Shown here: positions 1 through 64,000 of the stretch, in pieces
How positions within the stretch are numbered: the first letter of the stretch is position 1
How the letters are laid out: every line of letters begins with the position of its first letter
DNA from: Acidimicrobiales bacterium
GTDB taxonomy: Bacteria > Actinomycetota > Acidimicrobiia > Acidimicrobiales > RAAP-2
Assembly (NCBI GenBank): GCA_025351385.1
Contig: JANXWA010000031.1
Span: 1-64,000 of the forward strand
Length of the DNA stretch: 64,000 bases
Direction: 5' to 3'
Position numbers and translations under genes: made by a program
The notes under the pieces: model-generated
The model's input: the letters and a program-made list of their open reading frames with translations, nothing else
Told to the model about the DNA's origin: nothing
Databases searched by the model: none

Positions 1-1
1 C

Positions 2-61
2 GAACGGCGCCCGCGTCTCCCCCGGACCACCGAGCCCCACTTGGCAGAGGAGATGACATGA
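2..61 (+). CDS. C-terminal end of an upstream gene (partial)
   Basis: One frame is open from the left edge and ends with a TGA at 59-61. That stop overlaps the ATG of the next gene in an ATGA tetranucleotide, the same 4-nt coupling seen at the next two gene junctions of this operon. The visible tail is about 19 residues and cannot be assigned. Because the next gene encodes only the ATPase of a sugar-type importer, a permease or binding protein of that importer is a reasonable guess, but this is inference. Confidence 0.5.
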   Translation, partial: ERRPRLPRTTEPHLAEEMT

Positions 62-1593
62 CCGAGCAACTTGACGCCACCACCACCGCGGTGCGTGTAC
101 GCAATGTCTCCAAGTCATTCAACGGCATCACCGTATTGAGCGATGTCTCGCTCGACATCCAGCGGGGCGAGATCGTCGGGCTCATTGGTCAGAACGGCAG
201 TGGCAAGTCGACGCTCATCAAGGTGCTCTCTGGATTCCACCCTCCCGACGATGGTGCCGAGGTCTACGTCGGAGACCGGGACGTCACCCGCTCGCTCTAC
301 GAGGGGCCCTCGTCGACGGGCCTCGCATTCATCCACCAGGACTTGGCGTTGATCCAGTCGCTGACGATCCTGGAGAACCTCCGGATCAAGCAGTTCGCCA
401 TTGGACTCGGCCACCGGATCAAGTGGAAGACGGAAGAGCAAGAGGTGCGTCGGATCCTCTCGATCGTCGGCCTGGACGTCTCGCCTCGCACGAAGGTCTC
501 CGATCTGACCGTCACTGAACGCGCGCTCGTCGTCATCGCTCGAGGTCTCGCGGACATCGAGGCCGGAGAGAGTCTCGAGTCCCGGTTGCTCGTTCTGGAC
601 GAGCCCACCGCGTACCTGCCCAAGAGTGGTGTCGAGCGGTTGTTCGGTGTGCTGCGACGTCTCTCGGAGGAGGGTATCAGCGTCCTGTTCGTCTCGCACC
701 GCCTGGATGAGGTCCTCGAGTTCTGCTCTCGAGCGGTCATCCTGCGAGCGGGTCGTTTGGTGGCGGATATTCCGACCGAGAATCAAACGGAGCGTGACCT
801 CATCAAACTTATGCTCGGTCGGCCACCCGAGGACATGTACCCCGACTACATCGAGCCGATCGGCACCCCGGTCCTCTCGGTCGTCGGACTGACCGGCGAG
901 GAGGTCTCGGAGGCGACCTTCATTGGCAACGCCGGCGAGATCATCGGCTTCGTCGGACTGCCGGGCAGCGGCTACGACAAGATCTCGTACCTGATCGCCG
1001 GCGCGCTGAGGGCCGTGTCAGGTTCGGTGGAGCTGCACGGCGACCAGGTGGACGCGTCGAAGGTCAATAGCCGTAAGGCGATCGCGAAGGGAATCGTGCT
1101 GCTTCCCGCCGACCGGAAGGGTTCCAGCGGCGCGACCGGTCTCAAGGTGATCGAGAACATGACGATCCCCAATATCGCCTCATTCACACGTCTCGGCAGG
1201 TTCATCCACCATCGCCGTGAGCGTTCCGTCGTGAACGAGCAGATCGAGCACTTCGGCGTGTCCCCCCGCCGCAGCGACGCGCTTCTCTCGACACTGAGCG
1301 GCGGCAACCAGCAGAAGGTCTTGATCGGCAAGTGGGTCATTGGCGAGCCGTCCGTGCTCGTCCTTCACGAACCGACACAGGGCGTCGACGTGGGCGCCAA
1401 GCGCGACGTGTTCCATCACCTCACAGCATTGGCGAAGGCGGGAGCCCTGATTCTCATCAGTTCGGTTGAGTACGACGACCTCGCCAGCCTCTGCACCCGA
1501 GTGCACGTGATGTCTGGCGGCAGGATCATACGGACGATCGAACGCGAAGAGTTGAACGCTCACGAGCTTGCTGCCGCGGTCTACGCACGATGA
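58..1593 (+). CDS. Sugar-type ABC transporter ATP-binding protein (RbsA/MglA-like, two NBDs)
   Basis: A 511-residue protein with two fused nucleotide-binding domains, the arrangement of carbohydrate importers of the RbsA/MglA/XylG family. NBD1 has an intact Walker A (GQNGSGKST, residues 44-52) but a degenerate signature segment. NBD2 has a degenerate P-loop (GLPGSGYDK) and an intact signature (LSGGNQQKV), the usual asymmetry in this family. The start ATG has a gaggag ribosome site 6-12 nt upstream and overlaps the previous stop. The gene leads a run of coupled genes for a hydratase, a dehydrogenase and a lyase, so it probably energises uptake of the substrate they degrade. Permease and binding protein are not in the window. 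Confidence 0.9.
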
Positions 1594-3053
1594 CGCCACC
1601 GGTCGCTTCCACCCACGGTGGCCCACTCACGATGGTCGAGAAGATCTGGAACCGTCAGGCGATCGTGCGCGGAGACGACCAGCCCGACCTTCTCTACATC
1701 GACATGCACTTCGTGCACGAGGTCTCGAGCCCTCAGGCGTTCGATGGTCTCCGCGCGAAGGGGCGAAGCGTCCGACGACCGGATCTCACGATCGCCACCG
1801 AAGATCACAATGTCCCGACCGACACCCTCGAGCTGCGCGAACCGACTGGCCGGCTGCAGGTCCAAACGATGCGGCGCAACTGTCTGGAGTTCGGCGTCAC
1901 GCTCTACCGGCTGGGCGACGAGGGCCAGGGGATTGTTCACGTCATCGGCCCGGAGACTGGTCTGACCCAGCCGGGAATGGTGATGGTCTGTGGCGACAGC
2001 CACACGAGCACGCACGGGGCCCTCGGCGCGCTGGCCTTTGGCATCGGTACCAGCGAGGTTGAGCACGTCTTGGCGACCCAGACGTTGCCTCAGCAGAGGC
2101 CCCGCACAATGGTCGTGACCGTGACCGGTCGGCTTCCCCTCGGGGTGTCGGCGAAGGACTTGGCATTGGTGCTCATCGCCCGCGTCGGAACAGGGGGCGG
2201 CCAGGGATTCGTCGTCGAGTACCGGGGCGAGGCGATCACTGCGCTGTCGATCGAGGAACGCATGACCCTTTGCAACATGTCGATCGAGTGGGGCGCGAGA
2301 GCTGGATTGGTCGGGCCCGATCAGACGACCTTCGCCTACCTACGTGGGCGGCGCTTCGCGCCGTCGGACGAGCTCTGGGCCGAAGCGCAGGAGTACTGGC
2401 ACTCCCTGAGAACGGACGAAGGTGCAACCTTCGACGAGGAGATCGAGCTGGACGCCTCGTCGGTGGTCCCCTTCGTGACGTGGGGCACGAATCCGGGCCA
2501 GGGCGTAGCCCTGAGTGACGTGGTGCCGTCACCCGATGAGTTCACCGACCCGGAGGAACGCTCAGCCGCCCAACGCGCACTCTCGTACATGGACCTCACT
2601 CCGGGAACCCGAATGCGCGACGTCGTCGTCGACACCGTCTTCATCGGGTCCTGCACCAACGGCCGGATCGAGGACCTTCGCGCGGCGGCGGAGGTCCTCC
2701 GGGGCAGAAGGGTCGCTGACGGCGTTCGCCTGCTCATCGTGCCGGGCTCTATGGCCGTGAAGCGCCAGGCCGAAGAGGAGGGCCTCGACGAGGTATTCGT
2801 GGCGGCCGGCGCACAGTGGAGGGGGGCGGGCTGCTCGATGTGCATCGGGATGAACCCTGACATCGTTGGCCCGGGCGAACGGACCGCATCCACGTCGAAC
2901 CGGAACTTCGAAGGGCGCCAAGGCCCCGGCGCACGCACCCATCTCGTCTCGCCCGCGGTGGCGGCGGCGACGGCCGTCGTGGGGCGACTGTCGGCGCCGG
3001 CCGACATTGACGCCGAGAAGGTTCCCACGCCAGTGAGTGCGGCGAGGCCGTGA
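1590..3053 (+). CDS. Aconitase-family hydratase large subunit (LeuC-like)
   Basis: Belongs to the 3-isopropylmalate dehydratase large-subunit/aconitase superfamily, enzymes that use a [4Fe-4S] cluster to move water across a substituted malate or maleate. Cluster motifs are visible: IGSCTNGR for the first Cys and [10 protein letters not shown] for the Cys-x2-Cys pair, plus the substrate segment [11 protein letters not shown]. The chosen start gives a 4-nt ATGA overlap with the ABC gene; an in-frame ATG at 1632 is the alternative and fits homologue length better. No leuA or leuB is nearby. The small subunit lies three genes downstream, after an isocitrate-lyase-family lyase, so a catabolic hydratase such as a DmdA-like enzyme is more likely than leucine biosynthesis. 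The exact substrate is unknown. Confidence 0.82.
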
Positions 3054-4237
3054 GGATCACCGGTGCGGTTCTGGAGACCCTGGGAACCCCGACCCCCTTC
3101 GTTCAGTCGCAGCCGTTGGTGATCCGCGAACTGGACCTGGACGAGCCCGGTCGAAATGAGATCGTGGTTCGAATCGAGGCTGCGGGCATATGCCACTCCG
3201 ATCTCTCGGTCGTCACGGGGGTACGTCCGCGACCGATTCCGATGCTGTTGGGCCACGAGGCCGCCGGCATTGTCGAGACCCTGGGGCTTGACGTGAATGA
3301 TCTGACGGTCGGGCAGCGTGTGGTCATGTCATTCCTCCCGCGATGTGAGCATTGCGCCGCCTGCGCGACCAACGGCAGGACTCCGTGCGAACCGGGCAGC
3401 GTCGCGAACGCCGAGGGTCGGCTGTTCGACGGCGCGTGGCGGATCCACGATGGTGAGCGACTCATCAACCACCACCTTGGCGTCTCGGCCTTCGCCAACT
3501 ACGCGGTCGTCGATCGGCGTTCGGTCGTGCCCGTCGCCAGTGACGTTCCGGCGCAGGTCGCTGCGTTGATGGGTTGCGCGGTCTTGACCGGCGGTGGTGC
3601 CGTGATCAACGCCGGGCAAGTTCAGTCGGGCGAAACGCTGCTCGTCGTCGGCTTGGGCGGCGTCGGGATGGCGGCCCTCCTCGTGGGCCTCGCCCACGAG
3701 GGCGTTCGGGTCACCGGAATCGACGCGAACGCCGAGAAGTTGGTGCTGGCCAAAGAGCTCGGCGCCCACGATGCCTACACCCCAAGCGAGGCCCTGGAGC
3801 TAGGAGTGAAGGCGGACGTGGTCATCGAGGCCGTCGGTCGGTCAGTCGCCTTCGAGAGTGCGGTGGCATTGACCGCGCCGGGCGGTCGGACGGTGGTCGT
3901 CGGACTCCCCGCTCCTGACGACCTGGCCAGCTTCTCGCCACTGCGACTGGTCGCAGAAGGTCGATCGGTCATCGGAAGCTATCTGGGCAACTGCGTCCCC
4001 GCGCGCGACATCCCCGTCTTCGTCGACATGTGGCGAGCTGGCCGTCTTCCGGTCGAACGTCTCGTCAGTTCGCAGATCGATCTGCACGACATCAACGCCG
4101 CGTTCGACGTTCTCGAGCGCGGTGACGCCCTGCGCCAGGTCATTGTCTTCGGCCCGTCAGCTGACTCGACCCAATCAACAGTTCGTGACATCACCAGCGC
4201 AGCACGATCGCAAATCAAAGGACAGACAGATGAATAG
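3050..4237 (+). CDS. Zinc-dependent alcohol dehydrogenase (MDR family)
   Basis: A 395-residue medium-chain dehydrogenase. The catalytic zinc ligands are visible in GICHSD and GHEAAGIVE, the structural zinc lobe in the Cys-x2-Cys-x2-Cys-x7-Cys run beginning CEHC, and the NAD(P) fold in [11 protein letters not shown]. It resembles the class III/aryl-alcohol type. GTG start overlapping the previous TGA as GTGA. In this operon it probably oxidises an alcohol or reduces an aldehyde feeding the hydratase/lyase steps; the substrate cannot be read from the sequence. Confidence 0.88.
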
Positions 4238-5105
4238 TGCAAACACCCTTCGCCAACTTCTCGGGCGTGAAGACCAGTCGCTCGTGGTGCCGGGTGCGGG
4301 GACGCCATTGGAGGCGCTGGCGATTGAGAGCACCGGCTTCGACGCCATCTACCTGAGCGGCTACGCGATCGCCGCCTGGCGTCACGGCCTTCCGGACATC
4401 GGACTACTAGGGGCGGGCGAACTGCTCGACGCGTTGACGGCGATTCTTCGGGTGACGAGCCTGCCCGTGATCGTCGACGCCGACACCGGATACGGCGACG
4501 TCACGACGGTGTACGCGAACGTCAGGCTGCTCGAAGCGGCGGGGGCTGCCGCCATTCAGATCGAGGACCAGGTGTGGCCCAAGAAGTGCGGCCACATGGT
4601 GGGCAAGGAGGTCATTGACGCTGATGACGCGGTCCGCAAGGTCGCAAGCGCGGTCGAGGCCCGTCGCGATCCGAGCACTGTCATCATCGCGCGAACCGAC
4701 GCGCTGGCGCCACGAGGGATCGACGAGGCCATCGGACGCGGGAAGCGCTTTCACGATGTTGGGGCTGACATGGTCTTCATCGACGCACCGGCGTCAGTGG
4801 AGGACCTCGCCCAGATCGGATCGTCCATCCCCGGCCTATTGATGGCGAACGTCAGCGAGGGCGGTCGGACGCCGTCACTGCCGACCCAGGAGTTCCACGA
4901 GCTGGGCTTCCAGATGGTCATCTATCCGACGACGCCACTCCGGATCGCCGCAAAGGCGATCAAGGAATTCATGGTCGATCTGCACCGCAACGGCGACGCG
5001 CGCACGTGGCGTGAGCGTATGTACGGGCTCGACGAGTTGAACGAATTGGTCGGCCTCGAGCACTACCTGGCTGTTGGCGATCGGGAGTCTGCCCGACGTG
5101 TGTAG
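4230..5105 (+). CDS. Isocitrate lyase/PEP mutase-family carboxylic acid lyase
   Basis: A 291-residue TIM-barrel enzyme of the isocitrate lyase/PEP mutase superfamily. The metal-binding DADTGYGD and the catalytic KKCGH loop, with its Cys, are both present. This combination is typical of C-C lyases such as 2-methylisocitrate lyase and 2,3-dimethylmalate lyase rather than PEP mutase. The ATG at 4230 was chosen because it overlaps the upstream stop by 8 nt; an earlier in-frame start would run deep into the dehydrogenase gene. Placed between LeuC-like and LeuD-like genes, it probably cleaves the hydrated product, for example to pyruvate plus a short acid. The substrate is inferred, not shown. Confidence 0.85.
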   Translation: MNSANTLRQLLGREDQSLVVPGAGTPLEALAIESTGFDAIYLSGYAIAAWRHGLPDIGLLGAGELLDALTAILRVTSLPVIVDADTGYGDVTTVYANVRLLEAAGAAAIQIEDQVWPKKCGHMVGKEVIDADDAVRKVASAVEARRDPSTVIIARTDALAPRGIDEAIGRGKRFHDVGADMVFIDAPASVEDLAQIGSSIPGLLMANVSEGGRTPSLPTQEFHELGFQMVIYPTTPLRIAAKAIKEFMVDLHRNGDARTWRERMYGLDELNELVGLEHYLAVGDRESARRV

Positions 5106-5198
5106 GACTGCTCGCCTCGGCGCGAATCACGGGTCTTCGAGGCCCGTCCTCTCCGGTTGGAGCACGACGCGCGAGTCCCAAGTGCGAGGGCGAACGAG

Positions 5199-5795
5199 AT
5201 GAAGCCGTTCGTCGTCCATGAGGGCATCGGCGCACCACTGCGGATGAGCAACGTCGACACCGATCAGATCCTGCCGTCGAGGTTCCTCAAGCGGGTGACC
5301 CGCTCGGGCTTCGGTGACGGCCTCTTCATTGGGTGGCGCGAGTCGCCCGACTTCGTGCTCAATCGACCGGCGTACACCCACGCCACCGTCCTGGTCGCCG
5401 GAACGGACTTCGGCATCGGCTCGTCGCGCGAAGCGGCCGTGTGGGCATTGCAGGACTACGGATTCCGGGCTGTCATTGCCCCTCGCTTCGGCGACATCTT
5501 TCGTACGAACGCCGGCAAATCCGGACTGGTCGCCGTTGAACTCGCCGAATCGAAGGTCGAGCGGCTCTGGGACTACTGCGAACTGAATCCGGGAGCCACA
5601 ATCACGATCGACCTCGAAGCACGCACCGTCATGGCGGGAGACGACATCAAGGAGAGCTTCATGATCGACGACTACCTGCGCCGGCGCCTACTCAACGGAC
5701 TCGACGAAATCGCAATCACCCTCACGTCCGGCGATGCCATTGCGGCCTTCGAATCCGAACGGCCCCGGATCAAGCCCCGAGTCTTCGAGTCCTAG
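5199..5795 (+). CDS. Aconitase-family hydratase small subunit (LeuD-like)
   Basis: A 198-residue swivel-domain subunit. Motifs: [13 protein letters not shown] near the N-terminus and [14 protein letters not shown], corresponding to the LeuD FGxGSSREH loop with the usual His changed to Ala, a change that may alter substrate choice. The ATG at 5199 gives normal LeuD length; an upstream in-frame start at 5157 has no support. It is separated from its presumed partner at 1590 by two genes, which is atypical of leuCD. It ends in a CTAG shared with the stop of the converging HMG-CoA-lyase-like gene. Confidence 0.85.
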
Positions 5796-6703
5796 GTCCG
5801 AGACAGTGAATCGGGGTAGTCCGCGGCAGGGAACCAACCGGCCCGGCCAAGGAGCGCCGGGGTCGGGATGTCCAGCCTTCCGGTGATGAAGTTGGACGCC
5901 TCAATCAGACGGTCAAAGTCGAGTCCCGTTGTCGAGCCACTGCGCTCGAGAAGGTAGTGGAGGTCCTCGGTCGCGATGTTGCCGGTGGCGTTGGGAGAGA
6001 AAGGGCACCCACCGATGCCGCCGGAGCTGGAGTCGAGCGCACTCACGCCGAGCTCGAGCGCTGCGAACGCGTTGGCGTAGCCGGTGTTTCGAGTGTTGTG
6101 GAGGTGCAGGCGGACGGGCTTGCTGGTGATCTCCATCGTCGTCGAGACCAGTCGCTTCACGTCAGCGGGTGTGCCGACGCCGATCGTGTCAGCCAGAGCA
6201 ATCTCGTCGACGTTCAGATCGGAGACGACGCGAACGATGTCGGCAACCTGTTTGGTCGGGACCTCGCCTTCGAACGGGCAGCCGAAGGCCGCGCCGATCG
6301 TGACGCTCACGGCCAGGCCGGCGTCCGAGGCGCGCTGGGTCATTGCGTCCAGTCCGTCGAGCGCGACCTTCACCGACATGCCTTGGTTGCGTTGACTGAA
6401 GGTTTCGCTGGCCACCACTACGATATTGGCCTCATTGACACCCGACGCGATCGCTCGGTTCAGCCCGCGTTCGTTCATCACGAGTCCGATGTAGCTGACG
6501 GAGTCTCGTCGGGGCACGCCGGCCATGACCGCCTCGGCGTCAGCCATCTGGGGCACGCGATCCGGGCGGGCGAAACTGACGGCCTCGATTCGTGACAGGC
6601 CGGCCTCCACCAACAGTTCGATGTAGGAGATCTTGTCCTGGGTCGCGACGACACGCTTCTCGTTTTGCAGACCGTCACGGGGACCAACTTCAATGATCCT
6701 CAT
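5792..6703 (-). CDS. HMG-CoA lyase family protein
   Basis: A 303-residue TIM-barrel lyase of the DRE-TIM superfamily. It opens with [10 protein letters not shown], carries the [12 protein letters not shown] metal and substrate segment, and has the family loop [15 protein letters not shown] with the catalytic Cys. The start at 6703 is preceded by GGAAGGGG, favouring it over an ATG 36 nt upstream. The family cleaves 3-hydroxy-3-methylglutaryl-CoA to acetoacetate and acetyl-CoA; related members act on other citramalyl- or hydroxyacyl-CoA substrates. Convergent with and probably functionally close to the hydratase/lyase operon, it could act in leucine breakdown or in the same pathway. Confidence 0.85.
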
Positions 6704-7636
6704 GTGTCCCCTTCCGCATTCGCGAACCGTCATGTGCACGATTCTATGTAATTTCTAGGCAGTTGAATGAGCCGCCGATTTCATTTCTGTCAATCTAAGG
6801 CATTTAACGATCCGGAGTGGCGACAGGGATTCAGAAGAGGGCGAGATTGTATGCAAAACACGGAATCGGCTGTGGGTTGAGCCTTTGTGCGCCCGGGTCC
6901 AACAACTCCAATTCTGTCCACTCAATCCGGGTTGGTGACACGTTTACGCCGTACTCGGGTTGGTCTTCCGGCGTACTCGAGCTGCGATTCTCCGACGGTC
7001 CGCCCTCCCTTCGGTTGGATGGGGAGGAGTGACGGAGGGTTGGCCTTGGTAATTGCGCGGATCAATTGCGTTGGTCCGTCTACATGAGATGGACGTGGGA
7101 ACTTCTGCCGAAACATGCCGTCTGAGGAGAGACTCGGTAGTTCGAATCGTCGCAGACGATCTGTTGCTGGCTTCAATTGAATGTCATCTCGGTTCCACTG
7201 ACAGACCATCAAGCTGATTGAATTCGCGAGCCCTCTACGGTCGGCACCGACGTGGCGACGGAGAGCGAACGGCGATGCACCGCAAGTTCTCTCTTCGAAA
7301 TAGGTGGAAAGTCAGAGCACCACTCATCTCTACGGACCGAATGACAGTGGTTTTGGGCTGGATTTGTGGAGCGTGAGGACGCGGAGATAATCGCAACGCA
7401 GAATCGTCGAACTTCGGTAACCACGCAAGGGCTGACAGGGGAGCTTGGTGTCGGCAAGTGCGGGGACTTCAGAGTTCGATCAGTGGACTCCGGGAGCGGC
7501 GTATCACGTCTGCGTCATGACATCGACTCACTGTCACGTCTCTCGAGGTGCCACCGCACCTCTCACCCATTCAATGGTCGCGCGATGAACCTTCACGCCC
7601 ACATTCTCGTAGTAGTCAAGGAGAGGTAAGCAAGTC
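6704..7636. other. Long intergenic region without a recognisable gene
   Basis: About 0.93 kb between divergent genes, visibly richer in A/T than its surroundings. It contains only short overlapping ORFs (at 6817-7032, 7209-7457 and 7366-7629) with no recognised domain and no good ribosome site. It may hold promoters for the lyase gene on the left and the secreted protein on the right, or be the remains of a decayed gene. No tRNA, riboswitch or repeat was recognised. Confidence 0.5.
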
Positions 7637-9067
7637 ATGAAGAAAAGCTTCAGGATCTCAGTCCCACTGCTTATGCTGGTTGCTTTCGCAGCGCCACTAT
7701 TCAATGCGGGGATTGCGTCGGCCGCGACTGCGGCGAGTGTGTCGATACAGTCACCCGATCCGACACCTTTCAACACTTCAGCTGTGTACACGGTGTCGTG
7801 GTCCGGTGGTTTGGGCACCGGCGACTACGTGTCGCTGTCGGCGTCCGGCCTCCCAGCAGGCGCATCGTTCAGCGATTCGTTGGATGGTTGTGTCGCCGAG
7901 GACGGAAGTGGCAACGCCTCGTTCGCGAACGCCACGGTCACTACCGGCACTACGGCACCGGGGTCGAACTCCTTCTCCGCGGACGTGACTGAATTCAGCA
8001 ACTCCAGTTGCTCGACGCCGACAGGAGCCACCGCGTCCGGCGCTGCATCTCTCGACGTATCGATCGCCGACCAGACAATCACCGCCCCGGCCCCGCCGAG
8101 CGGCCCGTGGTCCTCGACCCTCGCGGTCGGCGCCACGGCCACGTCGGGCCTCACCGTCACCTACAGCATCGACCCGTCCTCGACGGCGACGGGCTGCGCG
8201 GTCAACGGCGCGGGCACGGTCTCGGCCAACTCGACGGGCACCTGCGTGGTCCTGCTCGACCAGGCCGGTGACGCCAACTGGAACGCCGCACCCCAGGTGA
8301 GCGTGACCGCCGCCTTCACCGCGGCCGACCAGACGATCACCGTGACCGTCTCCCAGACGTCGGTTCCTTGGACGAGCACCGTGACTGTCGGTAGCACCGG
8401 ATCGCACGGTACAGGCGCCATCACCTTGAGCCTTGACACGGGCAGCAACGGTCACACGTCAAGTGGGGTCTGCTCACTCGTGGGCGGGACGCTCAGTGCG
8501 TCAGGTCCGGGCACGTGTTACGTGTTTGCCTCCATCGCCGCGGGAGGAGGCTACAACGCGGCGAAGTCGGCGGATGCGACCGTCACATTTACCGCGACTG
8601 GAAAGAAGTCCAAGACGGAGCTCGACCTCGCTCCCTCTGTTGTCGTGACCGGCAACGAGAACAGCGTGGTCCTCGTGGCCGAGGTGACTGGTTGGAGCGG
8701 CCACGTCGCACCGACCGGCACGGTCACCTTCCCGTACGGATCGACCATCCTCTGCACGTCGACTCTGTCGTCGGGCGGCGGTCACACCATGGTCGCGACC
8801 TGCGGCCTCTCGAACGGCCAGCTCCCGGTCGGGACATACACCATCACCGCGACCTACTCGGGCGACTCGAACTTCGCGGGGTCAACGTCGAATCCTGAGA
8901 CCTTGACGGTCGTGAGTCAGATCACGGGCTGTGGTGACGGGCACGGACACGACGGCCACGGTTCGAATGACTGCCACCACGGTGGTGGCGGTGACGGTGG
9001 CCACGGTGGGGGCCGTGAGCACGGCCATTCCAACGGCGATGGCCAGGGGTTCCGACGGGACTCATGA
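7637..9067 (+). CDS. Secreted Ig-like repeat protein with His/Gly-rich tail
   Basis: A 476-residue exported protein. Residues 1-30 form a signal peptide (Lys-Lys start, hydrophobic core, cleavage around ASA-AT). The body is Ser/Thr/Gly-rich with two related modules that each begin with a DQTIT motif, then a bacterial Ig-like domain (about residues 330-430). The last about 45 residues are unusually rich in His and Gly, with no LPxTG sorting motif or transmembrane anchor. Cell-surface or matrix function is likely; the tail could bind metal ions. The ATG has a strong AAGGAGAGG site 10 nt upstream. Monocistronic, followed by a strong hairpin. Confidence 0.75.
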   Translation: MKKSFRISVPLLMLVAFAAPLFNAGIASAATAASVSIQSPDPTPFNTSAVYTVSWSGGLGTGDYVSLSASGLPAGASFSDSLDGCVAEDGSGNASFANATVTTGTTAPGSNSFSADVTEFSNSSCSTPTGATASGAASLDVSIADQTITAPAPPSGPWSSTLAVGATATSGLTVTYSIDPSSTATGCAVNGAGTVSANSTGTCVVLLDQAGDANWNAAPQVSVTAAFTAADQTITVTVSQTSVPWTSTVTVGSTGSHGTGAITLSLDTGSNGHTSSGVCSLVGGTLSASGPGTCYVFASIAAGGGYNAAKSADATVTFTATGKKSKTELDLAPSVVVTGNENSVVLVAEVTGWSGHVAPTGTVTFPYGSTILCTSTLSSGGGHTMVATCGLSNGQLPVGTYTITATYSGDSNFAGSTSNPETLTVVSQITGCGDGHGHDGHGSNDCHHGGGGDGGHGGGREHGHSNGDGQGFRRDS

Positions 9068-9072
9068 GTTGA

Positions 9073-9114
9073 CGGGGTGACGTGCGAAGCCACTGCGCTT
9101 CGCACGTCACCCCG
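9073..9114. terminator. Bidirectional hairpin between convergent genes
   Basis: A perfect 17-bp stem (9073-9089 with 9098-9114) around an 8-nt loop. It lies between the ends of two convergent genes and reaches into the last codons of the minus-strand gene. There is no clear T-run, so it may work as an RNA-end stabiliser or a Rho-assisted terminator for both strands. Confidence 0.6.
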
Positions 9115-9703
9115 ACTTCGCTGAATCACTTTGAGTGGACGGTGACGTTTCGCTACCGAGTATGTAAATGATGTCGGCGGTAGTGGCCGTCTCACCGAGC
9201 CGCGGGAAGATGCGCTGCACGCTGTTCTCGTGTGCGGAGGTGTCGGTGTCGGTCATGGCGTCAGTCGCCAACACGACGTGATAGCCGAGCTCGTGCGCCG
9301 AACGCGCCGTCGATTCGACGCCAATGCTGGTCGAGATTCCACAGAGCACGACCTGGGTGACCCCGAGCCCGCGAAGCTGTGCGTCCAACGTCGTTCCCGT
9401 GAACGAACCCCAACGCTGCTTGGTGATTCGTAGGTCGCTCGACTGGGCGTCAAGCTCGTCGATCAGTTCAGCCCAGTCCGGTGGCGGAGCGAAGGCCGGT
9501 CGCGCCCGGTCAATGCGTCCCGGAGCGCCCCCGGTCACGTTGACGAGGACGACGGGAAGGCCGCGTATTCGAAACGCGGCGGCCAGCCGCGTGGCGTTCT
9601 GCACGACGCCTTCGATGAAGTGGACGGTCGGTCGTCCGACGATCCCCCTCTGGAGGTCGACCACGATGAGCGCCGACGTCGGGTCTAGAGTGGTCAGGGC
9701 CAT
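9107..9703 (-). CDS. Isochorismatase-like protein lacking the nucleophilic Cys
   Basis: A 198-residue isochorismatase-fold protein. The Asp (D16 in IVVDLQRG) and Lys (K95 in ITKQRWGSF) of the usual triad are present, but the position normally held by Cys in the GxxTNxCVExTAR motif is Gly (GISTSIGVESTAR, G128). Cys-dependent amidases such as nicotinamidase need that Cys; true isochorismatases also have Gly there. It could therefore be a non-Cys hydrolase of vinyl-ether type or a different activity. It stands alone and converges on the secreted protein gene. Function unassigned beyond the family. Confidence 0.75.
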   Translation of the reverse strand: MALTTLDPTSALIVVDLQRGIVGRPTVHFIEGVVQNATRLAAAFRIRGLPVVLVNVTGGAPGRIDRARPAFAPPPDWAELIDELDAQSSDLRITKQRWGSFTGTTLDAQLRGLGVTQVVLCGISTSIGVESTARSAHELGYHVVLATDAMTDTDTSAHENSVQRIFPRLGETATTADIIYILGSETSPSTQSDSAKSG

Positions 9704-9860
9704 TGCACCTCGTCTCGGGCCACCGCGCGTCTCACTCTTTTCGTGACTGACCTACGCGCAGGGATTATTGTCGATTGTAGAGATTGGCGGTCAAGAGCCT
9801 CGAAATGAAACGTTCACCCTTGAATCAGTTGTTGTTCGTCGTCGGCGAGCGGGTCACTCG

Positions 9861-11360
9861 ATGACCTCACCGACCGACTCCGGCGTTCGGAGCCTCCCGT
9901 GGCTCATCCAGGGGGGCATGGGCATCGCCATCTCGAATTGGACGCTCGCTCGCGCGGTCTCTAAGGCCGGTCAGCTGGGCGTCGTCTCGGGCACCGGGAT
10001 TGAGACTGTCTTCGTGCGTCGCCTGCAGGACGACGGCGTCGACGCCGAACTACAGGCGGTCCTCGACGCGTTCCCGCTCCCGACGGTCGTCACCGACGTG
10101 TTGGCGAAGTTCAACCCGTCACGTCGCGGTGGTCCGGACCTCCCCTACCGGGTCGTGCCGATGTCGACACACCGCAACGTGCAGTCCTCTCAGGACCTGC
10201 TCGTACTGGCCTCGTACGTGGAAGTGGCGCTCGCGAAAGCCGGCCACGGAGGCGTGGTCGGGATCAACCTGCTGACAAAGGTGCAGATCCCGACAGTGCC
10301 GACGCTGTTCGGTGCGATGCTCGCCGGCGTCGACTACGTATTGATGGGCGCGGGCATCCCGGTCCACATCCCGGGAATCCTCGATCAACTGGCCCGTGGA
10401 GAGGTCGTCGAGACGGCACTCATCATGGAGGGCGCCGCGGAGAAGGAACAGGTGCCGAACCTTCGATTCGACCCGCGCCGCTTTCTCACGGAGAGATCGC
10501 TGAAGCGCCCAGATTTTCTCGCAATCGTGTCCTCGCACGTGCTCGCTGGCGCGATGATGAAGCGCAGCAGCGGCCAGGTGAACGGCCTCGTCGTCGAGGC
10601 GCCGATCGCCGGCGGGCACAACGCCCCGCCGCGGGGTGCGATGTCGGTCGACGACGAGGGCAACCCCATCTACGGTGAGCGCGACCAGGTTGACTTTTCG
10701 GTGCTGCGCGACCTCGGCGTCCCGTTCTGGGTCGCCGGGGGGATCACGATGCCCGAGCGCGTCCGCGAAGCAATGGCGCTGGGTGCGACCGGCGTCCAAG
10801 TCGGCACGCTCTTCGCGTACTGCCACGAGTCGGGACTCGAGAGCAGCCTGAAGGGCTCCGTGCTCGTTGCAGTACAGAGCGAGTCGGTCCACGTGAAGAC
10901 CTCGACGAGTGCGAGTTCGACCGGTTATCCGTTCAAGGTCGCTTCAATCGAGGGGACCCTCTCCGAAGCCGACGTCTACGGCGAGCGGGCGCGCATCTGT
11001 GACCTGGGCTACCTGCGTGAGGCGTACCTGAAGGACGACGGCAGTGTCGGATACCGCTGCCCGTCTGAGCCGGTGGAGATCTTTCTCAAGAAGGGTGGTG
11101 CGCTCGAGGACACCGTCGACCGGGTCTGCCTGTGCAACGCCCTAATGGCGACGGCCGGCTACGGGCAGATCCGCTCGAAGGGCGAGCGCGAGCTGCCGAT
11201 AGTCACCAGCGGCGACTGCACCAACGAATTGGCCATCCTCCTGCGCGGTCGTCGCGACTACCACGCCACCGACGTCATTGAGTTCCTCAAGACCGGTCTT
11301 GTCGCTTCATCAGGCCCGTCGAGCGAGCACGCCGGGTCGAGCGCCGAGGTCGACGCGTAG
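9861..11360 (+). CDS. Nitronate monooxygenase-like flavoenzyme
   Basis: A 499-residue TIM-barrel flavoprotein of the nitronate monooxygenase/2-nitropropane dioxygenase family. It begins PWLIQGGMGIAIS, the FMN-binding start of the family; GGHNAPPRG and the GATGVQVGTLFA phosphate-binding segment follow. The C-terminal extension with CLCNALMATAGYGQIRSKG is characteristic of long actinobacterial members. ATG 9861 was preferred to a TTG at 9768 because homology starts just after it. It lies 117 nt before the C-N hydrolase and dihydropyrimidinase genes, so it may belong to that catabolic unit, perhaps handling a toxic nitro or acyl intermediate; this is inference. Confidence 0.8.
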   Translation: MTSPTDSGVRSLPWLIQGGMGIAISNWTLARAVSKAGQLGVVSGTGIETVFVRRLQDDGVDAELQAVLDAFPLPTVVTDVLAKFNPSRRGGPDLPYRVVPMSTHRNVQSSQDLLVLASYVEVALAKAGHGGVVGINLLTKVQIPTVPTLFGAMLAGVDYVLMGAGIPVHIPGILDQLARGEVVETALIMEGAAEKEQVPNLRFDPRRFLTERSLKRPDFLAIVSSHVLAGAMMKRSSGQVNGLVVEAPIAGGHNAPPRGAMSVDDEGNPIYGERDQVDFSVLRDLGVPFWVAGGITMPERVREAMALGATGVQVGTLFAYCHESGLESSLKGSVLVAVQSESVHVKTSTSASSTGYPFKVASIEGTLSEADVYGERARICDLGYLREAYLKDDGSVGYRCPSEPVEIFLKKGGALEDTVDRVCLCNALMATAGYGQIRSKGERELPIVTSGDCTNELAILLRGRRDYHATDVIEFLKTGLVASSGPSSEHAGSSAEVDA

Positions 11361-11477
11361 GGCGAGGCAGCGCCGATTCCTCAGGCCATCGTTGAGACGC
11401 GATCCAGTTTCGAGTCTATGGTTCAACTTATTCACAATCGTTGAGCGGTCGATGCGGCCGCAGTCGAAGGGAGCAGG

Positions 11478-12320
11478 ATGGCCGACCTAGTGAGAGCAGC
11501 CCTGGTGCAAGCGGCGTGGACCGGTGACAAGGAAACGATGATCGAGCTCCACGAGCGCCACGCCCGTGACGCGGCCGCTCAGGGCGTCCAGGTCATCTGC
11601 TTTCAGGAGCTCTTCTACGGGCCCTACTTCTGTCAGGTGCAAGACGCCGCCTACTACGACTACGCCGAGGCCGTCCCCGAGGGCCCGACGGTCCAGCGCT
11701 TTATGGCGCTGGCCCAAGAGCTTCAGATGGTGATGGTCCTGCCGGTCTACGAGATGGAGCAGGAGGGCGTGCTCTACAACACCGCAGCGGTGATCGACGC
11801 TGACGGCACGTATCTCGGCAAGTACCGCAAGACTCACATCCCCCAGGTGAGCGGCTTCTGGGAGAAGTTCTACTTCCGCCCCGGAAACCTCGGCTACCCG
11901 GTCTTCGACACGGCCGTCGGGCGTATCGGCGTGTACATCTGCTACGACCGGCACTTCCCCGAGGGTTGGCGGGCCCTCGGTCTCGCCGGCGCCAAGATCG
12001 TCTTCAACCCGTCGGCGACGAGTCGCGGGCTGTCGGCCTACCTCTGGCAACTCGAGCAGCCGGCGTCGGCCGTCGCCAACGAGTACTTCGTCGGGGCGAT
12101 CAATCGCGTGGGTGTCGAGGAGCTCGGCACGAACGACTTCTACGGTCAGAGCTACTTCGTGAGTCCGCGGGGCCAGTTCGTCGGCGACGTCGCGAGCACG
12201 ACGGGCGACGAGCTGATAGTTCGTGACCTCGACATGGATCTGTTGAAAGAGGTCCGCGACCAATGGGCCTTCTACCGTGACCGGCGGCCCGACATGTACT
12301 GGTCGCTGGCCGAGGACTGA
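11478..12320 (+). CDS. Carbon-nitrogen hydrolase (beta-ureidopropionase-like)
   Basis: A 280-residue nitrilase-superfamily amidase with the Glu-Lys-Cys triad visible: E44 in FQELFYGPYF, K118 in KYRKTHIPQ and C155 in ICYDRHFPEG. The FYGPYF and HIPQ segments match N-carbamoyl-beta-alanine amidohydrolases and N-carbamoylputrescine amidases. It sits 4 nt before a dihydropyrimidinase gene, which favours the former: hydrolysis of N-carbamoyl-beta-amino acids to the amino acid, CO2 and ammonia. A ribosome site (gaagggagc) precedes the ATG. Confidence 0.88.
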   Translation: MADLVRAALVQAAWTGDKETMIELHERHARDAAAQGVQVICFQELFYGPYFCQVQDAAYYDYAEAVPEGPTVQRFMALAQELQMVMVLPVYEMEQEGVLYNTAAVIDADGTYLGKYRKTHIPQVSGFWEKFYFRPGNLGYPVFDTAVGRIGVYICYDRHFPEGWRALGLAGAKIVFNPSATSRGLSAYLWQLEQPASAVANEYFVGAINRVGVEELGTNDFYGQSYFVSPRGQFVGDVASTTGDELIVRDLDMDLLKEVRDQWAFYRDRRPDMYWSLAED

Positions 12321-12324
12321 GCGG

Positions 12325-13737
12325 ATGGCTCGGATACTCATCACCGGTGGCGAGGTCCTGTCGGCGACGGGGTCGCAGGCGGCCGATGTGCTGGTCGACG
12401 GCGACGAGATCGCGGCCTTGGTGACGCCAGGGCACTTCGCCTCGATGGCCGCGACGTGCGAACGCGTCATCGACGCGAAGGGCAAGTACGTGCTGCCCGG
12501 CGGCGTTGACGTCCACACCCACATGGAGCTGCCCTTCGGCGGCACCGCCGCGTCGGACACCTTCGAGACGGGCACCATCGCCGCGGCCTTCGGCGGCACG
12601 ACCTCGATCATTGACTTCGCGGTCCAGCGAACGGGTGAGGACGTCCACGACGGTCTCGCGGCATGGCACCAGAAGGCAGACGGCAACTGCGCAATCGACT
12701 ACGGCTTCCACCAGATCATCGGCGGGGTCGACGACGCCGCCCTGAAGGCGATGGCCGACCTTACGAAGAACGAGGGTGTCACCAGCTTCAAGCTGTTCAT
12801 GGCCTACCCCGGGGTCTTCTACTCGGATGACGGTCAGATTCTGCGGGCCATGCAGACCGCGTCCGAGCTCGGCGCGACCATCATGATGCACGCCGAGAAC
12901 GGCCCGGCCATTGACGTGCTCGTCGCCCAGGCCCTGGCCCGTGGCGAGACTGATCCCCGGTACCACTCGTTAACTAGGCCCGTCGAGATGGAAGAGGAGG
13001 CGACGCACCGCGCGATCATGCTCGCCAAGGTCGCCAGGGCCCCGCTCTACATCGTGCACATGAGTGCCCGTGAGGCCGTCGAGGCGGTCGCGCGTGCGCG
13101 CGACATGGGCGCCAACGTCTTCGGGGAGACCTGCCCCCAGTACCTCTACTTGAGCCTCGAGGAGCACCTCTCCAAGGCCGGCTTCGCCGGGGCGGCCTAC
13201 GTCTGCTCGACGCCGCTGCGCTCGCGCGAGGAGGGCCACCAGGACGCGCTGTGGCGCGCCCTTCGCACCAACGACCTTTCGATCGTCAGCACCGACCACT
13301 GCCCCTTCTGCATGAAGGACCAGAAGGAGCTCGGAATCGGGAACTTCTCGAAGATCCCCAACGGCATCGGCTCGGTCGAGCACCGGTTGGACCTGCTCTA
13401 CCAGGGCGTGGTCACGGGCCAGTTGAGCCTCGCGCGCTGGGTCGAGCTGGCCTCGACGACGCCGGCGCGGATGTTCGGCCTCTATCCGCGAAAGGGCGTG
13501 CTCGCACCGGGCTCGGACGCCGACATCGTCGTCTACGACCCCAAGGGCGTGACCGACATCAGCGTGAAGACTCACCACATGAACATGGACCACTCCGCCT
13601 ACGAGGGGATCCACGTGGACGGCCGGGTCGAGATGGTCCTCTCCCGAGGTCGGGTCGTCATCGAGGGCAACGCCTTCACCGGAGCCGTCGGCCACGGACG
13701 GTTCCTGCGGCGCGGTCTCAGCCAGTACCTGCTGTAA
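12325..13737 (+). CDS. Dihydropyrimidinase (D-hydantoinase)
   Basis: A 470-residue cyclic amidohydrolase. Metal ligands are visible in DVHTHMELPFGG (H64, H66), the carboxylated lysine K156 in TSFKLFMAYPG, H189 in MMHAEN and the catalytic Asp in STDHCPF. It opens the ring of dihydrouracil, dihydrothymine or hydantoins. The ATG at 12325 was selected because the long reading frame otherwise overlaps the hydrolase, and family homology begins with MARILITGG. With the upstream amidase it gives two consecutive steps of reductive pyrimidine degradation; the first-step dihydropyrimidine dehydrogenase is not present here. Confidence 0.93.
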   Translation: MARILITGGEVLSATGSQAADVLVDGDEIAALVTPGHFASMAATCERVIDAKGKYVLPGGVDVHTHMELPFGGTAASDTFETGTIAAAFGGTTSIIDFAVQRTGEDVHDGLAAWHQKADGNCAIDYGFHQIIGGVDDAALKAMADLTKNEGVTSFKLFMAYPGVFYSDDGQILRAMQTASELGATIMMHAENGPAIDVLVAQALARGETDPRYHSLTRPVEMEEEATHRAIMLAKVARAPLYIVHMSAREAVEAVARARDMGANVFGETCPQYLYLSLEEHLSKAGFAGAAYVCSTPLRSREEGHQDALWRALRTNDLSIVSTDHCPFCMKDQKELGIGNFSKIPNGIGSVEHRLDLLYQGVVTGQLSLARWVELASTTPARMFGLYPRKGVLAPGSDADIVVYDPKGVTDISVKTHHMNMDHSAYEGIHVDGRVEMVLSRGRVVIEGNAFTGAVGHGRFLRRGLSQYLL

Positions 13738-13778
13738 CGAGGTCGCAGTTCCTAGTCAACCAAGTGTTGGGAGGTCCC

Positions 13779-14801
13779 ATGGAGTTCGGAGTCGTGCTGC
13801 AGACGAATCCACCCGCCTCGCGCGTCGTTGAATTGGCCGCGCGAGCCGAGCAGCTCGGATTCGACTATGTGTGGACGTTCGACTCGCACATCTTGTGGGA
13901 GGAGCCGTTCGTCATCTACAGCCAGATCCTGGCCGCGACGCGCAAGGTCAAGGTCGGACCGATGGTCACCAATCCCGCGACCCGCGACTGGACCGTGACC
14001 GCGAGCCTGTTCGCCACGTTGAACGAGATGTTCGGCAATCGCACCGTGTGCGGCATCGGGCGCGGCGACTCCGCGGTGCGCGTCACCAACGGCAAGCCAA
14101 CGACGCTCGCGACGTTGCGTGAGGCGATTCTCGTCATCCGCGAACTCGCCAACGGCCGTTCGGCGCAGTACCACGGCTCGACCCTCAAGTTCCCCTGGGG
14201 CGAGAAGAGCAGCCTCGAACTGTGGGTCGCCGCGTACGGCCCCAAGGCGCTGCAGCTCGCCGGCGAGGTCGGTGACGGCTTCATCTTGCAGCTGGCCGAC
14301 CCCGATATTGCCCGTTGGATGATCACGGCGGTACGCGAAGCCGCCGCGAATGCCGGACGCGACCCCTCGACGCTGACGTTCTGCGTGGCGGCGCCCGCCT
14401 ACGTCGGCGGCGACCTCGACCACCAACGCGACCAGTGCCGGTGGTTCGGCGGGATGGTCGGCAACCACGTCGCCGACATCGTCGAGCGCTACGGCACGGG
14501 CCCCGAATCCACCATCCCCGAAGCCCTGACCGACTACGTCAAGGAGCGAAAGGACTACGACTACAACGAGCACGGTCGCGCGGGCAACACTCACACTGAC
14601 TTCGTTCCCGACGAAGTCATCGACCGCTTCTGTCTGCTCGGCCAGGCGGCCCAGCACATTGAGCGCCTCGAGGAGTTGCGAAGCATCGGGGTCGACCAGT
14701 TCGCGCTCTACCTCCAGCACGACGCGAAGTCCGCGACCCTCGAGGCCTACGGCGAGACGATCATCCCCGCATTGAACGCAGCGCCCGCGGCCAGGTCCTA
14801 G
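13779..14801 (+). CDS. LLM-class F420-dependent oxidoreductase
   Basis: A 340-residue luciferase-like TIM barrel, beginning MEFGVVLQTNPPAS. The segments GFDYVWTFDSH, GNRTVCGIGRGDS and AYGPKALQLAGEVGDGF are typical of F420-using relatives of methylene-H4MPT reductase. It follows the dihydropyrimidinase gene by 41 nt with a ggagg ribosome site at 13770-13774. Linkage suggests it supplies the reductive or oxidative step on the same heterocycle; the cofactor and substrate are inferred from family and neighbourhood. Confidence 0.82.
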   Translation: MEFGVVLQTNPPASRVVELAARAEQLGFDYVWTFDSHILWEEPFVIYSQILAATRKVKVGPMVTNPATRDWTVTASLFATLNEMFGNRTVCGIGRGDSAVRVTNGKPTTLATLREAILVIRELANGRSAQYHGSTLKFPWGEKSSLELWVAAYGPKALQLAGEVGDGFILQLADPDIARWMITAVREAAANAGRDPSTLTFCVAAPAYVGGDLDHQRDQCRWFGGMVGNHVADIVERYGTGPESTIPEALTDYVKERKDYDYNEHGRAGNTHTDFVPDEVIDRFCLLGQAAQHIERLEELRSIGVDQFALYLQHDAKSATLEAYGETIIPALNAAPAARS

Positions 14802-14920
14802 CCGTCGGGCCGGCGCGGGCCGGCGAAACACTCGGTCCGCCACTCGATGGCCCCTGTCGCCAGGCCCACTCATGGCTACAGTCGAGACGTATCCTGCCCC
14901 TTCTCGCCACGGAGGTCACC

Positions 14921-15463
14921 ATGACCGGTCTCACACGTCCACCGCTCACCTTCTCGTTCTTCCCTGAACTGCCCGACTTCTCGCTCACGAGCGTCGACGT
15001 CGCTGACGGCCAGATGATGTCCCAGGGCCAGGTGGCGGGTGCCATGGGGTACTCGGGTCTCAACCGGTCCCCGCAGCTCAGTTGGAGCGGTTTTCCCATT
15101 CAGGCCAAGAGCTTCGCCGTCACCGTGCACGACCCTGACGCACCGACCGGCAGCGGTTTCTGGCACTGGGTGGTCGTGAACATCCCGGCCGACGTCCACG
15201 AGCTGGCTACCAACGCCGGCTCGGGTGACTCGCTCGCGCTGCCCTCGGGCGTCCTGCAGATCCGCAACGACGCCGGATTCCACGGCTACATGGGTGCCGC
15301 GCCACCCCCCGGCGACGTGCCGCATCGCTACGTACATACCGTGCACGCGCTCGACGTCGAGCATCTTGACGTCGACGGCAACGCTTCGGCCGCGATCGTC
15401 GGCTTCAACTTGCGCTTCCACGCGATCGCGCGGGCTCAGATCGTTCCCGTCTTCGGGTCCTGA
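14921..15463 (+). CDS. YbhB/YbcL-family PEBP-like protein
   Basis: A 180-residue phosphatidylethanolamine-binding-protein fold. Hallmarks: RSPQLSWSG, VTVHDPDAPTGSGFWHWVV (anion-binding DPDAP and the following His) and GYMGAAPPPGDVPHRYVHTVHAL. Bacterial members are small cytoplasmic or periplasmic proteins of unclear role, named after eukaryotic Raf kinase inhibitor protein. There is no signal peptide. A ggaggt site lies 5 nt before the ATG. Stands alone between the pyrimidine-type operon and the sulfoquinovose gene. Confidence 0.88.
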   Translation: MTGLTRPPLTFSFFPELPDFSLTSVDVADGQMMSQGQVAGAMGYSGLNRSPQLSWSGFPIQAKSFAVTVHDPDAPTGSGFWHWVVVNIPADVHELATNAGSGDSLALPSGVLQIRNDAGFHGYMGAAPPPGDVPHRYVHTVHALDVEHLDVDGNASAAIVGFNLRFHAIARAQIVPVFGS

Positions 15464-15499
15464 CGCCGGCGCCGGCGACGTGAACCTCGTCCCGGCGTC
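15462..15499. terminator. Possible hairpin after the PEBP gene
   Basis: An 8-bp GC-rich inverted repeat (15462-15469 with 15492-15499) directly after the stop codon. No T-run follows, so a terminator role is tentative. Confidence 0.35.
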
Positions 15500-15579
15500 C
15501 AGTCGGGGGACAATTGCGCCACTGGTAAGGTCTATTGGTTGCGAAACCCCGTTTCCGGGGGTCGGTTCGAGGAGATCTG

Positions 15580-16776
15580 ATGAAGGTACTGGTACTTGGC
15601 GGTGACGGGTTCTGTGGTTGGCCGACGTCGCTGCACCTCTCGGACCTCGGTCACGACGTCACCATTGTCGACAATCTGAGCCGTCGTGAGATCGACCTCG
15701 AGCTCGAAGTCGAGTCGCTCACGCCAATTCGCCCGATCGGCGAGCGCATCCGGGTATGGAAGCAGTTGACTGGCCACGAGATCGGCTTCGTCCACTTGGA
15801 CCTCGCCGAGGAGTTCGACCGGTTCGAGACGTTGCTGCGTGACGTGCGCCCGGACGCCATTGTCCACTTCGGCGAGCAGCGTGCCGCGCCGTACTCCATG
15901 CGCAGCACCATCGCCAAGCGCTACACCATCGACAACAACGTCCGTGGCACGCACAACGTCCTCGCGGCGGTCGTCGCATCGGGCCTCGACATCGCCCTCG
16001 TCCATCTGGGCACGATGGGCGTCTACGGCTACGGGTGGTCGGGGTCGGCGCCGATCCCCGAGGGCTACCTGACGGTCAAGGTCCCCACGCCCGACGGCGA
16101 CCTCGAGCGCGAGATCCTGCACCCCGCGAACCCCGGTTCGGTGTACCACCTCTCCAAGACCCTCGACCAGCTGCTCTTCGCCTTCTATGCGGCGAACGAC
16201 CAGGTCCGCATCACCGACCTGCACCAAGGGATCGTCTGGGGGACCCAGACGCCCCAGACCATGCGTGACGAGCGCCTCATCAACCGCTTCGACTACGACG
16301 GCGACTACGGGACCGTGCTGAACCGGTTCCTGATGCAGGCGGCGATCGGCCACCCCTTGACGGTGCACGGCACCGGGGGCCAGACCCGTGCCTTCATCCA
16401 CATCCGCGACACCGTGCGCTGCGTGCAGATCGCCCTCGAAAACCCGCCCGAGCGCGGCGACAAGGTCATGGTCTTCAACCAGGTCACCGAGACCTATCGC
16501 GTGCGCGACCTCGCCGCGCTCCTCTCGAAGATGACCGGGGTGGAAGTGGCGAACCTGCCCAATCCCCGTCGCGAGTCGGCCGAGAACGATCTGAACGTCA
16601 GCCGCGACCAGTTCCTGGGCCTCGGCCTCGACCCCGTCGTCCTTTCCGAGGGCCTGTTGGAGGAGGTGCGCGACGTGGCGCTGCGCTACAAGGACCGCGC
16701 CGACACGACGAAGATCATCGCGCGCTCGGTGTGGCGCAAGGGCATGGAGACCTCACCGGACTTGATGGAGAGCTAG
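15580..16776 (+). CDS. UDP-sulfoquinovose synthase (SQD1/SqdB-type)
   Basis: A 398-residue extended-SDR enzyme closely resembling plant SQD1. It converts UDP-glucose and sulfite to UDP-sulfoquinovose, the head-group donor for sulfolipid. Visible: the Rossmann motif GGDGFCGWPTSLHL, the NLSRREID and HFGEQRAAPYSM segments, T145 in LGTMG, and Y189/K193 in YHLSK. The ATG at 15580 is preceded by gaggag and starts exactly at the Rossmann fold. No sulfolipid glycosyltransferase is adjacent, so whether the product is a lipid, glycan or something else is open. Confidence 0.93.
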   Translation: MKVLVLGGDGFCGWPTSLHLSDLGHDVTIVDNLSRREIDLELEVESLTPIRPIGERIRVWKQLTGHEIGFVHLDLAEEFDRFETLLRDVRPDAIVHFGEQRAAPYSMRSTIAKRYTIDNNVRGTHNVLAAVVASGLDIALVHLGTMGVYGYGWSGSAPIPEGYLTVKVPTPDGDLEREILHPANPGSVYHLSKTLDQLLFAFYAANDQVRITDLHQGIVWGTQTPQTMRDERLINRFDYDGDYGTVLNRFLMQAAIGHPLTVHGTGGQTRAFIHIRDTVRCVQIALENPPERGDKVMVFNQVTETYRVRDLAALLSKMTGVEVANLPNPRRESAENDLNVSRDQFLGLGLDPVVLSEGLLEEVRDVALRYKDRADTTKIIARSVWRKGMETSPDLMES

Positions 16777-16839
16777 CCCACCTCGGCGCGGCCGCGTCGG
16801 CTCCCCTTGCGCCGTCTCACGACGTGTGAGAATCCGTGC

Positions 16840-17316
16840 ATGTCCAAGATCTACGAGTACGTTCGTCATCCTCGAGCCGAGGAGCTCCACGCCGGTCAAC
16901 CCGTGAAGACCGCCGACCTGCGAAAGGTCGATCATCAGAACGTCTTCGTGCGCTTCAACGCCCGATTCGGTTTGAAGATCACGCTGGTGGTGGGCACCAT
17001 GTGGGCGGCCTACCTCTTCACTGTGATCGCCGCGTTCGCGCTGCCCTCGGCGATCAAACAGGGGACCTACTTCGTCGTGGTCTGGCTCTCCAGCAGCTTC
17101 TTGCAGCTGGTGCTGCTGCCGATCATCATCGTCGGCCAGAACATCCAGGCCGCCGCCGCGGACAAGCGGGCCGAAGACACGTACAAGGACGCCGAAGCGG
17201 TGCTGAAGGAGGCTGAGGAGATCCAGAAGCACCTCCTGGCCCAGGACGAGGCAATCTCGAGCATCGTGGAACGCATTGAGACACTCATGGCCCAAGTGGA
17301 GGCCAGGTCCACGTAG
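16840..17316 (+). CDS. Small membrane protein with coiled-coil tail (DUF1003-like)
   Basis: A 158-residue protein with two predicted membrane helices (about residues 45-74 and 80-101) followed by a charged, Ala/Glu-rich helical tail that should form a coiled coil (about 105-155). The QNIQAAAADKRAEDTYKDAE segment after the second helix resembles DUF1003 proteins. Cytoplasmic N-terminus likely. Function unknown. ATG 16840 was chosen; an earlier in-frame start lacks support. Confidence 0.65.
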   Translation: MSKIYEYVRHPRAEELHAGQPVKTADLRKVDHQNVFVRFNARFGLKITLVVGTMWAAYLFTVIAAFALPSAIKQGTYFVVVWLSSSFLQLVLLPIIIVGQNIQAAAADKRAEDTYKDAEAVLKEAEEIQKHLLAQDEAISSIVERIETLMAQVEARST

Positions 17317-17375
17317 TTCACTGGCTGAGCGGGCCGCGACGTGGCGGGGCCCAGACGAAAGAGGAGAATGGCGGG

Positions 17376-17522
17376 ATGCTGGCGACGTTGACGATGAGCA
17401 CGACGTTGGCCAATCTGCACCGAGGCGCGGTCCTGCCGGCGGCGAGGGTCGTCGTGCTCGTCATCCCGGCGCTCGCCGCCCTGTTCTACTGGCACTTCAT
17501 TGCGCGCCGTCGGAGCGGTTAG
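17376..17522 (+). CDS. Small single-pass membrane protein (48 aa)
   Basis: A short reading frame of 48 codons with a gaggag site 9 nt before the ATG. Residues about 22-42 form one hydrophobic helix followed by a basic end (ARRRSG), so a C-in topology is plausible. Its stop lies 2 nt before the GTG of the following DUF3445 gene, which supports real translation as an upstream partner. No family recognised. Confidence 0.5.
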   Translation: MLATLTMSTTLANLHRGAVLPAARVVVLVIPALAALFYWHFIARRRSG

Positions 17523-17524
17523 CC

Positions 17525-18340
17525 GTGGAGCGATTCCCGTACGTACCGCTCGACGCGAAGGGTTGGCGGATGGCGATGGGCCTGCGACCGCTCGACCCGT
17601 CGCGGTGGCTCGAGGTCGACGCCCACCGCGACGGCGAGCTCGAGTTGAAGCGCCAACTGCTGGAGAGCGCCTTCGACGTAGTGGTAGCCACCAACCCCGA
17701 GGGCGATGAGGCGAGCGCGGAGCTCTTGGTCGAGGTGCGGGCATTCCTCGCGACCCACCACCCCACACTGGCGCCGGTCACCACCTCGCGCGAGCATCCG
17801 ATCGTCGAGGCGAGCCGTCTGGTCCAGGAGGACCTCTGCGTCCTCGTTCGCAGCGACGCCTGGCGACTGCGAGCGGCGAGTGTCTGCTTCCCCTCGCGCT
17901 GGAGCCTCGCGACCAAGATCGGCACGACCCTCGACGACATCCACCGGCCGATCCCCTTCTACGACGATCAGCTCGCCGGGCCGACCAGCGCCGTCTTCGA
18001 CCGTCTGCGGCCGGAGCGCTCGTTCTGGCGCCTTAACTGGACGCTCATCGACAGTCCCGCGCTGCACCAGCCGACGATGGTTCGCGGGGCGCCCCACGGA
18101 GACCTCGAACGATGGTACTTTCGCGTCGAGCGCCAGACCCTGCGACGGCTCGAGGTCACGGGCGCGATCGTCTTCACGATCCGCAACTACGTCGCCTCGG
18201 CTCAGGAGATGTGTGATCAGTACGAGGACTTCGGTTCGCTGCTGCTGCACTCCTTGGACACGACCCCCGAGGAGATGCAGGACTACAAGGGCTGGCGCGG
18301 CGTGGCCGAACAGCTGCGCTCGGCGCTCAGCGTGCGTTGA
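17525..18340 (+). CDS. DUF3445 / heme-dependent oxidative N-demethylase-like protein
   Basis: A 271-residue DUF3445 protein. Recognisable segments are LVQEDLCVLV, the CFPSRWSLATKIG core and DIHRPIPFYDDQL, shared with the catalytic subunit of heme-dependent dimethylamine monooxygenase and oxidative N-demethylases. GTG 17525 is the start nearest the homology, with GGAGCGG just upstream inside the small upstream gene. The other subunits found with authentic N-demethylases are not adjacent, so the substrate is unknown. Confidence 0.7.
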   Translation: MERFPYVPLDAKGWRMAMGLRPLDPSRWLEVDAHRDGELELKRQLLESAFDVVVATNPEGDEASAELLVEVRAFLATHHPTLAPVTTSREHPIVEASRLVQEDLCVLVRSDAWRLRAASVCFPSRWSLATKIGTTLDDIHRPIPFYDDQLAGPTSAVFDRLRPERSFWRLNWTLIDSPALHQPTMVRGAPHGDLERWYFRVERQTLRRLEVTGAIVFTIRNYVASAQEMCDQYEDFGSLLLHSLDTTPEEMQDYKGWRGVAEQLRSALSVR

Positions 18341-18368
18341 TGTGAGAGTCCCCGGCCATGATGGACCC

Positions 18369-18869
18369 GTGAGGAACGTCGTGATCGCCGCAGTCGTGTT
18401 GGTGGGAGCGGTGACGCTCAGCACCGGCGCCGCCGACGGCGCGGGGCGCGACCCAGGTCTGCCAATCCGCTCGGTCACCCCCGGCGCGACCAATCCCCGG
18501 GTGACCCAGTCGAACATCCACTCGACGATCTGCGTGTCGGGCTACACCGCCACCATCCGCCCGCTTGAGTCCTTCACCGAGCCACTCAAGTACCGCCAAC
18601 TCGACTCGGGCTACAACCTGCGCGGTGACACCCGGGCGTCGCATTACGAAGAGGACCACCTCGTCCCGCTCGAGGTCGGCGGGAACCCGACCTCGGTGAA
18701 GAACCTCTGGCCCGAACCGCGCCTGACGACCTGGGGCGCGACGAGGAAGGACGCTCTGGAGAACCGGATGCACCGCCTGGTCTGCTCGGGCACGGTGTCA
18801 CTGGCCGTCGCTCAGCGGGTGTTCGAGGTGGACTGGATCGCCGGCTACCAGCGCTACTCCGCCGGCTAG
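18369..18869 (+). CDS. Secreted HNH-like (DHLVPLE) domain protein
   Basis: A 166-residue exported protein: N-terminal signal peptide (about residues 1-25, Ala-rich) and a C-terminal module with EEDHLVPLEVGGNPTS and NLWPEP, the pattern of small secreted HNH-endonuclease-like actinobacterial proteins. The pair of Cys in the mature part could form a disulfide. Start GTG 18369; nearby ATGs are out of frame. Nuclease activity is not proven by the sequence. Ends in a CTAG shared with the converging acyl-CoA dehydrogenase. Confidence 0.65.
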   Translation: MRNVVIAAVVLVGAVTLSTGAADGAGRDPGLPIRSVTPGATNPRVTQSNIHSTICVSGYTATIRPLESFTEPLKYRQLDSGYNLRGDTRASHYEEDHLVPLEVGGNPTSVKNLWPEPRLTTWGATRKDALENRMHRLVCSGTVSLAVAQRVFEVDWIAGYQRYSAG

Positions 18870-20077
18870 CGGCGAAGGAGGTCCTTCGCGATGGCGACGA
18901 CCTGCATCTCGTCGGTTCCGGCGTAGATGCGCAGCACCCGCGCGTCGCGACTGAGCTGCTCGACGCGGTTCTCGGCGATGTAGCCATTGCCTCCAAAGAC
19001 CTGGATGGCGTCGTCGGCGACCTGACAGGCGGCCTGCGCGGCGTAGAGCTTCATGGCCGAGGCCTCGGCGAGCGTGGGCACGACCCCGTCGCCGGATCGC
19101 TCGATGTGAGCGAAGACCATGTTGCGCACGTTGATCCGGGCGACCTCCATCTGGGCGAGCTTCAACTGGATGAGCTGGTACTGGCCGATGGGCGTCTCCC
19201 ATTGGGTGCGGTGCTTCGCGTAGTCGACCGACAGCCGGACGCACTCCTCGATGATGCCGAGGGACATCGCCGCCACGCCGGCGCGTTCGGCGACGAAGTT
19301 GTCCTTCGCGCTCTCTCCTCCGCCGCCTTTGGGCTCCTCGGTCTCGCCGAGCAACCGGTCCCGGCCGGCTCGCACGTCACTGAGGAAGATCTCGCCCGTC
19401 GGCGAGGCGTGCTGGCCCATCTTCCGCATGCGCTTGGCCTGCTCGAGTCCTTCCATCCCCTTGTCCAGGACGAACGTAAGGACCTTGCGACTGCGCATGG
19501 CCTCGCCGCTGCCGTCGTCGAGCTTCGCGTAGAGGACGATCGTGTCGGCGTACGGGCCGTTCGTGATCCAGGTCTTCTGGCCGTTCAAGACGTACTCGTC
19601 ACCGTCGCGTCGAGCCGTGGTGCGCATGCCGCCGAGGGCGTCGGAGCCCGAGTCCGGCTCGGAGATCGCCCAGGCGCCGATCTTGTCGAGCGTCATGAGG
19701 TCGAGGGCCCAGCGTTGCATCTGGGCCGGGGTGCCGAGTTTGTTTATCGTGCCCGCGGCCAGCCCCGTCGACACGCCGAGCGAGGTCAACAGACCGGGGC
19801 TGACCCGGCACAGCTCGATCGTCGAGATCAGTTGCGCTGCCGGGTCCGAGCCGCCCCGGGGGCTCGCCGGCTCGCCGGAGACCTTGCGCTCGTAGAGGCG
19901 ATGGAAGCTCTCCCGGGCCATCTCCTTGAGGCCGAAGACGTCGTACATCCGTCGCAGTATCTCGTAGGGAGGGACATCGTGGTGCTCGAGGTCGTCGAGG
20001 ACCGGGCGGATCTCCTCGTCGACGAACCGGCGAACGACCGCGATGATGGCCTGGTGCTCGTCGGACCAGTCGTACAT
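18866..20077 (-). CDS. Acyl-CoA dehydrogenase
   Basis: A 403-residue FAD enzyme of beta-oxidation type. Motifs: WAISEPDSGSDALGG (FAD and substrate loop), TWITNGPYAD and QVFGGNGYI. At the site where medium-chain enzymes carry catalytic Glu in YEGT, this protein has Ala (YAGTDEMQ). A Glu at E264 (FVAERAG) aligns with the helix-G base used by isovaleryl- and long-chain enzymes, suggesting a branched or long substrate. It lies 4 nt downstream of a heme-binding-barrel gene, so they are probably co-transcribed. Confidence 0.9.
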   Translation of the reverse strand: MYDWSDEHQAIIAVVRRFVDEEIRPVLDDLEHHDVPPYEILRRMYDVFGLKEMARESFHRLYERKVSGEPASPRGGSDPAAQLISTIELCRVSPGLLTSLGVSTGLAAGTINKLGTPAQMQRWALDLMTLDKIGAWAISEPDSGSDALGGMRTTARRDGDEYVLNGQKTWITNGPYADTIVLYAKLDDGSGEAMRSRKVLTFVLDKGMEGLEQAKRMRKMGQHASPTGEIFLSDVRAGRDRLLGETEEPKGGGGESAKDNFVAERAGVAAMSLGIIEECVRLSVDYAKHRTQWETPIGQYQLIQLKLAQMEVARINVRNMVFAHIERSGDGVVPTLAEASAMKLYAAQAACQVADDAIQVFGGNGYIAENRVEQLSRDARVLRIYAGTDEMQVVAIAKDLLRR

Positions 20078-20081
20078 CGAC

Positions 20082-20648
20082 TCAGGTCTCCCGGTTGACG
20101 AGCTTCAGGGTGTTGCGGTCGGTGTGCATGATGACCGTCGGGTACTTCTTGTGCTCGATGATCGTCGTCTCGTCGTAGGAGAACGAGTCCTCGGTGAAGC
20201 TGATGGTGACGTCGAACCGGGTCGTGTGGGCGATCGTCTCGATGTGCTTGTTCGAGAGAATGCCGTAGGTGTCCGAACCGAGCACCGACTCGAGCCGGAA
20301 CGACGTGGCGTCAGGCTCGACGGTCGCGCCGGCGATGAGGGCCTGAGCGCGGGGGATCACGAAGCATCTCGCCACCTGGCGGTTGGTCGAGTCCCACATC
20401 CAGTAGCCGAGCTCGGTGTGGAAGGGGAGGTCCTCGTCGAGGCGGTAGGCGGCGGTCTTGTAGTCCAGGCCGTAGAGGCACTGGTCACCGTTGTCGATAG
20501 GCCCGAAGGGCTTAAAGACCGTCTTCTCACGATAGATCGTCTCGGCGATCTTGCCCTCGTCATTGTGGAACGACACGTCGAGGCCGTCGTAGCCCGACTC
20601 CCACGTTCCGATCAGTCCGGCCAGCGGTCCCCACAGTTCATTCGCCAT
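20082..20648 (-). CDS. Nitrobindin-like heme-binding beta-barrel protein (DUF1794/FABP-like)
   Basis: A 188-residue protein of the THAP4/nitrobindin-like barrel family: GPLAGLIGTWES near the N-terminus and a run of beta-strand segments. Relatives bind ferric heme or small hydrophobic ligands and isomerise peroxynitrite or respond to NO; the axial His cannot be placed with certainty. It is transcribed just before the acyl-CoA dehydrogenase and could instead bind lipids as its FABP-like label implies. Confidence 0.7.
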   Translation of the reverse strand: MANELWGPLAGLIGTWESGYDGLDVSFHNDEGKIAETIYREKTVFKPFGPIDNGDQCLYGLDYKTAAYRLDEDLPFHTELGYWMWDSTNRQVARCFVIPRAQALIAGATVEPDATSFRLESVLGSDTYGILSNKHIETIAHTTRFDVTISFTEDSFSYDETTIIEHKKYPTVIMHTDRNTLKLVNRET

Positions 20649-20695
20649 CGCGGTCTCTCCTCATCGGGGCCGGTTGCGCCCACGTCACCGCCATC

Positions 20696-21316
20696 CTACG
20701 GCGAGGTCGAGGTCCCCCTCGCCGTGCCGGTGAGCTGGCTGATCAGCGTCGAGGTCCATTGCGCCTGGCCGACCGCCACGACCATCGGGGCGACCCCGAG
20801 CCACGGTTGCGCGTGAAACTGGACCACGAACAGCGCGAGCAATACGGTCTCGGAGGCGACGCGACGGGCGGACCGGCCGCCGAGGCGACGAGTGACGAGG
20901 GCGTTCACCCACATGAGGTTGACGCCCGGGACCAGGGCCCAAGGGGACCATCGTCCGTCCAGTTCTCGGGCCGCGAAGGCGAAGCTGGCCGACCCGACGA
21001 CGAGCAGCGCGGCACCGGCGTCGATGGCGATGACGCAGAACGTCAGGGAGGCGGGGTGCGCCGTCCCCGGCCAGTGGGCCAGCACGCCCACGATGACCGC
21101 GAGGCCGGAGAAGGACCCCACGATGCCGTAGTGCAGGAGCCGGCGCAGCGCCTGGAGGAGCGTCAGGTGCGCGCTCACCCGGTTCGCCGGGACCAAGGGG
21201 CCGTAGGTACGGGTCAGGTGCGACCACTCCGCGCCGGTCCATACGCGCCACTGGCGTTCGCCCGCCGGATCGGGGTACCAACCGGGCGGCGCCGGACTGG
21301 GCGAAGTCAAACTCAC
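20696..21316 (-). CDS. DUF2510-domain membrane protein
   Basis: A 206-residue protein starting at GTG 21316 with an N-terminal DUF2510 motif (PPGWYPDPAGERQWRVW), common on actinobacterial membrane proteins, followed by about four hydrophobic helices (residues 55-75, 85-110, 120-140, 160-185). Function unknown. Longer in-frame starts upstream would overlap the divergent aldehyde dehydrogenase gene and are rejected. May be co-transcribed with the barrel protein and acyl-CoA dehydrogenase. Confidence 0.7.
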   Translation of the reverse strand: MSLTSPSPAPPGWYPDPAGERQWRVWTGAEWSHLTRTYGPLVPANRVSAHLTLLQALRRLLHYGIVGSFSGLAVIVGVLAHWPGTAHPASLTFCVIAIDAGAALLVVGSASFAFAARELDGRWSPWALVPGVNLMWVNALVTRRLGGRSARRVASETVLLALFVVQFHAQPWLGVAPMVVAVGQAQWTSTLISQLTGTARGTSTSP

Positions 21317-21350
21317 AGAACTAGCCTCGCATAGAAACGAGGGAGGGACC

Positions 21351-23093
21351 ATGAGCCAGACGAGGGGGGCGCAAGCTCCGACTTCCGGGACCCAGGACCA
21401 CGTGGCGCTCGACGAGCGCGCGCTGGACGAGGCCGTGGCCGAGGTCGCGGCGCGCGCGTCGCAGTGGGCCCAGACGACTCCCCGCCAACGCGCCGAGCTG
21501 CTCGAACGGATCGTTCGCGACACCTACGCCGTCGCCGAGGAGTGGAACGACGCGGCCTGCGCCGCCAAGGGCTACGACCCCCGCGGACCGGAGGGGGGAG
21601 AGGAGTTCTTCGGCGGCATCGGCACATTCGTGCGGATGGCCCAGTCCTTCCGTCGCTCGATGCTCGACATCAACGCGAAGGGCCGCCCGCAGTACCCCGG
21701 GCCCGTGCGCCACAAGCCTGGCCAGCGCATCGCGATCCAGGTGACGCCCGACAACTTCTTCGACCGGATCCTCTTCAGAGGCGTGACGGGCGAGGTGTGG
21801 ATGGAGCCCGGTGTCTCCGAGGCCGAAGTGAAGGCCACCCAGGCGCAGGCCTACCAGGCGCCGGCCGCACACGCTGGCGTCTCGCTCGTGCTCGGCGCGG
21901 GCAACGTCGCTTCGCTCGGACCGCGCGACGTGCTGACCAAGCTCTTCGCCGAGGGGAGGGTCGTCGTGTTGAAGGCCAACCCGGTCAACGATTACCTGGT
22001 GCCCTACTGGCGCCGTGCCATGGGCGCCCTGATCGACGAGGGGTACCTGCGCATCGTGAGCGGCGGCGCCCAAGTCGGGTCGTACCTCACTCAGCACGAG
22101 CTCGTCGACGACATCCACGTCACCGGTTCGGACAAGACCCACGACGCCATCGTCTTCGGCGTTGGTCCTGAGGGCCAGCGTCGAAAGGCCGCCAACGAGC
22201 CGATCGTCACCAAGCCCTTGAGCTGCGAACTCGGCAACGTCTCACCGGTGGTGATCGTGCCTGGCCAATGGTCGGCGAAGGAGATCGAATACCAGGCGCG
22301 ACACGTCGCGACGATGATCGCCAACAACGCGGGGTTCAATTGCCTGACGCCACGGGTTATCGTCACCCACGACCAGTGGGCCCAGCGCGAACAGTTCCTC
22401 GACGCGCTCGAGGCCGTGTTCGCCACGTTGCCGACCCGTCGCGCCTACTACCCCGGGGCCAGCGAGCGGCGGGCGTCGTTCCTCGCCGTGCATCCCGACG
22501 CCCACCAGATCGGTGACGACAGCGGCGACCGCATGCCCTGGACGATCATCCGCGGCATCGACCCGTCGAACCAGGGCGACATCTGCCTCAACGTCGAGGC
22601 GTTCTGCGCCCTGACCAGCGAAACGGCTCTCGCCGCCGATTCGCCGGCTGACTTCGTGGCGAAGGCGACGGCTTTCTGCAATGACGTCGTGTGGGGGACC
22701 CTGTCGATGACGTTGATCGCCGATCCACGCACGATGAAGGATCCCGTCACCGGTCCGGCCATCGAGCAGGCCGTCGCGGACCTTCGTTACGGATCGATCG
22801 GGGTGAACATCTGGCACGCGATGAGCTTCGCCTTCTCGACAACGGTCTGGGGCGCCTACCCCGGCCACCCGATCACCGACATCCAATCGGGTAGCGGCTT
22901 CGTCGGCAACGCCTACCTCTTCGCTCGCCCGCAGAAGTCCGTCGTGCGCGGCCCCTTTGTGGCCACACCCGCCCCGGCGTGGTTCGCGACGAACGCACAC
23001 GCCGGCGTCATCATGCGCAAGCTCCTCGCCTTCGAGGTCCAGCCGTCCTGGGCGAAGCTCCCGGGGCTCTTGGCGGCTGCGCTGAAGGGCTAG
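21351..23093 (+). CDS. Aldehyde dehydrogenase family protein (PaaN-like)
   Basis: A 580-residue ALDH-superfamily protein, longer than standard 480-500 residue members. Catalytic Cys C331 (NAGFNCLTPR) and general base E293 (CELGNVSPV) are visible, with a divergent cofactor-binding half. Length and pattern resemble the PaaN-type proteins found with phenylacetate genes, but none of those genes is nearby, so it is best read as a CoA- or NAD(P)-linked aldehyde oxidation enzyme of unknown substrate. The ATG has a gagggagg site. Its stop shares CTAG with the converging lipoprotein gene. Confidence 0.78.
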   Translation: MSQTRGAQAPTSGTQDHVALDERALDEAVAEVAARASQWAQTTPRQRAELLERIVRDTYAVAEEWNDAACAAKGYDPRGPEGGEEFFGGIGTFVRMAQSFRRSMLDINAKGRPQYPGPVRHKPGQRIAIQVTPDNFFDRILFRGVTGEVWMEPGVSEAEVKATQAQAYQAPAAHAGVSLVLGAGNVASLGPRDVLTKLFAEGRVVVLKANPVNDYLVPYWRRAMGALIDEGYLRIVSGGAQVGSYLTQHELVDDIHVTGSDKTHDAIVFGVGPEGQRRKAANEPIVTKPLSCELGNVSPVVIVPGQWSAKEIEYQARHVATMIANNAGFNCLTPRVIVTHDQWAQREQFLDALEAVFATLPTRRAYYPGASERRASFLAVHPDAHQIGDDSGDRMPWTIIRGIDPSNQGDICLNVEAFCALTSETALAADSPADFVAKATAFCNDVVWGTLSMTLIADPRTMKDPVTGPAIEQAVADLRYGSIGVNIWHAMSFAFSTTVWGAYPGHPITDIQSGSGFVGNAYLFARPQKSVVRGPFVATPAPAWFATNAHAGVIMRKLLAFEVQPSWAKLPGLLAAALKG

Positions 23094-24127
23094 GGCGCGA
23101 TCGCCAACAGTGTCGTGACGCCAATCGCCGCGCAGACCTTCGTCCCGCAAGCCACGTCAATGACTGGCGTGGGCACGTACTGCAGCGTCACCGGGCTGAC
23201 GACGTCGCGACGCGCGAGTGCGACCCAAGGGGTCAGCCCATCCTTCTGACCGGCCACCACGCAAGTGACGGACGTGGTACAGGCGAGGGCGTTGGCATTG
23301 TGTTTGAGGGCGACACTCGTCCAGGACCGGCCGAACGACGCCGTGCGCGCGAGGCGGGTCCGGGTGGCGGTCGTCGCGAGCGCCACGCACCGGCGCCCCC
23401 AGCACGACAGTGAGCGCAGGGAGGTCCAGGAGCTCGGCGTGGGGTCTATCGTCCACGTCGCGCCGCCGTCACTCGTGACTTCGAACTTCAATTGGCCCGA
23501 CGGGGAGGTCGCACTCGCCACGCAGGTGAACTCGGCGCTGCAGGCGAGTCCGGTCACGCTCTCGCCGCCGGCCCAGTCCATCGCGATCGGTGTCGTCCAC
23601 GTGGAACCCCCGTCGGCGGTGAGGAGGTACTGCGGCGTGCCGGCGCTGCTGGTGTCAACCATCGCGCACGACAGCTCTGCATAGCAGGTGACGACGCTGA
23701 CGCCGAGTGCCGGCCCGGGTGCGGGGACGACGGTGACGGAATGGGTAGTGGCGTCGTACCTCCACAGCAGGTCCCCATGGGGCTCGGAGCCGGCGAGCAG
23801 GCACACCGTGCTCCAGCATGATGAGGTCGTGATCACGGCCGACGTCGTGGGAGGGACCGCGATCCGCACCCAACGACCGCCGGGCGTTCGATACTCGCCG
23901 ATGGTCGGCGGCCCGACGGGGCCGGCGAGGGTCCCTACGGCGACGCACGAATTCTTCGCGGTGCACGCGACCGTCTCCAGCGGCACCGAGATGCTGATGG
24001 CGGGAACGCCCACGACGTGCGGCACTGAAGCGACTGTCGTGCCGCAGGCCGCCAGCGCGACCGCGGCCACGAGGGCGACTGCGACGCTGCGCAGGTACGA
24101 GTTCGCGCTGCCCGGTACTCGGCTCAT
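23090..24127 (-). CDS. Lipoprotein with Cys-rich beta-propeller-like repeats
   Basis: A 345-residue lipoprotein: the signal ends in a lipobox with Cys at about residue 28 (AVALAACG). The mature part has repeated units of the kind CxxxxxCVAVG alternating with short Trp-rich strands (GGSTWT, GGATWT), reminiscent of BNR/sialidase-like propeller blades with disulfides. No enzymatic motif. Start chosen at ATG 24127, directly before the signal. Surface binding role is plausible but unproven. Confidence 0.7.
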   Translation of the reverse strand: MSRVPGSANSYLRSVAVALVAAVALAACGTTVASVPHVVGVPAISISVPLETVACTAKNSCVAVGTLAGPVGPPTIGEYRTPGGRWVRIAVPPTTSAVITTSSCWSTVCLLAGSEPHGDLLWRYDATTHSVTVVPAPGPALGVSVVTCYAELSCAMVDTSSAGTPQYLLTADGGSTWTTPIAMDWAGGESVTGLACSAEFTCVASATSPSGQLKFEVTSDGGATWTIDPTPSSWTSLRSLSCWGRRCVALATTATRTRLARTASFGRSWTSVALKHNANALACTTSVTCVVAGQKDGLTPWVALARRDVVSPVTLQYVPTPVIDVACGTKVCAAIGVTTLLAIAP

Positions 24128-24314
24128 GGTTTCCTTGCGATCGCGTCGACGTACTGCCGTGTGAACGATGTTACTTTTCACATCTTCGACGCTGGAACAA
24201 GGGCCAGTTCCGACCGTTCGACGTCCGGAGGGGCAATGTCAACGGTGGCACAACACTCGACCTCGGGGACGATTGGGCCGAGGAATCATGGGACCGGACG
24301 TCTACCCTTGGGCG

Positions 24315-25463
24315 ATGAGTTGGGTCGACGTGGTCATCGCGGTCATCGTGCTGGCCCAGGGGGTCCGGGGCGGCACCCGTGGCGCGCTCGCCCAGCTCGG
24401 CGGCATCGTCGGCGCCGTTGCGGGGTTCATCGCCGGCGTCCTTGTGGCGCCGCCGATCTCGTCGGCGATCACCCACGCCCGCTGGCGCCCGCTGCTGGCG
24501 GTGGGCATCGTCGTCGCGCTATCCGTCGTCGGCAGTTTCCTGGGCGCCCTGCTCGCATCCTTCGTGCGCCAGTCGCTCAACTTCTTGCGGGTCGGGATCG
24601 TCGACTCCATCGCCGGTGTCGCAATGGGGGTCGTCGAGGCCCTGCTCGTCTGCTGGCTGTTCGCCGGCCTGGTGACAGCGACGCCGTGGGGCGCCCTCGA
24701 TCGGGGTATCCAGGAGTCGCGGATCATCGCGGCCATGGACCGGGTGATGCCGACTCCATCGTCGATCGCGGCCCGGGTCCAGTCGCTGTTCCGATTCGGT
24801 GACTTTCCCGGTGTGTTCGCGAGCGTCGTCGCGCCGACGCTGCCCGGCCCGACGCCGTCCAGACTCGGACCGGTCGTGCGGTCGCTGGCCGCGCCGAGCA
24901 ACGTCGTGAAGGTCCTCGCGAGCGGAGGATGCCCGAACGACCGCCAGGGCACGGCCTTCTTCGTCAGTGGGCACGAGGCCGTGACTAACGCCCACGTCGT
25001 CGCCGGTGCCACTCGCGTGTCGGTCGATGGAGCCATCGCGCGAGTCGTCTTATTCGATCCCCGAAATGACATTGCGGTGCTTCGAGTCTCGTCGCGGTCC
25101 GAGGCGGCCTCGGCGTTCGCGACCGCCACCGTGCGAGTGGGCACCTCCGCCGAAGTGGTGGGGTTCCCCCTCGACGCAACGCGCACGGGCGCCCCGGCGA
25201 TCGTGCGCGGCGAGATCACCGCCGAAGGTCGAGACATCTACGACTCGACGTCGTTTCGCCGGACTGTGCTGGTCGTCAACGCGCAGGTCCAACCCGGCAA
25301 CTCGGGCAGTCCGGTTCTCGTCGGGTCTCGAGTGGTGGGCGTGATCTTCGCCAACTCCTACGGGCAGCGCCTGACGGCGTACGCGGTCCCGGCCGACGTC
25401 GTGGTGCGCGACCTCGCGCGCGCCTCCTCCGGCCCGGTCCCGACGCAGTCCTGTCTCAGTTAG
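24315..25463 (+). CDS. marP: MarP-type membrane serine protease (CvpA + trypsin-like domain)
   Basis: A 382-residue protein with four N-terminal membrane helices of the CvpA type (residues 1-125) and an extracytoplasmic chymotrypsin-fold protease. The triad is visible: H227 (TNAHVV), D252 (NDIAVL) and S330 (GNSGSPV). Mycobacterial MarP has this build and is needed for acid and oxidative-stress survival, which would suit an acidophile. Two Cys (C206, C380) could form the redox disulfide known in the family. ATG 24315 was selected as the start of the first helix. Confidence 0.88.
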   Translation: MSWVDVVIAVIVLAQGVRGGTRGALAQLGGIVGAVAGFIAGVLVAPPISSAITHARWRPLLAVGIVVALSVVGSFLGALLASFVRQSLNFLRVGIVDSIAGVAMGVVEALLVCWLFAGLVTATPWGALDRGIQESRIIAAMDRVMPTPSSIAARVQSLFRFGDFPGVFASVVAPTLPGPTPSRLGPVVRSLAAPSNVVKVLASGGCPNDRQGTAFFVSGHEAVTNAHVVAGATRVSVDGAIARVVLFDPRNDIAVLRVSSRSEAASAFATATVRVGTSAEVVGFPLDATRTGAPAIVRGEITAEGRDIYDSTSFRRTVLVVNAQVQPGNSGSPVLVGSRVVGVIFANSYGQRLTAYAVPADVVVRDLARASSGPVPTQSCLS

Positions 25464-26797
25464 CCGGCGGAGCGCACTGCGGCGGCGAGCACGCTGAGCC
25501 CGTCGGCCAGTTGCTCGTCGGTGATCACCAAAGGCGGCAAGAGTCGGATCACGTTGCCGTAGGTTCCGCAGGCCAGCGCGATGACGCCTTGCTGGTTGCA
25601 GTAACCGACGATGGCCTTGGCGGCAGCGGCATTGGGCTCTTTGGTGCCCGGGTTGACGAGCTCCATCGCGATCATGGCCCCTCGACCGCGGACGTCACCG
25701 ATGATCGCGACGTCCTGCTGTAGCGAACGCAGGTTGCCCAGGGTGATCTCGCCAATCTCGCGGGCGCGCGTCACGAGGTTGCGGTCGCGCATTGTCTTGA
25801 TGGTGGCGAGGGCCGCCGCGGCGGCGACGGGATTCCCGCCGTAGGTGCCGCCGAGGCCACCCTCGTGCACCGCGTTCATCAGATCGGCGCGACCGGTGAC
25901 CGCGGCCAGCGGCATGCCACCGGCGAGGCCCTTGGCGGTGGTGACCATGTCGGGCACGACGCCCTCGTAGTTGACTGCGAACCAGTCACCGGTACGACAA
26001 AAGCCGCTCTGGATCTCGTCGGCGATGAACACGACGCCGTTCTTGGTCGTCCACTCCGACAGGGCGGGCAGGAAACCCTCGGCGGGAACGACGAAGCCGC
26101 CCTCGCCCTGGATGGGCTCGATCAGGAGAGCGGCGACGTTGTGAGCGCCTACCTGGGTCTCGATGTACTTGATGGCGCGCGCGGCGGCCTCGGCCCCGCT
26201 CAGACCGTCGCGGTAGGGGTAGCTCATCGGCGCTCGGTAGATCTCGGGCGCGAACGGTCCGAAGCGGTCCTTGTAGGGCATGTTCTTGGCAGTCAGCGCC
26301 ATCGTCAGGTTCGTGCGTCCGTGGTAGGCGTGGTCAAAGACGACGATGGCTTGACGACCGGTGGCGAGCCGGGCGATCTTGACGGCGTTCTCGACGGCCT
26401 CGGACCCGGAGTTCAAGAGGGCGCTGGTCTTCGCGAAGTCGCCCGGCGTCAGCGCCGCCAACTCCTCGCACACCTCGACGTAACTCTCGTAGGGCGTCAC
26501 CATGAAGCAGGTATGCGTGAAGGCCGCGACCTGCGCGCTCACGGCGTCGACCACCTCGGGCACGGCGTGGCCGATCGACGTGACGGCGATCCCCGAACCA
26601 AGGTCGAGGATCAGGTTGCCGTCGACGTCGCGCAGTATTGCGCCGTCGGCGCGCTCGATGTAGATCGGGAAGCCGTTGGTCAACCCGGCGCTGACGACGG
26701 CCTTGCGGCGCTCGTGGAGGGCGCGCGACTTGGGCCCGGGGAGCTCGGTGACGACCTTGCGCACGGTGCCTACGGACGAATCAATTGACGATACCAT
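25460..26797 (-). CDS. gabT: Class III aminotransferase (4-aminobutyrate aminotransferase-like)
   Basis: A 445-residue PLP-dependent, fold-type I class III aminotransferase. Segments visible: [50 protein letters not shown] (PLP Asp) and the PLP lysine in [15 protein letters not shown]. The start follows AGGAGAAGG, and the upstream open frame is only antisense to tRNA and tadA. GABA or other omega-amino acids are the probable donors; beta-alanine or 2-aminoethylphosphonate cannot be excluded given pyrimidine-type and phosphonate loci in the window. Confidence 0.9.
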
Positions 26798-26879
26798 GAC
26801 CTTCTCCTGCGACGATGTCCGACAACGCCGGACCATTCCAGCGTAGTTCCACCCATGCGCCTCGTCACCGGGACGGCGA

Positions 26880-26903
26880 AACGGGTGACCGAAGTCACCC
26901 GTT
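26880..26903 (-). terminator. UUCG-loop hairpin terminator after tRNA-Ser
   Basis: A 10-bp perfect stem (26880-26889 with 26894-26903) with a UUCG tetraloop on the minus strand. It lies 5 nt beyond the CCA end of the tRNA gene. No long T-run follows, but position and the stable tetraloop make it a likely 3' terminator. Confidence 0.75.
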
Positions 26904-26908
26904 CCCCG

Positions 26909-26996
26909 TGGCGGAGGAGGTGGGATTTGAACCCACGGTGCCCGTAGACACAGCAGTTTTCGAGACTGCCCGATTCGGCCGCTCTCGCACCCCTCC
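26909..26996 (-). tRNA. tRNA-Ser (anticodon CGA)
   Basis: An 88-nt class II tRNA on the minus strand with encoded CCA. The acceptor pairs GGAGGGG with CTCCTCC (one G-U), discriminator G. The T-loop is GGTTCAAATCC and the anticodon loop TCTCGAAAA sits in a 5-bp stem; a long variable arm is present, as expected for serine. It reads UCG codons. Its 5' and T arms are nearly identical to those of the second tRNA-Ser at 39369. Confidence 0.96.
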
Positions 26997-27079
26997 GTCG
27001 ACGAGTCTACAACGCTTGCTCGAGCCCACCAATGGGGTCCGGCGACGCGGTCGGCCCAACTCCCGTACAGTTCGTCGTC

Positions 27080-27541
27080 ATGGACTCCGCGAGCGACGAG
27101 CTCTTCATGCGCATTGCCCTCGAGTCCGCGGCGCTGGCCGCGACTCACGATGACGTGCCAGTCGGGTGTGCGTTGGTCGAGGGCGACGTGGTGATCGCGG
27201 TCGGGGAGAATCGCCGCGAGGTCGACGAGGATCCGACGTCGCACGCTGAGCTCGTGGCTTTGCGGGCGGCCGCCGCGGCGCGCCCGGGTTGGAGGTTGGA
27301 TGGCGTGACGGCGTACGTCACGCTCGAGCCGTGCGTCATGTGCGCCGGTGCACTCTTGAATGCGCGGGTCGGGCGCGTTGTGATCGGCGCGATGGACGAG
27401 AAGGCCGGCGCTGTGGGGTCGCGCTACAACCTGCTCTGCGACCCCCGACTGCTCCACGAGGCGGTGGTCACCTACGACGTTCTCGCCTGTGAGTCCACCG
27501 AACTACTCCGGTCGTTCTTTCTCGAGCGCCGAGAGCCGTAG
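27080..27541 (+). CDS. tadA: tRNA-specific adenosine deaminase TadA
   Basis: A 153-residue zinc deaminase that converts A34 to inosine in tRNA-Arg(ACG). The zinc and catalytic residues are H55-A-E57 (TSHAELV) and P84-C85-V-M-C88, and LNARVGRVVIGAMDEKAGA is typical. The ATG at 27080 gives the normal length. It is divergent from the neighbouring tRNA-Ser gene. Confidence 0.95.
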   Translation: MDSASDELFMRIALESAALAATHDDVPVGCALVEGDVVIAVGENRREVDEDPTSHAELVALRAAAAARPGWRLDGVTAYVTLEPCVMCAGALLNARVGRVVIGAMDEKAGAVGSRYNLLCDPRLLHEAVVTYDVLACESTELLRSFFLERREP

Positions 27542-27703
27542 TCGGGCGATGTCGGCGAAGAGTCGAACGATGGACACCGACCCATCACGCTCGAGAAATG
27601 TCGCTGTCGTACCATGGGCCCTCGTGCGAGACGCTGCCGATCTGACCTGCGAACTAGGGGAGTCCGGGGGCGTCCCTTACGACGAGGCGAGGGGGCCCCT
27701 TCC

Positions 27704-28375
27704 GTGAACGACGTCGAGCTGATCTGCTTCGACATGGCCGGTACGACCATGATCGACAACGGCCTGGTGCTCGAGGCATTCCGACGAACCATCGAGGGTC
27801 TCGGCGTCGTCGGTGATGAGGCCTCGGTGGCCGAAGCGTACGTCGTCGAGACCATGGGCCAGTCCAAGATCGAGGTCTTCACCGCGCTCTTCTCGGACCG
27901 GGCGGTGCTCGCGAACGGAATGTTCGAGCGCCACTTCGTCGAGGCCGCTCAGGAACTGGGCGTCAGCGAGATCCCCGGCGCCCGTTCGACTGTTGAGACG
28001 CTGCGGAGCCTCGGCCTCGGAGTGGCCCTGACGACCGGCTTCTCGCCCCAGACCCGTGAGGCGCTCGTTGACGTGCTCGGCTGGTCGGACCTGTTCGATC
28101 TGCGCGTGTCGCCGGCCGACGCCGGGCGTGGTCGGCCAGCCCCCGACATGCTGCTATGGTGCGCGCTGCGCGCTCAGGTCTCCGCGGTGGGCGCCTTGAT
28201 GGTGGTCGGCGACACGGCCTCGGACATGCAGGCTGGCGTTCGCGCCGGCGCGGGGCGCTGCGTGGGCGTGCTCTCGGGCACCGACGACGGGCTGCGCCTG
28301 AGGGCCCACGGGGCCAACGATGTCGTCGACTCCGTCGTCGACCTGCTCGGCTTCGATTCGCTGACCTCGCGCTGA
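27704..28375 (+). CDS. Phosphonatase-like HAD hydrolase
   Basis: A 223-residue HAD enzyme with the DMAGTT nucleophile loop (D10; Ala replaces the usual second Asp, as in phosphonoacetaldehyde hydrolase PhnX). A cap-domain lysine, K55 in MGQSK, aligns with the Schiff-base lysine of PhnX. GDTASDM carries the C-terminal acidic residues. These features point to C-P bond cleavage of phosphonoacetaldehyde or an analogue. It lies 129 nt before an ABC importer and near a PhnZ-like oxygenase. GTG start. The aminotransferase PhnW, usual partner of PhnX, is not adjacent. Confidence 0.82.
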   Translation: MNDVELICFDMAGTTMIDNGLVLEAFRRTIEGLGVVGDEASVAEAYVVETMGQSKIEVFTALFSDRAVLANGMFERHFVEAAQELGVSEIPGARSTVETLRSLGLGVALTTGFSPQTREALVDVLGWSDLFDLRVSPADAGRGRPAPDMLLWCALRAQVSAVGALMVVGDTASDMQAGVRAGAGRCVGVLSGTDDGLRLRAHGANDVVDSVVDLLGFDSLTSR

Positions 28376-28504
28376 GAGTCCGTTCGCGAAGAATCCGTGA
28401 AGTTGTCACGCACGAAGTGCGCTCCCGTCACGCTGGGCTAACTCGCGACTCTTACTCTCGTGGCGAGTCACCACCGTGGTGCTCACTTTTAGGAGGCATT
28501 TTGC

Positions 28505-29635
28505 GTGTCAAGAACGAAAATGAAGGTGGTGATGGCCACCGGACTGTTGAGCACCATGGCGGTCGGTGTTTCGGTCACCAGTGGTCTGGCGAACGCCGCC
28601 ACCACGAACTGGTCCCACGTGACCTCGGCCGCCAAGGGCGGCGGCATGGCCGCGTTGGTCAAGGCCGCGCAGAAGGAGGGCTCGGTCAACGTCATCACCA
28701 TCCCGCTCTCGGGCTGGGCGAACTACGGCCTGATCATGAAGGACTTCACGAAGAAGTACCACATCAAGATCAATGACGCGAACCCCAATGGTTCGAGCGC
28801 GCAGGAGATCACGGCTATCCAACAGGGCAAGGGCCGAGGATCGGCGCCGGACGTCGTGGACGTCGGGACGAGCTACGCCACCCAGAACATGATCCTCTGG
28901 TCGCCCTACAAGGTAGCGACGTGGAGTTCCATCCCGTCGGCATCGAAGGACTCGAACGGTCGATGGTTCGACGACTACGGCGGCTACGTCGCGATCGGCT
29001 GCGACACCAAGGTCGTGACGACCTGCCCCACGTCGTTCGCGGCGTTGAAGAACCCGATCTACAAAAACCAGGTGGCGATCAACAACGACCCGACCTCGGC
29101 CTCCGCGGCCTTCTACGCGGTCTACGCCGCGTCGCTGGCCAACGGTGGTTCGTATTCGAACATTCAGCCTGGCATCGACTTCTTCGCCAACCTGAATAAG
29201 ATCGGGAACTTCGTTCCCGGCGGCACGGCGGCCACGGCGGCCTCGGGGACGACCCCGATCCTGCTGTGGTGGGACTACCTGCAGAACGGCATCCAGTCCT
29301 CAGTGCCCGGCTGGAAGTTGGTCATCCCCAGTGACGGGACTATCGCGGCGTACTACACCCAGGCGATCACGTACGACGCACCCCACCCGGCGGCAGCCCG
29401 TCTCTGGGAGGAGTTCCTGTACTCGACCCTGGGACAGAACCTCTTCCTCCAGGGCTACGCGCGTCCGATCGAACTTCCCGCGATGATCAAGAACGGCACC
29501 GTCAACCACGCGTTCCTGGCCAAGCTGCCCGCCGCGCCCGCCGGTGCCCTGACCTTCCCGACCCAGACCCAGGTCGACGCCGCCAAGTCGACGGTCGCCG
29601 CCAACTGGGCCGCCGCCATCAGCGGCGCCGGTTGA
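28505..29635 (+). CDS. ABC transporter substrate-binding protein
   Basis: A 376-residue periplasmic-binding fold of the spermidine/iron/phosphonate type (bacterial extracellular solute-binding family). Residues 1-32 form a signal peptide (cleavage near ANA-AT) without a lipobox. The GTG start has an aggagg site 8 nt upstream. It is the first gene of a four-gene importer that follows the PhnX-like hydrolase, suggesting 2-aminoethylphosphonate or a related organophosphonate as ligand; binding residues were not identified. Confidence 0.85.
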   Translation: MSRTKMKVVMATGLLSTMAVGVSVTSGLANAATTNWSHVTSAAKGGGMAALVKAAQKEGSVNVITIPLSGWANYGLIMKDFTKKYHIKINDANPNGSSAQEITAIQQGKGRGSAPDVVDVGTSYATQNMILWSPYKVATWSSIPSASKDSNGRWFDDYGGYVAIGCDTKVVTTCPTSFAALKNPIYKNQVAINNDPTSASAAFYAVYAASLANGGSYSNIQPGIDFFANLNKIGNFVPGGTAATAASGTTPILLWWDYLQNGIQSSVPGWKLVIPSDGTIAAYYTQAITYDAPHPAAARLWEEFLYSTLGQNLFLQGYARPIELPAMIKNGTVNHAFLAKLPAAPAGALTFPTQTQVDAAKSTVAANWAAAISGAG

Positions 29636-29650
29636 TCAGTTAGCCACCTC

Positions 29651-29719
29651 GCCGTGTCCGACCTCGCCACCGAAACCGCGCACTCTCCTGCGAGTGAGGG
29701 TGGCGAGGTCGGACACGGC
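29651..29719. repeat. 21-bp perfect inverted repeat over the permease start
   Basis: Arms at 29651-29671 and 29699-29719 are perfect reverse complements. The 27-nt loop contains a further 5-bp stem (29681-29685 with 29692-29696). The GTG start of the downstream permease (29654) lies inside the left arm, so the mRNA structure should limit permease translation and protect the 3' end of the binding-protein message. Only GC-rich, non-T-run sequence follows. Confidence 0.85.
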
Positions 29720-30586
29720 AGTCGCCACCCGGGCGCACTGGGTCGTTCCCTTCGAACCAGCGCGCCCGTCCTCCCGTTCATCACCTACGTGGCGCTCGGA
29801 CTCGGCGTCCCGACTCTGGTGATCGTCAACTATGCCTTCCGGTCGAACGCCGGACGTCTGACCACCGAGAACATCTCGACGATCCTCCGGGGTGGCCAGT
29901 ACCTCACGGGGTTCGAGAACAGTCTCAAGCTGGCGCTCGTCACCTCGATCGTGCCCGGCGTCCTCGGCACTCTGCTCGCCTACGCCATCGCGACGTCGAA
30001 GCACGAGCTCTTCAAGCGCCTAGTCGCCGCGGCCTCGGGAGTACTCGCCAACTTCGGCGGGGTCAACCTCGCGTTCATGTTCATCGCCTCCTTCGGACCG
30101 GCCGGCGTCGCCATCAAGTGGCTGGCCGCGGCCGGCATCAACCCGTGGGATCACGGCTTCAACATCTACAAACTCTGGGGAGTCGGGTTCGTCTACGTGT
30201 ACTTCCAGATCCCGCTGATGGTGCTCGTCATCACTCCGGCGTTCCATGGCCTTCGAGAGTCGTGGCGCGAGGCCGCCGAGAACCTTGGTGCGTCGTCGTG
30301 GCGCTACTGGCGCCACGTTGGGCTCCCAGTGCTCATGCCCTCGGTGCTCGGCAGCATGTTCCTGCTCTTCGGCAGCGGCTTCGCGGCCTACGCCACCGCG
30401 GAGGCCCTCACGACGGGCACCATCGCACTGACCCCAATCCAGATCGGCGCGATACTCCAGGGCAACGTGCTCGCCGGTGAGGCCAATATCGCCTACGCGC
30501 TCGGTCTCGCAATGATCGTGATCCTCCTGGGGTCGATCGGTGCCTACGGGCTCTTGCAGCGGAGGTCGTCTCGATGGCTTCGCTAG
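29654..30586 (+). CDS. ABC transporter permease
   Basis: A 310-residue inner-membrane permease of the PotB/PhnU type. About six hydrophobic helices begin near residue 37. The EAA loop is recognisable in REAAENLGASSWRYWRHVGLP, contacting the ATPase. The only usable start is GTG 29654, which sits in the arm of a 21-bp hairpin and lacks a ribosome site; translation probably depends on upstream ribosomes. The N-terminal 30 residues are hydrophilic and partly encoded by the hairpin. Confidence 0.82.
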   Translation: MSDLATETAHSPASEGGEVGHGSRHPGALGRSLRTSAPVLPFITYVALGLGVPTLVIVNYAFRSNAGRLTTENISTILRGGQYLTGFENSLKLALVTSIVPGVLGTLLAYAIATSKHELFKRLVAAASGVLANFGGVNLAFMFIASFGPAGVAIKWLAAAGINPWDHGFNIYKLWGVGFVYVYFQIPLMVLVITPAFHGLRESWREAAENLGASSWRYWRHVGLPVLMPSVLGSMFLLFGSGFAAYATAEALTTGTIALTPIQIGAILQGNVLAGEANIAYALGLAMIVILLGSIGAYGLLQRRSSRWLR

Positions 30587-31413
30587 AGCTCGAGTACTCC
30601 CTCGCGCCCACCGAGCCAATGGAGCCGTTCAGCACCGGCCGTCCGACGAAGCGCCGTATCCGTGGAGGTCGCGGTCTGGTCCTCGTCATTGCGGCCCTGT
30701 ACTTCATCATCCCCTTCTACGCCGCCATGCAGTTCTCGCTCCAGGACATCCAGGGCCACTTCTCGCTCCAACCGCTCTCCCAGATCCTGACGGCGCCGGG
30801 ATTCGTCTCTGCACTGTGGCTCTCCACCCAGTTAGCCGTCGCCACGATGATGATCACCTTGGTACTGATGGTGCCAACGGTGATCTACGTGCACCTGCGG
30901 ATGCCGCGCTTTCGTCGCGTCATGGAGGTGGTCACAATGCTGCCGATCGTCATACCCCCGATCGTGCTGATCGTCGGCGTGCTACAAGCTTCGCCGCTCT
31001 GGCTGAAGAATTCGCAGTACTTGCTGGCCCTCGCGTACGTGGTGCTGGCCATGCCCTTCGTCTACCGGTCGCTCGACGCGGGCCTCGGGGCGCTCGACCT
31101 GAAGACGCTCGTGGAGGCGTCGCGCTCTCTCGGGTCGGGATGGTTCTCGACGATCCTGCGGGTGCTCGTACCGAACCTGCGCAGTGCGCTGCTGTCGGCC
31201 TCGGTGCTGACGCTGGCTCTCGTCTTCGGTGAGTTCACGATGGCCAGCCTCGACAACTGGACGACACTGCCGGTGTGGATCGCGCTCGCGCCGACCAACA
31301 ACCCTCGCATCAACACACTCGTCGCGATGATCTTCCTGCTCGCCACCTGCCTACTTCTCATGGGTCTCGTTTCGCTCGACCGCTCGAAGTCCCGCCACTC
31401 CAGGAGGAGCTGA
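30574..31413 (+). CDS. ABC transporter permease
   Basis: A 279-residue second permease of the same importer, PotC/PhnV type. Six membrane helices; the EAA-loop equivalent is LVEASRSLGSGWFSTILRVLVP. The start overlaps the first permease by 13 nt, so translation is coupled. It pairs with the ATPase encoded next. Confidence 0.85.
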   Translation: MASLELEYSLAPTEPMEPFSTGRPTKRRIRGGRGLVLVIAALYFIIPFYAAMQFSLQDIQGHFSLQPLSQILTAPGFVSALWLSTQLAVATMMITLVLMVPTVIYVHLRMPRFRRVMEVVTMLPIVIPPIVLIVGVLQASPLWLKNSQYLLALAYVVLAMPFVYRSLDAGLGALDLKTLVEASRSLGSGWFSTILRVLVPNLRSALLSASVLTLALVFGEFTMASLDNWTTLPVWIALAPTNNPRINTLVAMIFLLATCLLLMGLVSLDRSKSRHSRRS

Positions 31414-32522
31414 TGCTCAAGTTCGCACCACGTACGTCGACCGCCACCCGAGTGTCGACGCCTCCACCGAGCGGAGGAGCCCCGGTGGTCCTCGAGAACC
31501 TGACCCGCCAGTTCGCCGCGACGAGGGCGCTCGACGGGTTCTCACTGGCCATCGAGCCCGGAGAGTTCGTCGCCCTCTTGGGTCCGTCGGGCTGTGGCAA
31601 GACCACGGCCCTGCGGGTCCTCGCCGGCTTCGAGCGGCCCGACGTCGGCCGTGTCATCGTCGACGGCGCGGAGATCTCGGACGTGCCGGCGCAGCGCCGC
31701 GACATGGGGATGGTCTTCCAGAGCTACTCACTCTTCCCCAACATGACCGCGCGCGACAACGTTGCCTTTGGGCTGCGTTTACGCCACCAGCGCGGCGCAC
31801 AGCGTCGCAGCCGCGCCGCGGAGCTGCTCGAGTTGGTGGGACTCGCCGACCACGTCGCGAAGTACCCGCACCAGCTCTCGGGCGGCCAGCAGCAGCGCGT
31901 CGCCCTGGCGAGGGCGCTGGCGATCGAGCCGCGGGTCCTGTTGCTCGACGAGCGGCTCTCCGCGCTCGACGCCAAGGTCCGCGCCGAGCTGCGCGACCAG
32001 ATACGCGAGGTGCAGCAGCGACTCGCGATCACGACGGTCTTCGTCACTCACGATCAGGAGGAGGCTCTGTCGATGGCCGACCGAGTCTGCGTCATGTCGC
32101 GCGGTCGCGCCGAGCAGATTGCCACGCCGTCGACTCTCTACTCGCGGCCCGCGACACCCTTCGTAGCCGAGTTCGTCGGCGTGTCGAGCCGCGTGAACGT
32201 CGCTCGCACCGGTGACTCGGTCGAGCTCTTCGGTCGCGACGTGAAGATCCGCGGCGACGACTTCCGTTTAGACCTGGCCGTAATGGACGCTCTGCTGCGA
32301 CCCGAAGACGTCGACGTCGAGGCGGCCGCGGACGGGCTCGGCGTCGTTACCCACCGAAGCTTCCTCGGAGCGACGACGCGCCTCGAGATCGGCATCGGGG
32401 GAGAGGCGGTGAAGGCTGACGTCGCAAGCAGCGACGCGGACGGCTTCGAGCTCGGTACGCGGGTGCGATTGAGCGTGAACGCCCGCGACGTGCTCGTCAC
32501 CGAGCAGCGGCCAGTGCGCTGA
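31413..32522 (+). CDS. ABC transporter ATP-binding protein (PotA/PhnT-like)
   Basis: A 369-residue ATPase: Walker A GPSGCGKTT (57-65), Q-loop MVFQSYSLFP, signature LSGGQQQR, Walker B LLLDERLSALD and the switch His in VFVTHDQ. A C-terminal TOBE-like regulatory domain follows. The D-E-R in Walker B replaces the near-universal D-E-P; the catalytic Glu is retained. Its start overlaps the permease stop as TGATG, with aggagga just upstream. Its end overlaps the converging PhnZ-like gene by 26 nt. Confidence 0.9.
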   Translation: MLKFAPRTSTATRVSTPPPSGGAPVVLENLTRQFAATRALDGFSLAIEPGEFVALLGPSGCGKTTALRVLAGFERPDVGRVIVDGAEISDVPAQRRDMGMVFQSYSLFPNMTARDNVAFGLRLRHQRGAQRRSRAAELLELVGLADHVAKYPHQLSGGQQQRVALARALAIEPRVLLLDERLSALDAKVRAELRDQIREVQQRLAITTVFVTHDQEEALSMADRVCVMSRGRAEQIATPSTLYSRPATPFVAEFVGVSSRVNVARTGDSVELFGRDVKIRGDDFRLDLAVMDALLRPEDVDVEAAADGLGVVTHRSFLGATTRLEIGIGGEAVKADVASSDADGFELGTRVRLSVNARDVLVTEQRPVR

Positions 32523-33102
32523 CGAGCGGCTCCCAGTCGCGAAGGCTCCCCACCTCGCGTTCGGTCGCCTTCGCCGAGTCGTCCCATGCTCTCAGCCAGA
32601 GCGCCTCGCGAAAGCCCGGGTGCTCCTCGAAGCGCAGGCACTCCGCCTCGATGAGCAAGCCGCCCTGGGCGCGAAGCGTCGCCTGGGATGTCGACGAGAG
32701 TCGGTCGTAGTAGTCGGGATCGCGTGTGCAGCGCCAGCGCTTGGCCGTCACGTGCAGCGCGACCGGTTGGGCGACGGCCAGACCGAGGAGGGGTGAAAGG
32801 ATCCGGGCTCCGAGCGTCTCGTGCCGGTCGTCGACCGACGACCGGTCGAAGCGTGGGTCTCCCTGCTCGTCGACTACCAGGTGACCGACGTCGTGAAAAA
32901 GCGCCGCGGCGATGAGGGCATCGTTGGCCCCGTCGTCGCGGGCGAGCGCAGCGCACTGCAGGGCGTGGTCGAGCTGCGTGACCGACTCGCCGTAGCGAAG
33001 GTGGTTCCTCGTCTCGTAGAGGGCGAAGAGTTCCGCCACGTTCGTCGGACGGCTGAGACTTCGCTGCACTGGCCGGCTCGCTCGCTCGATGGGCTCGGTC
33101 AC
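32497..33102 (-). CDS. PhnZ-like HD-domain oxygenase (organophosphonate catabolism)
   Basis: A 201-residue HD-domain protein matching PhnZ, the mixed-valent di-iron oxygenase that cleaves the C-P bond of 2-amino-1-hydroxyethylphosphonate. The iron ligands have counterparts: H46, H70-D71, H94, H117 and D174, plus H74, K121 and E39. The gating Tyr before that Glu is displaced: here YGE, one residue shorter than the Y-x-x-E of characterised PhnZ as I recall it. The GTG start is tentative. No PhnY-like hydroxylase gene, which would make its usual substrate, is in the window. The gene converges with the importer operon. Confidence 0.8.
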   Translation of the reverse strand: MTEPIERASRPVQRSLSRPTNVAELFALYETRNHLRYGESVTQLDHALQCAALARDDGANDALIAAALFHDVGHLVVDEQGDPRFDRSSVDDRHETLGARILSPLLGLAVAQPVALHVTAKRWRCTRDPDYYDRLSSTSQATLRAQGGLLIEAECLRFEEHPGFREALWLRAWDDSAKATEREVGSLRDWEPLVSALAAAR

Positions 33103-33168
33103 GAACTCATGGTAAGGGTGCCACGTTGCGTCGGCGTGATCATTCGAAGACCGCGAGCGTCAGCGTGT

Positions 33169-35511
33169 TCACCGAGGTGTCGCGGACGTCGTGATCGACG
33201 GGTCGTCGCCGAGCGACAGGAAGCTCTCGTCCTCTTGGGCGGTGTGCAGGCGCAGAATCGCGCATAGCCCGTAGAGGACGCCGCGCAACTCGACCAGGTC
33301 GGTTTCGTCGACGTCGCGCGGATCGATCTCGTCAAGGAGCTGTCCGAGCCGTCTGGTCTGGTGCTTGATCTCGATGTGGGCCCGGCTCATCGACGCCGTC
33401 GTGTCGGTCTCGCCCAAGATTCGTCCCAGCGCGGGGTAGAGGATGGCGTCCTCGGCCTCCTCGTGGGGCAGCACCTCGTCGACCAGCACTCGGTGCATCT
33501 GGCGAACCTCCTCGAGGGCCTCACCTTGATCGACCATTCCCAGACCGTCGGCGGCGGCCTGGAGGCGGTCCAACGCCGCGCGAATCGAGCGATGCTCCGA
33601 CCGGAATCGCGCCGTCAGAGCGGTGTCGTCGTCGTCGAGGATTCGTTCGCCACGTCCGGCGTGGAGTGCGCGCAGAGCGTTCAATATCGTGGCGGCGTCG
33701 ATCACCTCTTGGAGCAGCGCCCCCCAGACGGCCGGGAGGAGGCCAACGGCTGCCACGCCCATCGCCACCAACGACATCACCATTCCGGCGATGACGCTCT
33801 GCACGGCGATGTGCTTCGTGCGCCGGGCCAGCACCACCGCCTCGCCGAGCCGGTCGAGGCGGTCGACGATGAGGACCACGTCGGCGGCCTCGGAGGCGGC
33901 GGTGGACCCTCGAGCGCCCAGCGCGACACCGACGTCGGCGATCGCCAGCGCGGGGGCGTCGTTGACCCCGTCGCCGACCATGATGGTCGGTGCGATCTCA
34001 CACTGCATCCGCACGACCTCGAGCTTCTCGGCTGGCGTTCTCTGTGCGAAGACCTCGTCCAGCCCCATGATCGAGCCGACTGTCTCGGCGACCTCGACCC
34101 GGTCGCCCGAGACCATGACGATTCGCTCGATGCCGCAGCTCCGCAACGACCTGATGGTGCGCGCGGCGTCGGTTCGTAGCGGGTCGTCGAACACGAGGAC
34201 CCCGGCCGGGTGGTCGTCGACCGCGACGTAGACGGTGAGCGACCCGTCGAGGCGGGCTCGGCGCCTCGCCGCCTTGGCCCACGGAGGAGTACCGACGACA
34301 CCGCACCATGACGCGTTGCCCACCACCACGGTGTGTTCGGCGACGCGTCCGCGGATTCCGAATCCCAGCACCTCCTCCACGTTCGTCGGCCGAATGAGCG
34401 TGAGGTCGAGGTCGATCGCGGCTCGCACAACCGAGTTCGCGAGGACGTGGGGCGATACCTGGTCGAGTGAGGCGGCCAGCTCGAGCAGGTCGTCGCGTCC
34501 GAATGTACCGTCGGTCAGCACGTCCTTAAGGACGGGGTGGCCGACCGTCAGCGTCCCGGTCTTGTCGATAAGCACGTTCGTGCAGCGAGCCAGTCGCTCG
34601 AGCACGGCACCGCCCTTCATGATGATGCCTCGTCGGGCGGCCCGTGAGAGCCCCGAGACGAACGCCACGGGCGCCGCGAGGATCAACGGACATGGAGTCG
34701 CCACGACGAGCACGGCGACCGCGCGGCTCGCCCCACCGAAGATCCAGGCCGCACCAGCGCCTACGAGCGTCAGCGCGAGGAACCTCAACGCGTAGGTGTC
34801 CGCGAGGCGGACGAAGGGAGGTTGCGACGCTTCGGCGTCCGCGACGAGTCGAACGATGTTGGCGTAGGTGCTGTCCGCCGCGGCGGTCGTCGCGGTCATG
34901 TCGAATGGGCCGCCGGCGTTGACTACTCCACTTCGAACGAGGTCGCCGCGGACGCGATTGACCGGCAGTGGCTCCCCGGTTAGTGCCGACTCGTCGAGCA
35001 CTGCAATGGGCGAGAGGACCATTCCGTCGACGGGCACCAACTCCCCCGAGGCGACCATCAGCGCGTCGCCGGGAACGACGTCGTCGAGGGAGACCGACAC
35101 GAGGGCGTCGTTCAGGTACCTATGAGCCGAGCGAGGGACGCGCTGGAGCAGCGCCTCCAGGTCACGGTGCGCTTGACCCGCGGCCCAGCGCTCGAGGGCA
35201 CCGCCACTGGTGAGCATCACGCCCACCACGGCGCCCGCCAGGTACTCATGGACGAGCGCCGTGCCGATAAGGGCCAGCAAGGCAATGAGGTCGACCCCTA
35301 GTCGACGTCGCGCGAGGCTTCGCCCCGTCGAGTAGAGCGAGTACGCCACTCCCACGGCGATGGTGACACTCCAGGCGGCATTCGCAGGACCGACGTCGCT
35401 GGCGAGGCGAAGGAGGCCGCCGACGGCGAGGCCGACGCACGCCAACGACACCGGCAGGTCGGACAGTCGAGACATTCGCCGCCCGGATCCGTGCGAACCG
35501 GTATCGCTCAT
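33169..35511 (-). CDS. P1B-5-type metal-transporting ATPase with C-terminal hemerythrin domain
   Basis: A 780-residue fusion. The P-type ATPase core (residues 15-620) has the transport motif TPCP (272-275), phosphorylated D316 in DKTGTLT, GDGVND (513-518) and about eight membrane helices, with no N-terminal metal-binding domain. Residues 630-770 form a hemerythrin-like four-helix domain with ligands of the type H640, H673, H712/H717, H756 and nearby Glu. TPCP plus hemerythrin is the known P1B-5 architecture, linked to nickel/iron efflux and O2 or redox sensing. The tail should sense iron or oxygen and adjust transport. Confidence 0.9.
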   Translation of the reverse strand: MSDTGSHGSGRRMSRLSDLPVSLACVGLAVGGLLRLASDVGPANAAWSVTIAVGVAYSLYSTGRSLARRRLGVDLIALLALIGTALVHEYLAGAVVGVMLTSGGALERWAAGQAHRDLEALLQRVPRSAHRYLNDALVSVSLDDVVPGDALMVASGELVPVDGMVLSPIAVLDESALTGEPLPVNRVRGDLVRSGVVNAGGPFDMTATTAAADSTYANIVRLVADAEASQPPFVRLADTYALRFLALTLVGAGAAWIFGGASRAVAVLVVATPCPLILAAPVAFVSGLSRAARRGIIMKGGAVLERLARCTNVLIDKTGTLTVGHPVLKDVLTDGTFGRDDLLELAASLDQVSPHVLANSVVRAAIDLDLTLIRPTNVEEVLGFGIRGRVAEHTVVVGNASWCGVVGTPPWAKAARRRARLDGSLTVYVAVDDHPAGVLVFDDPLRTDAARTIRSLRSCGIERIVMVSGDRVEVAETVGSIMGLDEVFAQRTPAEKLEVVRMQCEIAPTIMVGDGVNDAPALAIADVGVALGARGSTAASEAADVVLIVDRLDRLGEAVVLARRTKHIAVQSVIAGMVMSLVAMGVAAVGLLPAVWGALLQEVIDAATILNALRALHAGRGERILDDDDTALTARFRSEHRSIRAALDRLQAAADGLGMVDQGEALEEVRQMHRVLVDEVLPHEEAEDAILYPALGRILGETDTTASMSRAHIEIKHQTRRLGQLLDEIDPRDVDETDLVELRGVLYGLCAILRLHTAQEDESFLSLGDDPSITTSATPR

Positions 35512-35745
35512 GACTCCATTGTGTGGTCAGGTCTCAGTGCGCCGTTGGGTCGAAAGTCACAACTTCATCGCACGCGCCGCATCGTCACGATCATCCTGAG
35601 AGCGCTCCTCCAGTGATTTGACCGGTTTTGCGGCGTCACCGTGTCGGGTCTGACCAAGTGTTGCACGACGACCCCGAATGACCTTCCACCCTCGAAGGCC
35701 CTAGTTTCGGGATTGAGGAGTGGTTTGGTCGGAACGGGAGCAATC

Positions 35746-36426
35746 ATGAGCAGGCGGTCACTTGTCTACGTCGGAGCGCTGTTGATCGTCGTCGCCGCCT
35801 TGGGTGTCGTCATCGGTCGCCAGACGAATTACACGCCGACGACCACGTCTTCGACGACCACCACCTCGATCGTCGCGCAACCGGCGACCGCAGTGTGGCC
35901 CTTCGCGACGAGCCTGATGCGATTTACCGATCCTTCGACGGCGGCGTACTCGTTCGCGGTCGACTACTTGGGCTTTGCCCAACCGGTGATCGGCGCGTTC
36001 CAGCGAGGTGACACCCGCTCGGGCGAGGTGCCGGTCCGCGCCACGCCGAACGGACCGGTGACGACCGTGATGGTCCGCCAGCTCACGTCGGACAACACGT
36101 GGTGGGTCCTCGGAGCCGCGTCCGCCTCAATCAACGTGACCGCACCGCAGGCCCTCGCGTCGGTTTCGTCGCCCCTGGCCCTGTCGGGTCGAAGCTCGGC
36201 CTTCGAAGCGGTCGTGAACTTCGACCTGCGTCAGGACAACAGTCTGGTGCCAGTCGTGCGAACCACCGTCATGGGCGGTTCGATGGGCGTCATGGGACCG
36301 TTCGCCAAGAGTGTGACGTTCAGCGCGCCGACGGCGTCCGCCGGCGCGCTGGTGCTGCGCACGTTCTCGGCGAAAGACGGAAGCGTGGTGGAGGCGAGCG
36401 TCCTGCGCGTGGTCTTCGCCCACTAG
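35746..36426 (+). CDS. Membrane-anchored Gmad2-domain protein
   Basis: A 226-residue protein with one N-terminal membrane helix (about residues 5-25), a Thr/Ser-rich linker and a folded region whose last 100 residues match the Gmad2 immunoglobulin-like domain, first seen in spore germination proteins and widespread in actinobacterial envelopes. ATG 35746 precedes the helix directly. No enzymatic residues. Probably a cell-wall-facing structural or ligand-binding protein. Confidence 0.7.
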   Translation: MSRRSLVYVGALLIVVAALGVVIGRQTNYTPTTTSSTTTTSIVAQPATAVWPFATSLMRFTDPSTAAYSFAVDYLGFAQPVIGAFQRGDTRSGEVPVRATPNGPVTTVMVRQLTSDNTWWVLGAASASINVTAPQALASVSSPLALSGRSSAFEAVVNFDLRQDNSLVPVVRTTVMGGSMGVMGPFAKSVTFSAPTASAGALVLRTFSAKDGSVVEASVLRVVFAH

Positions 36427-36541
36427 CCGTCCTTGGTCCTGGCGTTGTCTGGCAAGCCCAAAAATTACGCGCCAGCGCGAGTGGCTTGAGTAACATCGGC
36501 CAGAAGTGGCGGGCGCGGGGCGCCACAATGGGGGGAAGACC

Positions 36542-37636
36542 ATGGCGCGAACGGGACCTGACGTGGCCATTCCGAGGTCGATGGACGAGATAACGCCGGC
36601 GTGGCTCACGGCTGCGCTGAGAGCGGGGGGCCACGACATCAATGTGGCCTCGCTCGACGTCGTGCCAATCGGTGTCGGCGTCGGGATAATGAGCATGGTC
36701 TTCCGACTGACTCCAACGTACGACGAGGGAGCAGGGCCGGTGTCGCTGGTCGCGAAGATCGCCTCGCCCTACGAGATCATTCGGATGATTGCGGCCGGCT
36801 ACGGCATGTACAAGCGCGAGGTGGAGATCTACCGGGAGCTGAGTTTGGAGCTGGGATTCGCCCCGCACTTCCACTACGGAGCGGTCAGCGAGGAGACCTA
36901 CGACTTTGTCGTGATCATCGATGACCTCGGTCACCTGAGGTCGACCGACCAGTTGCAGGGCTGCTCCATCGACGACGCTCGTCACATCGTGACGGCGCTG
37001 GCCAAGCACCACGCGACGTGGTGGAATGACCCACGTCTCGCGACCCTGCCCTACATCCAGTCGGCCGGCGCGCCGCCCTGGCCCCAGTTCAACGACCAGA
37101 GTTTCAAGCAGTCCTGGCCCGTCATCGTGGAGCGATTCGGCGAACTGGTGCCCGATCGGATCGCGGCGATCTGCGAGCACTGGTCCGACTTCGGCCCGGT
37201 GATGATGGAGGACACGGTCAATCATCCGGTCACGCTGTGCCACGGCGACATGCGGCTCGACAACATCTTCTTCAATGAGGGAAGCGACTGGCCGATCACG
37301 GTCGTCGATTGGCAGATCGCCAACATCGGGCCGGGGATCAACGACGTGGCCTACTTCATGAGCCAGAGCCTCACCGTCGACGACCGCCGCGCGTCCGAGC
37401 ACGAGCTGCTCAGTCTCTACCACGCCAAACTCGTGGCGTCGGGCGTCAACTACCCCTTCGAGGCCCTGTGGAACGACTATCGGCGATGCCTCGTCTTTTG
37501 CCTCACGTACCCGGTCACGGCCGGCGCGGGCGAGCTGGCGAACGAACGCGCTTACGAGCTCTGTCGAACGATCCTGCGCCGCTGCGTCGCCGCCATCATC
37601 GACACGGACGCCGACGAGGTCGGACCGATCCGCTAG
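36542..37636 (+). CDS. Aminoglycoside/choline phosphotransferase-like kinase
   Basis: A 364-residue APH-fold kinase. Catalytic loop LCHGDMRLDNIFF (HGD with the metal-binding Asn) and the DFG-equivalent VVDWQIANIGPGINDVAYF are clear. The pattern is closest to ecdysteroid-kinase-like/DUF1679 bacterial proteins, which phosphorylate small hydroxylated metabolites or act with acyl-CoA dehydrogenases; the substrate is unknown. ATG 36542 has a ggggggaag site. Stands alone. Confidence 0.82.
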   Translation: MARTGPDVAIPRSMDEITPAWLTAALRAGGHDINVASLDVVPIGVGVGIMSMVFRLTPTYDEGAGPVSLVAKIASPYEIIRMIAAGYGMYKREVEIYRELSLELGFAPHFHYGAVSEETYDFVVIIDDLGHLRSTDQLQGCSIDDARHIVTALAKHHATWWNDPRLATLPYIQSAGAPPWPQFNDQSFKQSWPVIVERFGELVPDRIAAICEHWSDFGPVMMEDTVNHPVTLCHGDMRLDNIFFNEGSDWPITVVDWQIANIGPGINDVAYFMSQSLTVDDRRASEHELLSLYHAKLVASGVNYPFEALWNDYRRCLVFCLTYPVTAGAGELANERAYELCRTILRRCVAAIIDTDADEVGPIR

Positions 37637-37702
37637 TTCGACGTCGCACCGGCGCGTGATGCCGGGCGAGGCGCCGATCGCGACCGGCGGTCTCGGGAGT
37701 GG

Positions 37703-39223
37703 CTAGCTCGTCGGAAGGTCGACCTCGCCCAGGTACTCTTCGAGGATCCGTAGCAACTGGTGCAGGTCGAACGGCTTGGTGAGATAGTCGTTCGCGCCGG
37801 CGGCGCGCAGTCGGCTGATCTGGCGCACGTCGACGTCGGCCGAGAGCATGACGACCGGTATCGCAGCGGTGCGCGGGTCGTCACGCAGCAGACGCAGCAC
37901 GTGGAGTCCGTGCAGGTCCGGGAGCCATGCGTCGAGGAGTATCAGGTCGGGCAGGTGCTGCTGAGCTAGCTCCACGCCGAGACTGCCCAGCTGCGAGGTG
38001 ATCAGGTGCACTTCGGGCACGCGAAGCAAGAGGCGCTCGACGAGCTGGATGTTGGCTACTGCGTCCTCGATGTAGAGCAGGGTCGCGTTTCGAAGCTTCA
38101 CCGGCCGGGCCCTGGCGGGCGTCGTCGCACGGACGACGACGGGTTCGCCGGACTGGCTCGACGCGTCCGCCTGCTCACTGGCGGGGTCGCGGCCGTTGGC
38201 GAAGTGGACGTCGAGTACCGAAAGTAGTCGTTTGAGGTCCAGTGGCTTGGTCAGATAGTCGTTGGACCCGGCGTCGCGAAAGCGATTGATCTGCCACTCC
38301 GTCGCGTCGGCTGAGAGCATGACAATCGGGATGTCCGAGGTCGCCGGGTCGGCGCGCAGCAGTTGCAGGACTTCGTAGCCGGTCAGGTCCGGCAGGTGGA
38401 CGTCGAGGAGGATGAGGTCGGGCCGGTACTGCTTGGCCATCGCGATGCCGGGCTCACCCCGGCTCGAGGTGAACAGTTGGACGTTCGGCCGCAGCGCCAT
38501 AAGGCGCTCGACCAGCGCGATGTTGGCGTCATTGTCATCGATGTAGAGAAGTGTTGCGCCCGGCGGGTCGATCGGATCGAACCGCCCGTTCTCGACGCTC
38601 GCCGTCGCGACGCTCGACTGGTGGTCGGGCGTCGCGACCGCGCCGTCGATCAGCCCCAATAGCCGATGGCCGGCCTTCAGTATGTCGTCGGCCAACTCGA
38701 CGTGGTGGGGGTCGTCGAGCTCCATCTGAAGAAGTTGGGTCAGTCCGAGCACGGAGTTGAGCGGCGTGCGCAGCTCGTGGCCGACGTGCGACATGAACTT
38801 GTCGGCGCCGAGGCCGGACGACGCGGACTCGTAGGGCTCGGTGTTGGTCGCAACGTCTTGGGACGCGTCACGCAAGATGAAGACCGCGGCCGTCTGCGAT
38901 CCCTTCTGCTCGAGCACCTTGCCGCCACGGCTCTCGATGGTGACCCAACCGCCTTCCTGGGTGCGAACCCGGACAAGCGCCACGCTCGGAGAGTCACCTT
39001 CGAAGACGACCCGCAGGTGCTCGGTGGCCCGGTCGATGTCATCGGGGTGGACGACGTCGGTGAAGGGGAAGCTCGTCAGCTCCTCGGGGAGCCCGAGAAG
39101 GGCGAGCAGCGACGGATTCATCGCGACCACGGTGTCGTCGGCCTTGACCATGCACACGAGAGAGGGCGAGTTCTCGAAGAACTGAGCGAACCATGTGGGA
39201 CCGAGATCCCTGTCCGACGTCAT
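37703..39223 (-). CDS. PAS-HisKA-REC-REC protein without an ATPase domain
   Basis: A 506-residue signalling protein: PAS domain (residues 8-120), dimerisation/phosphoacceptor helix with H149 in SHVGHELRTPLNSVLG (141-195), then two receiver domains (223-340 and 378-495) with acceptors D274 and D431 and switch lysines K326 and K484. The HATPase_c domain that would normally follow the H-box is absent. Without it the protein cannot phosphorylate itself and may work as a phosphate-accepting hub fed by another kinase. No output domain or partner kinase is adjacent. Confidence 0.88.
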   Translation of the reverse strand: MTSDRDLGPTWFAQFFENSPSLVCMVKADDTVVAMNPSLLALLGLPEELTSFPFTDVVHPDDIDRATEHLRVVFEGDSPSVALVRVRTQEGGWVTIESRGGKVLEQKGSQTAAVFILRDASQDVATNTEPYESASSGLGADKFMSHVGHELRTPLNSVLGLTQLLQMELDDPHHVELADDILKAGHRLLGLIDGAVATPDHQSSVATASVENGRFDPIDPPGATLLYIDDNDANIALVERLMALRPNVQLFTSSRGEPGIAMAKQYRPDLILLDVHLPDLTGYEVLQLLRADPATSDIPIVMLSADATEWQINRFRDAGSNDYLTKPLDLKRLLSVLDVHFANGRDPASEQADASSQSGEPVVVRATTPARARPVKLRNATLLYIEDAVANIQLVERLLLRVPEVHLITSQLGSLGVELAQQHLPDLILLDAWLPDLHGLHVLRLLRDDPRTAAIPVVMLSADVDVRQISRLRAAGANDYLTKPFDLHQLLRILEEYLGEVDLPTS

Positions 39224-39368
39224 GGGCGGCCTTTCGCGATCGGCCTCTGGATGGCGTGTCGTCCGCGGCCGGGGACGTCACCGGATCTCATTGAACTCGT
39301 AGGAAAACTTAGCCACTTTCGTCCCAGGGGTGACTGAGGACTCGAACCGCGGTACTGTGCTGGCCCTG

Positions 39369-39456
39369 TGGCGGAGGAGGTGGGATTTGAACCCACGGAA
39401 GGTTTCCCTTCACACGATTTCCAATCGTGCCGATTCGGCCGCTCTCGCACTCCTCC
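39369..39456 (-). tRNA. tRNA-Ser (anticodon GGA)
   Basis: An 88-nt class II tRNA on the minus strand with encoded CCA: acceptor GGAGGAG with perfectly paired CTCCTCC, discriminator G, T-loop GGTTCAAATCC, anticodon loop ATTGGAAAT and a long variable arm containing GAAGGGAAACCTTC. It reads UCC/UCU codons. The backbone is almost the same as that of tRNA-Ser(CGA) at 26909, differing chiefly in anticodon stem and variable arm. Confidence 0.96.
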
Positions 39457-39525
39457 ATCAAGTCGGCGTCCACTCCACTGAAATGAATACCGGCTCGCAA
39501 GGCTACCCGAGACGGCTCGAGGCCC

Positions 39526-39651
39526 GGTCCGGTAGCCTCTCTTACGCCGAGGTCCAAAGCGGTGGTCGGGTCCCGTGCGACGGTCGTTCGTGAACCGAGT
39601 CAGGGGTGGAAGCCAGCAGCTCTCAGCGGATTGCGCCGGGTGCCACGGACC
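39526..39651 (+). ncRNA. ffs: Signal recognition particle RNA (4.5S type)
   Basis: The universally conserved SRP helix-8 tip is present: GTCAGG, a GGAA tetraloop (39608-39611) closed by GGT/GCC, and AGCAGC opposite, forming the Ffh-binding symmetric and asymmetric loops. Flanking GGTCCG (39526-39531) pairs with CGGACC (39646-39651) as the terminal stem of a short bacterial SRP RNA. It lies 55 nt before dnaX, the conserved place of this gene in many Gram-positive genomes. The exact ends are approximate. Confidence 0.85.
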
Positions 39652-39706
39652 GCCTGGCCATCGCTTTGGACCTCGGCGACTTGCACCCCGCCGTTAGCAT
39701 GACCCC

Positions 39707-41410
39707 ATGGCTGCTGCGACTCCGACCCCCACATCGATTGACGGCGTCACCTCGCTCTACCGCCGGTTCCGACCCGGTCGATTCGCCGAACTCCGGGGCC
39801 AGGACCACGTCGTGCGAGCCCTCCAGGGAGCCGTGAAGAACGACCGGGTCAGCCACGCGTACATGTTCTCAGGACCCCGCGGCACTGGCAAGACAACGGC
39901 CGCGCGCATCCTCGCCAAGGCGCTCAACTGCGAGCACCCGCTCGACGGCGACGCCTGCAACAAGTGCGCCAGTTGCGCCGCCATCACGAAGGGGTCGTCG
40001 CTCGACGTCATCGAACTCGATGCCGCGTCGAACAACGGCGTCGACGACATTCGCGAGATCACCGTCGGGGCCTGGCACGGGACACCGGGACGCTGGAAGG
40101 TCTACATCTTCGACGAGGTCCACCAGCTCTCCAAGGCCGCCTCCGCCGCACTGTTGAAGACGCTCGAGGAGCCGCCCCAGCACGTGGTCTTCGTCCTCGC
40201 CACGACAGATCCGCACAAGGTCCCGCCCACGATCCGTTCGCGAACCCAGCACCTGGAGTTCCGACTCATCGGAGGTGACACGCTCAACTCGCTGCTGCAT
40301 GACGTGCGTGGCGCCGCCGGGCTCGACGTCGATGAGGCCACGATCGATGCGGCAGTGCGACTGGGACGCGGCTCGGCCCGCGACGCGCTGAGCGCCCTCG
40401 ACCAGCTCATCGCGACTGGCTCGATCGTCGAGGCGCAGCCGGCCTTCGACGGCCTGTTCCACGCCCTCGTGCACGCCGACGCCGTCGAGGCGTTGCAGTC
40501 ACTGGCCGAACTGACCCGCGAGGGCTGGGACCCCGAGCAGCTCGCCGAGAGCTTTGCCGCGGAGGTGCGCCAGGTCTTTTTGCTGCAGGTGGCCCCCGAA
40601 GTCGCCGACGCCGTCGACGCCGACCGGGAACGTCTCGTTGCGTGGGGCTCGCAACTGGGCCTGCCGCGCTCGGTGCGAATCCTCGAGACCGTTGGGCGTG
40701 CGATGCGAGAGATGAAGAGCGCCCCGGAGAAGATCGTCATGCTCGAAGTGGGGATCGTCCGACTGGTGCGCCCGGACCTCGACAGCTCCTACGAGGCGCT
40801 CGACGAACGTCTCACCCGACTGGAGCGGGACCCAGCGAAAGCGACAGCCGCTGCTGTCCCGACGCCGCCGGCGCCGGTGCTGCGCCCCATCGGATCGACC
40901 ACGACGACGCCATCCGCGGTCGTCGAGTCGGCGCCCGAACCAGTGCTCGAAGCAGTCCCCGAGGCGCCGGCGACCGTGGTCGACGTGGCTGCGCCTCCCG
41001 CCGAGGGTTCGGAGTTCGACCTCGACGACGTCCGCGAACGTTTTGTCCAACGGGTCATTCCGCGCACCTCGCGCTCGGCGCAGCTGCTGTTGAAGGCGGC
41101 CCAGCTCCGCTCACTCGACGGCTCGCGCCTGACGATTGCCCTGGCGAGCGAGGAGATGCGCCAGAACACCGAGCTGATCGCCCAGGGGCTGCGCAGTGCG
41201 ATGGAGCACGAGTTCAAGAGCCCGCTGCAGATCGTCTGGACCGTCGACCCGGCGCTCGCGGCCCAGACGTCCGCGCCCAGCCAGCGAGCCCCGTCGACCC
41301 GCCGACCGGCGCCGGACGAGCCGGCCCCGACTGAGGAGACGTCGATCGTCGTCGATTCGGCGGCCGGCCACCTGATCACCACGATCTTTCCCGGGGCCGA
41401 GGAGATCTGA
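39707..41410 (+). CDS. dnaX: DNA polymerase III subunit gamma/tau
   Basis: A 567-residue clamp-loader ATPase. It starts with the YRRFRPGRFAELRGQ box; Walker A GPRGTGKTT, a four-Cys zinc module, Walker B IFDEVHQL, the sensor region LATTDPHKVPPTIRSR and the arginine finger follow. The C-terminal third is Pro/Ala-rich with a poorly conserved tau-like domain. There is no obvious programmed frameshift. ATG 39707 gives the usual N-terminus. The stop overlaps the recR start as ATGA-type coupling. Confidence 0.95.
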   Translation: MAAATPTPTSIDGVTSLYRRFRPGRFAELRGQDHVVRALQGAVKNDRVSHAYMFSGPRGTGKTTAARILAKALNCEHPLDGDACNKCASCAAITKGSSLDVIELDAASNNGVDDIREITVGAWHGTPGRWKVYIFDEVHQLSKAASAALLKTLEEPPQHVVFVLATTDPHKVPPTIRSRTQHLEFRLIGGDTLNSLLHDVRGAAGLDVDEATIDAAVRLGRGSARDALSALDQLIATGSIVEAQPAFDGLFHALVHADAVEALQSLAELTREGWDPEQLAESFAAEVRQVFLLQVAPEVADAVDADRERLVAWGSQLGLPRSVRILETVGRAMREMKSAPEKIVMLEVGIVRLVRPDLDSSYEALDERLTRLERDPAKATAAAVPTPPAPVLRPIGSTTTTPSAVVESAPEPVLEAVPEAPATVVDVAAPPAEGSEFDLDDVRERFVQRVIPRTSRSAQLLLKAAQLRSLDGSRLTIALASEEMRQNTELIAQGLRSAMEHEFKSPLQIVWTVDPALAAQTSAPSQRAPSTRRPAPDEPAPTEETSIVVDSAAGHLITTIFPGAEEI

Positions 41411-42012
41411 TGGCCTACCCGCCAGCCCTGCAAGCGGTGGTCGACGAACTAGGTCGCTTCCCGGGCGTCGGACCGAAGTCGGCTCAGCGCATCGCCTTCT
41501 GGCTCATGCGCCAGCCGAGTGAGGACGTGGCTCGACTGGCCCAGTCGCTCGACGAGATGAAGACGAAGCTGTCGTTCTGCGAGCGGTGCTGCAACATCGC
41601 CGAGAGTGGTGGGCTCTGTCCAATCTGCGCCGACGACCGTCGCGATCAGACCGTGATCTGCGTCGTGGAGAACCCGCCCGACGTGATGGCCGTCGAGCGC
41701 TCGGGCGCCTTCCACGGGACGTACCACGTGCTCCATGGGGTGCTCTCCCCGTTGGAGGGTGTGACCCCCGATCGCCTGCGGATCCAGGAGCTCGTCATGC
41801 GCCTGCACGGGCCGGTGAAGGAGGTCATCCTCTGCTTCAACTCGAACGTTGAGGGTGACGCCACCGCCATGTACCTCAGTCGCCTGCTGCAGGTGCCCGG
41901 CCTGGTCGTCTCCCAACCGGCGAGCGGGCTGCCGGTCGGGGGCGACCTCGAGTTCGCCGACGACCTGACCCTCGGTCGCGCCATCGACGGCCGGCGAGTT
42001 CTCACCAACTAG
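41410..42012 (+). CDS. recR: Recombination mediator RecR
   Basis: A 200-residue RecR: N-terminal helix-hairpin-helix (FPGVGPKSAQRIAFWL), the C4 zinc finger FCERCCNIAESGGLCPIC, a Toprim domain (ICVVENPPDVMAVE) and the Walker-like C-terminus. RecR loads RecA at gaps together with RecO/RecF. It overlaps dnaX directly; the ybaB/ebfC gene that usually separates these two genes is absent here. Its stop shares CTAG with the converging uppP gene. Confidence 0.95.
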   Translation: MAYPPALQAVVDELGRFPGVGPKSAQRIAFWLMRQPSEDVARLAQSLDEMKTKLSFCERCCNIAESGGLCPICADDRRDQTVICVVENPPDVMAVERSGAFHGTYHVLHGVLSPLEGVTPDRLRIQELVMRLHGPVKEVILCFNSNVEGDATAMYLSRLLQVPGLVVSQPASGLPVGGDLEFADDLTLGRAIDGRRVLTN

Positions 42013-42908
42013 GCGAAGCGCACCACGCAGAGCAGACCGGCGACCAAACTGTAGATCCCGAACGGGATCAGCGTCTTGGTGGTGAACCACCGGGTGAGGA
42101 ACTTGACCGAGACCAGCGCGGTCAGCATCGCGCACAACGCGCCGACGACTGTCTGCATCCTCACACCGTCACCAAGCGGACCGAGCAGGTCCGGCAGCTT
42201 GTAAAGACCGGCGAGAAGGATGACGGGGGTGGCCAGGAGGAATGCGAAGTTGGCCGACTCTTCGTGCTCGAGCCCTGACATGAGTCCCGCCACCATCGTG
42301 GATCCGCTTCGCGAGATGCCGGCGAAGAGCGCGAGGATCTGGGACGAACCGATGGCGAGTGCGCTCGAAGGGGTCATCGAGGCGATCTGCTTGTGCGCGA
42401 CGTGACGGCCGCGCGAGCGGCGCAGCCGCTCGCCCACGAGCAGGATCACGCCATTGATGCTGAGAAAGACCGCCGCGGCGAGTGGCTTGGCGAAGAGGAC
42501 ACGCAGCTTGTGCTCAAGCACCACTCCGACGATCCCGACGGGCACTGTAGCGATCGCCAGGAGGAAGAGCAGTCGGTAGTTCGCGTCCATCTCCGGGTCG
42601 GTGAGGTGCCAGAGCGAGGAGACTCCCCTGGTGCCCACGTCGGTGAGTTGGGTCCACAGCCCGCGAAAGAGCGCGGCCCACGTCCGCCAGTAGTAGAGGA
42701 TGAGCCCTATCGCCGTCCCGACGTGCAGTCCGACGATGAAGGCGAGGAAGAAGGACTCAGATGAAGCTTGGGAGTTGGCGAGGTTGTGCCATCCCAAAAG
42801 GGCTGGCAGCAACACCGAGTGCCCGAGGCTCGAGATGGGGAAGAGTTCGGTAGCCCCCTGCACGAGACCCATGACAATGGCCTGGAAGTAGGTGAGTGAG
42901 GCGTGCAC
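42009..42908 (-). CDS. uppP: Undecaprenyl-diphosphatase UppP (BacA)
   Basis: A 299-residue multi-helix membrane phosphatase recycling undecaprenyl pyrophosphate for cell-wall synthesis. The conserved first motif GLVQGATELFPISSLGH, with the QGxTEFxPxSSxGH pattern, and the second motif GISRSGSTMVAGL are visible, with about eight helices. GTG start. It confers bacitracin tolerance in other bacteria. Divergent from the SixA-like gene. Confidence 0.93.
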   Translation of the reverse strand: MHASLTYFQAIVMGLVQGATELFPISSLGHSVLLPALLGWHNLANSQASSESFFLAFIVGLHVGTAIGLILYYWRTWAALFRGLWTQLTDVGTRGVSSLWHLTDPEMDANYRLLFLLAIATVPVGIVGVVLEHKLRVLFAKPLAAAVFLSINGVILLVGERLRRSRGRHVAHKQIASMTPSSALAIGSSQILALFAGISRSGSTMVAGLMSGLEHEESANFAFLLATPVILLAGLYKLPDLLGPLGDGVRMQTVVGALCAMLTALVSVKFLTRWFTTKTLIPFGIYSLVAGLLCVVRFA

Positions 42909-42970
42909 GACCCAACGATAAACGAACCCGGAGGCACCGCCCGACCACGGTTATCAGTCAGAATCGTGTC

Positions 42971-43486
42971 GTGCGCTATCTCACCGTCGTTCGACACGCG
43001 AAGGCATCACCGGCGCAGCCCGGCGAGGCGGACTTCGACCGCGAGCTCTCCAAGCGTGGTCGCGAGCAATCCCGCCAGTTGCGCGAGTGGGCGAGCGATC
43101 TTGACGAGCTGGGCCGGTTTGGCCCGACGACTGCGCTGGTGAGCGCGGCCGCGCGCACGAGGGAGACCTTCGCGCGCGCCTTCGAGGGCACGCCCTTCGT
43201 CGCGCGCTCGGAGTTCAGCGAGCTGATCTACAACGGCCGTCACGACGTTTCCGCCGAGGACCTTCTCGTCGATCTTGCGGCGATCGATCCGGTGACGAGC
43301 TCGTTGCTGGTGGTTGGGCACAATCCCACGGTGCACGAGTTTGTAACGTCGCTGGCGAAAGATCTGCCCAAGGCCCTGCGCGGCTACCACTATCCGCTCG
43401 GAGGAGCGTTCGTGCTGGCGCTACGCGACGATCGTCGGATCGGGCTCTCGCGCTACGAGGTCGTGGCGAGTTACGTCCCCGACTAG
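42971..43486 (+). CDS. SixA-like histidine phosphatase
   Basis: A 171-residue histidine-phosphatase-superfamily protein. Catalytic RHA (VVRHAKAS), the Arg in SAAARTRET and the second His in VVGHNPTVHEF are all present. E. coli SixA dephosphorylates the PTS protein NPr and ArcB; actinobacterial relatives are uncharacterised. GTG 42971 is the start closest to the motif. The TAG stop at 43484-43486 forms the left target site of a MITE-like element. Confidence 0.82.
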   Translation: MRYLTVVRHAKASPAQPGEADFDRELSKRGREQSRQLREWASDLDELGRFGPTTALVSAAARTRETFARAFEGTPFVARSEFSELIYNGRHDVSAEDLLVDLAAIDPVTSSLLVVGHNPTVHEFVTSLAKDLPKALRGYHYPLGGAFVLALRDDRRIGLSRYEVVASYVPD

Positions 43487-43647
43487 GAGACTGTTGAATC
43501 AGTCGAAATTCTCCCAGTGTGGTGGAGCACCCGGAAATGACGACGCGCTGTACGGCCTTCTAAGGACTTCAATGTGCTCTCAAAGTCAAAACAGTCCAAC
43601 GGAAATCGTTACCGCAGAGACCACCGTGCATTATTCAACAGTCTCCT
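43485..43647. mobile_element. MITE-like element, copy 1
   Basis: A 163-bp element with 15-bp perfect terminal inverted repeats (AGGAGACTGTTGAAT and its complement; the first two bases overlap the CTAG target). The interior has no transposase and only a short open frame. It differs from copy 2 (45516-45678) at three positions: near 43498, in the middle and near the right end. It is inserted at the CTAG holding the stop of the SixA-like gene; the right flank reads CTGG, consistent with a decayed 4-bp target duplication. It would need a transposase from elsewhere to move. Confidence 0.9.
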
Positions 43648-44080
43648 GGACGTTCCTCTCGCGCCGTCCCTGTGAAGGATCCTGACCGGGCCCCCGACGA
43701 CCACCGCCACGTTGTTCACCGGGCCACGCTCGATCCCGGGGACGGGCTTTGCGAGGTCGGACCGGCGCCAACTTGGCTGCGGGGTCATCCGTGCGACCAT
43801 GACGATCCCGAGTACCGCCGTCTCATCACGCATCAAGTCCGGAGTTCGCACGAAGTCGGACGAGCCGAAGTCGTGCGTGATGATGCCGGTTCTTGCTACG
43901 CCCCTCCCTTCGAGTGGCCCAGCCGCACGGCACCGTCCGGCACTCTCACGGTCACGACTGGGCGATACTCGGTCCCCGTCAGCGAGTGACGGGCCGCGGT
44001 CCCCACCCCGGTCAACGGCGTTTCGAAAGCCTCCGGTTCCGCCGGTACGCTCAAATGATGAGCATCGCGTTCGCTCCAGC
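43648..44080. other. Unassigned segment between MITE copy 1 and the SDR gene
   Basis: About 430 bp containing overlapping open frames on both strands (for example 43672-43989 plus, 43609-44109 minus), none with a recognised domain or a convincing ribosome site. It may be a remnant of a gene or sequence carried between the two element copies, or simply the promoter region of the downstream gene. No function is proposed. Confidence 0.4.
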
Positions 44081-45517
44081 ATGAGCTTGATACTCGTCAC
44101 CGGCGCCACTGGCTACGTGGGCGGAAGGCTCGTTCCCCGACTGCTCGACGAGGGGCATGAGGTGCGATGCCTCGTGCGCACTCCCGACAAGCTGACTAAC
44201 GCTTTTTGGGTCACGAAAGTGGAGGTTGTGCGTGGTTCGATTGACGGACCGCTGGCGGTGGCGATGACTGGCGTCGACGCCGCGGTCTATCTCGTGCACG
44301 GCATCGGCGAGGGTGACGACTGGGTGGACAAGGAGTCGCGCGACGCGGAACACTTCCGTCTCGCCGCCGAGGAGGCCGGCGTCAAGCGGATCATCTACCT
44401 CGGCGGGATGGGGGCTGACGACGCCGAGTTGAGCATCCACCTGGCGAGCCGCCACGCGGTGGGGCGAACTCTCGCGGCGGGCCCGATCCCGGTGACCGAA
44501 CTGCGCGCCGCGGTCATCATCGGCTCCGGATCGGCCAGCTTCGAGATGCTCCGTTACCTGGTGGAGGTTCTCCCGATCATGGTCGGACCCCGTTGGGTGA
44601 GAACGCGCACTCAGCCCATCGCTATCTCCGATGTGCTCGACTATCTCGTGAAGGCCATCATCGCTGAAGAGCCCTTCGCGGGCGTCTTGGAGATCGGCGG
44701 ACCGGATATCGTCTCGTACGCCGAGATGATGACGATGTACGCCGAGGAGGTCGGTCTCAAACGTCGCCACGTCTTCACGGTTCCCTTCCTCACGCCGCAC
44801 CTCTCCAGCCTCTGGGTGGGGCTCGTCACTCCGGTGCCGGGTTCGCTCGCCCGCCCGCTCGTGGACAGCCTGATGAACGAGGTTGTCGTGCACGACCAGC
44901 GCGCGGTCGAGCTGTACGGACCGCCCAAGCGGACGTTGCACGAGGCGATTGGACTGGCGCTGGGGGTGATCTCTCGCAACGAGGTGCCCACGTGGTTCAC
45001 CAGCGCCGACCTGCAGCCCTTTCGCAAGTACCAGACCGACCCCGAGTGGTCGGGTGGCACCGAGTTGCGCGACGTGCGGGTTCGCATCGCTAACGCCTCC
45101 GTCGAGGACGTCTTCTCGGCGATCACCTCGCTGGGTGGCGAGAAGGGTTGGCACCGCGGCGAGTGGCTCTGGCGACTTCGGGGATTCTCCGACCTCTTCT
45201 GGGGTGGTCCCGGCCTGCGCCGCGGACGACGTCACCCGCACGAACTGCACGAGGGTGACTTCATCGATCTGTGGAGGGTCGAGGCGATCGACGACCTGCA
45301 GCTGATTCGGCTGCACGCCGAGATGGTGCTGCCGGGACAGGCGTGGCTCGAGTGGACTGTCGAGGCCGGCGAACTGGGCACCACCGTGACCCAACTGGCT
45401 CTCTTCAAGCCGCGTGGCCTGCTCGGTCGCGCCTACTGGTACTCCGTGGCGCCCTTCCACTTCCTGGTGTTCCCCGGGCTGCTGAAGGGCATCGTCCGTG
45501 ACGCCGAGTCCATCTAG
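44081..45517 (+). CDS. NAD(P)-binding SDR protein with DUF2867 C-terminal domain
   Basis: A 478-residue protein: residues 1-310 form an atypical short-chain dehydrogenase (VTGATGYVGGRL NAD(P) loop, without a clear YxxxK) and residues 330-470 match DUF2867, a START-like fold. The combination is common in actinobacteria and cyanobacteria, and its function is not established. ATG 44081 starts directly at the Rossmann strand. It is flanked on both sides by copies of the same MITE-like element, and its TAG stop is part of the second copy's target. Confidence 0.82.
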   Translation: MSLILVTGATGYVGGRLVPRLLDEGHEVRCLVRTPDKLTNAFWVTKVEVVRGSIDGPLAVAMTGVDAAVYLVHGIGEGDDWVDKESRDAEHFRLAAEEAGVKRIIYLGGMGADDAELSIHLASRHAVGRTLAAGPIPVTELRAAVIIGSGSASFEMLRYLVEVLPIMVGPRWVRTRTQPIAISDVLDYLVKAIIAEEPFAGVLEIGGPDIVSYAEMMTMYAEEVGLKRRHVFTVPFLTPHLSSLWVGLVTPVPGSLARPLVDSLMNEVVVHDQRAVELYGPPKRTLHEAIGLALGVISRNEVPTWFTSADLQPFRKYQTDPEWSGGTELRDVRVRIANASVEDVFSAITSLGGEKGWHRGEWLWRLRGFSDLFWGGPGLRRGRRHPHELHEGDFIDLWRVEAIDDLQLIRLHAEMVLPGQAWLEWTVEAGELGTTVTQLALFKPRGLLGRAYWYSVAPFHFLVFPGLLKGIVRDAESI

Positions 45518-45678
45518 GAGACTGTTGAGTCAGTCGAAATTCTCCCAGTGTGGTGGAGCACCCGGAAATGACGACGCGCTGTACGGCCTTCTAAGGACTT
45601 TAATGTGCTCTCAAAGTCAAAACAGTCCAACGGAAATCGTTACCGCAGAGACCACCGTGCACTATTCAACAGTCTCCT
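45516..45678. mobile_element. MITE-like element, copy 2
   Basis: A 163-bp near-identical direct copy of the element at 43485, with one mismatch in the left terminal repeat. It is inserted between CTAG (45514-45517) and CTAG (45677-45680), a clean 4-bp target duplication. The left CTAG supplies the stop of the plus-strand SDR gene and the right CTAG the stop of the minus-strand thiolase gene, so both reading frames were preserved. Confidence 0.9.
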
Positions 45679-46855
45679 AGAGGGTGCGCAGAATCGCGGC
45701 GTCGCCCTGTCCGCCGCCGCCGCATAGGGCGACTGCCGCCACGCCGCCGCCACGACGGCGTAGTTCGAGCAGCGCGGTGAGGGCGAGACGAGTGCCCGAC
45801 ATGCCCACGGGATGGCCGAGGGCGATGGCGCCACCGTTGACGTTGACCTTGGCCTCGTCGATGCCGAGGTCGTCGGACGACGCGAGCCCCACTGCGGCGA
45901 AGGCCTCGTTGATCTCGATGAGGTCGAGGCCCTTCACGTCGAGTCCGGCCTTCTTCGCGGCCTGGAGGATTGCGTTCGCCGGCTGGGCGAGCAGTGACGC
46001 GTCGGGCCCGGCCACCTGTCCGTAGCTGACGAGCTCACCAATCGGCGTCAGACCCAGCTGGGCGGCACGCTCGGCGGACATCACCAGCAGCGCGGCGCCG
46101 CCGTCGGATATCTGCGAGGCGTTGCCGGCGGTGATCGTGCCGTCCTTCTCGAAGGCGCCGCGCAACTGGCCAAGCGATTCGACCGTGGTCTCGACGCGCA
46201 CTCCCTCGTCGGTCGCGGCCATTAGGGGATCTCCTTTGCGCTGGGGCACCGCGACGGGCACGATCTCCTCGGCGAACTTGCCCGAGGCGATCGCCGCGCC
46301 GGCCAGCTGGTGGCTGCGCGCGGAGAACTCGTCCTGGCGGGCTCGGCTGATCCGCCCGGCGTTGTACCGCTCGGTGGCGAGCCCCATGGCGCATTGATCG
46401 AAGGCGCACGTGAGACCGTCGAACATCATTGAGTCGACCACCTTCTGGTCGCCGAGCCGATAGCCCGCCCGCGCGCCGGGCAGCAGGTACGGCGCGTTGG
46501 TCATCGACTCCATGCCGCCGGCGACGATGACGTCGGCCTCGCCGGCGCGAATCATGAGGTCCGCCAGGTAGAGCGTCTGAAGTCCGGAGAGGCAGACCTT
46601 GTTGATCGTGGTGGCGTGGACGGTCATCGGGATGCCGCCCTTCACCGCCGCCTGGCGGGCGGTGATCTGTCCCTGGCCGGCCTGGATCACCTGGCCCATC
46701 AAGACGAGGTCGATCGTCGCGGGGTCGATTCCTGCATCGTCCAGGACGCCCTTGATCGCGGCACCTCCGAGCTCTTGAGCGCTCAACGATGCGAAGGCTC
46801 CTGAGAGCTTCCCTATTGCGGTGCGTTTCCCAGAAACGATGACACTGCGCGACAT
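45677..46855 (-). CDS. Acetyl-CoA C-acetyltransferase (thiolase)
   Basis: A 392-residue thiolase. The nucleophile is C88 (NKVCLSGLQ), catalytic His in [11 protein letters not shown] and the second Cys in [10 protein letters not shown]. It condenses two acetyl-CoA or cleaves acetoacetyl-CoA, and would supply acetoacetyl-CoA to the 3-hydroxybutyryl-CoA dehydrogenase and crotonyl-CoA carboxylase/reductase encoded in the same window. The ATG at 46855 has a GGAGGAG site. Its stop was probably shared with the SDR gene before the MITE inserted. Confidence 0.92.
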
Positions 46856-46974
46856 GTGGTCTCCTCCGCTCAACTTCCACTGACCAAGGACACGATAGAC
46901 GGTGCCTCACCGTCCTTCGTGGGCCCCGACACCGACGCAGAGCTTCGCGCGACGTCCTACGTCGGCCGGGTGGC

Positions 46975-48360
46975 TCAGCGCGCGCGGGCCGACGCCAATG
47001 ATGCCGGTTGGTTGGTCGGCAGGACGGCCTCGACGTGGGTTCCTTCCCCGACGTGCGAGACCACCTGCAGCGTGCCGCCGAGCATCTTCGCACGCTCGTG
47101 CATGCCGACCAGGCCCAGGGACACCGATTCGACGCCCGCGGGACGTGCGGTGCTGGGATCGAAGCCCCTTCCGTCGTCGTAGATGTCGAGGTTGAGTGAC
47201 TGGGGCTCGAACTCGACCGTCACTTGTAGATGATGGGGTTCGCCGTGACGCACGGCGTTGCGAAGGGACTCCTGGACGATGCGAAAGGCGCCCAGCTCAA
47301 CGTCGGGAGCCAGTCGACACGCCGGCCCGATCACGGTCAACTGGATCGATACGCCGTCGTCGTCCTCGATGTCCGCCACGAGGCTCGAGAGCGCCGCGAC
47401 GAGGCCCAGTTGGTCGAGGGCCGGCGGTCTCAGGTCACGCGCCAGCGTGCGCAGGCGCGCCGCCGCTTCGACGGCCTGGTTGCGAGCCTCGCCCAGGCCG
47501 TCCACGACGTCGTTCGGGACCCCGTGGGTCGTGGACAGCACATCCAGACGGCGGGCGAGGTGCAAGAAGAGCTGCAGGGGCTCGTCATGGAGCTCGCGCG
47601 CCAACTGACGGCGTTGGTCCTCTTCGACCTGCATGACGTGCTGGGCGAAGTGCCGGGTGCGGCGCTCCTCGCTCCGCTCCTCGGTAACGTCCTCGAAGTT
47701 GAGTTGCCGACGTTGGACGGTCGCCTCGTCGGGCATCGAGACGACGTCGATACGGTAGTCGTGGCCGTTGGCGAGCGTGAAGACCTTCCCCGTTAGTCGT
47801 TCGACGTCCGACGCATTGTCCAGCAGGGCCGACGCCGGCGTGCCGACGAGACTCGAGCCGAGTAGCGCGAGGGCGGCGGGATTGGCGTCCGTGATGAGCC
47901 CACCCTGATCCAGGACGAGGATCGGCGATCGGTTGGACTCGAAGAGGCGCCGATAGCCGACTTCGACAGCGAGCGTGAGCGCGGCGACCTCTTCGACGCG
48001 GACCTGGGTCTCACGTTCCGCCTCGATCCGTCGGCCGAAGACGAAGGCGCCCAGCAGAACGATGGCGAAGTTCATCAGGTCGTCCCCGACGTGTCCTTGG
48101 TCGTGGGGCAGTACGAGGTCGGGTAACCAGAGGAGCAGGGCCCAGAAGGTCGTCGCCATCGAACCAGCGTTGCCGTAGCGCATCGCCGCGTAGCCGATCG
48201 GGACGACGAGGAGCGCCACCGGCAGGCCAGTGGGGAACGCGTTGCTGAGGAAGGAGGACTGGAGGTCGATCAGGTAGTGGATGCTCACGATGAGCAGGAT
48301 CATCGCTTGGATGATCCAAAAGGCCGTCTCGCGCACCGGCGGATGGAGCATTCGATCCAT
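46975..48360 (-). CDS. NarL-type sensor histidine kinase (HisKA_3)
   Basis: A 461-residue kinase with four or five N-terminal membrane helices (residues 10-115), a PAS domain (about 135-230), a HisKA_3 dimerisation helix with His in QLARELHDEPLQLF and a HATPase domain (DDGRGFDP N/G boxes). It is transcribed just after the response regulator gene (11 nt), forming a pair. The signal is unknown; the membrane part resembles neither a heme nor an Fe-S sensor. It could control the adjacent redox genes. Confidence 0.9.
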   Translation of the reverse strand: MDRMLHPPVRETAFWIIQAMILLIVSIHYLIDLQSSFLSNAFPTGLPVALLVVPIGYAAMRYGNAGSMATTFWALLLWLPDLVLPHDQGHVGDDLMNFAIVLLGAFVFGRRIEAERETQVRVEEVAALTLAVEVGYRRLFESNRSPILVLDQGGLITDANPAALALLGSSLVGTPASALLDNASDVERLTGKVFTLANGHDYRIDVVSMPDEATVQRRQLNFEDVTEERSEERRTRHFAQHVMQVEEDQRRQLARELHDEPLQLFLHLARRLDVLSTTHGVPNDVVDGLGEARNQAVEAAARLRTLARDLRPPALDQLGLVAALSSLVADIEDDDGVSIQLTVIGPACRLAPDVELGAFRIVQESLRNAVRHGEPHHLQVTVEFEPQSLNLDIYDDGRGFDPSTARPAGVESVSLGLVGMHERAKMLGGTLQVVSHVGEGTHVEAVLPTNQPASLASARAR

Positions 48361-48371
48361 GAGAAACGTCC

Positions 48372-49127
48372 CTAGCTTCCGTCGTTGGGGTTGTCGTGAT
48401 TCGGAGCGCTCACGAGCCGGTGGCTCAGGGCGTGGGTTACCGCTTCGGTACGCGACGTCACGCCAAGCTTGTTCAACACGTTGGACACGTAGCCCTCTAC
48501 CGTGCGGATGCCCAACTCGAGTTGTGCGGCGATCTGCTTGTTCGACTTGCCCTGGGCCAGCAGCACGAGCACGTCGGTCTCCCTCGGTGTCAGTGTGCCA
48601 ATCGTCTCGGGTCCACTCTGGCGATGGCGCACGAGTCGCTTCGACACCTGGCGGTCGAGGACGAGGACTCCGTCCGAGACGGCCCGGACCGCGTCGACCA
48701 GCTCCTTGGCGCTCGCCGTCTTCAAGAGGTAGCCGCCGACGCCGATCTCCAGGGCTTCCGCGACGTAGGCGTACTCGTCGTAGGCGCTGAGGATGAGCAC
48801 GTGCACGTTGGGTTGGGAGGTCACGACGTCGCGCGCCAGCTCGAGTCCGCTCATGGTGGGCAGGTTGATGTCGACGAGGGCGACGTCAGGCTCCAGGTCG
48901 CGCAGCATCGGTAGAGCCTCCTCGGCCGATCCCGCGGTGCCGACCACCTCGATGCCGGGTTCTTGCTGGAGGAGTTGGCGGGTGCCTTCGCGCACCAACG
49001 CGTGGTCGTCGACGATGAGGATCCGGATCGTCCGGAGCGCCGTCGGGTCTGGCGGCGTCGTGAGCGGCCGCTCCGACGACTCGGTCGGCGACGTTTTGAG
49101 GGGCACTGGTCCGTCGGATTCACCCAT
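48372..49127 (-). CDS. LuxR/NarL-family response regulator
   Basis: A 251-residue regulator: receiver domain (LIVDDHALVREG acidic pair, phosphorylated Asp in ALVDINLP, switch Lys in LLKTASAKEL) and a C-terminal LuxR helix-turn-helix (LTPRETDVLVLLAQGKSNKQ). It has a 30-residue Ser/Thr/Pro-rich lead before the receiver. It is co-transcribed with the kinase and divergent from the polyferredoxin gene, whose upstream region holds an inverted repeat that may be its site. Confidence 0.92.
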   Translation of the reverse strand: MGESDGPVPLKTSPTESSERPLTTPPDPTALRTIRILIVDDHALVREGTRQLLQQEPGIEVVGTAGSAEEALPMLRDLEPDVALVDINLPTMSGLELARDVVTSQPNVHVLILSAYDEYAYVAEALEIGVGGYLLKTASAKELVDAVRAVSDGVLVLDRQVSKRLVRHRQSGPETIGTLTPRETDVLVLLAQGKSNKQIAAQLELGIRTVEGYVSNVLNKLGVTSRTEAVTHALSHRLVSAPNHDNPNDGS

Positions 49128-49327
49128 ACAACTCCTTGCCCGTTTTCATTCTAAGTATTGGACCACGGTACGTAGTGGGGGAATGCGGCGTCGCGCGGGG
49201 CGTCGGCCGGTCCTGATCTCTGATCGCGGACCCCGGTCCCGCGTCTTCTGGTCGGATCTGGCCTTCTAGGTCAGCAACGGCCACTTCGCACGTACGTCCT
49301 CGCTTTCTGATCCCAATCGTCCAGTAC

Positions 49328-49387
49328 TTGACAGATTGGGACATCAGTGATAGTACGTAAGTATACCAGTAGTTCTACGGTAATACT
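49328..49387 (+). promoter_or_regulatory. Possible promoter and operator before the polyferredoxin gene
   Basis: In an A/T-rich stretch of this intergenic region, TTGACA at 49328 is followed 17 nt later by a weak TAGTAC hexamer. An imperfect dyad at 49360-49387 (AGTATACC mirrored by GGTAATACT, inner GTAG/CTAC around TT) lies 34 nt before the start codon. The symmetry suits a dimeric regulator such as the neighbouring NarL-type protein or the Rrf2 protein; which binds, if any, is unknown. Confidence 0.4.
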
Positions 49388-49421
49388 CAAGTAATTCACT
49401 AAACATAAGTGGGGGGCACGA

Positions 49422-50999
49422 ATGGCAGTGAAAACGGAAGGCAAAGGCTCGCCCCGGGCGGACGCAACTCATCTGATCGACCCGATCGCCGTCGCCATAC
49501 GCACGCGTCGGCCTCAGGACCCAGCCGGCACCGGTCGCTTCATCCCGACGGACCCCTCGCCGGGATTGGACGTCGCGCGCAACCCCCGCGTCGCTCGTCT
49601 ACTGAGCAGCCGTCGACTCCAATTCTTCATGATCCTGCCCAACCAGATCATCTTCTGGTTGGTCATCGGCATCGGCCTGCTCGGTGCCGTCGATCCCGGG
49701 CTCAACTTCGCCACCGCCATTACCTGGTACCTGTGGTTCTGCCTGGTCTTCGTGATGATGGTCGTGATCGGCCGAGCCTGGTGCGCGATATGCCCCTTCG
49801 GTGGCTTTGGCGAGTGGGTCCAGCGCCACACCTTTTGGAACCGGACGACGTCGACTATCGGGCTCGGTTTGAAGATGCCCGAGAAGGTCGCGCAATACGG
49901 CTTCCTCCTCTCGGTCGGTACGTTCCTGTTGCTCACGTGGATCGAGGAGTACTTCAACATCGCCGGTCCGGGCAATCCGGCGTCGACCAGCTTCATGGTC
50001 CTTGGCATCGTCGCCAGCGCACTGGTCTTCTTCTTGGTGTTCGAGCGTCGGACCTTCTGTCGCTACCTGTGCCCGCTGTCAGCCCTGGTGGGCTCGGTCG
50101 GGGCCATGGGCTCGGTGGCGGGTTTTCGTACTCGTGACCGTAATGTCTGCTTGAGCTGTCAAACCAAGGAGTGCATGCGCGGCGGCGAGGACGCCTACGG
50201 CTGCGCGTGGTACACGTGGCCGGGCAGTTCGGACTCGAACCTCTCCTGCGGCCTATGCACGGAGTGCTACAAGGCCTGCCCCAACGACAACATCGGCCTG
50301 TTCATCCAGAAGCCGTTGACGTCGGTCGTCGCCCCCACGCGTCGTCGAGCCGACGTGGCGTGGTCGGTCGCGATCCTCTTCGGCCTGGTCGTCTACCAGC
50401 AACTGAACGCGCTGTCGCCGTTCGCGAGTCTCGACAGCTGGCTGAACGCCCACACCTACTTCCCCCAGTACCCGAACCCCCTGAACTACGTTGGCACGAT
50501 CGCGGGGGTGACCCTGCTGCTCGTCGCCGGCGCCAAGGCATTCCAGAAGACCTTCGCCTCACCGGACGCGGTAATCGTCGAGGGCGGCAGGAACTTCAAC
50601 GACCGCACGAGCAAGTTCCGGTTCTACTTCCTCCCTCTGATGTACGGCATCATCCCAGTGGTCGGTGCGGACTACTTCGCGCGTCAGCTGCCGAAGTTCT
50701 TCCTTCACGTGCCACGAGTCGTGACGGCGATCGGGCACCTCTTCGGTCACGGTACGACCACCTCGAAGCTCTACAACACGTCACTCATCTCCTCGAGCGC
50801 CGGCATCATCGCGGTCCAGGTCGCGGTGATGGTGATGGGCACGGCCGCGGCCATGTGGGCGAGTTGGAAGATTGCCGGCCGCGACCTGGCCCCGGCCAGC
50901 GTCAATCGCCGGGCCGTGCAGGTCGGTGCCGCGGGCTTCGCCTTCGTCTGCGGTGCGGCGACCGCCGTGCTGTACGTCCTGATGAACGCCGCGAGCTAG
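49422..50999 (+). CDS. Membrane polyferredoxin (NapH/CcoG/NosR-like 4Fe-4S protein)
   Basis: A 525-residue inner-membrane protein with about six helices and several Cys-x-x-Cys-Pro-type motifs: WCAICPFGGFGE, FCRYLCPLSALVG, a Cys-rich loop (CLSCQTKEC) and CGLCTECYKACPN. These coordinate at least two [4Fe-4S] clusters, as in NapH, CcoG and NosR C-terminal regions that pass electrons to periplasmic or membrane reductases. It is followed 9 nt later by the soluble fusion reductase, with which it probably forms one electron-transfer unit. The final acceptor is unknown. Confidence 0.85.
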   Translation: MAVKTEGKGSPRADATHLIDPIAVAIRTRRPQDPAGTGRFIPTDPSPGLDVARNPRVARLLSSRRLQFFMILPNQIIFWLVIGIGLLGAVDPGLNFATAITWYLWFCLVFVMMVVIGRAWCAICPFGGFGEWVQRHTFWNRTTSTIGLGLKMPEKVAQYGFLLSVGTFLLLTWIEEYFNIAGPGNPASTSFMVLGIVASALVFFLVFERRTFCRYLCPLSALVGSVGAMGSVAGFRTRDRNVCLSCQTKECMRGGEDAYGCAWYTWPGSSDSNLSCGLCTECYKACPNDNIGLFIQKPLTSVVAPTRRRADVAWSVAILFGLVVYQQLNALSPFASLDSWLNAHTYFPQYPNPLNYVGTIAGVTLLLVAGAKAFQKTFASPDAVIVEGGRNFNDRTSKFRFYFLPLMYGIIPVVGADYFARQLPKFFLHVPRVVTAIGHLFGHGTTTSKLYNTSLISSSAGIIAVQVAVMVMGTAAAMWASWKIAGRDLAPASVNRRAVQVGAAGFAFVCGAATAVLYVLMNAAS

Positions 51000-51008
51000 G
51001 AGACTGCC

Positions 51009-53273
51009 ATGACCTTGACAGAGTTGTTCGTCAATAACACGCCTCACGTGACCGTCTTCGTGGACCGCTGCGCGGGTTGCCAGGAGTGCGTCATCCGCTG
51101 TCCCTCCGGAGCACTGTCGATGGAGCCGACGACGTGGACCGTCCTCGCCGACGACAGCGCCTGCGTGGGGTGCCGCCAGTGCGTGCGGACGTGTCCCTTC
51201 AGCGCCATCAGCGTCGGGGGCCCGATGCTGGTCACTGAGCGCCACGATCCGCCGCTGCACCACCCGGTGGAGCTGCGTGGGAACGTCGACGAGACGAGGG
51301 TCGGTTTTGCGACCTGGGACGAGGCGATCGCCGAGGCGAGCCGGTGCCTGGAGTGTCCGGACCCGACGTGCGTGCGCGGCTGCCCGGCCCACAACAACAT
51401 TCCCCAGTTCATCGCCGCCGTTCGCGACCACGACCTCGCCACGGCCCACCGGATCCTGAGCCGGACCACGGTGATCCCCGACATCTGCTCGAGGGTCTGC
51501 AACCAGTCGGCGCAGTGCGAGGGTTCGTGCAGCTGGTCCCTGGCCGGGGGCGAGCCCGTGGCGATCGGTCGTCTCGAGCGCTTCATCGCGGATCAGGCTC
51601 CGGTGCCGGCGCCGAGTATGACGTCCGAGGCGTGGGTCGAGCACGCCGGTGGCGGCATGTCGGTCGGGATCATCGGTTCAGGTCCGGCGGGCATCGGCGC
51701 GGCGTGGGACCTGATCGAGTCGGGCGCGTCCGTCACGGTCTACGAGAAGGAGTCGACGCCCGGTGGCCTGTGCATGTGGGGTATGCCGGACTTCACACTG
51801 CCCGAGGCCGTCGCGACGAGGCCCTGGCAGCAGCTAACGGCGGCGGGCGTGGATCTGCGATGCGGCATCGTCATTCAACCCGAGGACGTCGACCGGTTGT
51901 TGGACGAGCACGACGCGGTCGTCGTCGCGCATGGGGCTGGCGTGGCGATCCGCCTCCCGGTACCCGGTGCGGACCTCGAGGGCGTCGTGGACGCGACCCA
52001 GTTCCTCCAAGGAGCCAAGGCCGCCCTTGAACCCGTAGGGAACGCTCAGGAGTTCCTCGGACGCCTCGGTCTGGCCCCGACGAACTCGACCGGGACGCCT
52101 TTCCGGGTCCTCGTACTCGGAGCGGGCAACACCGCGATGGACGTCGCGCGCATGGCGCGTCGGCTTGGATTGGACGCAATGTGCATTGACTGGCTCGACG
52201 AGCGCTTCGCACTCGCGCGACCCGACGAACTCGCCGAAGCCCGCCACGAGGGCGTGGAGGTCCGCTTCCAGCGGACGCTCACCACGCTGAAGGGCTTCGC
52301 CGGACGGGTTGATCTGGCCGAGTTGACGCACACGGTCCAGGAGGAGTCGGGGCGCCAGCCCAAGGTCCTGACCGGTCGCCACGACCGACTCAAGGTGAAC
52401 TTGGTGGTGATGGCCATGGGGTACCGAGTCGACCCGGCCTTCGCCGAGGTGCTTTCGCACGTGCCGATTCGCAAGAAGGCCACCGGCGTGTCCGATGGTC
52501 AATGGAGGGCAAGCGGCATCATGGCCAACGCCGCATCGGCCTACGCCAACCACTCTCCCGTTGGTGAGTTGGCCCTGGACCGCGAGGTCGGCCTCTGGGC
52601 GGCGGCGTTGCCCGTCGACGAGCGGTTGTGGGTCGTCGGCGACGCGTTGACTGGTCCGTCGACCGTGGTCGAGGCGATGGCGCAGGGTCGTCGTGCGGCC
52701 AGGGCCATCCTCGACGCGCAGCCGTCGCGACCAGGTGGGGCCGAGCGTCGCCCAAGCGTCGCCAAGCGTGTCCTCGTCTGTCACGAGAGCGCCGGTGGCA
52801 CCACGGCGGCCACCGCCACGGCCATCGCCGGCCAACTCGCCGCGTTCGGTGCGCGGGTGACGACGCTGCCAATCGCCGAGGTCGGTGCTCGCGAACTTGC
52901 GGCGGCTGACGTCGTGGTCGTGGGCACCTGGGTCGAGGGGCTCGTCGTGGCTCGGGTCCACCCCGCCAAGGCCACGCGAAAGTGGCTTGAGGCGATGCCG
53001 CGACTCGGGTCTCGCCCGGTTGGCATCTTCTGCACCTACGGCGTCGATCCGAAGTCGACCTTGAGCGAGATGCGTTCGGCGATTGAGGCCAAGGGTGGCG
53101 TCATCGCGGGGGAGCGCGCGTTCGGGCCCAAGGATCGTGAAGGTGATGCGGGTCACCTGGGAACCGGTGATTTCGTGCGAGCGCTCGTGGCGCAGCTCGG
53201 ACTGGAGGCGAACGTCGCACCCTCGTCGGTACCTTGGCGCACCTTGGATTCGGTGCGAGTGGTCAGTCGCTAG
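51009..53273 (+). CDS. Ferredoxin / GltD-like NAD(P)H oxidoreductase / flavodoxin fusion
   Basis: A 754-residue three-part protein. Residues 18-65 form a 2[4Fe-4S] ferredoxin (C21, C24, C27, C31; C52, C55, C58, C62). Residues 95-570 form a GltD/NfnB-type flavoenzyme with its own Cys clusters (CLECPDPTC, CNQSAQCEGSC), FAD loop GSGPAG (223-228) and NAD(P) loop GAGNTA (371-376). Residues 586-740 form a flavodoxin-like FMN domain. No gltB partner is near, so it is not glutamate synthase. Electrons probably pass between NAD(P)H, Fe-S centres and flavin, on to or from the membrane polyferredoxin encoded just upstream. Confidence 0.85.
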   Translation: MTLTELFVNNTPHVTVFVDRCAGCQECVIRCPSGALSMEPTTWTVLADDSACVGCRQCVRTCPFSAISVGGPMLVTERHDPPLHHPVELRGNVDETRVGFATWDEAIAEASRCLECPDPTCVRGCPAHNNIPQFIAAVRDHDLATAHRILSRTTVIPDICSRVCNQSAQCEGSCSWSLAGGEPVAIGRLERFIADQAPVPAPSMTSEAWVEHAGGGMSVGIIGSGPAGIGAAWDLIESGASVTVYEKESTPGGLCMWGMPDFTLPEAVATRPWQQLTAAGVDLRCGIVIQPEDVDRLLDEHDAVVVAHGAGVAIRLPVPGADLEGVVDATQFLQGAKAALEPVGNAQEFLGRLGLAPTNSTGTPFRVLVLGAGNTAMDVARMARRLGLDAMCIDWLDERFALARPDELAEARHEGVEVRFQRTLTTLKGFAGRVDLAELTHTVQEESGRQPKVLTGRHDRLKVNLVVMAMGYRVDPAFAEVLSHVPIRKKATGVSDGQWRASGIMANAASAYANHSPVGELALDREVGLWAAALPVDERLWVVGDALTGPSTVVEAMAQGRRAARAILDAQPSRPGGAERRPSVAKRVLVCHESAGGTTAATATAIAGQLAAFGARVTTLPIAEVGARELAAADVVVVGTWVEGLVVARVHPAKATRKWLEAMPRLGSRPVGIFCTYGVDPKSTLSEMRSAIEAKGGVIAGERAFGPKDREGDAGHLGTGDFVRALVAQLGLEANVAPSSVPWRTLDSVRVVSR

Positions 53274-53285
53274 GCCGGCGCCCGC

Positions 53286-54206
53286 TCACGCCTCTTCGAG
53301 GGCGTGGGCGAGGCGACGCAGCAGCGAGCGAACGGTGGCGCGCGCTACCCGGGTTAGCACCACGTCATCCAGGGCTTGGCCGGCCCGGCCGAGCGGAGGT
53401 CGGTAACGGCCGTCCAGAGCGACCTCGGTCCGGTCGGGGTCGACCTCGACCAGGCGCAGCGTCCCAGTCAATCGAGGGAACAGCCCCGCTGGCCCGGTGG
53501 CCTCCCAGGTGATCGGGATGACCACCGCGCCCTCGCTCTTCACCGCTTCGCCCAAGTGCACGGCGACCGTCTTCGTCAGCCAACCGGACCCCCCCGGTCC
53601 AATCCGCATGAGCAGCTCCTCGCCGTCGTCGCGCGCGGCGTCGAGATGGGGGATCAACCAGGACCCTCCGGCCTGAAGGCGATCGACGATCGTCACGACA
53701 CCTTGTTCGACCTGCACCGAGTCCTTGATCTCCACCGTCTCGGCGTGGGCCCGCCGGTGACCGACCACGTGGTACTCGCCGGAGGTGATCGCCCGGTCGC
53801 GCTCTGCCAGGGTGGCCAAAGTCGTCGAGGCCAGTTCGGCCTTCATCGCGGCCGTGGCCGCCGTCCAGGTCTCGTGGAGCGGACAGACCGACTCCCATTT
53901 GCAGGGATCGTCGCCCAGGACGCAGGTGTCTGCGTCGAGCAGACCCTCGCCGGCCTCCACTACCTCGAGCAGTGTGATCTCCTCGGGCCGGCGGGCGAGC
54001 CGGTAGCCCCCGTTGGTGCCGAAGAAGGAGGTGGCGATGCCCGCCTGGACAAGGTCGCCCATGATCTGGGACACGAACGTCCGTGGAACCCCCATTTCGA
54101 GCGAGACCTGGCGGAGCTTCTTGGGCGTCTCCGCGCCGTAGCTGGACGCCAGGCAGATCGCCGAGCGTACGACGTAGTCGCCACGCTTCGAGAGCTTGAG
54201 CTTCAT
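53286..54206 (-). CDS. Rrf2-family regulator fused to an SRPBCC domain
   Basis: A 306-residue fusion. Residues 1-140 are an Rrf2 winged-helix regulator (IscR/NsrR group) with a candidate Fe-S triad C95, C102, C108. Residues 155-300 match the SRPBCC/START-like fold (TGTLRLVEVDPDRTEVALDGRY), a hydrophobic-ligand pocket. The regulator could thus respond to both an Fe-S/NO/redox signal and a small molecule. It converges on the redox fusion gene 12 nt away, and a spaced inverted repeat lies over its upstream region. The start codon is chosen from family homology. Confidence 0.82.
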   Translation of the reverse strand: MKLKLSKRGDYVVRSAICLASSYGAETPKKLRQVSLEMGVPRTFVSQIMGDLVQAGIATSFFGTNGGYRLARRPEEITLLEVVEAGEGLLDADTCVLGDDPCKWESVCPLHETWTAATAAMKAELASTTLATLAERDRAITSGEYHVVGHRRAHAETVEIKDSVQVEQGVVTIVDRLQAGGSWLIPHLDAARDDGEELLMRIGPGGSGWLTKTVAVHLGEAVKSEGAVVIPITWEATGPAGLFPRLTGTLRLVEVDPDRTEVALDGRYRPPLGRAGQALDDVVLTRVARATVRSLLRRLAHALEEA

Positions 54207-54221
54207 CTCGATAGAGTAGTT

Positions 54222-54286
54222 GCCCACCAGACGTGCAGCGCCGGGCCTCATCGTTGAGCGGCGAGACGTTGTTGTTCCTGGTGGGC
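54222..54286. promoter_or_regulatory. Spaced inverted repeat upstream of the Rrf2 gene
   Basis: GCCCACCAG (54222-54230) and CTGGTGGGC (54278-54286) are perfect 9-bp reverse complements, 56 bp apart centre to centre, just upstream of the regulator start. This spacing places them on the same helix face, so a looped or paired operator for autoregulation is possible. Evidence is positional only. Confidence 0.35.
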
Positions 54287-54315
54287 CCGTTCCCAGCCAA
54301 TATCCGCTAGTTCGG

Positions 54316-54516
54316 TCAGTTGACCCGGTGGCTATTGGACCGCGGTCCTAAGACCTCGTCGAGCACTCGGTCGAGGTCCGCCGACAACCGGTCGCCGAAT
54401 CTCGCCTCGCGCAGCGTGGACGTCGTGGCGAGGACCGCGATGACGAAGTATGCCGCGAGAACGACGAAGCAGGCCACCAGCACTAGCGCAAGGACGCCAC
54501 CCAACAATTCACCCAT
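54316..54516 (-). CDS. Small membrane protein (66 aa)
   Basis: A 66-residue frame starting at ATG 54516: a strong hydrophobic helix (about residues 5-30) then a charged C-terminal segment rich in Arg, Asp and Leu. It is the only part of a long antisense frame here that looks like a protein. No family recognised; the role is unknown. Lies between the Rrf2 gene and the ccr gene. Confidence 0.5.
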   Translation of the reverse strand: MGELLGGVLALVLVACFVVLAAYFVIAVLATTSTLREARFGDRLSADLDRVLDEVLGPRSNSHRVN

Positions 54517-54789
54517 GCCCACAGTCTGAGTCGTCCTCGGTGCGATGGGAACCCTGATATCACGGTGTCGACGAGCGAATTCTACGGTTGCCCCCGTAGG
54601 GCCGCGTAGTGGAGGCAATCCCGGTCCAGTCACGTCCACGGTCCAAGAGGACGACCGGTCGCGGCCGACGAAGGACCGCTTTCGAGACCGTTGACGTGAT
54701 GTCGTCCAGCGCAGTGCTGCGATGTTGACATGCCGGCATCTCGGATTCGCGTCAGCGTGCAAATGCGCGCGACCGCTAACCTCGCCCAG

Positions 54790-56133
54790 ATGAGCGAGAT
54801 TCTCGATGCCGTCCGCGCCGGCGCCTCGAGCGAGGCGTTGGCCTCGACGCCGATGCCCGAGAGGTCTCGCGCCGTGTTCGTGCGGCGCGACGAGCAGGAG
54901 ATGTTCGCCGGAATGGCGAGCAAGGACAAGGATCCCCGACGCAGCCTCCACGTCGACGAGGTGCCCCTGCCCGAGCTCGCCCCCGACGAGGTCTTCCTCG
55001 CGGTCATGGCCTCGTCGATCAACTTCAATAGCGTCTGGACCAGCATCTTCGAACCCCTCTCGACCTTCGGATTCCTTGACCGGCTCGGCAAGGAGTCGTA
55101 CTGGGGCCGTCGACACGCGCTGGACTATCACGTGATCGGCTCGGATGCGGCCGGGGTCATTATTCGAGCCGGTTCGGCGGTGCGCAACTGGAAGGTCGGC
55201 GACGAGGTGACGGTGCACTGCAACTACGTCGACGACCAGGATCCCAGCGGCCACGATGACTCGATGCTGGCGGGCAACCAACGGATCTGGGGCTTCGAGA
55301 CGAACTTCGGCGGACTGGCCGACATCTGCGTGGTGAAGGCGAACCAGCTGATGCCCAAACCGACGCACCTGACGTGGGAGGAGGCGGCGGTGAACGCCCT
55401 GTGCAACTCCACCGCCTACCGGATGCTGGTGTCGCGCCACGGCGCCCCGGTCACCCAAGGCGACAAGGTCCTCATCTGGGGGGCCTCGGGCGGCATCGGT
55501 TCGTTCGCGGTGCAGCACGTCCTCAACTCCGGTGGCACGCCGATCGGCGTCGTGTCGAGCGAGGACAAGGTCGAGACGCTCTACGAGTTGGGTTGTCAGC
55601 ACGTCATCAACCGCCGGGAGAAGGGCTACCGATTCTGGAGTGACGACCACACCCAGGACGAGAGCGAGTGGCGCCGTCTGGGCAAGGACATCCGCGCTCT
55701 GGTCGGCGACGACCCGGACATCGTCTTCGAGCACCCGGGCCGCGCGACGATGGGCGCCAGTGTCTTCGTTGCCAAGCGCGGCGGCACCATCGTCACCTGC
55801 GCCGCGACGAGCGGCTACATGATCGAGTATGACAACCGCCATCTCTGGATGAAGCTGAAGACCATCAAGGGCTCGCACTTCTCGAACTATCGCGAGGCGT
55901 GGGCGGCGAACCAGACGATCATCGACGCCAAGGTCGTGCCGCCTCTCTCGGCGGTCTTCCCCCTCGTCGACACCGCGGAGGCCGCCTACGAGGTTCACCA
56001 CAATCGCCACGAAGGCAAGATCGCCATCCTCTGTGCTGCGCCGAGCGAAGGCCTGGGCATCACCAACCCCGAGCTGCGCGCCCGGGTCGGTGAGCAGCGC
56101 CTCACCATCTTCCGGCGACACGACAAGGGGTAG
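54790..56133 (+). CDS. ccr: Crotonyl-CoA carboxylase/reductase
   Basis: A 447-residue MDR enzyme converting crotonyl-CoA, CO2 and NADPH to ethylmalonyl-CoA. Diagnostic segments: the SSINFNSVW substrate region, WGFETNFGG (the CO2-pocket Phe-Glu pair), the IWGASGGIGSFAVQ Rossmann loop and KGSHFSNY with the active-site His. ATG 54790 gives the usual N-terminus; an upstream start at 54730 is possible. It is followed 2 nt later by the epimerase, and ethylmalonyl-CoA mutase lies downstream. Confidence 0.95.
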   Translation: MSEILDAVRAGASSEALASTPMPERSRAVFVRRDEQEMFAGMASKDKDPRRSLHVDEVPLPELAPDEVFLAVMASSINFNSVWTSIFEPLSTFGFLDRLGKESYWGRRHALDYHVIGSDAAGVIIRAGSAVRNWKVGDEVTVHCNYVDDQDPSGHDDSMLAGNQRIWGFETNFGGLADICVVKANQLMPKPTHLTWEEAAVNALCNSTAYRMLVSRHGAPVTQGDKVLIWGASGGIGSFAVQHVLNSGGTPIGVVSSEDKVETLYELGCQHVINRREKGYRFWSDDHTQDESEWRRLGKDIRALVGDDPDIVFEHPGRATMGASVFVAKRGGTIVTCAATSGYMIEYDNRHLWMKLKTIKGSHFSNYREAWAANQTIIDAKVVPPLSAVFPLVDTAEAAYEVHHNRHEGKIAILCAAPSEGLGITNPELRARVGEQRLTIFRRHDKG

Positions 56134-56135
56134 TC

Positions 56136-56555
56136 ATGGACTCGCTGCTGACCGAGATCGACCACGTCGCCATTGCGGTGCACGACCTGGAGGCGGCCAT
56201 CTCCTGGTACCGTGACGTCTTTGGCGCCACCGTGGAGCATCGCGAAGTCGTCGAATCCGACGGCGTCGACGAGGCGCTGCTTCGCGTCGCCGACTCCTTC
56301 ATCCAACTGCTCACCCCGACGCGCGACGACTCGCCGGTGGCGAAGTACCTCGAGAGGCGAGGCGAAGGCCTGCACCATGTTGGCTATCGCGTCGCGGACT
56401 GCGCGGTCGCCCTCGATGCGGTGAAGGCCAGTGGAGGACGGGTGATCGACGACGCGCCGCGCCCCGGTTCGCGCGGCACCATCGTGGCCTTCGTCCATCC
56501 GAAGACCTCTTTCGGGACGTTGATCGAGCTCGTGCAGGACCCGCGCGTGGTCTGA
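56136..56555 (+). CDS. Ethylmalonyl-CoA/methylmalonyl-CoA epimerase
   Basis: A 139-residue vicinal-oxygen-chelate protein. Metal ligands sit in IDHVAIAVHDLE (first His), GLHHVGYRV (second His) and TLIELVQ (Glu), the pattern of methylmalonyl-CoA epimerases, which also racemise ethylmalonyl-CoA. It directly follows ccr and precedes an acyl-CoA carboxylase gene, so it may act on both C5 and C4 malonyl-CoA species. Confidence 0.92.
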   Translation: MDSLLTEIDHVAIAVHDLEAAISWYRDVFGATVEHREVVESDGVDEALLRVADSFIQLLTPTRDDSPVAKYLERRGEGLHHVGYRVADCAVALDAVKASGGRVIDDAPRPGSRGTIVAFVHPKTSFGTLIELVQDPRVV

Positions 56556-56699
56556 ATCGAGGTGGCGATCCGGGCACTCGCTCTACCGGCGGGTAACGGT
56601 AGCGACTCCCCGATGATCGTGTGCGCAGTGGCGGACGTCGGAGCAGGCCTCGGACCGGCCGCGCCTACTTGGGTAGCCTTGCTGCTCATGGAGCATTCA

Positions 56700-58240
<1,541 letters not shown>

Positions 58241-58244
<4 letters not shown>

Positions 58245-58429
58245 GCCACGGTCTGGCGCCGCGCCCGACGTTGGCGCCCGACGAGATGGCCGCGCTGGTC
58301 GCGGTGGCCGAGGAGCTCTTGCGCGTCGAGACCGCGGCCGTCGAGGACTCGGTGCCGGCGTGGCGTTTCTCGGGACGATGGTTCAACGCCGGCCCGTACG
58401 CGAACCGCCGCCCGCACCCGCTCAACTAG
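58241..58429 (+). CDS. Acyl-CoA carboxylase epsilon-like subunit
   Basis: A 62-residue protein starting at GTG 58241, which overlaps the stop of pccB as GTGA. A hydrophobic helix (MAALVAVAEELLRVET) followed by WRFSGRWFN resembles the small epsilon subunits that stimulate actinobacterial acyl-CoA carboxylases. Similarity is by pattern and position. Its end overlaps the converging ecm gene by 8 nt. Confidence 0.6.
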
Positions 58430-60389
58430 CGGTCTCGACCATCCCGAGGAGGTCGCCCATGATGGCGGCCATTGAGAAGTCCTTGGGCGTGTAGATCGCG
58501 GCCACGCCCAGCTCCTTCAGCGCCGCGGCGTCCGAGTCGGGCACGATGCCTCCGACGACGACCTTCGCCTCGACGCCGGCCGATCGCAGCCCGTCGATGA
58601 CACGGGGCACGAGCGCGAGGTGTGATCCCGAGAGGATCGAGATTCCTACGACGTCGACGTCCTCGTCGCGCGCGGCGGCGACGATCTCCTCGGGCGTCGT
58701 GCGGATGCCCTGGTAGACGACCTCGAAGCCGGCGTCGCGCGCGGCGACGGCGATCTGCTCGGCACCGTTCGAGTGGCCGTCGAGGCCCGGCTTGGCGACG
58801 AGCAGCCGAGGCGGTGACCCGCGCCGGGCCGCCACGGCCCGGGACCGTTCGACGAGTAAACCGAAGAGCTCGCCGCGGCTCGCCGCACCGGCGCGCACGC
58901 CGGTCGGCGCTCGGTAGACGCCGAAGACCTCGCGCAGGGCCCCGGCCCACTCGCCCGTCGTCCCGCCCGCCTTGGCGAGGGCGATGGTGGGCACCATGAT
59001 GTTGTCGGCGGGATCCGAGCTTCGCGCAACACGGGTGAGCTCCGCGACGGCGGCGCCCACGGCAGAGGCGTCCCGATTGGCCCGCCACGCGACGACGTCG
59101 TTCACGAGTTCGCGCTCGACCAGCGGGTCGACGGTCATGATGGCCTCGATCGTTGAGCCGCTCGTGAGCGGCGACTCGGCGGTCTCGGTGAAGCGATTGA
59201 CGCCGACCACGACCTGCTCGCCGGACTCGATGCGCGCCACGCGCGCTGACTGGCTCGCGACGAGTCGCCCCTTGAGCTCGTCGATGGCCGCGAAGGCTCC
59301 GCCGAGGGCGAGCACGTCGTCGAGCTCCTCCTGGGCGGCGACGGTGAGCTCGCGCACCTTGGCGTCCATCACCCTCGAGCCGGCGAAGACGTCGGGGTAC
59401 TCCAGTAGGTCGCTCTCGTAGGCGAGGACCTGTTGCATCCGGAGGCTCCACTGCTGGTCCGAGGGGCGAGGCAGGCCGAGGGCCTCGTTCCAGGCCGGCA
59501 ACTGGATGGCGCGGGCCCGCGCGTCGGCCGACAGCGTGACGCCGAGCATCTCGAGAACGATTCGCTGGACGTTGTTCTCGGGCTGTTGCTCAGTGAGGCC
59601 GAGCGAGTTCACCTGCACGCCGTAGCGGAAGCGGCGCAGTGACGGGTCCTGGACGTCGTAGCGGGTCCGGCAGATCTCGTCCCACATGGCGGTGAGGGCA
59701 CGCAACTTGGCGATCTCCTCGATGAAGCGCACACCGGCGTTGACGAAGAACGACATTCGGCCCACGACCCGCGGCATCTGGCTCGGGAGGACTTTGCCCG
59801 AGTCGCGCACCGCGTCGAGGACGTCGATCGCGGTCGCCAGCGCGTAGGCGATCTCCTGGACGGGGGTGGCCCCGGCCTCTTGGAGGTGATAGCTGCAGAC
59901 GTTGATGGGATTCCAACGTGCGACGTGGTCGATGCCGTAGGCGATCATGTCGACGATGAGCCGCTTGGATGGCTCGGGGGCGAAGATGTAGGTGCCGCGA
60001 CTGAGGTACTCCTTCACGATGTCGTTCTGCGTCGTGCCGGACAACGTCGCGAGGTCGACGCCCTCTTCGTCGGCGAGGGCCAGATACAGCCCCCAGAGCC
60101 ACGCGGCGGTGGCGTTGATCGTCATCGACGTGTTCATCTCGGCGAGCGGTAGGCCGTCGAGGAGCTGGCGCATGTGGCCGAGGTGCGCCACCGGCACGCC
60201 GACCTTGCCGACCTCGCCGGCGGCCTCGGGGTCGTCGGGGTCGTAGCCGGTCTGGGTGGGCAGGTCGAAGGCGATCGAGAGGCCCGTCTGGCCCTTGGCG
60301 AGGTTCCCCCGGTAGAGCTCGTTGGACTTCACCGCGTTCGAGTGGCCCGAGTAGGTCCGCATCACCCACGGCATTGATCGGTCAGCCAC
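58422..60389 (-). CDS. ecm: Ethylmalonyl-CoA mutase (B12-dependent)
   Basis: A 655-residue adenosylcobalamin mutase in one polypeptide: substrate barrel with [33 protein letters not shown] and [13 protein letters not shown], then a C-terminal B12 domain with [10 protein letters not shown] (cobalamin-binding His), SGSH and VVVGG. The sequence follows ethylmalonyl-CoA mutase more than methylmalonyl-CoA mutase and converts ethylmalonyl-CoA to methylsuccinyl-CoA. GTG 60389 has a GAAGGGG site; the longer open frame is antisense to hbd. It follows hbd by 20 nt, in one operon. Confidence 0.92.
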
Positions 60390-60409
60390 GTGTCCCCTTC
60401 GTCGTCTTC

Positions 60410-61264
60410 CTAACGACGGTAATCGTAGAAGCCGGTGCCGGACTTGCGGCCGAGCCGTCCGGCGCTGACCATGCGGCGCAGCAGCGGGACCGGCGCGAAG
60501 TTGGGATCGGCGAACTCGGCGTAGAGCGCGTCGAGGATCGCGAGCGAGGTGTCGAGGCCGACCAGGTCCAGCAGGGCGAACGGCCCCATCGGGAAGCCGC
60601 AGCCGCCCTTCATCGCGGTGTCGATGTCCTCCTTGGTCGCGACCCCCTGGTCGAGGAGGCGTACGGCGTTGTTGAGGTAGGGGAAGAGCAGAGCGTTCAC
60701 CACGAAGCCGGCCTGGTCCTTCACGTTCACCGGCTCCTTGCCGCAGGCGACCACGAACCGCGTGACGGCCTCCATGGTCTCGTCGCTCGCGCAGAGCGGT
60801 CGAACGACCTCGACGATAGTCATTGCGGGCGCGGGGTTGAAGAAGTGCACCCCGCACACCCGCTCGGGACGGGAGGTCTCCATCGCGAGCTCGATCACCG
60901 AGAGGGTTGACGTGTTGGTCGCAAGGATGGCGCTCGGGTTGATGATGTGGTTGAGCTCGTTGAAGAGGGCCCGCTTCACGTCGAGGTCCTCGACGACGGA
61001 CTCGATGACCAGGTCGCAGTCCGCGAGGTCGGTCAGCCTGGTCGTCGCCGAGACCCGGGACCGCAGGGAGTCGGCGTCGACCTGGCTGCGTTTGCCCTTG
61101 TCGACCTGCTTGGCCAACGACTTCTCGAGGGCCGCCAGCATCGCCTCGGCCGTCGCCTGTGAGCGGCTGCGCACGATGACCATCGCGCCGGCGCCGGCCA
61201 CGACCTCGGCGATGCCGCTGCCCATGATGCCCGAGCCGAGTACGCCGACTTTCTGGAAGGTCAT
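60410..61264 (-). CDS. hbd: 3-hydroxybutyryl-CoA dehydrogenase
   Basis: A 284-residue NAD(P)-dependent dehydrogenase: GSGIMGSGIAEVVA Rossmann loop, catalytic His in VHFFNPAPAM and the C-terminal FPMGPFALLDLVGLD segment. It interconverts acetoacetyl-CoA and 3-hydroxybutyryl-CoA. It sits in one operon with ecm. Together with the thiolase and ccr in this window it supplies the ethylmalonyl-CoA route; a crotonase is not seen here. Confidence 0.94.
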   Translation of the reverse strand: MTFQKVGVLGSGIMGSGIAEVVAGAGAMVIVRSRSQATAEAMLAALEKSLAKQVDKGKRSQVDADSLRSRVSATTRLTDLADCDLVIESVVEDLDVKRALFNELNHIINPSAILATNTSTLSVIELAMETSRPERVCGVHFFNPAPAMTIVEVVRPLCASDETMEAVTRFVVACGKEPVNVKDQAGFVVNALLFPYLNNAVRLLDQGVATKEDIDTAMKGGCGFPMGPFALLDLVGLDTSLAILDALYAEFADPNFAPVPLLRRMVSAGRLGRKSGTGFYDYRR

Positions 61265-61315
61265 GGTGAGACATTACTTGGCGGTAAACCTGGGCCCGGA
61301 TGCGATACTCGTTCG

Positions 61316-61939
61316 ATGAGCTCCACGACCGTCGCGGTGGGATCGCTCGAGGGACTCCGGTCGGTCCTGTCGGACGGCTCGCTGCTTCGACTCGACGCCG
61401 GGGCCGACGTGGTCGTGGTCCCGACGGCGGCAGCCTTCGTCGGAATCGCCGAGGCGGCGTGGGCCGTGGCCGAGGTCTGCGAGCCCTTCGACCTGCGAGT
61501 CGAGGCGCTGATGGTCGCTGATCGGACGTCCGCCGGCGAGCCGTACTTCGTCGAGCGACTGGGTGCGGCCGACCTCGTCGTTCTCTGCGACGGCTCGCCC
61601 CTGCACGCGCGAGCGGTATGGCGGGCCACTCCGGTGGGCGAGGGGATCAATCGGGCGAGCAGACTGCTCGCGGTTGGGTCGGTGGCATCGGTGCTCGGAG
61701 CGGTCATGATCGACCCGCGCGGTGGGGCGCCGACCACCGGCCTCGGCTATCGCGACGGCATCGTCTTTGCGGCGCCGGCCAGCGACGAACAGGTCCTGCG
61801 GACGAGGACGTTGATGCCGGCAGAACTGGCGCTTGTGGTGCTCGGACCCCAGGGAGTGGTCCTCAACGACGGCGCGGCGTGGCGGGTAGTGGTCGACGAC
61901 GTGGTCGTGACGCGGGGTCACGACCACGCGGTGCTCTAG
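61316..61939 (+). CDS. Peptidase S51-like protein (cyanophycinase-related)
   Basis: A 207-residue protein with the class-I-glutamine-amidotransferase-like fold of S51 peptidases. The usual nucleophile elbow (AGSSAGA) reads VGSVASV here, so the expected Ser position is uncertain and activity may be lost. The rest aligns loosely with bacterial cyanophycinase-like proteins. ATG 61316. Its end shares CTAG with the converging cyclophilin gene. Confidence 0.6.
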   Translation: MSSTTVAVGSLEGLRSVLSDGSLLRLDAGADVVVVPTAAAFVGIAEAAWAVAEVCEPFDLRVEALMVADRTSAGEPYFVERLGAADLVVLCDGSPLHARAVWRATPVGEGINRASRLLAVGSVASVLGAVMIDPRGGAPTTGLGYRDGIVFAAPASDEQVLRTRTLMPAELALVVLGPQGVVLNDGAAWRVVVDDVVVTRGHDHAVL

Positions 61940-62487
61940 ACCTCGAGGATGGTGACCGACTCGATGACGACCCGTTCGCGGGGCTTGCCCGAGGGTGAGC
62001 CGGTCTCGTTGATCGTCGCCACGACGTCGAGGCCCTTGACAACCTTGCCAAAGAGCGCGTAGAGCGGCGGCAGGCGCATCCCGTCAGGGCCCGAGATCAC
62101 GAAGAACTGCGAGCCATTGGTGTTCGGCCCAGCTTTGGCCATTGCGAGCGAGCCCAGCTCGTAGCGGCCCGGCTTGGGCAGCTCGTCGTCGAATCGGTAG
62201 CCCGGGCCGCCCGAACCGCTGCCCGTGGGGTCCCCTCCCTGCAGGACGAAGCCCGGGATGACGCGGTGGAAGGCGACGCCGTCGTAGTAGTGCCACCGCG
62301 CGAGGAACACGAAGCTGTTGACGGTGACCGGGGCACAGAGGGGGTCGAGGACAATCTCCAGGGTCCCCTTGGAGGTCACCATCGTGGCGGTGTACACCTT
62401 GGCCGGGTCGATGATCGTGGGCGGCGGCCCACTGAACTTCTGACGTCGCTCGCTCGAACCGTCGGGATTGGGAATCTGATCAGTCAT
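61936..62487 (-). CDS. Cytoplasmic peptidyl-prolyl cis-trans isomerase (cyclophilin)
   Basis: A 183-residue cyclophilin: FHRVIPGFVLQGGDP with the catalytic Arg, GSLAMAKAGPNTNGSQFFV and the C-terminal LFGKVVKGLDVV. It assists protein folding in the cytoplasm, and no signal or membrane segment is present. It follows a membrane-anchored paralogue by 6 nt, in one operon. Confidence 0.93.
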   Translation of the reverse strand: MTDQIPNPDGSSERRQKFSGPPPTIIDPAKVYTATMVTSKGTLEIVLDPLCAPVTVNSFVFLARWHYYDGVAFHRVIPGFVLQGGDPTGSGSGGPGYRFDDELPKPGRYELGSLAMAKAGPNTNGSQFFVISGPDGMRLPPLYALFGKVVKGLDVVATINETGSPSGKPRERVVIESVTILEV

Positions 62488-62493
62488 GGCTTC

Positions 62494-63351
62494 CTAGGAG
62501 TTGGTGATGGTGACGCTCAGCATGCGCTGGGTCACGATGGGTGGGACACCGTTGGAGCTCTGGGCGCTGTTACCGTCGCTGTTGATGATATTCACCACGC
62601 TCTGGCCGCTGACGACATGACCGAAGAGCGAGTAGGAGGCCGGTAGGGCCTCGTACGCGATTCCAGTCACGATGAAGAACTGGCTGCCGCCGGTGTGCGG
62701 TCGGCCATTGTTCGCCATCGCCACCGAGTAGAGCGGGTAGGTGGGCGCGCCCACCGCGGGCAGCTCATCGGGGATCGTGTAGCCGGGGCCGCCGGCGCCG
62801 ATACCAGTCGGGTCGCCACCCTGGACGACGCCACCGGGGATGACGCGGTGGAAGATCACGCAGTCGTAGAACTTCTGTTCGGCGAGGAACACGAAGTTGT
62901 TGACCGTGACCGGCGCTGCCTGCGGTTCGAGCTTGACGACGAAGTCACCGGCCGTCGTGTGGAAGTGGGCGTAGTAGGCCTTCGACTTGTCGATCGTCAT
63001 CGGAGGGGCCGTCTTCCACGTGAGCGTGTTCGCTCGTGCCGACGTCGTCGCGGGGCATCCCGCGGCGACCGCGAGGGCGTCGGCCTTGCCTTGGGCCTTC
63101 TTCGCCACCGCGGGTGCGATGGTTGTGGTGGTCGACGTCGAGGTTGTCGAGCTCGTCGAGCTGATCGTGGTGGTCGTGGTGGGCGTGGTGGTGGTGGAGA
63201 AGAGGAGCGCCCCGGTGCCCAGCACGAGGATCCCGACAATGGCGACGATGACCAGCCGGCGGGTGTTCTGGCGGCGCTTCGCCGCCCTTTGCATCTGTTC
63301 CAACTTCTCGCGGCGGGCCGCCTTCTGACGTTCACGTTTGCTTGTAGCCAT
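62494..63351 (-). CDS. Membrane-anchored peptidyl-prolyl isomerase (cyclophilin)
   Basis: A 285-residue protein: a basic N-terminus (1-30), one membrane helix (31-52), a Thr/Ser-rich linker, a short spacer with a Cys and a cyclophilin domain (about 125-283) with [15 protein letters not shown] and GGSQFFIV. It is anchored facing the outside and should help fold exported proteins. The linker is typical of actinobacterial cell-envelope proteins. Confidence 0.92.
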
Positions 63352-63411
63352 TGGAGAGACATTAGTTGGCTCCCAGAAGGCCCCGGTTTGCCTCCACTAA
63401 CCTTGGTCGTC

Positions 63412-64000
63412 ATGGCATTGATCGTTCAGAAGTTTGGTGGGACGTCAGTGGGCGATGCCGAACGCATTCGCGCCGTCGCCGAGCACGTGGCCCGGACTCG
63501 GGCGGCCGGCGACGACGTCGTCGTCGTCGTGTCGGCGATGGGAAAGTTCACCGACGACCTGCTCCGCCTGGCCGATGACGTCTCGCCGACTCGACCGCCC
63601 CGCGAGCTCGACATGCTGTTGACCGCCGGGGAGCGCATCTCTATGGCGTTGGTGAGCATGGCGCTGGGTGCGTGCGGCGTGGAGTCGGCCTCCTTCACCG
63701 GAAGTCAGGCCGGGATCATCACCAACACCGAGCACACACGGGCCAAGATCCTCGAGATGCGACCTGATCGGATCCGCGAGGCCCTCGCCGCCGGCCTCGT
63801 GCCGGTGGTCGCCGGCTTCCAAGGAGTCTCGACGGAGCGCGACATCACCACGCTCGGTCGTGGCGGGACCGACGTCACGGCCGTCGCCCTCGCGGCGGCG
63901 CTGAAGGCGGACGTGTGCGAGATCTACACTGACGTGACGGGCGTGTTCTCAGCCGACCCGCGCGTGGTGACCAAAGCCCGTCGTCTGGCGAAGGTCTCGT
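63412..64000 (+). CDS. lysC: Aspartate kinase (partial, runs off the window)
   Basis: The first 196 codons are in the window. Hallmarks: KFGGTSVG near the start, [27 protein letters not shown], the FQG segment, [15 protein letters not shown] and the beginning of the conserved [14 protein letters not shown] region. It phosphorylates aspartate at the head of Lys/Met/Thr synthesis. The ACT regulatory domains lie beyond the right edge. ATG 63412. Confidence 0.95.

Follow-up and report, generated by a model that had tools for sequence, protein, structure and literature searches.

A membrane polyferredoxin gene adjoining a ferredoxin/GltD-like/flavodoxin fusion gene in Acidimicrobiales

In the E. 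coli proteins AegA and YgfT, a GltD-like NAD(P)H flavoenzyme bears a [4Fe-4S] ferredoxin at its N-terminus, and GltD-like modules have been proposed to hand NAD(P)H electrons on via low-potential [4Fe-4S] clusters; the portion of the source drawn on here mentions neither a flavodoxin nor a polyferredoxin partner for AegA/YgfT (PMC8097209). A core containing FAD and two clusters is found in the large subunit of the bifurcating ferredoxin:NADP oxidoreductase (NfnB or NfnI-L). In polyferredoxins of the NapH/NosR kind, the Fer4_5 membrane module is accompanied by Cys-Pro motifs in pairs and by more cluster motifs, and the membrane segments of NapH have been proposed to oxidise quinol (PMC5928378). 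Finally, the Ehr complexes, which resemble group 4 hydrogenases without the metal ligands and include an operon laid out like Rv0081-Rv0087, have an electron partner described as unsettled (PMC6349859, PMC6901956).

Parts of these kinds are brought together by two genes in the window analysed here, a stretch of 64,000 nucleotides from an actinobacterium that has acid-loving iron bacteria among its relatives. The first, POLY (49422..50999, + strand, from the open reading frame list), encodes a membrane Fe-S protein of 525 amino acids. The second, FLV (51009..53273, + strand), encodes a 754-residue fusion of ferredoxin, GltD/NfnL-like and flavodoxin domains, as judged from the open reading frame list, Pfam and an AF2 model. 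Both lie where the original prediction had placed them. All the parts are known modules, and the combination of a membrane polyferredoxin with a fused flavodoxin looks undescribed: in a literature search limited to open-licence PubMed Central papers we found neither a published description of the POLY-FLV combination nor the common, characterised enzyme of FLV architecture whose existence the original prediction had allowed for.

A constant gene pair

POLY and FLV are inherited together as a pair. They adjoin on the same strand in 90/90 loci holding both genes, with spacings of -13 to 187 bases (two additional loci start within FLV), and chance pairing or mis-annotation as its source is thereby ruled out. 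Whether the fusion always neighbours the polyferredoxin, a check suggested at the outset, can therefore be answered in the affirmative for every locus holding both. Of the 129 named loci 80 were retrieved; five duplicate loci were removed, and rows that are almost the same, L124 and L142 for example, were kept.

Membership of the better-known families was assessed by score. As a glutamate synthase small subunit FLV is rejected, since it reaches 252.9 bits against a cut-off of 471.75 for GltA and 217.5 against 482.95 for gltD_gamma_fam; the earlier remark that no glutamate synthase large subunit is near also holds, no GltB-like protein being seen on reading the open reading frame list from 44 to 58 kb. 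The NCBIfam equivalogs for AegA/YgfT give 192.3 bits against a cut-off of 1003 and 174 against 1154. FLV resembles AegA/YgfT in the order of its ferredoxin and GltD-like parts and differs from them in having a flavodoxin and a polyferredoxin partner and in the loss of the NADPH-type motif.

Predicted cofactor-binding domains of FLV and POLY

The N-terminal 2[4Fe-4S] ferredoxin domain of FLV (residues 14-70; 51048..51218, + strand; Fer4_7 at 20-66) is followed by Fer4_20, with ligands for two more putative [4Fe-4S] clusters (residues 96-197; 51294..51599, + strand; Pfam E 1.1e-33), and then by an adrenodoxin-reductase-like FAD/NAD(P)-binding core (residues 218-487; 51660..52469, + strand; Pyr_redox_2, E 1.7e-18), an order that marks the protein as GltD-like. 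In a 93-row alignment eight Cys of the ferredoxin domain and eight of Fer4_20, 16 in total, are kept in every row ungapped there, and Glu190 and Arg191 occur in 93/93 rows. All the motifs first read from the sequence are present and conserved (eight Cys at 21-62, the Gly-rich GSGPAG at 223, GAGNTA at 371), and the presence of a 2[4Fe-4S] ferredoxin and an NfnB/GltD-type core within a single 754-residue protein is upheld both by the Pfam domains and by structure, AF2-model residues 73-573 matching NfnI-L (5jfc_L) with Z 36.7 over 434 residues.

NfnI-L is the best structural match of FLV and shares the same FAD and two-cluster core; FLV is unlike it in its additional ferredoxin and flavodoxin domains, in an apparently NADH-type site and in its genomic setting, since in the window it is flanked by POLY and an Rrf2-family gene, not by NfnA/NfnS. 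On alignment with NfnB, the stretch DWLDER (residues 394-399; 52188..52205, + strand) replaces a YRR-type stretch, and FLV lacks the two Arg that NfnB has in its nucleotide site. Residue 394 is Asp or Glu in 91/93 rows; two divergent paralogues, L073 and L074, have Arg at 394-395. This replacement of the NADPH-type arginines suggests that the nucleotide used by FLV is NADH rather than NADPH.

The C-terminal domain (residues 586-730; 52764..53198, + strand), assigned from the AF2 model, a profile and Pfam, is the least conserved part of FLV, and as a single sequence FLV stays under the Pfam cut-off (Flavodoxin_3, cut-off 27.5 bits, gives 19.6 for the whole protein and 23.5 when only the domain is scored). 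A profile built from the C-terminal domains of 42 homologues matches solved flavodoxins with E 3.9e-11, 39 of the 42 match Flavodoxin_1 at E <= 0.01, and model residues about 586-730 superimpose on flavodoxins with Z about 20 and rmsd 2.0-2.1 over about 140 residues. The profile match and the Z score rule out that the domain is not real, and the flavodoxin fold originally predicted to begin at 586, on whose absence that prediction would have fallen, is confirmed. Residues S594, G597, T599 and G644 are present in 42/42 rows and W641 in 40/42; with the FMN-loop residues (phosphate-loop S/G/T) and W641 retained in FLV, FMN is the probable cofactor. Eight of 92 FLV rows lack the flavodoxin; in each of these the stop codon lies well within the locus, a frameshift being still a possible cause. 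In a distant outgroup (G481), so placed by a quick tree with long branches, FLV is likewise without flavodoxin and a separate ferredoxin gene comes next after it.

POLY, first read as a NapH/CcoG-like protein encoded directly before the fusion, is a NapH/NosR-like membrane polyferredoxin. Its two Fer4_5 stretches score 51.7 bits against a Pfam cut-off of 22, it has Cys pairs at 121/124 (CX2CP) and 213/217 (CX3CP) with eight further Cys at 243-286, and twelve of its Cys are invariant in 78/78 alignment rows. Unlike NapH/NosR it has CX2CP as its first motif, a long C-terminal membrane part, which is without a Pfam family, and a flavoenzyme gene as its partner; for NapH/MauN (NCBIfam TIGR02163) it reaches 21.8 bits, below the cut-off of 213.05. 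Its AF2 model, which is moderately confident (mean pLDDT 70.1), shows helices, and a fold search with this weak model gave no confident match and excludes no family. The plasmid search returned solely distant POLY matches, in 5 of 72,556 records. By eye, distant relatives of POLY (31-33% identity) adjoin cupredoxin-like secreted proteins.

Genome-wide associations and possible electron routes

Carriers of the pair are sporadic, 15/296 genomes of the class, and a second search re-sampling the same phylum added nothing new. An Ehr-type, hydrogenase-like complex occurs in 13/15 carriers (the exceptions being G014 and G134) against 5/281 non-carriers (Fisher p 5e-17), at a cut of E <= 1e-26 set, after the list had been viewed, between the Ehr matches and presumed complex I matches (best 1.6e-24); a divergent Ehr could be among the weaker second matches that other genomes gave, and the match of G285, at 6.1e-27, is close to the cut with its gene set whole. 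This link was first noticed in a 40-genome panel chosen by kinship and then counted in the 296 genomes, panel included. Stratified over three families, whose members were those met in the genome searches and panel, the figures are 8/8 carriers and 1/16 non-carriers (p 1.8e-4). As in described Ehr proteins, the metal-binding C-terminal CxxC is absent from the large subunits, in 15/15 with a whole C-terminus (that of L179 is cut); L188 retains two N-terminal Cys. The Ehr-type genes form a separate operon, not beside POLY-FLV in the stretches read. An operator shared with POLY is rejected, no site of at least 14/17 being found in 351 kb covering 17 Ehr-gene loci and 3 hydrogenase loci. No link was seen for POR (12/15 carriers, 18/25 non-carriers) or cytochrome bd (7/15 and 7/25), nor any clear association for other [NiFe] hydrogenases in the 40-genome panel. 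The 49-kDa subunit of complex I is present in 40/40 panel genomes; replacement of complex I is thus unsupported, and for that purpose alone an extra NADH:quinone route would be superfluous.

The module is best read as an AegA-like ferredoxin-GltD enzyme to which a flavodoxin and a polyferredoxin have been added. Our tentative interpretation, whose chances we put a little short of even, is that POLY and FLV act as one inner-membrane oxidoreductase, perhaps as a physical complex, exchanging electrons among NADH, quinone and a one-electron carrier of low potential. NADH would reduce the FAD of the NfnL/GltD-like core. From there the two Fer4_20 clusters and the N-terminal 2[4Fe-4S] ferredoxin domain would carry the electrons to POLY, whose cytoplasmic clusters would hand them to quinone. 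The flavodoxin at the C-terminus would be an on-board one-electron outlet or buffer supplying electrons of low potential to partners that are soluble or lie in the membrane, with an Ehr-type complex as a possible taker. The original prediction of a relay from NAD(P)H to a membrane acceptor fits every domain, with NADH favoured, and the relay itself stays conjectural; its description as self-contained was only partly right, since the gaps in flavodoxin occurrence, the usually adjacent regulators and the co-occurring Ehr-type complex encoded elsewhere in the genome make further partners likely. Were NADH, quinone and flavodoxin coupled, the pair would be a new entry point into Acidimicrobiales energy metabolism. 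It is also a candidate partner for Ehr complexes.

Electrons might instead run the other way, POLY oxidising quinol, as proposed for NapH (PMC5928378), and FLV driving them to flavodoxin/ferredoxin or NAD+, giving acidophiles with a large pH gradient low-potential reductant for biosynthesis. RuBisCO is found in 4/15 carriers against 0/25 non-carriers (p 0.015), yet all four belong to one family, f3, and such flow is strongly uphill for proteins that are not ion-translocating subunits of a known kind; we regard it as unlikely, having counted for it the many carrier records whose isolate names presumably denote acidic sites. Delivery of NADH electrons to one dedicated enzyme encoded elsewhere, with POLY as an anchor or reaching a periplasmic acceptor, would suit the ferredoxin-GltD order common to AegA/YgfT (PMC8097209), the below-cut-off NCBIfam AegA match (E 1.1e-56), the cupredoxin-like neighbours of distant POLY relatives and the weak AurF match, ferredoxin or NrfD gene near some loci. 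It is unlikely given that no widely conserved third enzyme lies alongside, the next neighbour family being present in 10 loci.

A stress role, in which Rrf2 would sense Fe-S or NO/O2 stress and flavodoxin/ferredoxin would be kept reduced for Fe-S repair or detoxification, is improbable: Rrf2 proteins with three conserved Cys lie near the pair in 32/43 well-flanked loci and an operator-like motif precedes POLY and some Rrf2 genes, but no other neighbour family is widely conserved and an enzyme itself holding many clusters is a poor design for Fe-S stress. Distinctly unlikely, if less so than the stress role, is quinone-coupled, flavin-based electron bifurcation of NfnL type, the electrons of NADH being split at the FAD so that one reaches the quinone pool via POLY while the built-in flavodoxin receives the other. 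The flavodoxin would then power, or be recharged by, the Ehr-type complex as a two-enzyme energy-coupling loop of acidophilic actinobacteria, and the job of FixABCX would be done with unrelated parts.

Regulators and putative promoter

Downstream of FLV lies the Rrf2-family gene (53286..54251, - strand; PF02082, 101.2 bits, residues 20-150), whose product has a C-terminal extension of ~160 residues and whose start codon may be nearer 54206. The three Cys of the Rrf2 proteins are kept in 60-65 of 70 rows. Divergent from POLY is a NarL/LuxR-type response regulator gene (48372..49127, - strand; neighbour family 4) and beyond it a PAS/HisKA_3 histidine kinase gene (46975..48360, - strand; neighbour family 3), both assigned from the open reading frame list and Pfam. 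Among the 43 well-flanked loci the kinase is present in 26, the response regulator in 25 and any of the three regulators in 40; the commonest family after these and the pair reaches 10 loci at most. Expression would be controlled by an Fe-S-type Rrf2 regulator and often by a NarL-type two-component system.

Ahead of POLY, reading reveals a promoter-like TTGACA-N17-TAGTAC (49328..49356, + strand). CTTGAC occurs in 62/80 POLY upstream regions, against 8.7 expected on average and a maximum of 18 in 50 shuffles, these controls being rough dinucleotide-block swaps. The motif search placed the operator-like palindrome, to which either Rrf2 or the response regulator may bind, at the POLY promoter (49384..49406, - strand) with 13/17 consensus positions. 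In a pattern scan of 20 genomes, allowing up to three mismatches gave 105 matches against 126 for the reversed-pattern control (table sums), so that the weaker matches are meaningless; at 0-1 mismatch the scan found POLY sites only, in G190, G287 and G169. The N-terminal part of the histidine kinase looks membrane-embedded by eye.

Composition and conserved residues of the two proteins

The originally predicted coordinates of the NapH/NosR-like membrane polyferredoxin POLY (525 residues, 49422-50999, forward strand) and the fusion protein FLV (754 residues, 51009-53273, forward strand) agree exactly with the ORF calls. Pfam places two Fer4_5 stretches in POLY, identifying it as a membrane polyferredoxin, and reads FLV as an eight-cysteine ferredoxin, Fer4_20, a Pyr_redox core and a C-terminal domain, in that order. 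The Pfam flavodoxin match of this last domain is weak when searched as a single sequence; a 42-row profile finds solved flavodoxins with E 3.9e-11. In the AF2 model of FLV (mean pLDDT 82.9, pTM 0.85) the domain's beta and alpha elements alternate, and VIA-align superimposes it on 4heq and 1f4p with Z 20.2 (138-140 residues, 2.0-2.1 Å). Profile, structural match and beta-alpha order together bear out the flavodoxin proposed at the outset: the C-terminal domain of FLV is a flavodoxin. Residues 73-573 of the same model match the NfnI large subunit with Z 36.7 over 434 residues.

Sixteen FLV cysteines, along with Glu190 and Arg191, are kept wherever a row has a letter at the position (92 aligned homologues, including the window, and one outgroup). 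The Glu190 position we take to be that of the non-cysteine ligand of one NfnB cluster, presumably Gln in DPD. Twelve POLY cysteines are kept in 78/78 rows, with CX2CP in the first cysteine pair and CX3CP in the second. The two-arginine stretch of NfnB aligns with CIDWLDER of FLV, whose position 394 is Asp or Glu in 91 of 93 rows. In Rossmann folds an acidic residue at such a position points to NADH. Arg-Arg replaces the acidic residue in two divergent paralogues, loci L073 and L074. These are second POLY-FLV copies (genomes G059 and G285), lacking the flavodoxin and any nearby member of the three regulator families discussed below, and are possibly NADPH-linked.

A conserved gene pair and its proposed role

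POLY lies 5' of FLV on the same strand in all 90 loci with both genes, at a spacing of -13 to 187 bases (median 25); L142 and L146 start within FLV. Among 43 well-flanked loci, an Rrf2 regulator is nearby in 32, a kinase in 26, a response regulator in 25 and any of these in 40, the exceptions being L073, L074 and L156; the next commonest neighbour family reaches only 10 loci. POLY-FLV is a new combination of known modules, conserved and with regulators adjacent, and the open-licence PubMed Central papers searched contain no description of it.

The ferredoxin-GltD order of the FLV core is that known from AegA (PMC8097209, in excerpt). Flavodoxin is present in 82 of 92 rows, absent from 8 and cut by a contig end in 2; in G481, from outside the class, it is missing and a ferredoxin gene follows FLV. 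Its presence requires some five changes on a quick tree and it therefore looks like an add-on to the ferredoxin-GltD enzyme, repeatedly gained or lost.

Quinol oxidation has been proposed for NapH segments (PMC5928378, in excerpt), and the relay of electrons from NAD(P)H via clusters of very low potential for GltD-like modules (excerpt of PMC8097209); from these two proposals we propose an NADH-to-quinone path for POLY-FLV. Electrons from NADH would enter the FAD of FLV and pass through four clusters to POLY and on to quinone, with the flavodoxin as a one-electron outlet. Flow may run in this direction, be reversed or be bifurcated.

Close FLV (E <= 1e-140) occurs in 15/296 Acidimicrobiia genomes, and close POLY, at the same threshold, in the same 15; four further genomes have distant POLY relatives only. 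Of 396 genomes sampled from the phylum, four from the same order have close POLY, as does G481; five others have distant matches. Taxon titles, covering 80 of 129 named loci, are mostly Actinomycetes, Actinobacteria, Acidimicrobiales or Acidimicrobiaceae, with two Acidobacteria/Acidobacteriota and one Dormiibacterota. Isolate names of many carrier records presumably reflect acid-mine or permafrost sites. Several cultured iron-oxidising acidimicrobia reduce ferric iron anaerobically (PMC8790237, in excerpt). The distant POLY relatives of L075, L076, L077 and L078 (31-33% identity) adjoin secreted proteins that look cupredoxin-like by eye; they represent a second type of POLY system.

Downstream of FLV, L107, L122 and L142 have a weak AurF match (18.5 bits, under the cut-off), followed in L107 and L122 by a small protein without assignment and a third gene, which in L122 reads by eye as a ferredoxin. 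The Rrf2 regulator of the window (53286-54251) has a C-terminal extension of ~160 residues, of no Pfam family and SRPBCC-like by eye.

Control region

Of 80 regions upstream of POLY, 62 contain CTTGAC, compared with a mean of 8.7 and a maximum of 18 in 50 shuffles. It sits within AAGTnTAGY-N5-ACTTGACRT, a pair of inverted half-sites, the right one overlapping a -35-like box. In its strict form, TRTAGY-N4..6-CTTGAC, the motif appears in 25/80 regions and 0/20 shuffles. At least 14 of 17 positions are matched by 75 operator-like sites in 91 loci; by a distance rule 56 of these (45 loci) fall before POLY, and several sites outside the rule also lie in that stretch. The operator-like core also lies 14-20 bases before a called Rrf2 gene in six (L082, L085, L088, L091, L097, L111) of about 34 loci with a separate Rrf2 promoter. 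This arrangement suggests that Rrf2 controls both the POLY-FLV operon and itself. Weaker sites (13/17) occur in the window at 49384-49406 and 54212-54234, together with one further, unrelated match of equal score.

Elsewhere, a weak operator-like palindrome (G205, contig C1, 615912-615934) lies ~50 bases before a cytochrome bd subunit I match (615987); it has 3 mismatches, a strength at which matches are no commoner than in the control. At L066:9762 a 14/17 operator match immediately precedes a radical SAM/SPASM gene in the neighbourhood of POLY-FLV.

A co-occurring Ehr-type complex

A search of a 40-genome panel for complex I and hydrogenase brought to light a second hydrogenase-like large subunit, of the Ehr type. 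L178:4638-12223 (G000, contig C5) holds, by eye, a complete Ehr/Hyc-like operon encoding NuoB-, NuoL-, NuoH- and NuoN-like proteins and a HycE-like protein that lacks the metal-ligand cysteines (ERISGD, DPSFFNW); an ArsR-like regulator follows. Absence of metal ligands defines Ehr complexes (PMC6349859, in excerpt), and the layout also resembles mycobacterial Rv0081-Rv0087 (PMC6901956, in excerpt). The C-terminal CxxC is absent from 15/15 large subunits with a whole C-terminus; among those whose N-terminal motif was inspected, a part of the set, that of L188 (G260) keeps two of its cysteines.

By a cut chosen in this analysis, the Ehr-type subunit occurs in 18/296 genomes: 13/15 carriers of POLY-FLV versus 5/281 non-carriers. 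Fisher's test, which ignores kinship, gives p 5e-17, and a test stratified over the three families holding both carriers and non-carriers gives p 1.8e-4. The two operons never occur together in the stretches read. L181, L182, L184, L189 and L192 have a second Ehr type of other gene order. L195:6030-11435, also on contig C5 of G000, holds an operon that resembles a group 3b [NiFe] hydrogenase and keeps the cysteine motifs intact, its large subunit assigned to PF00374 and the remaining genes by eye.
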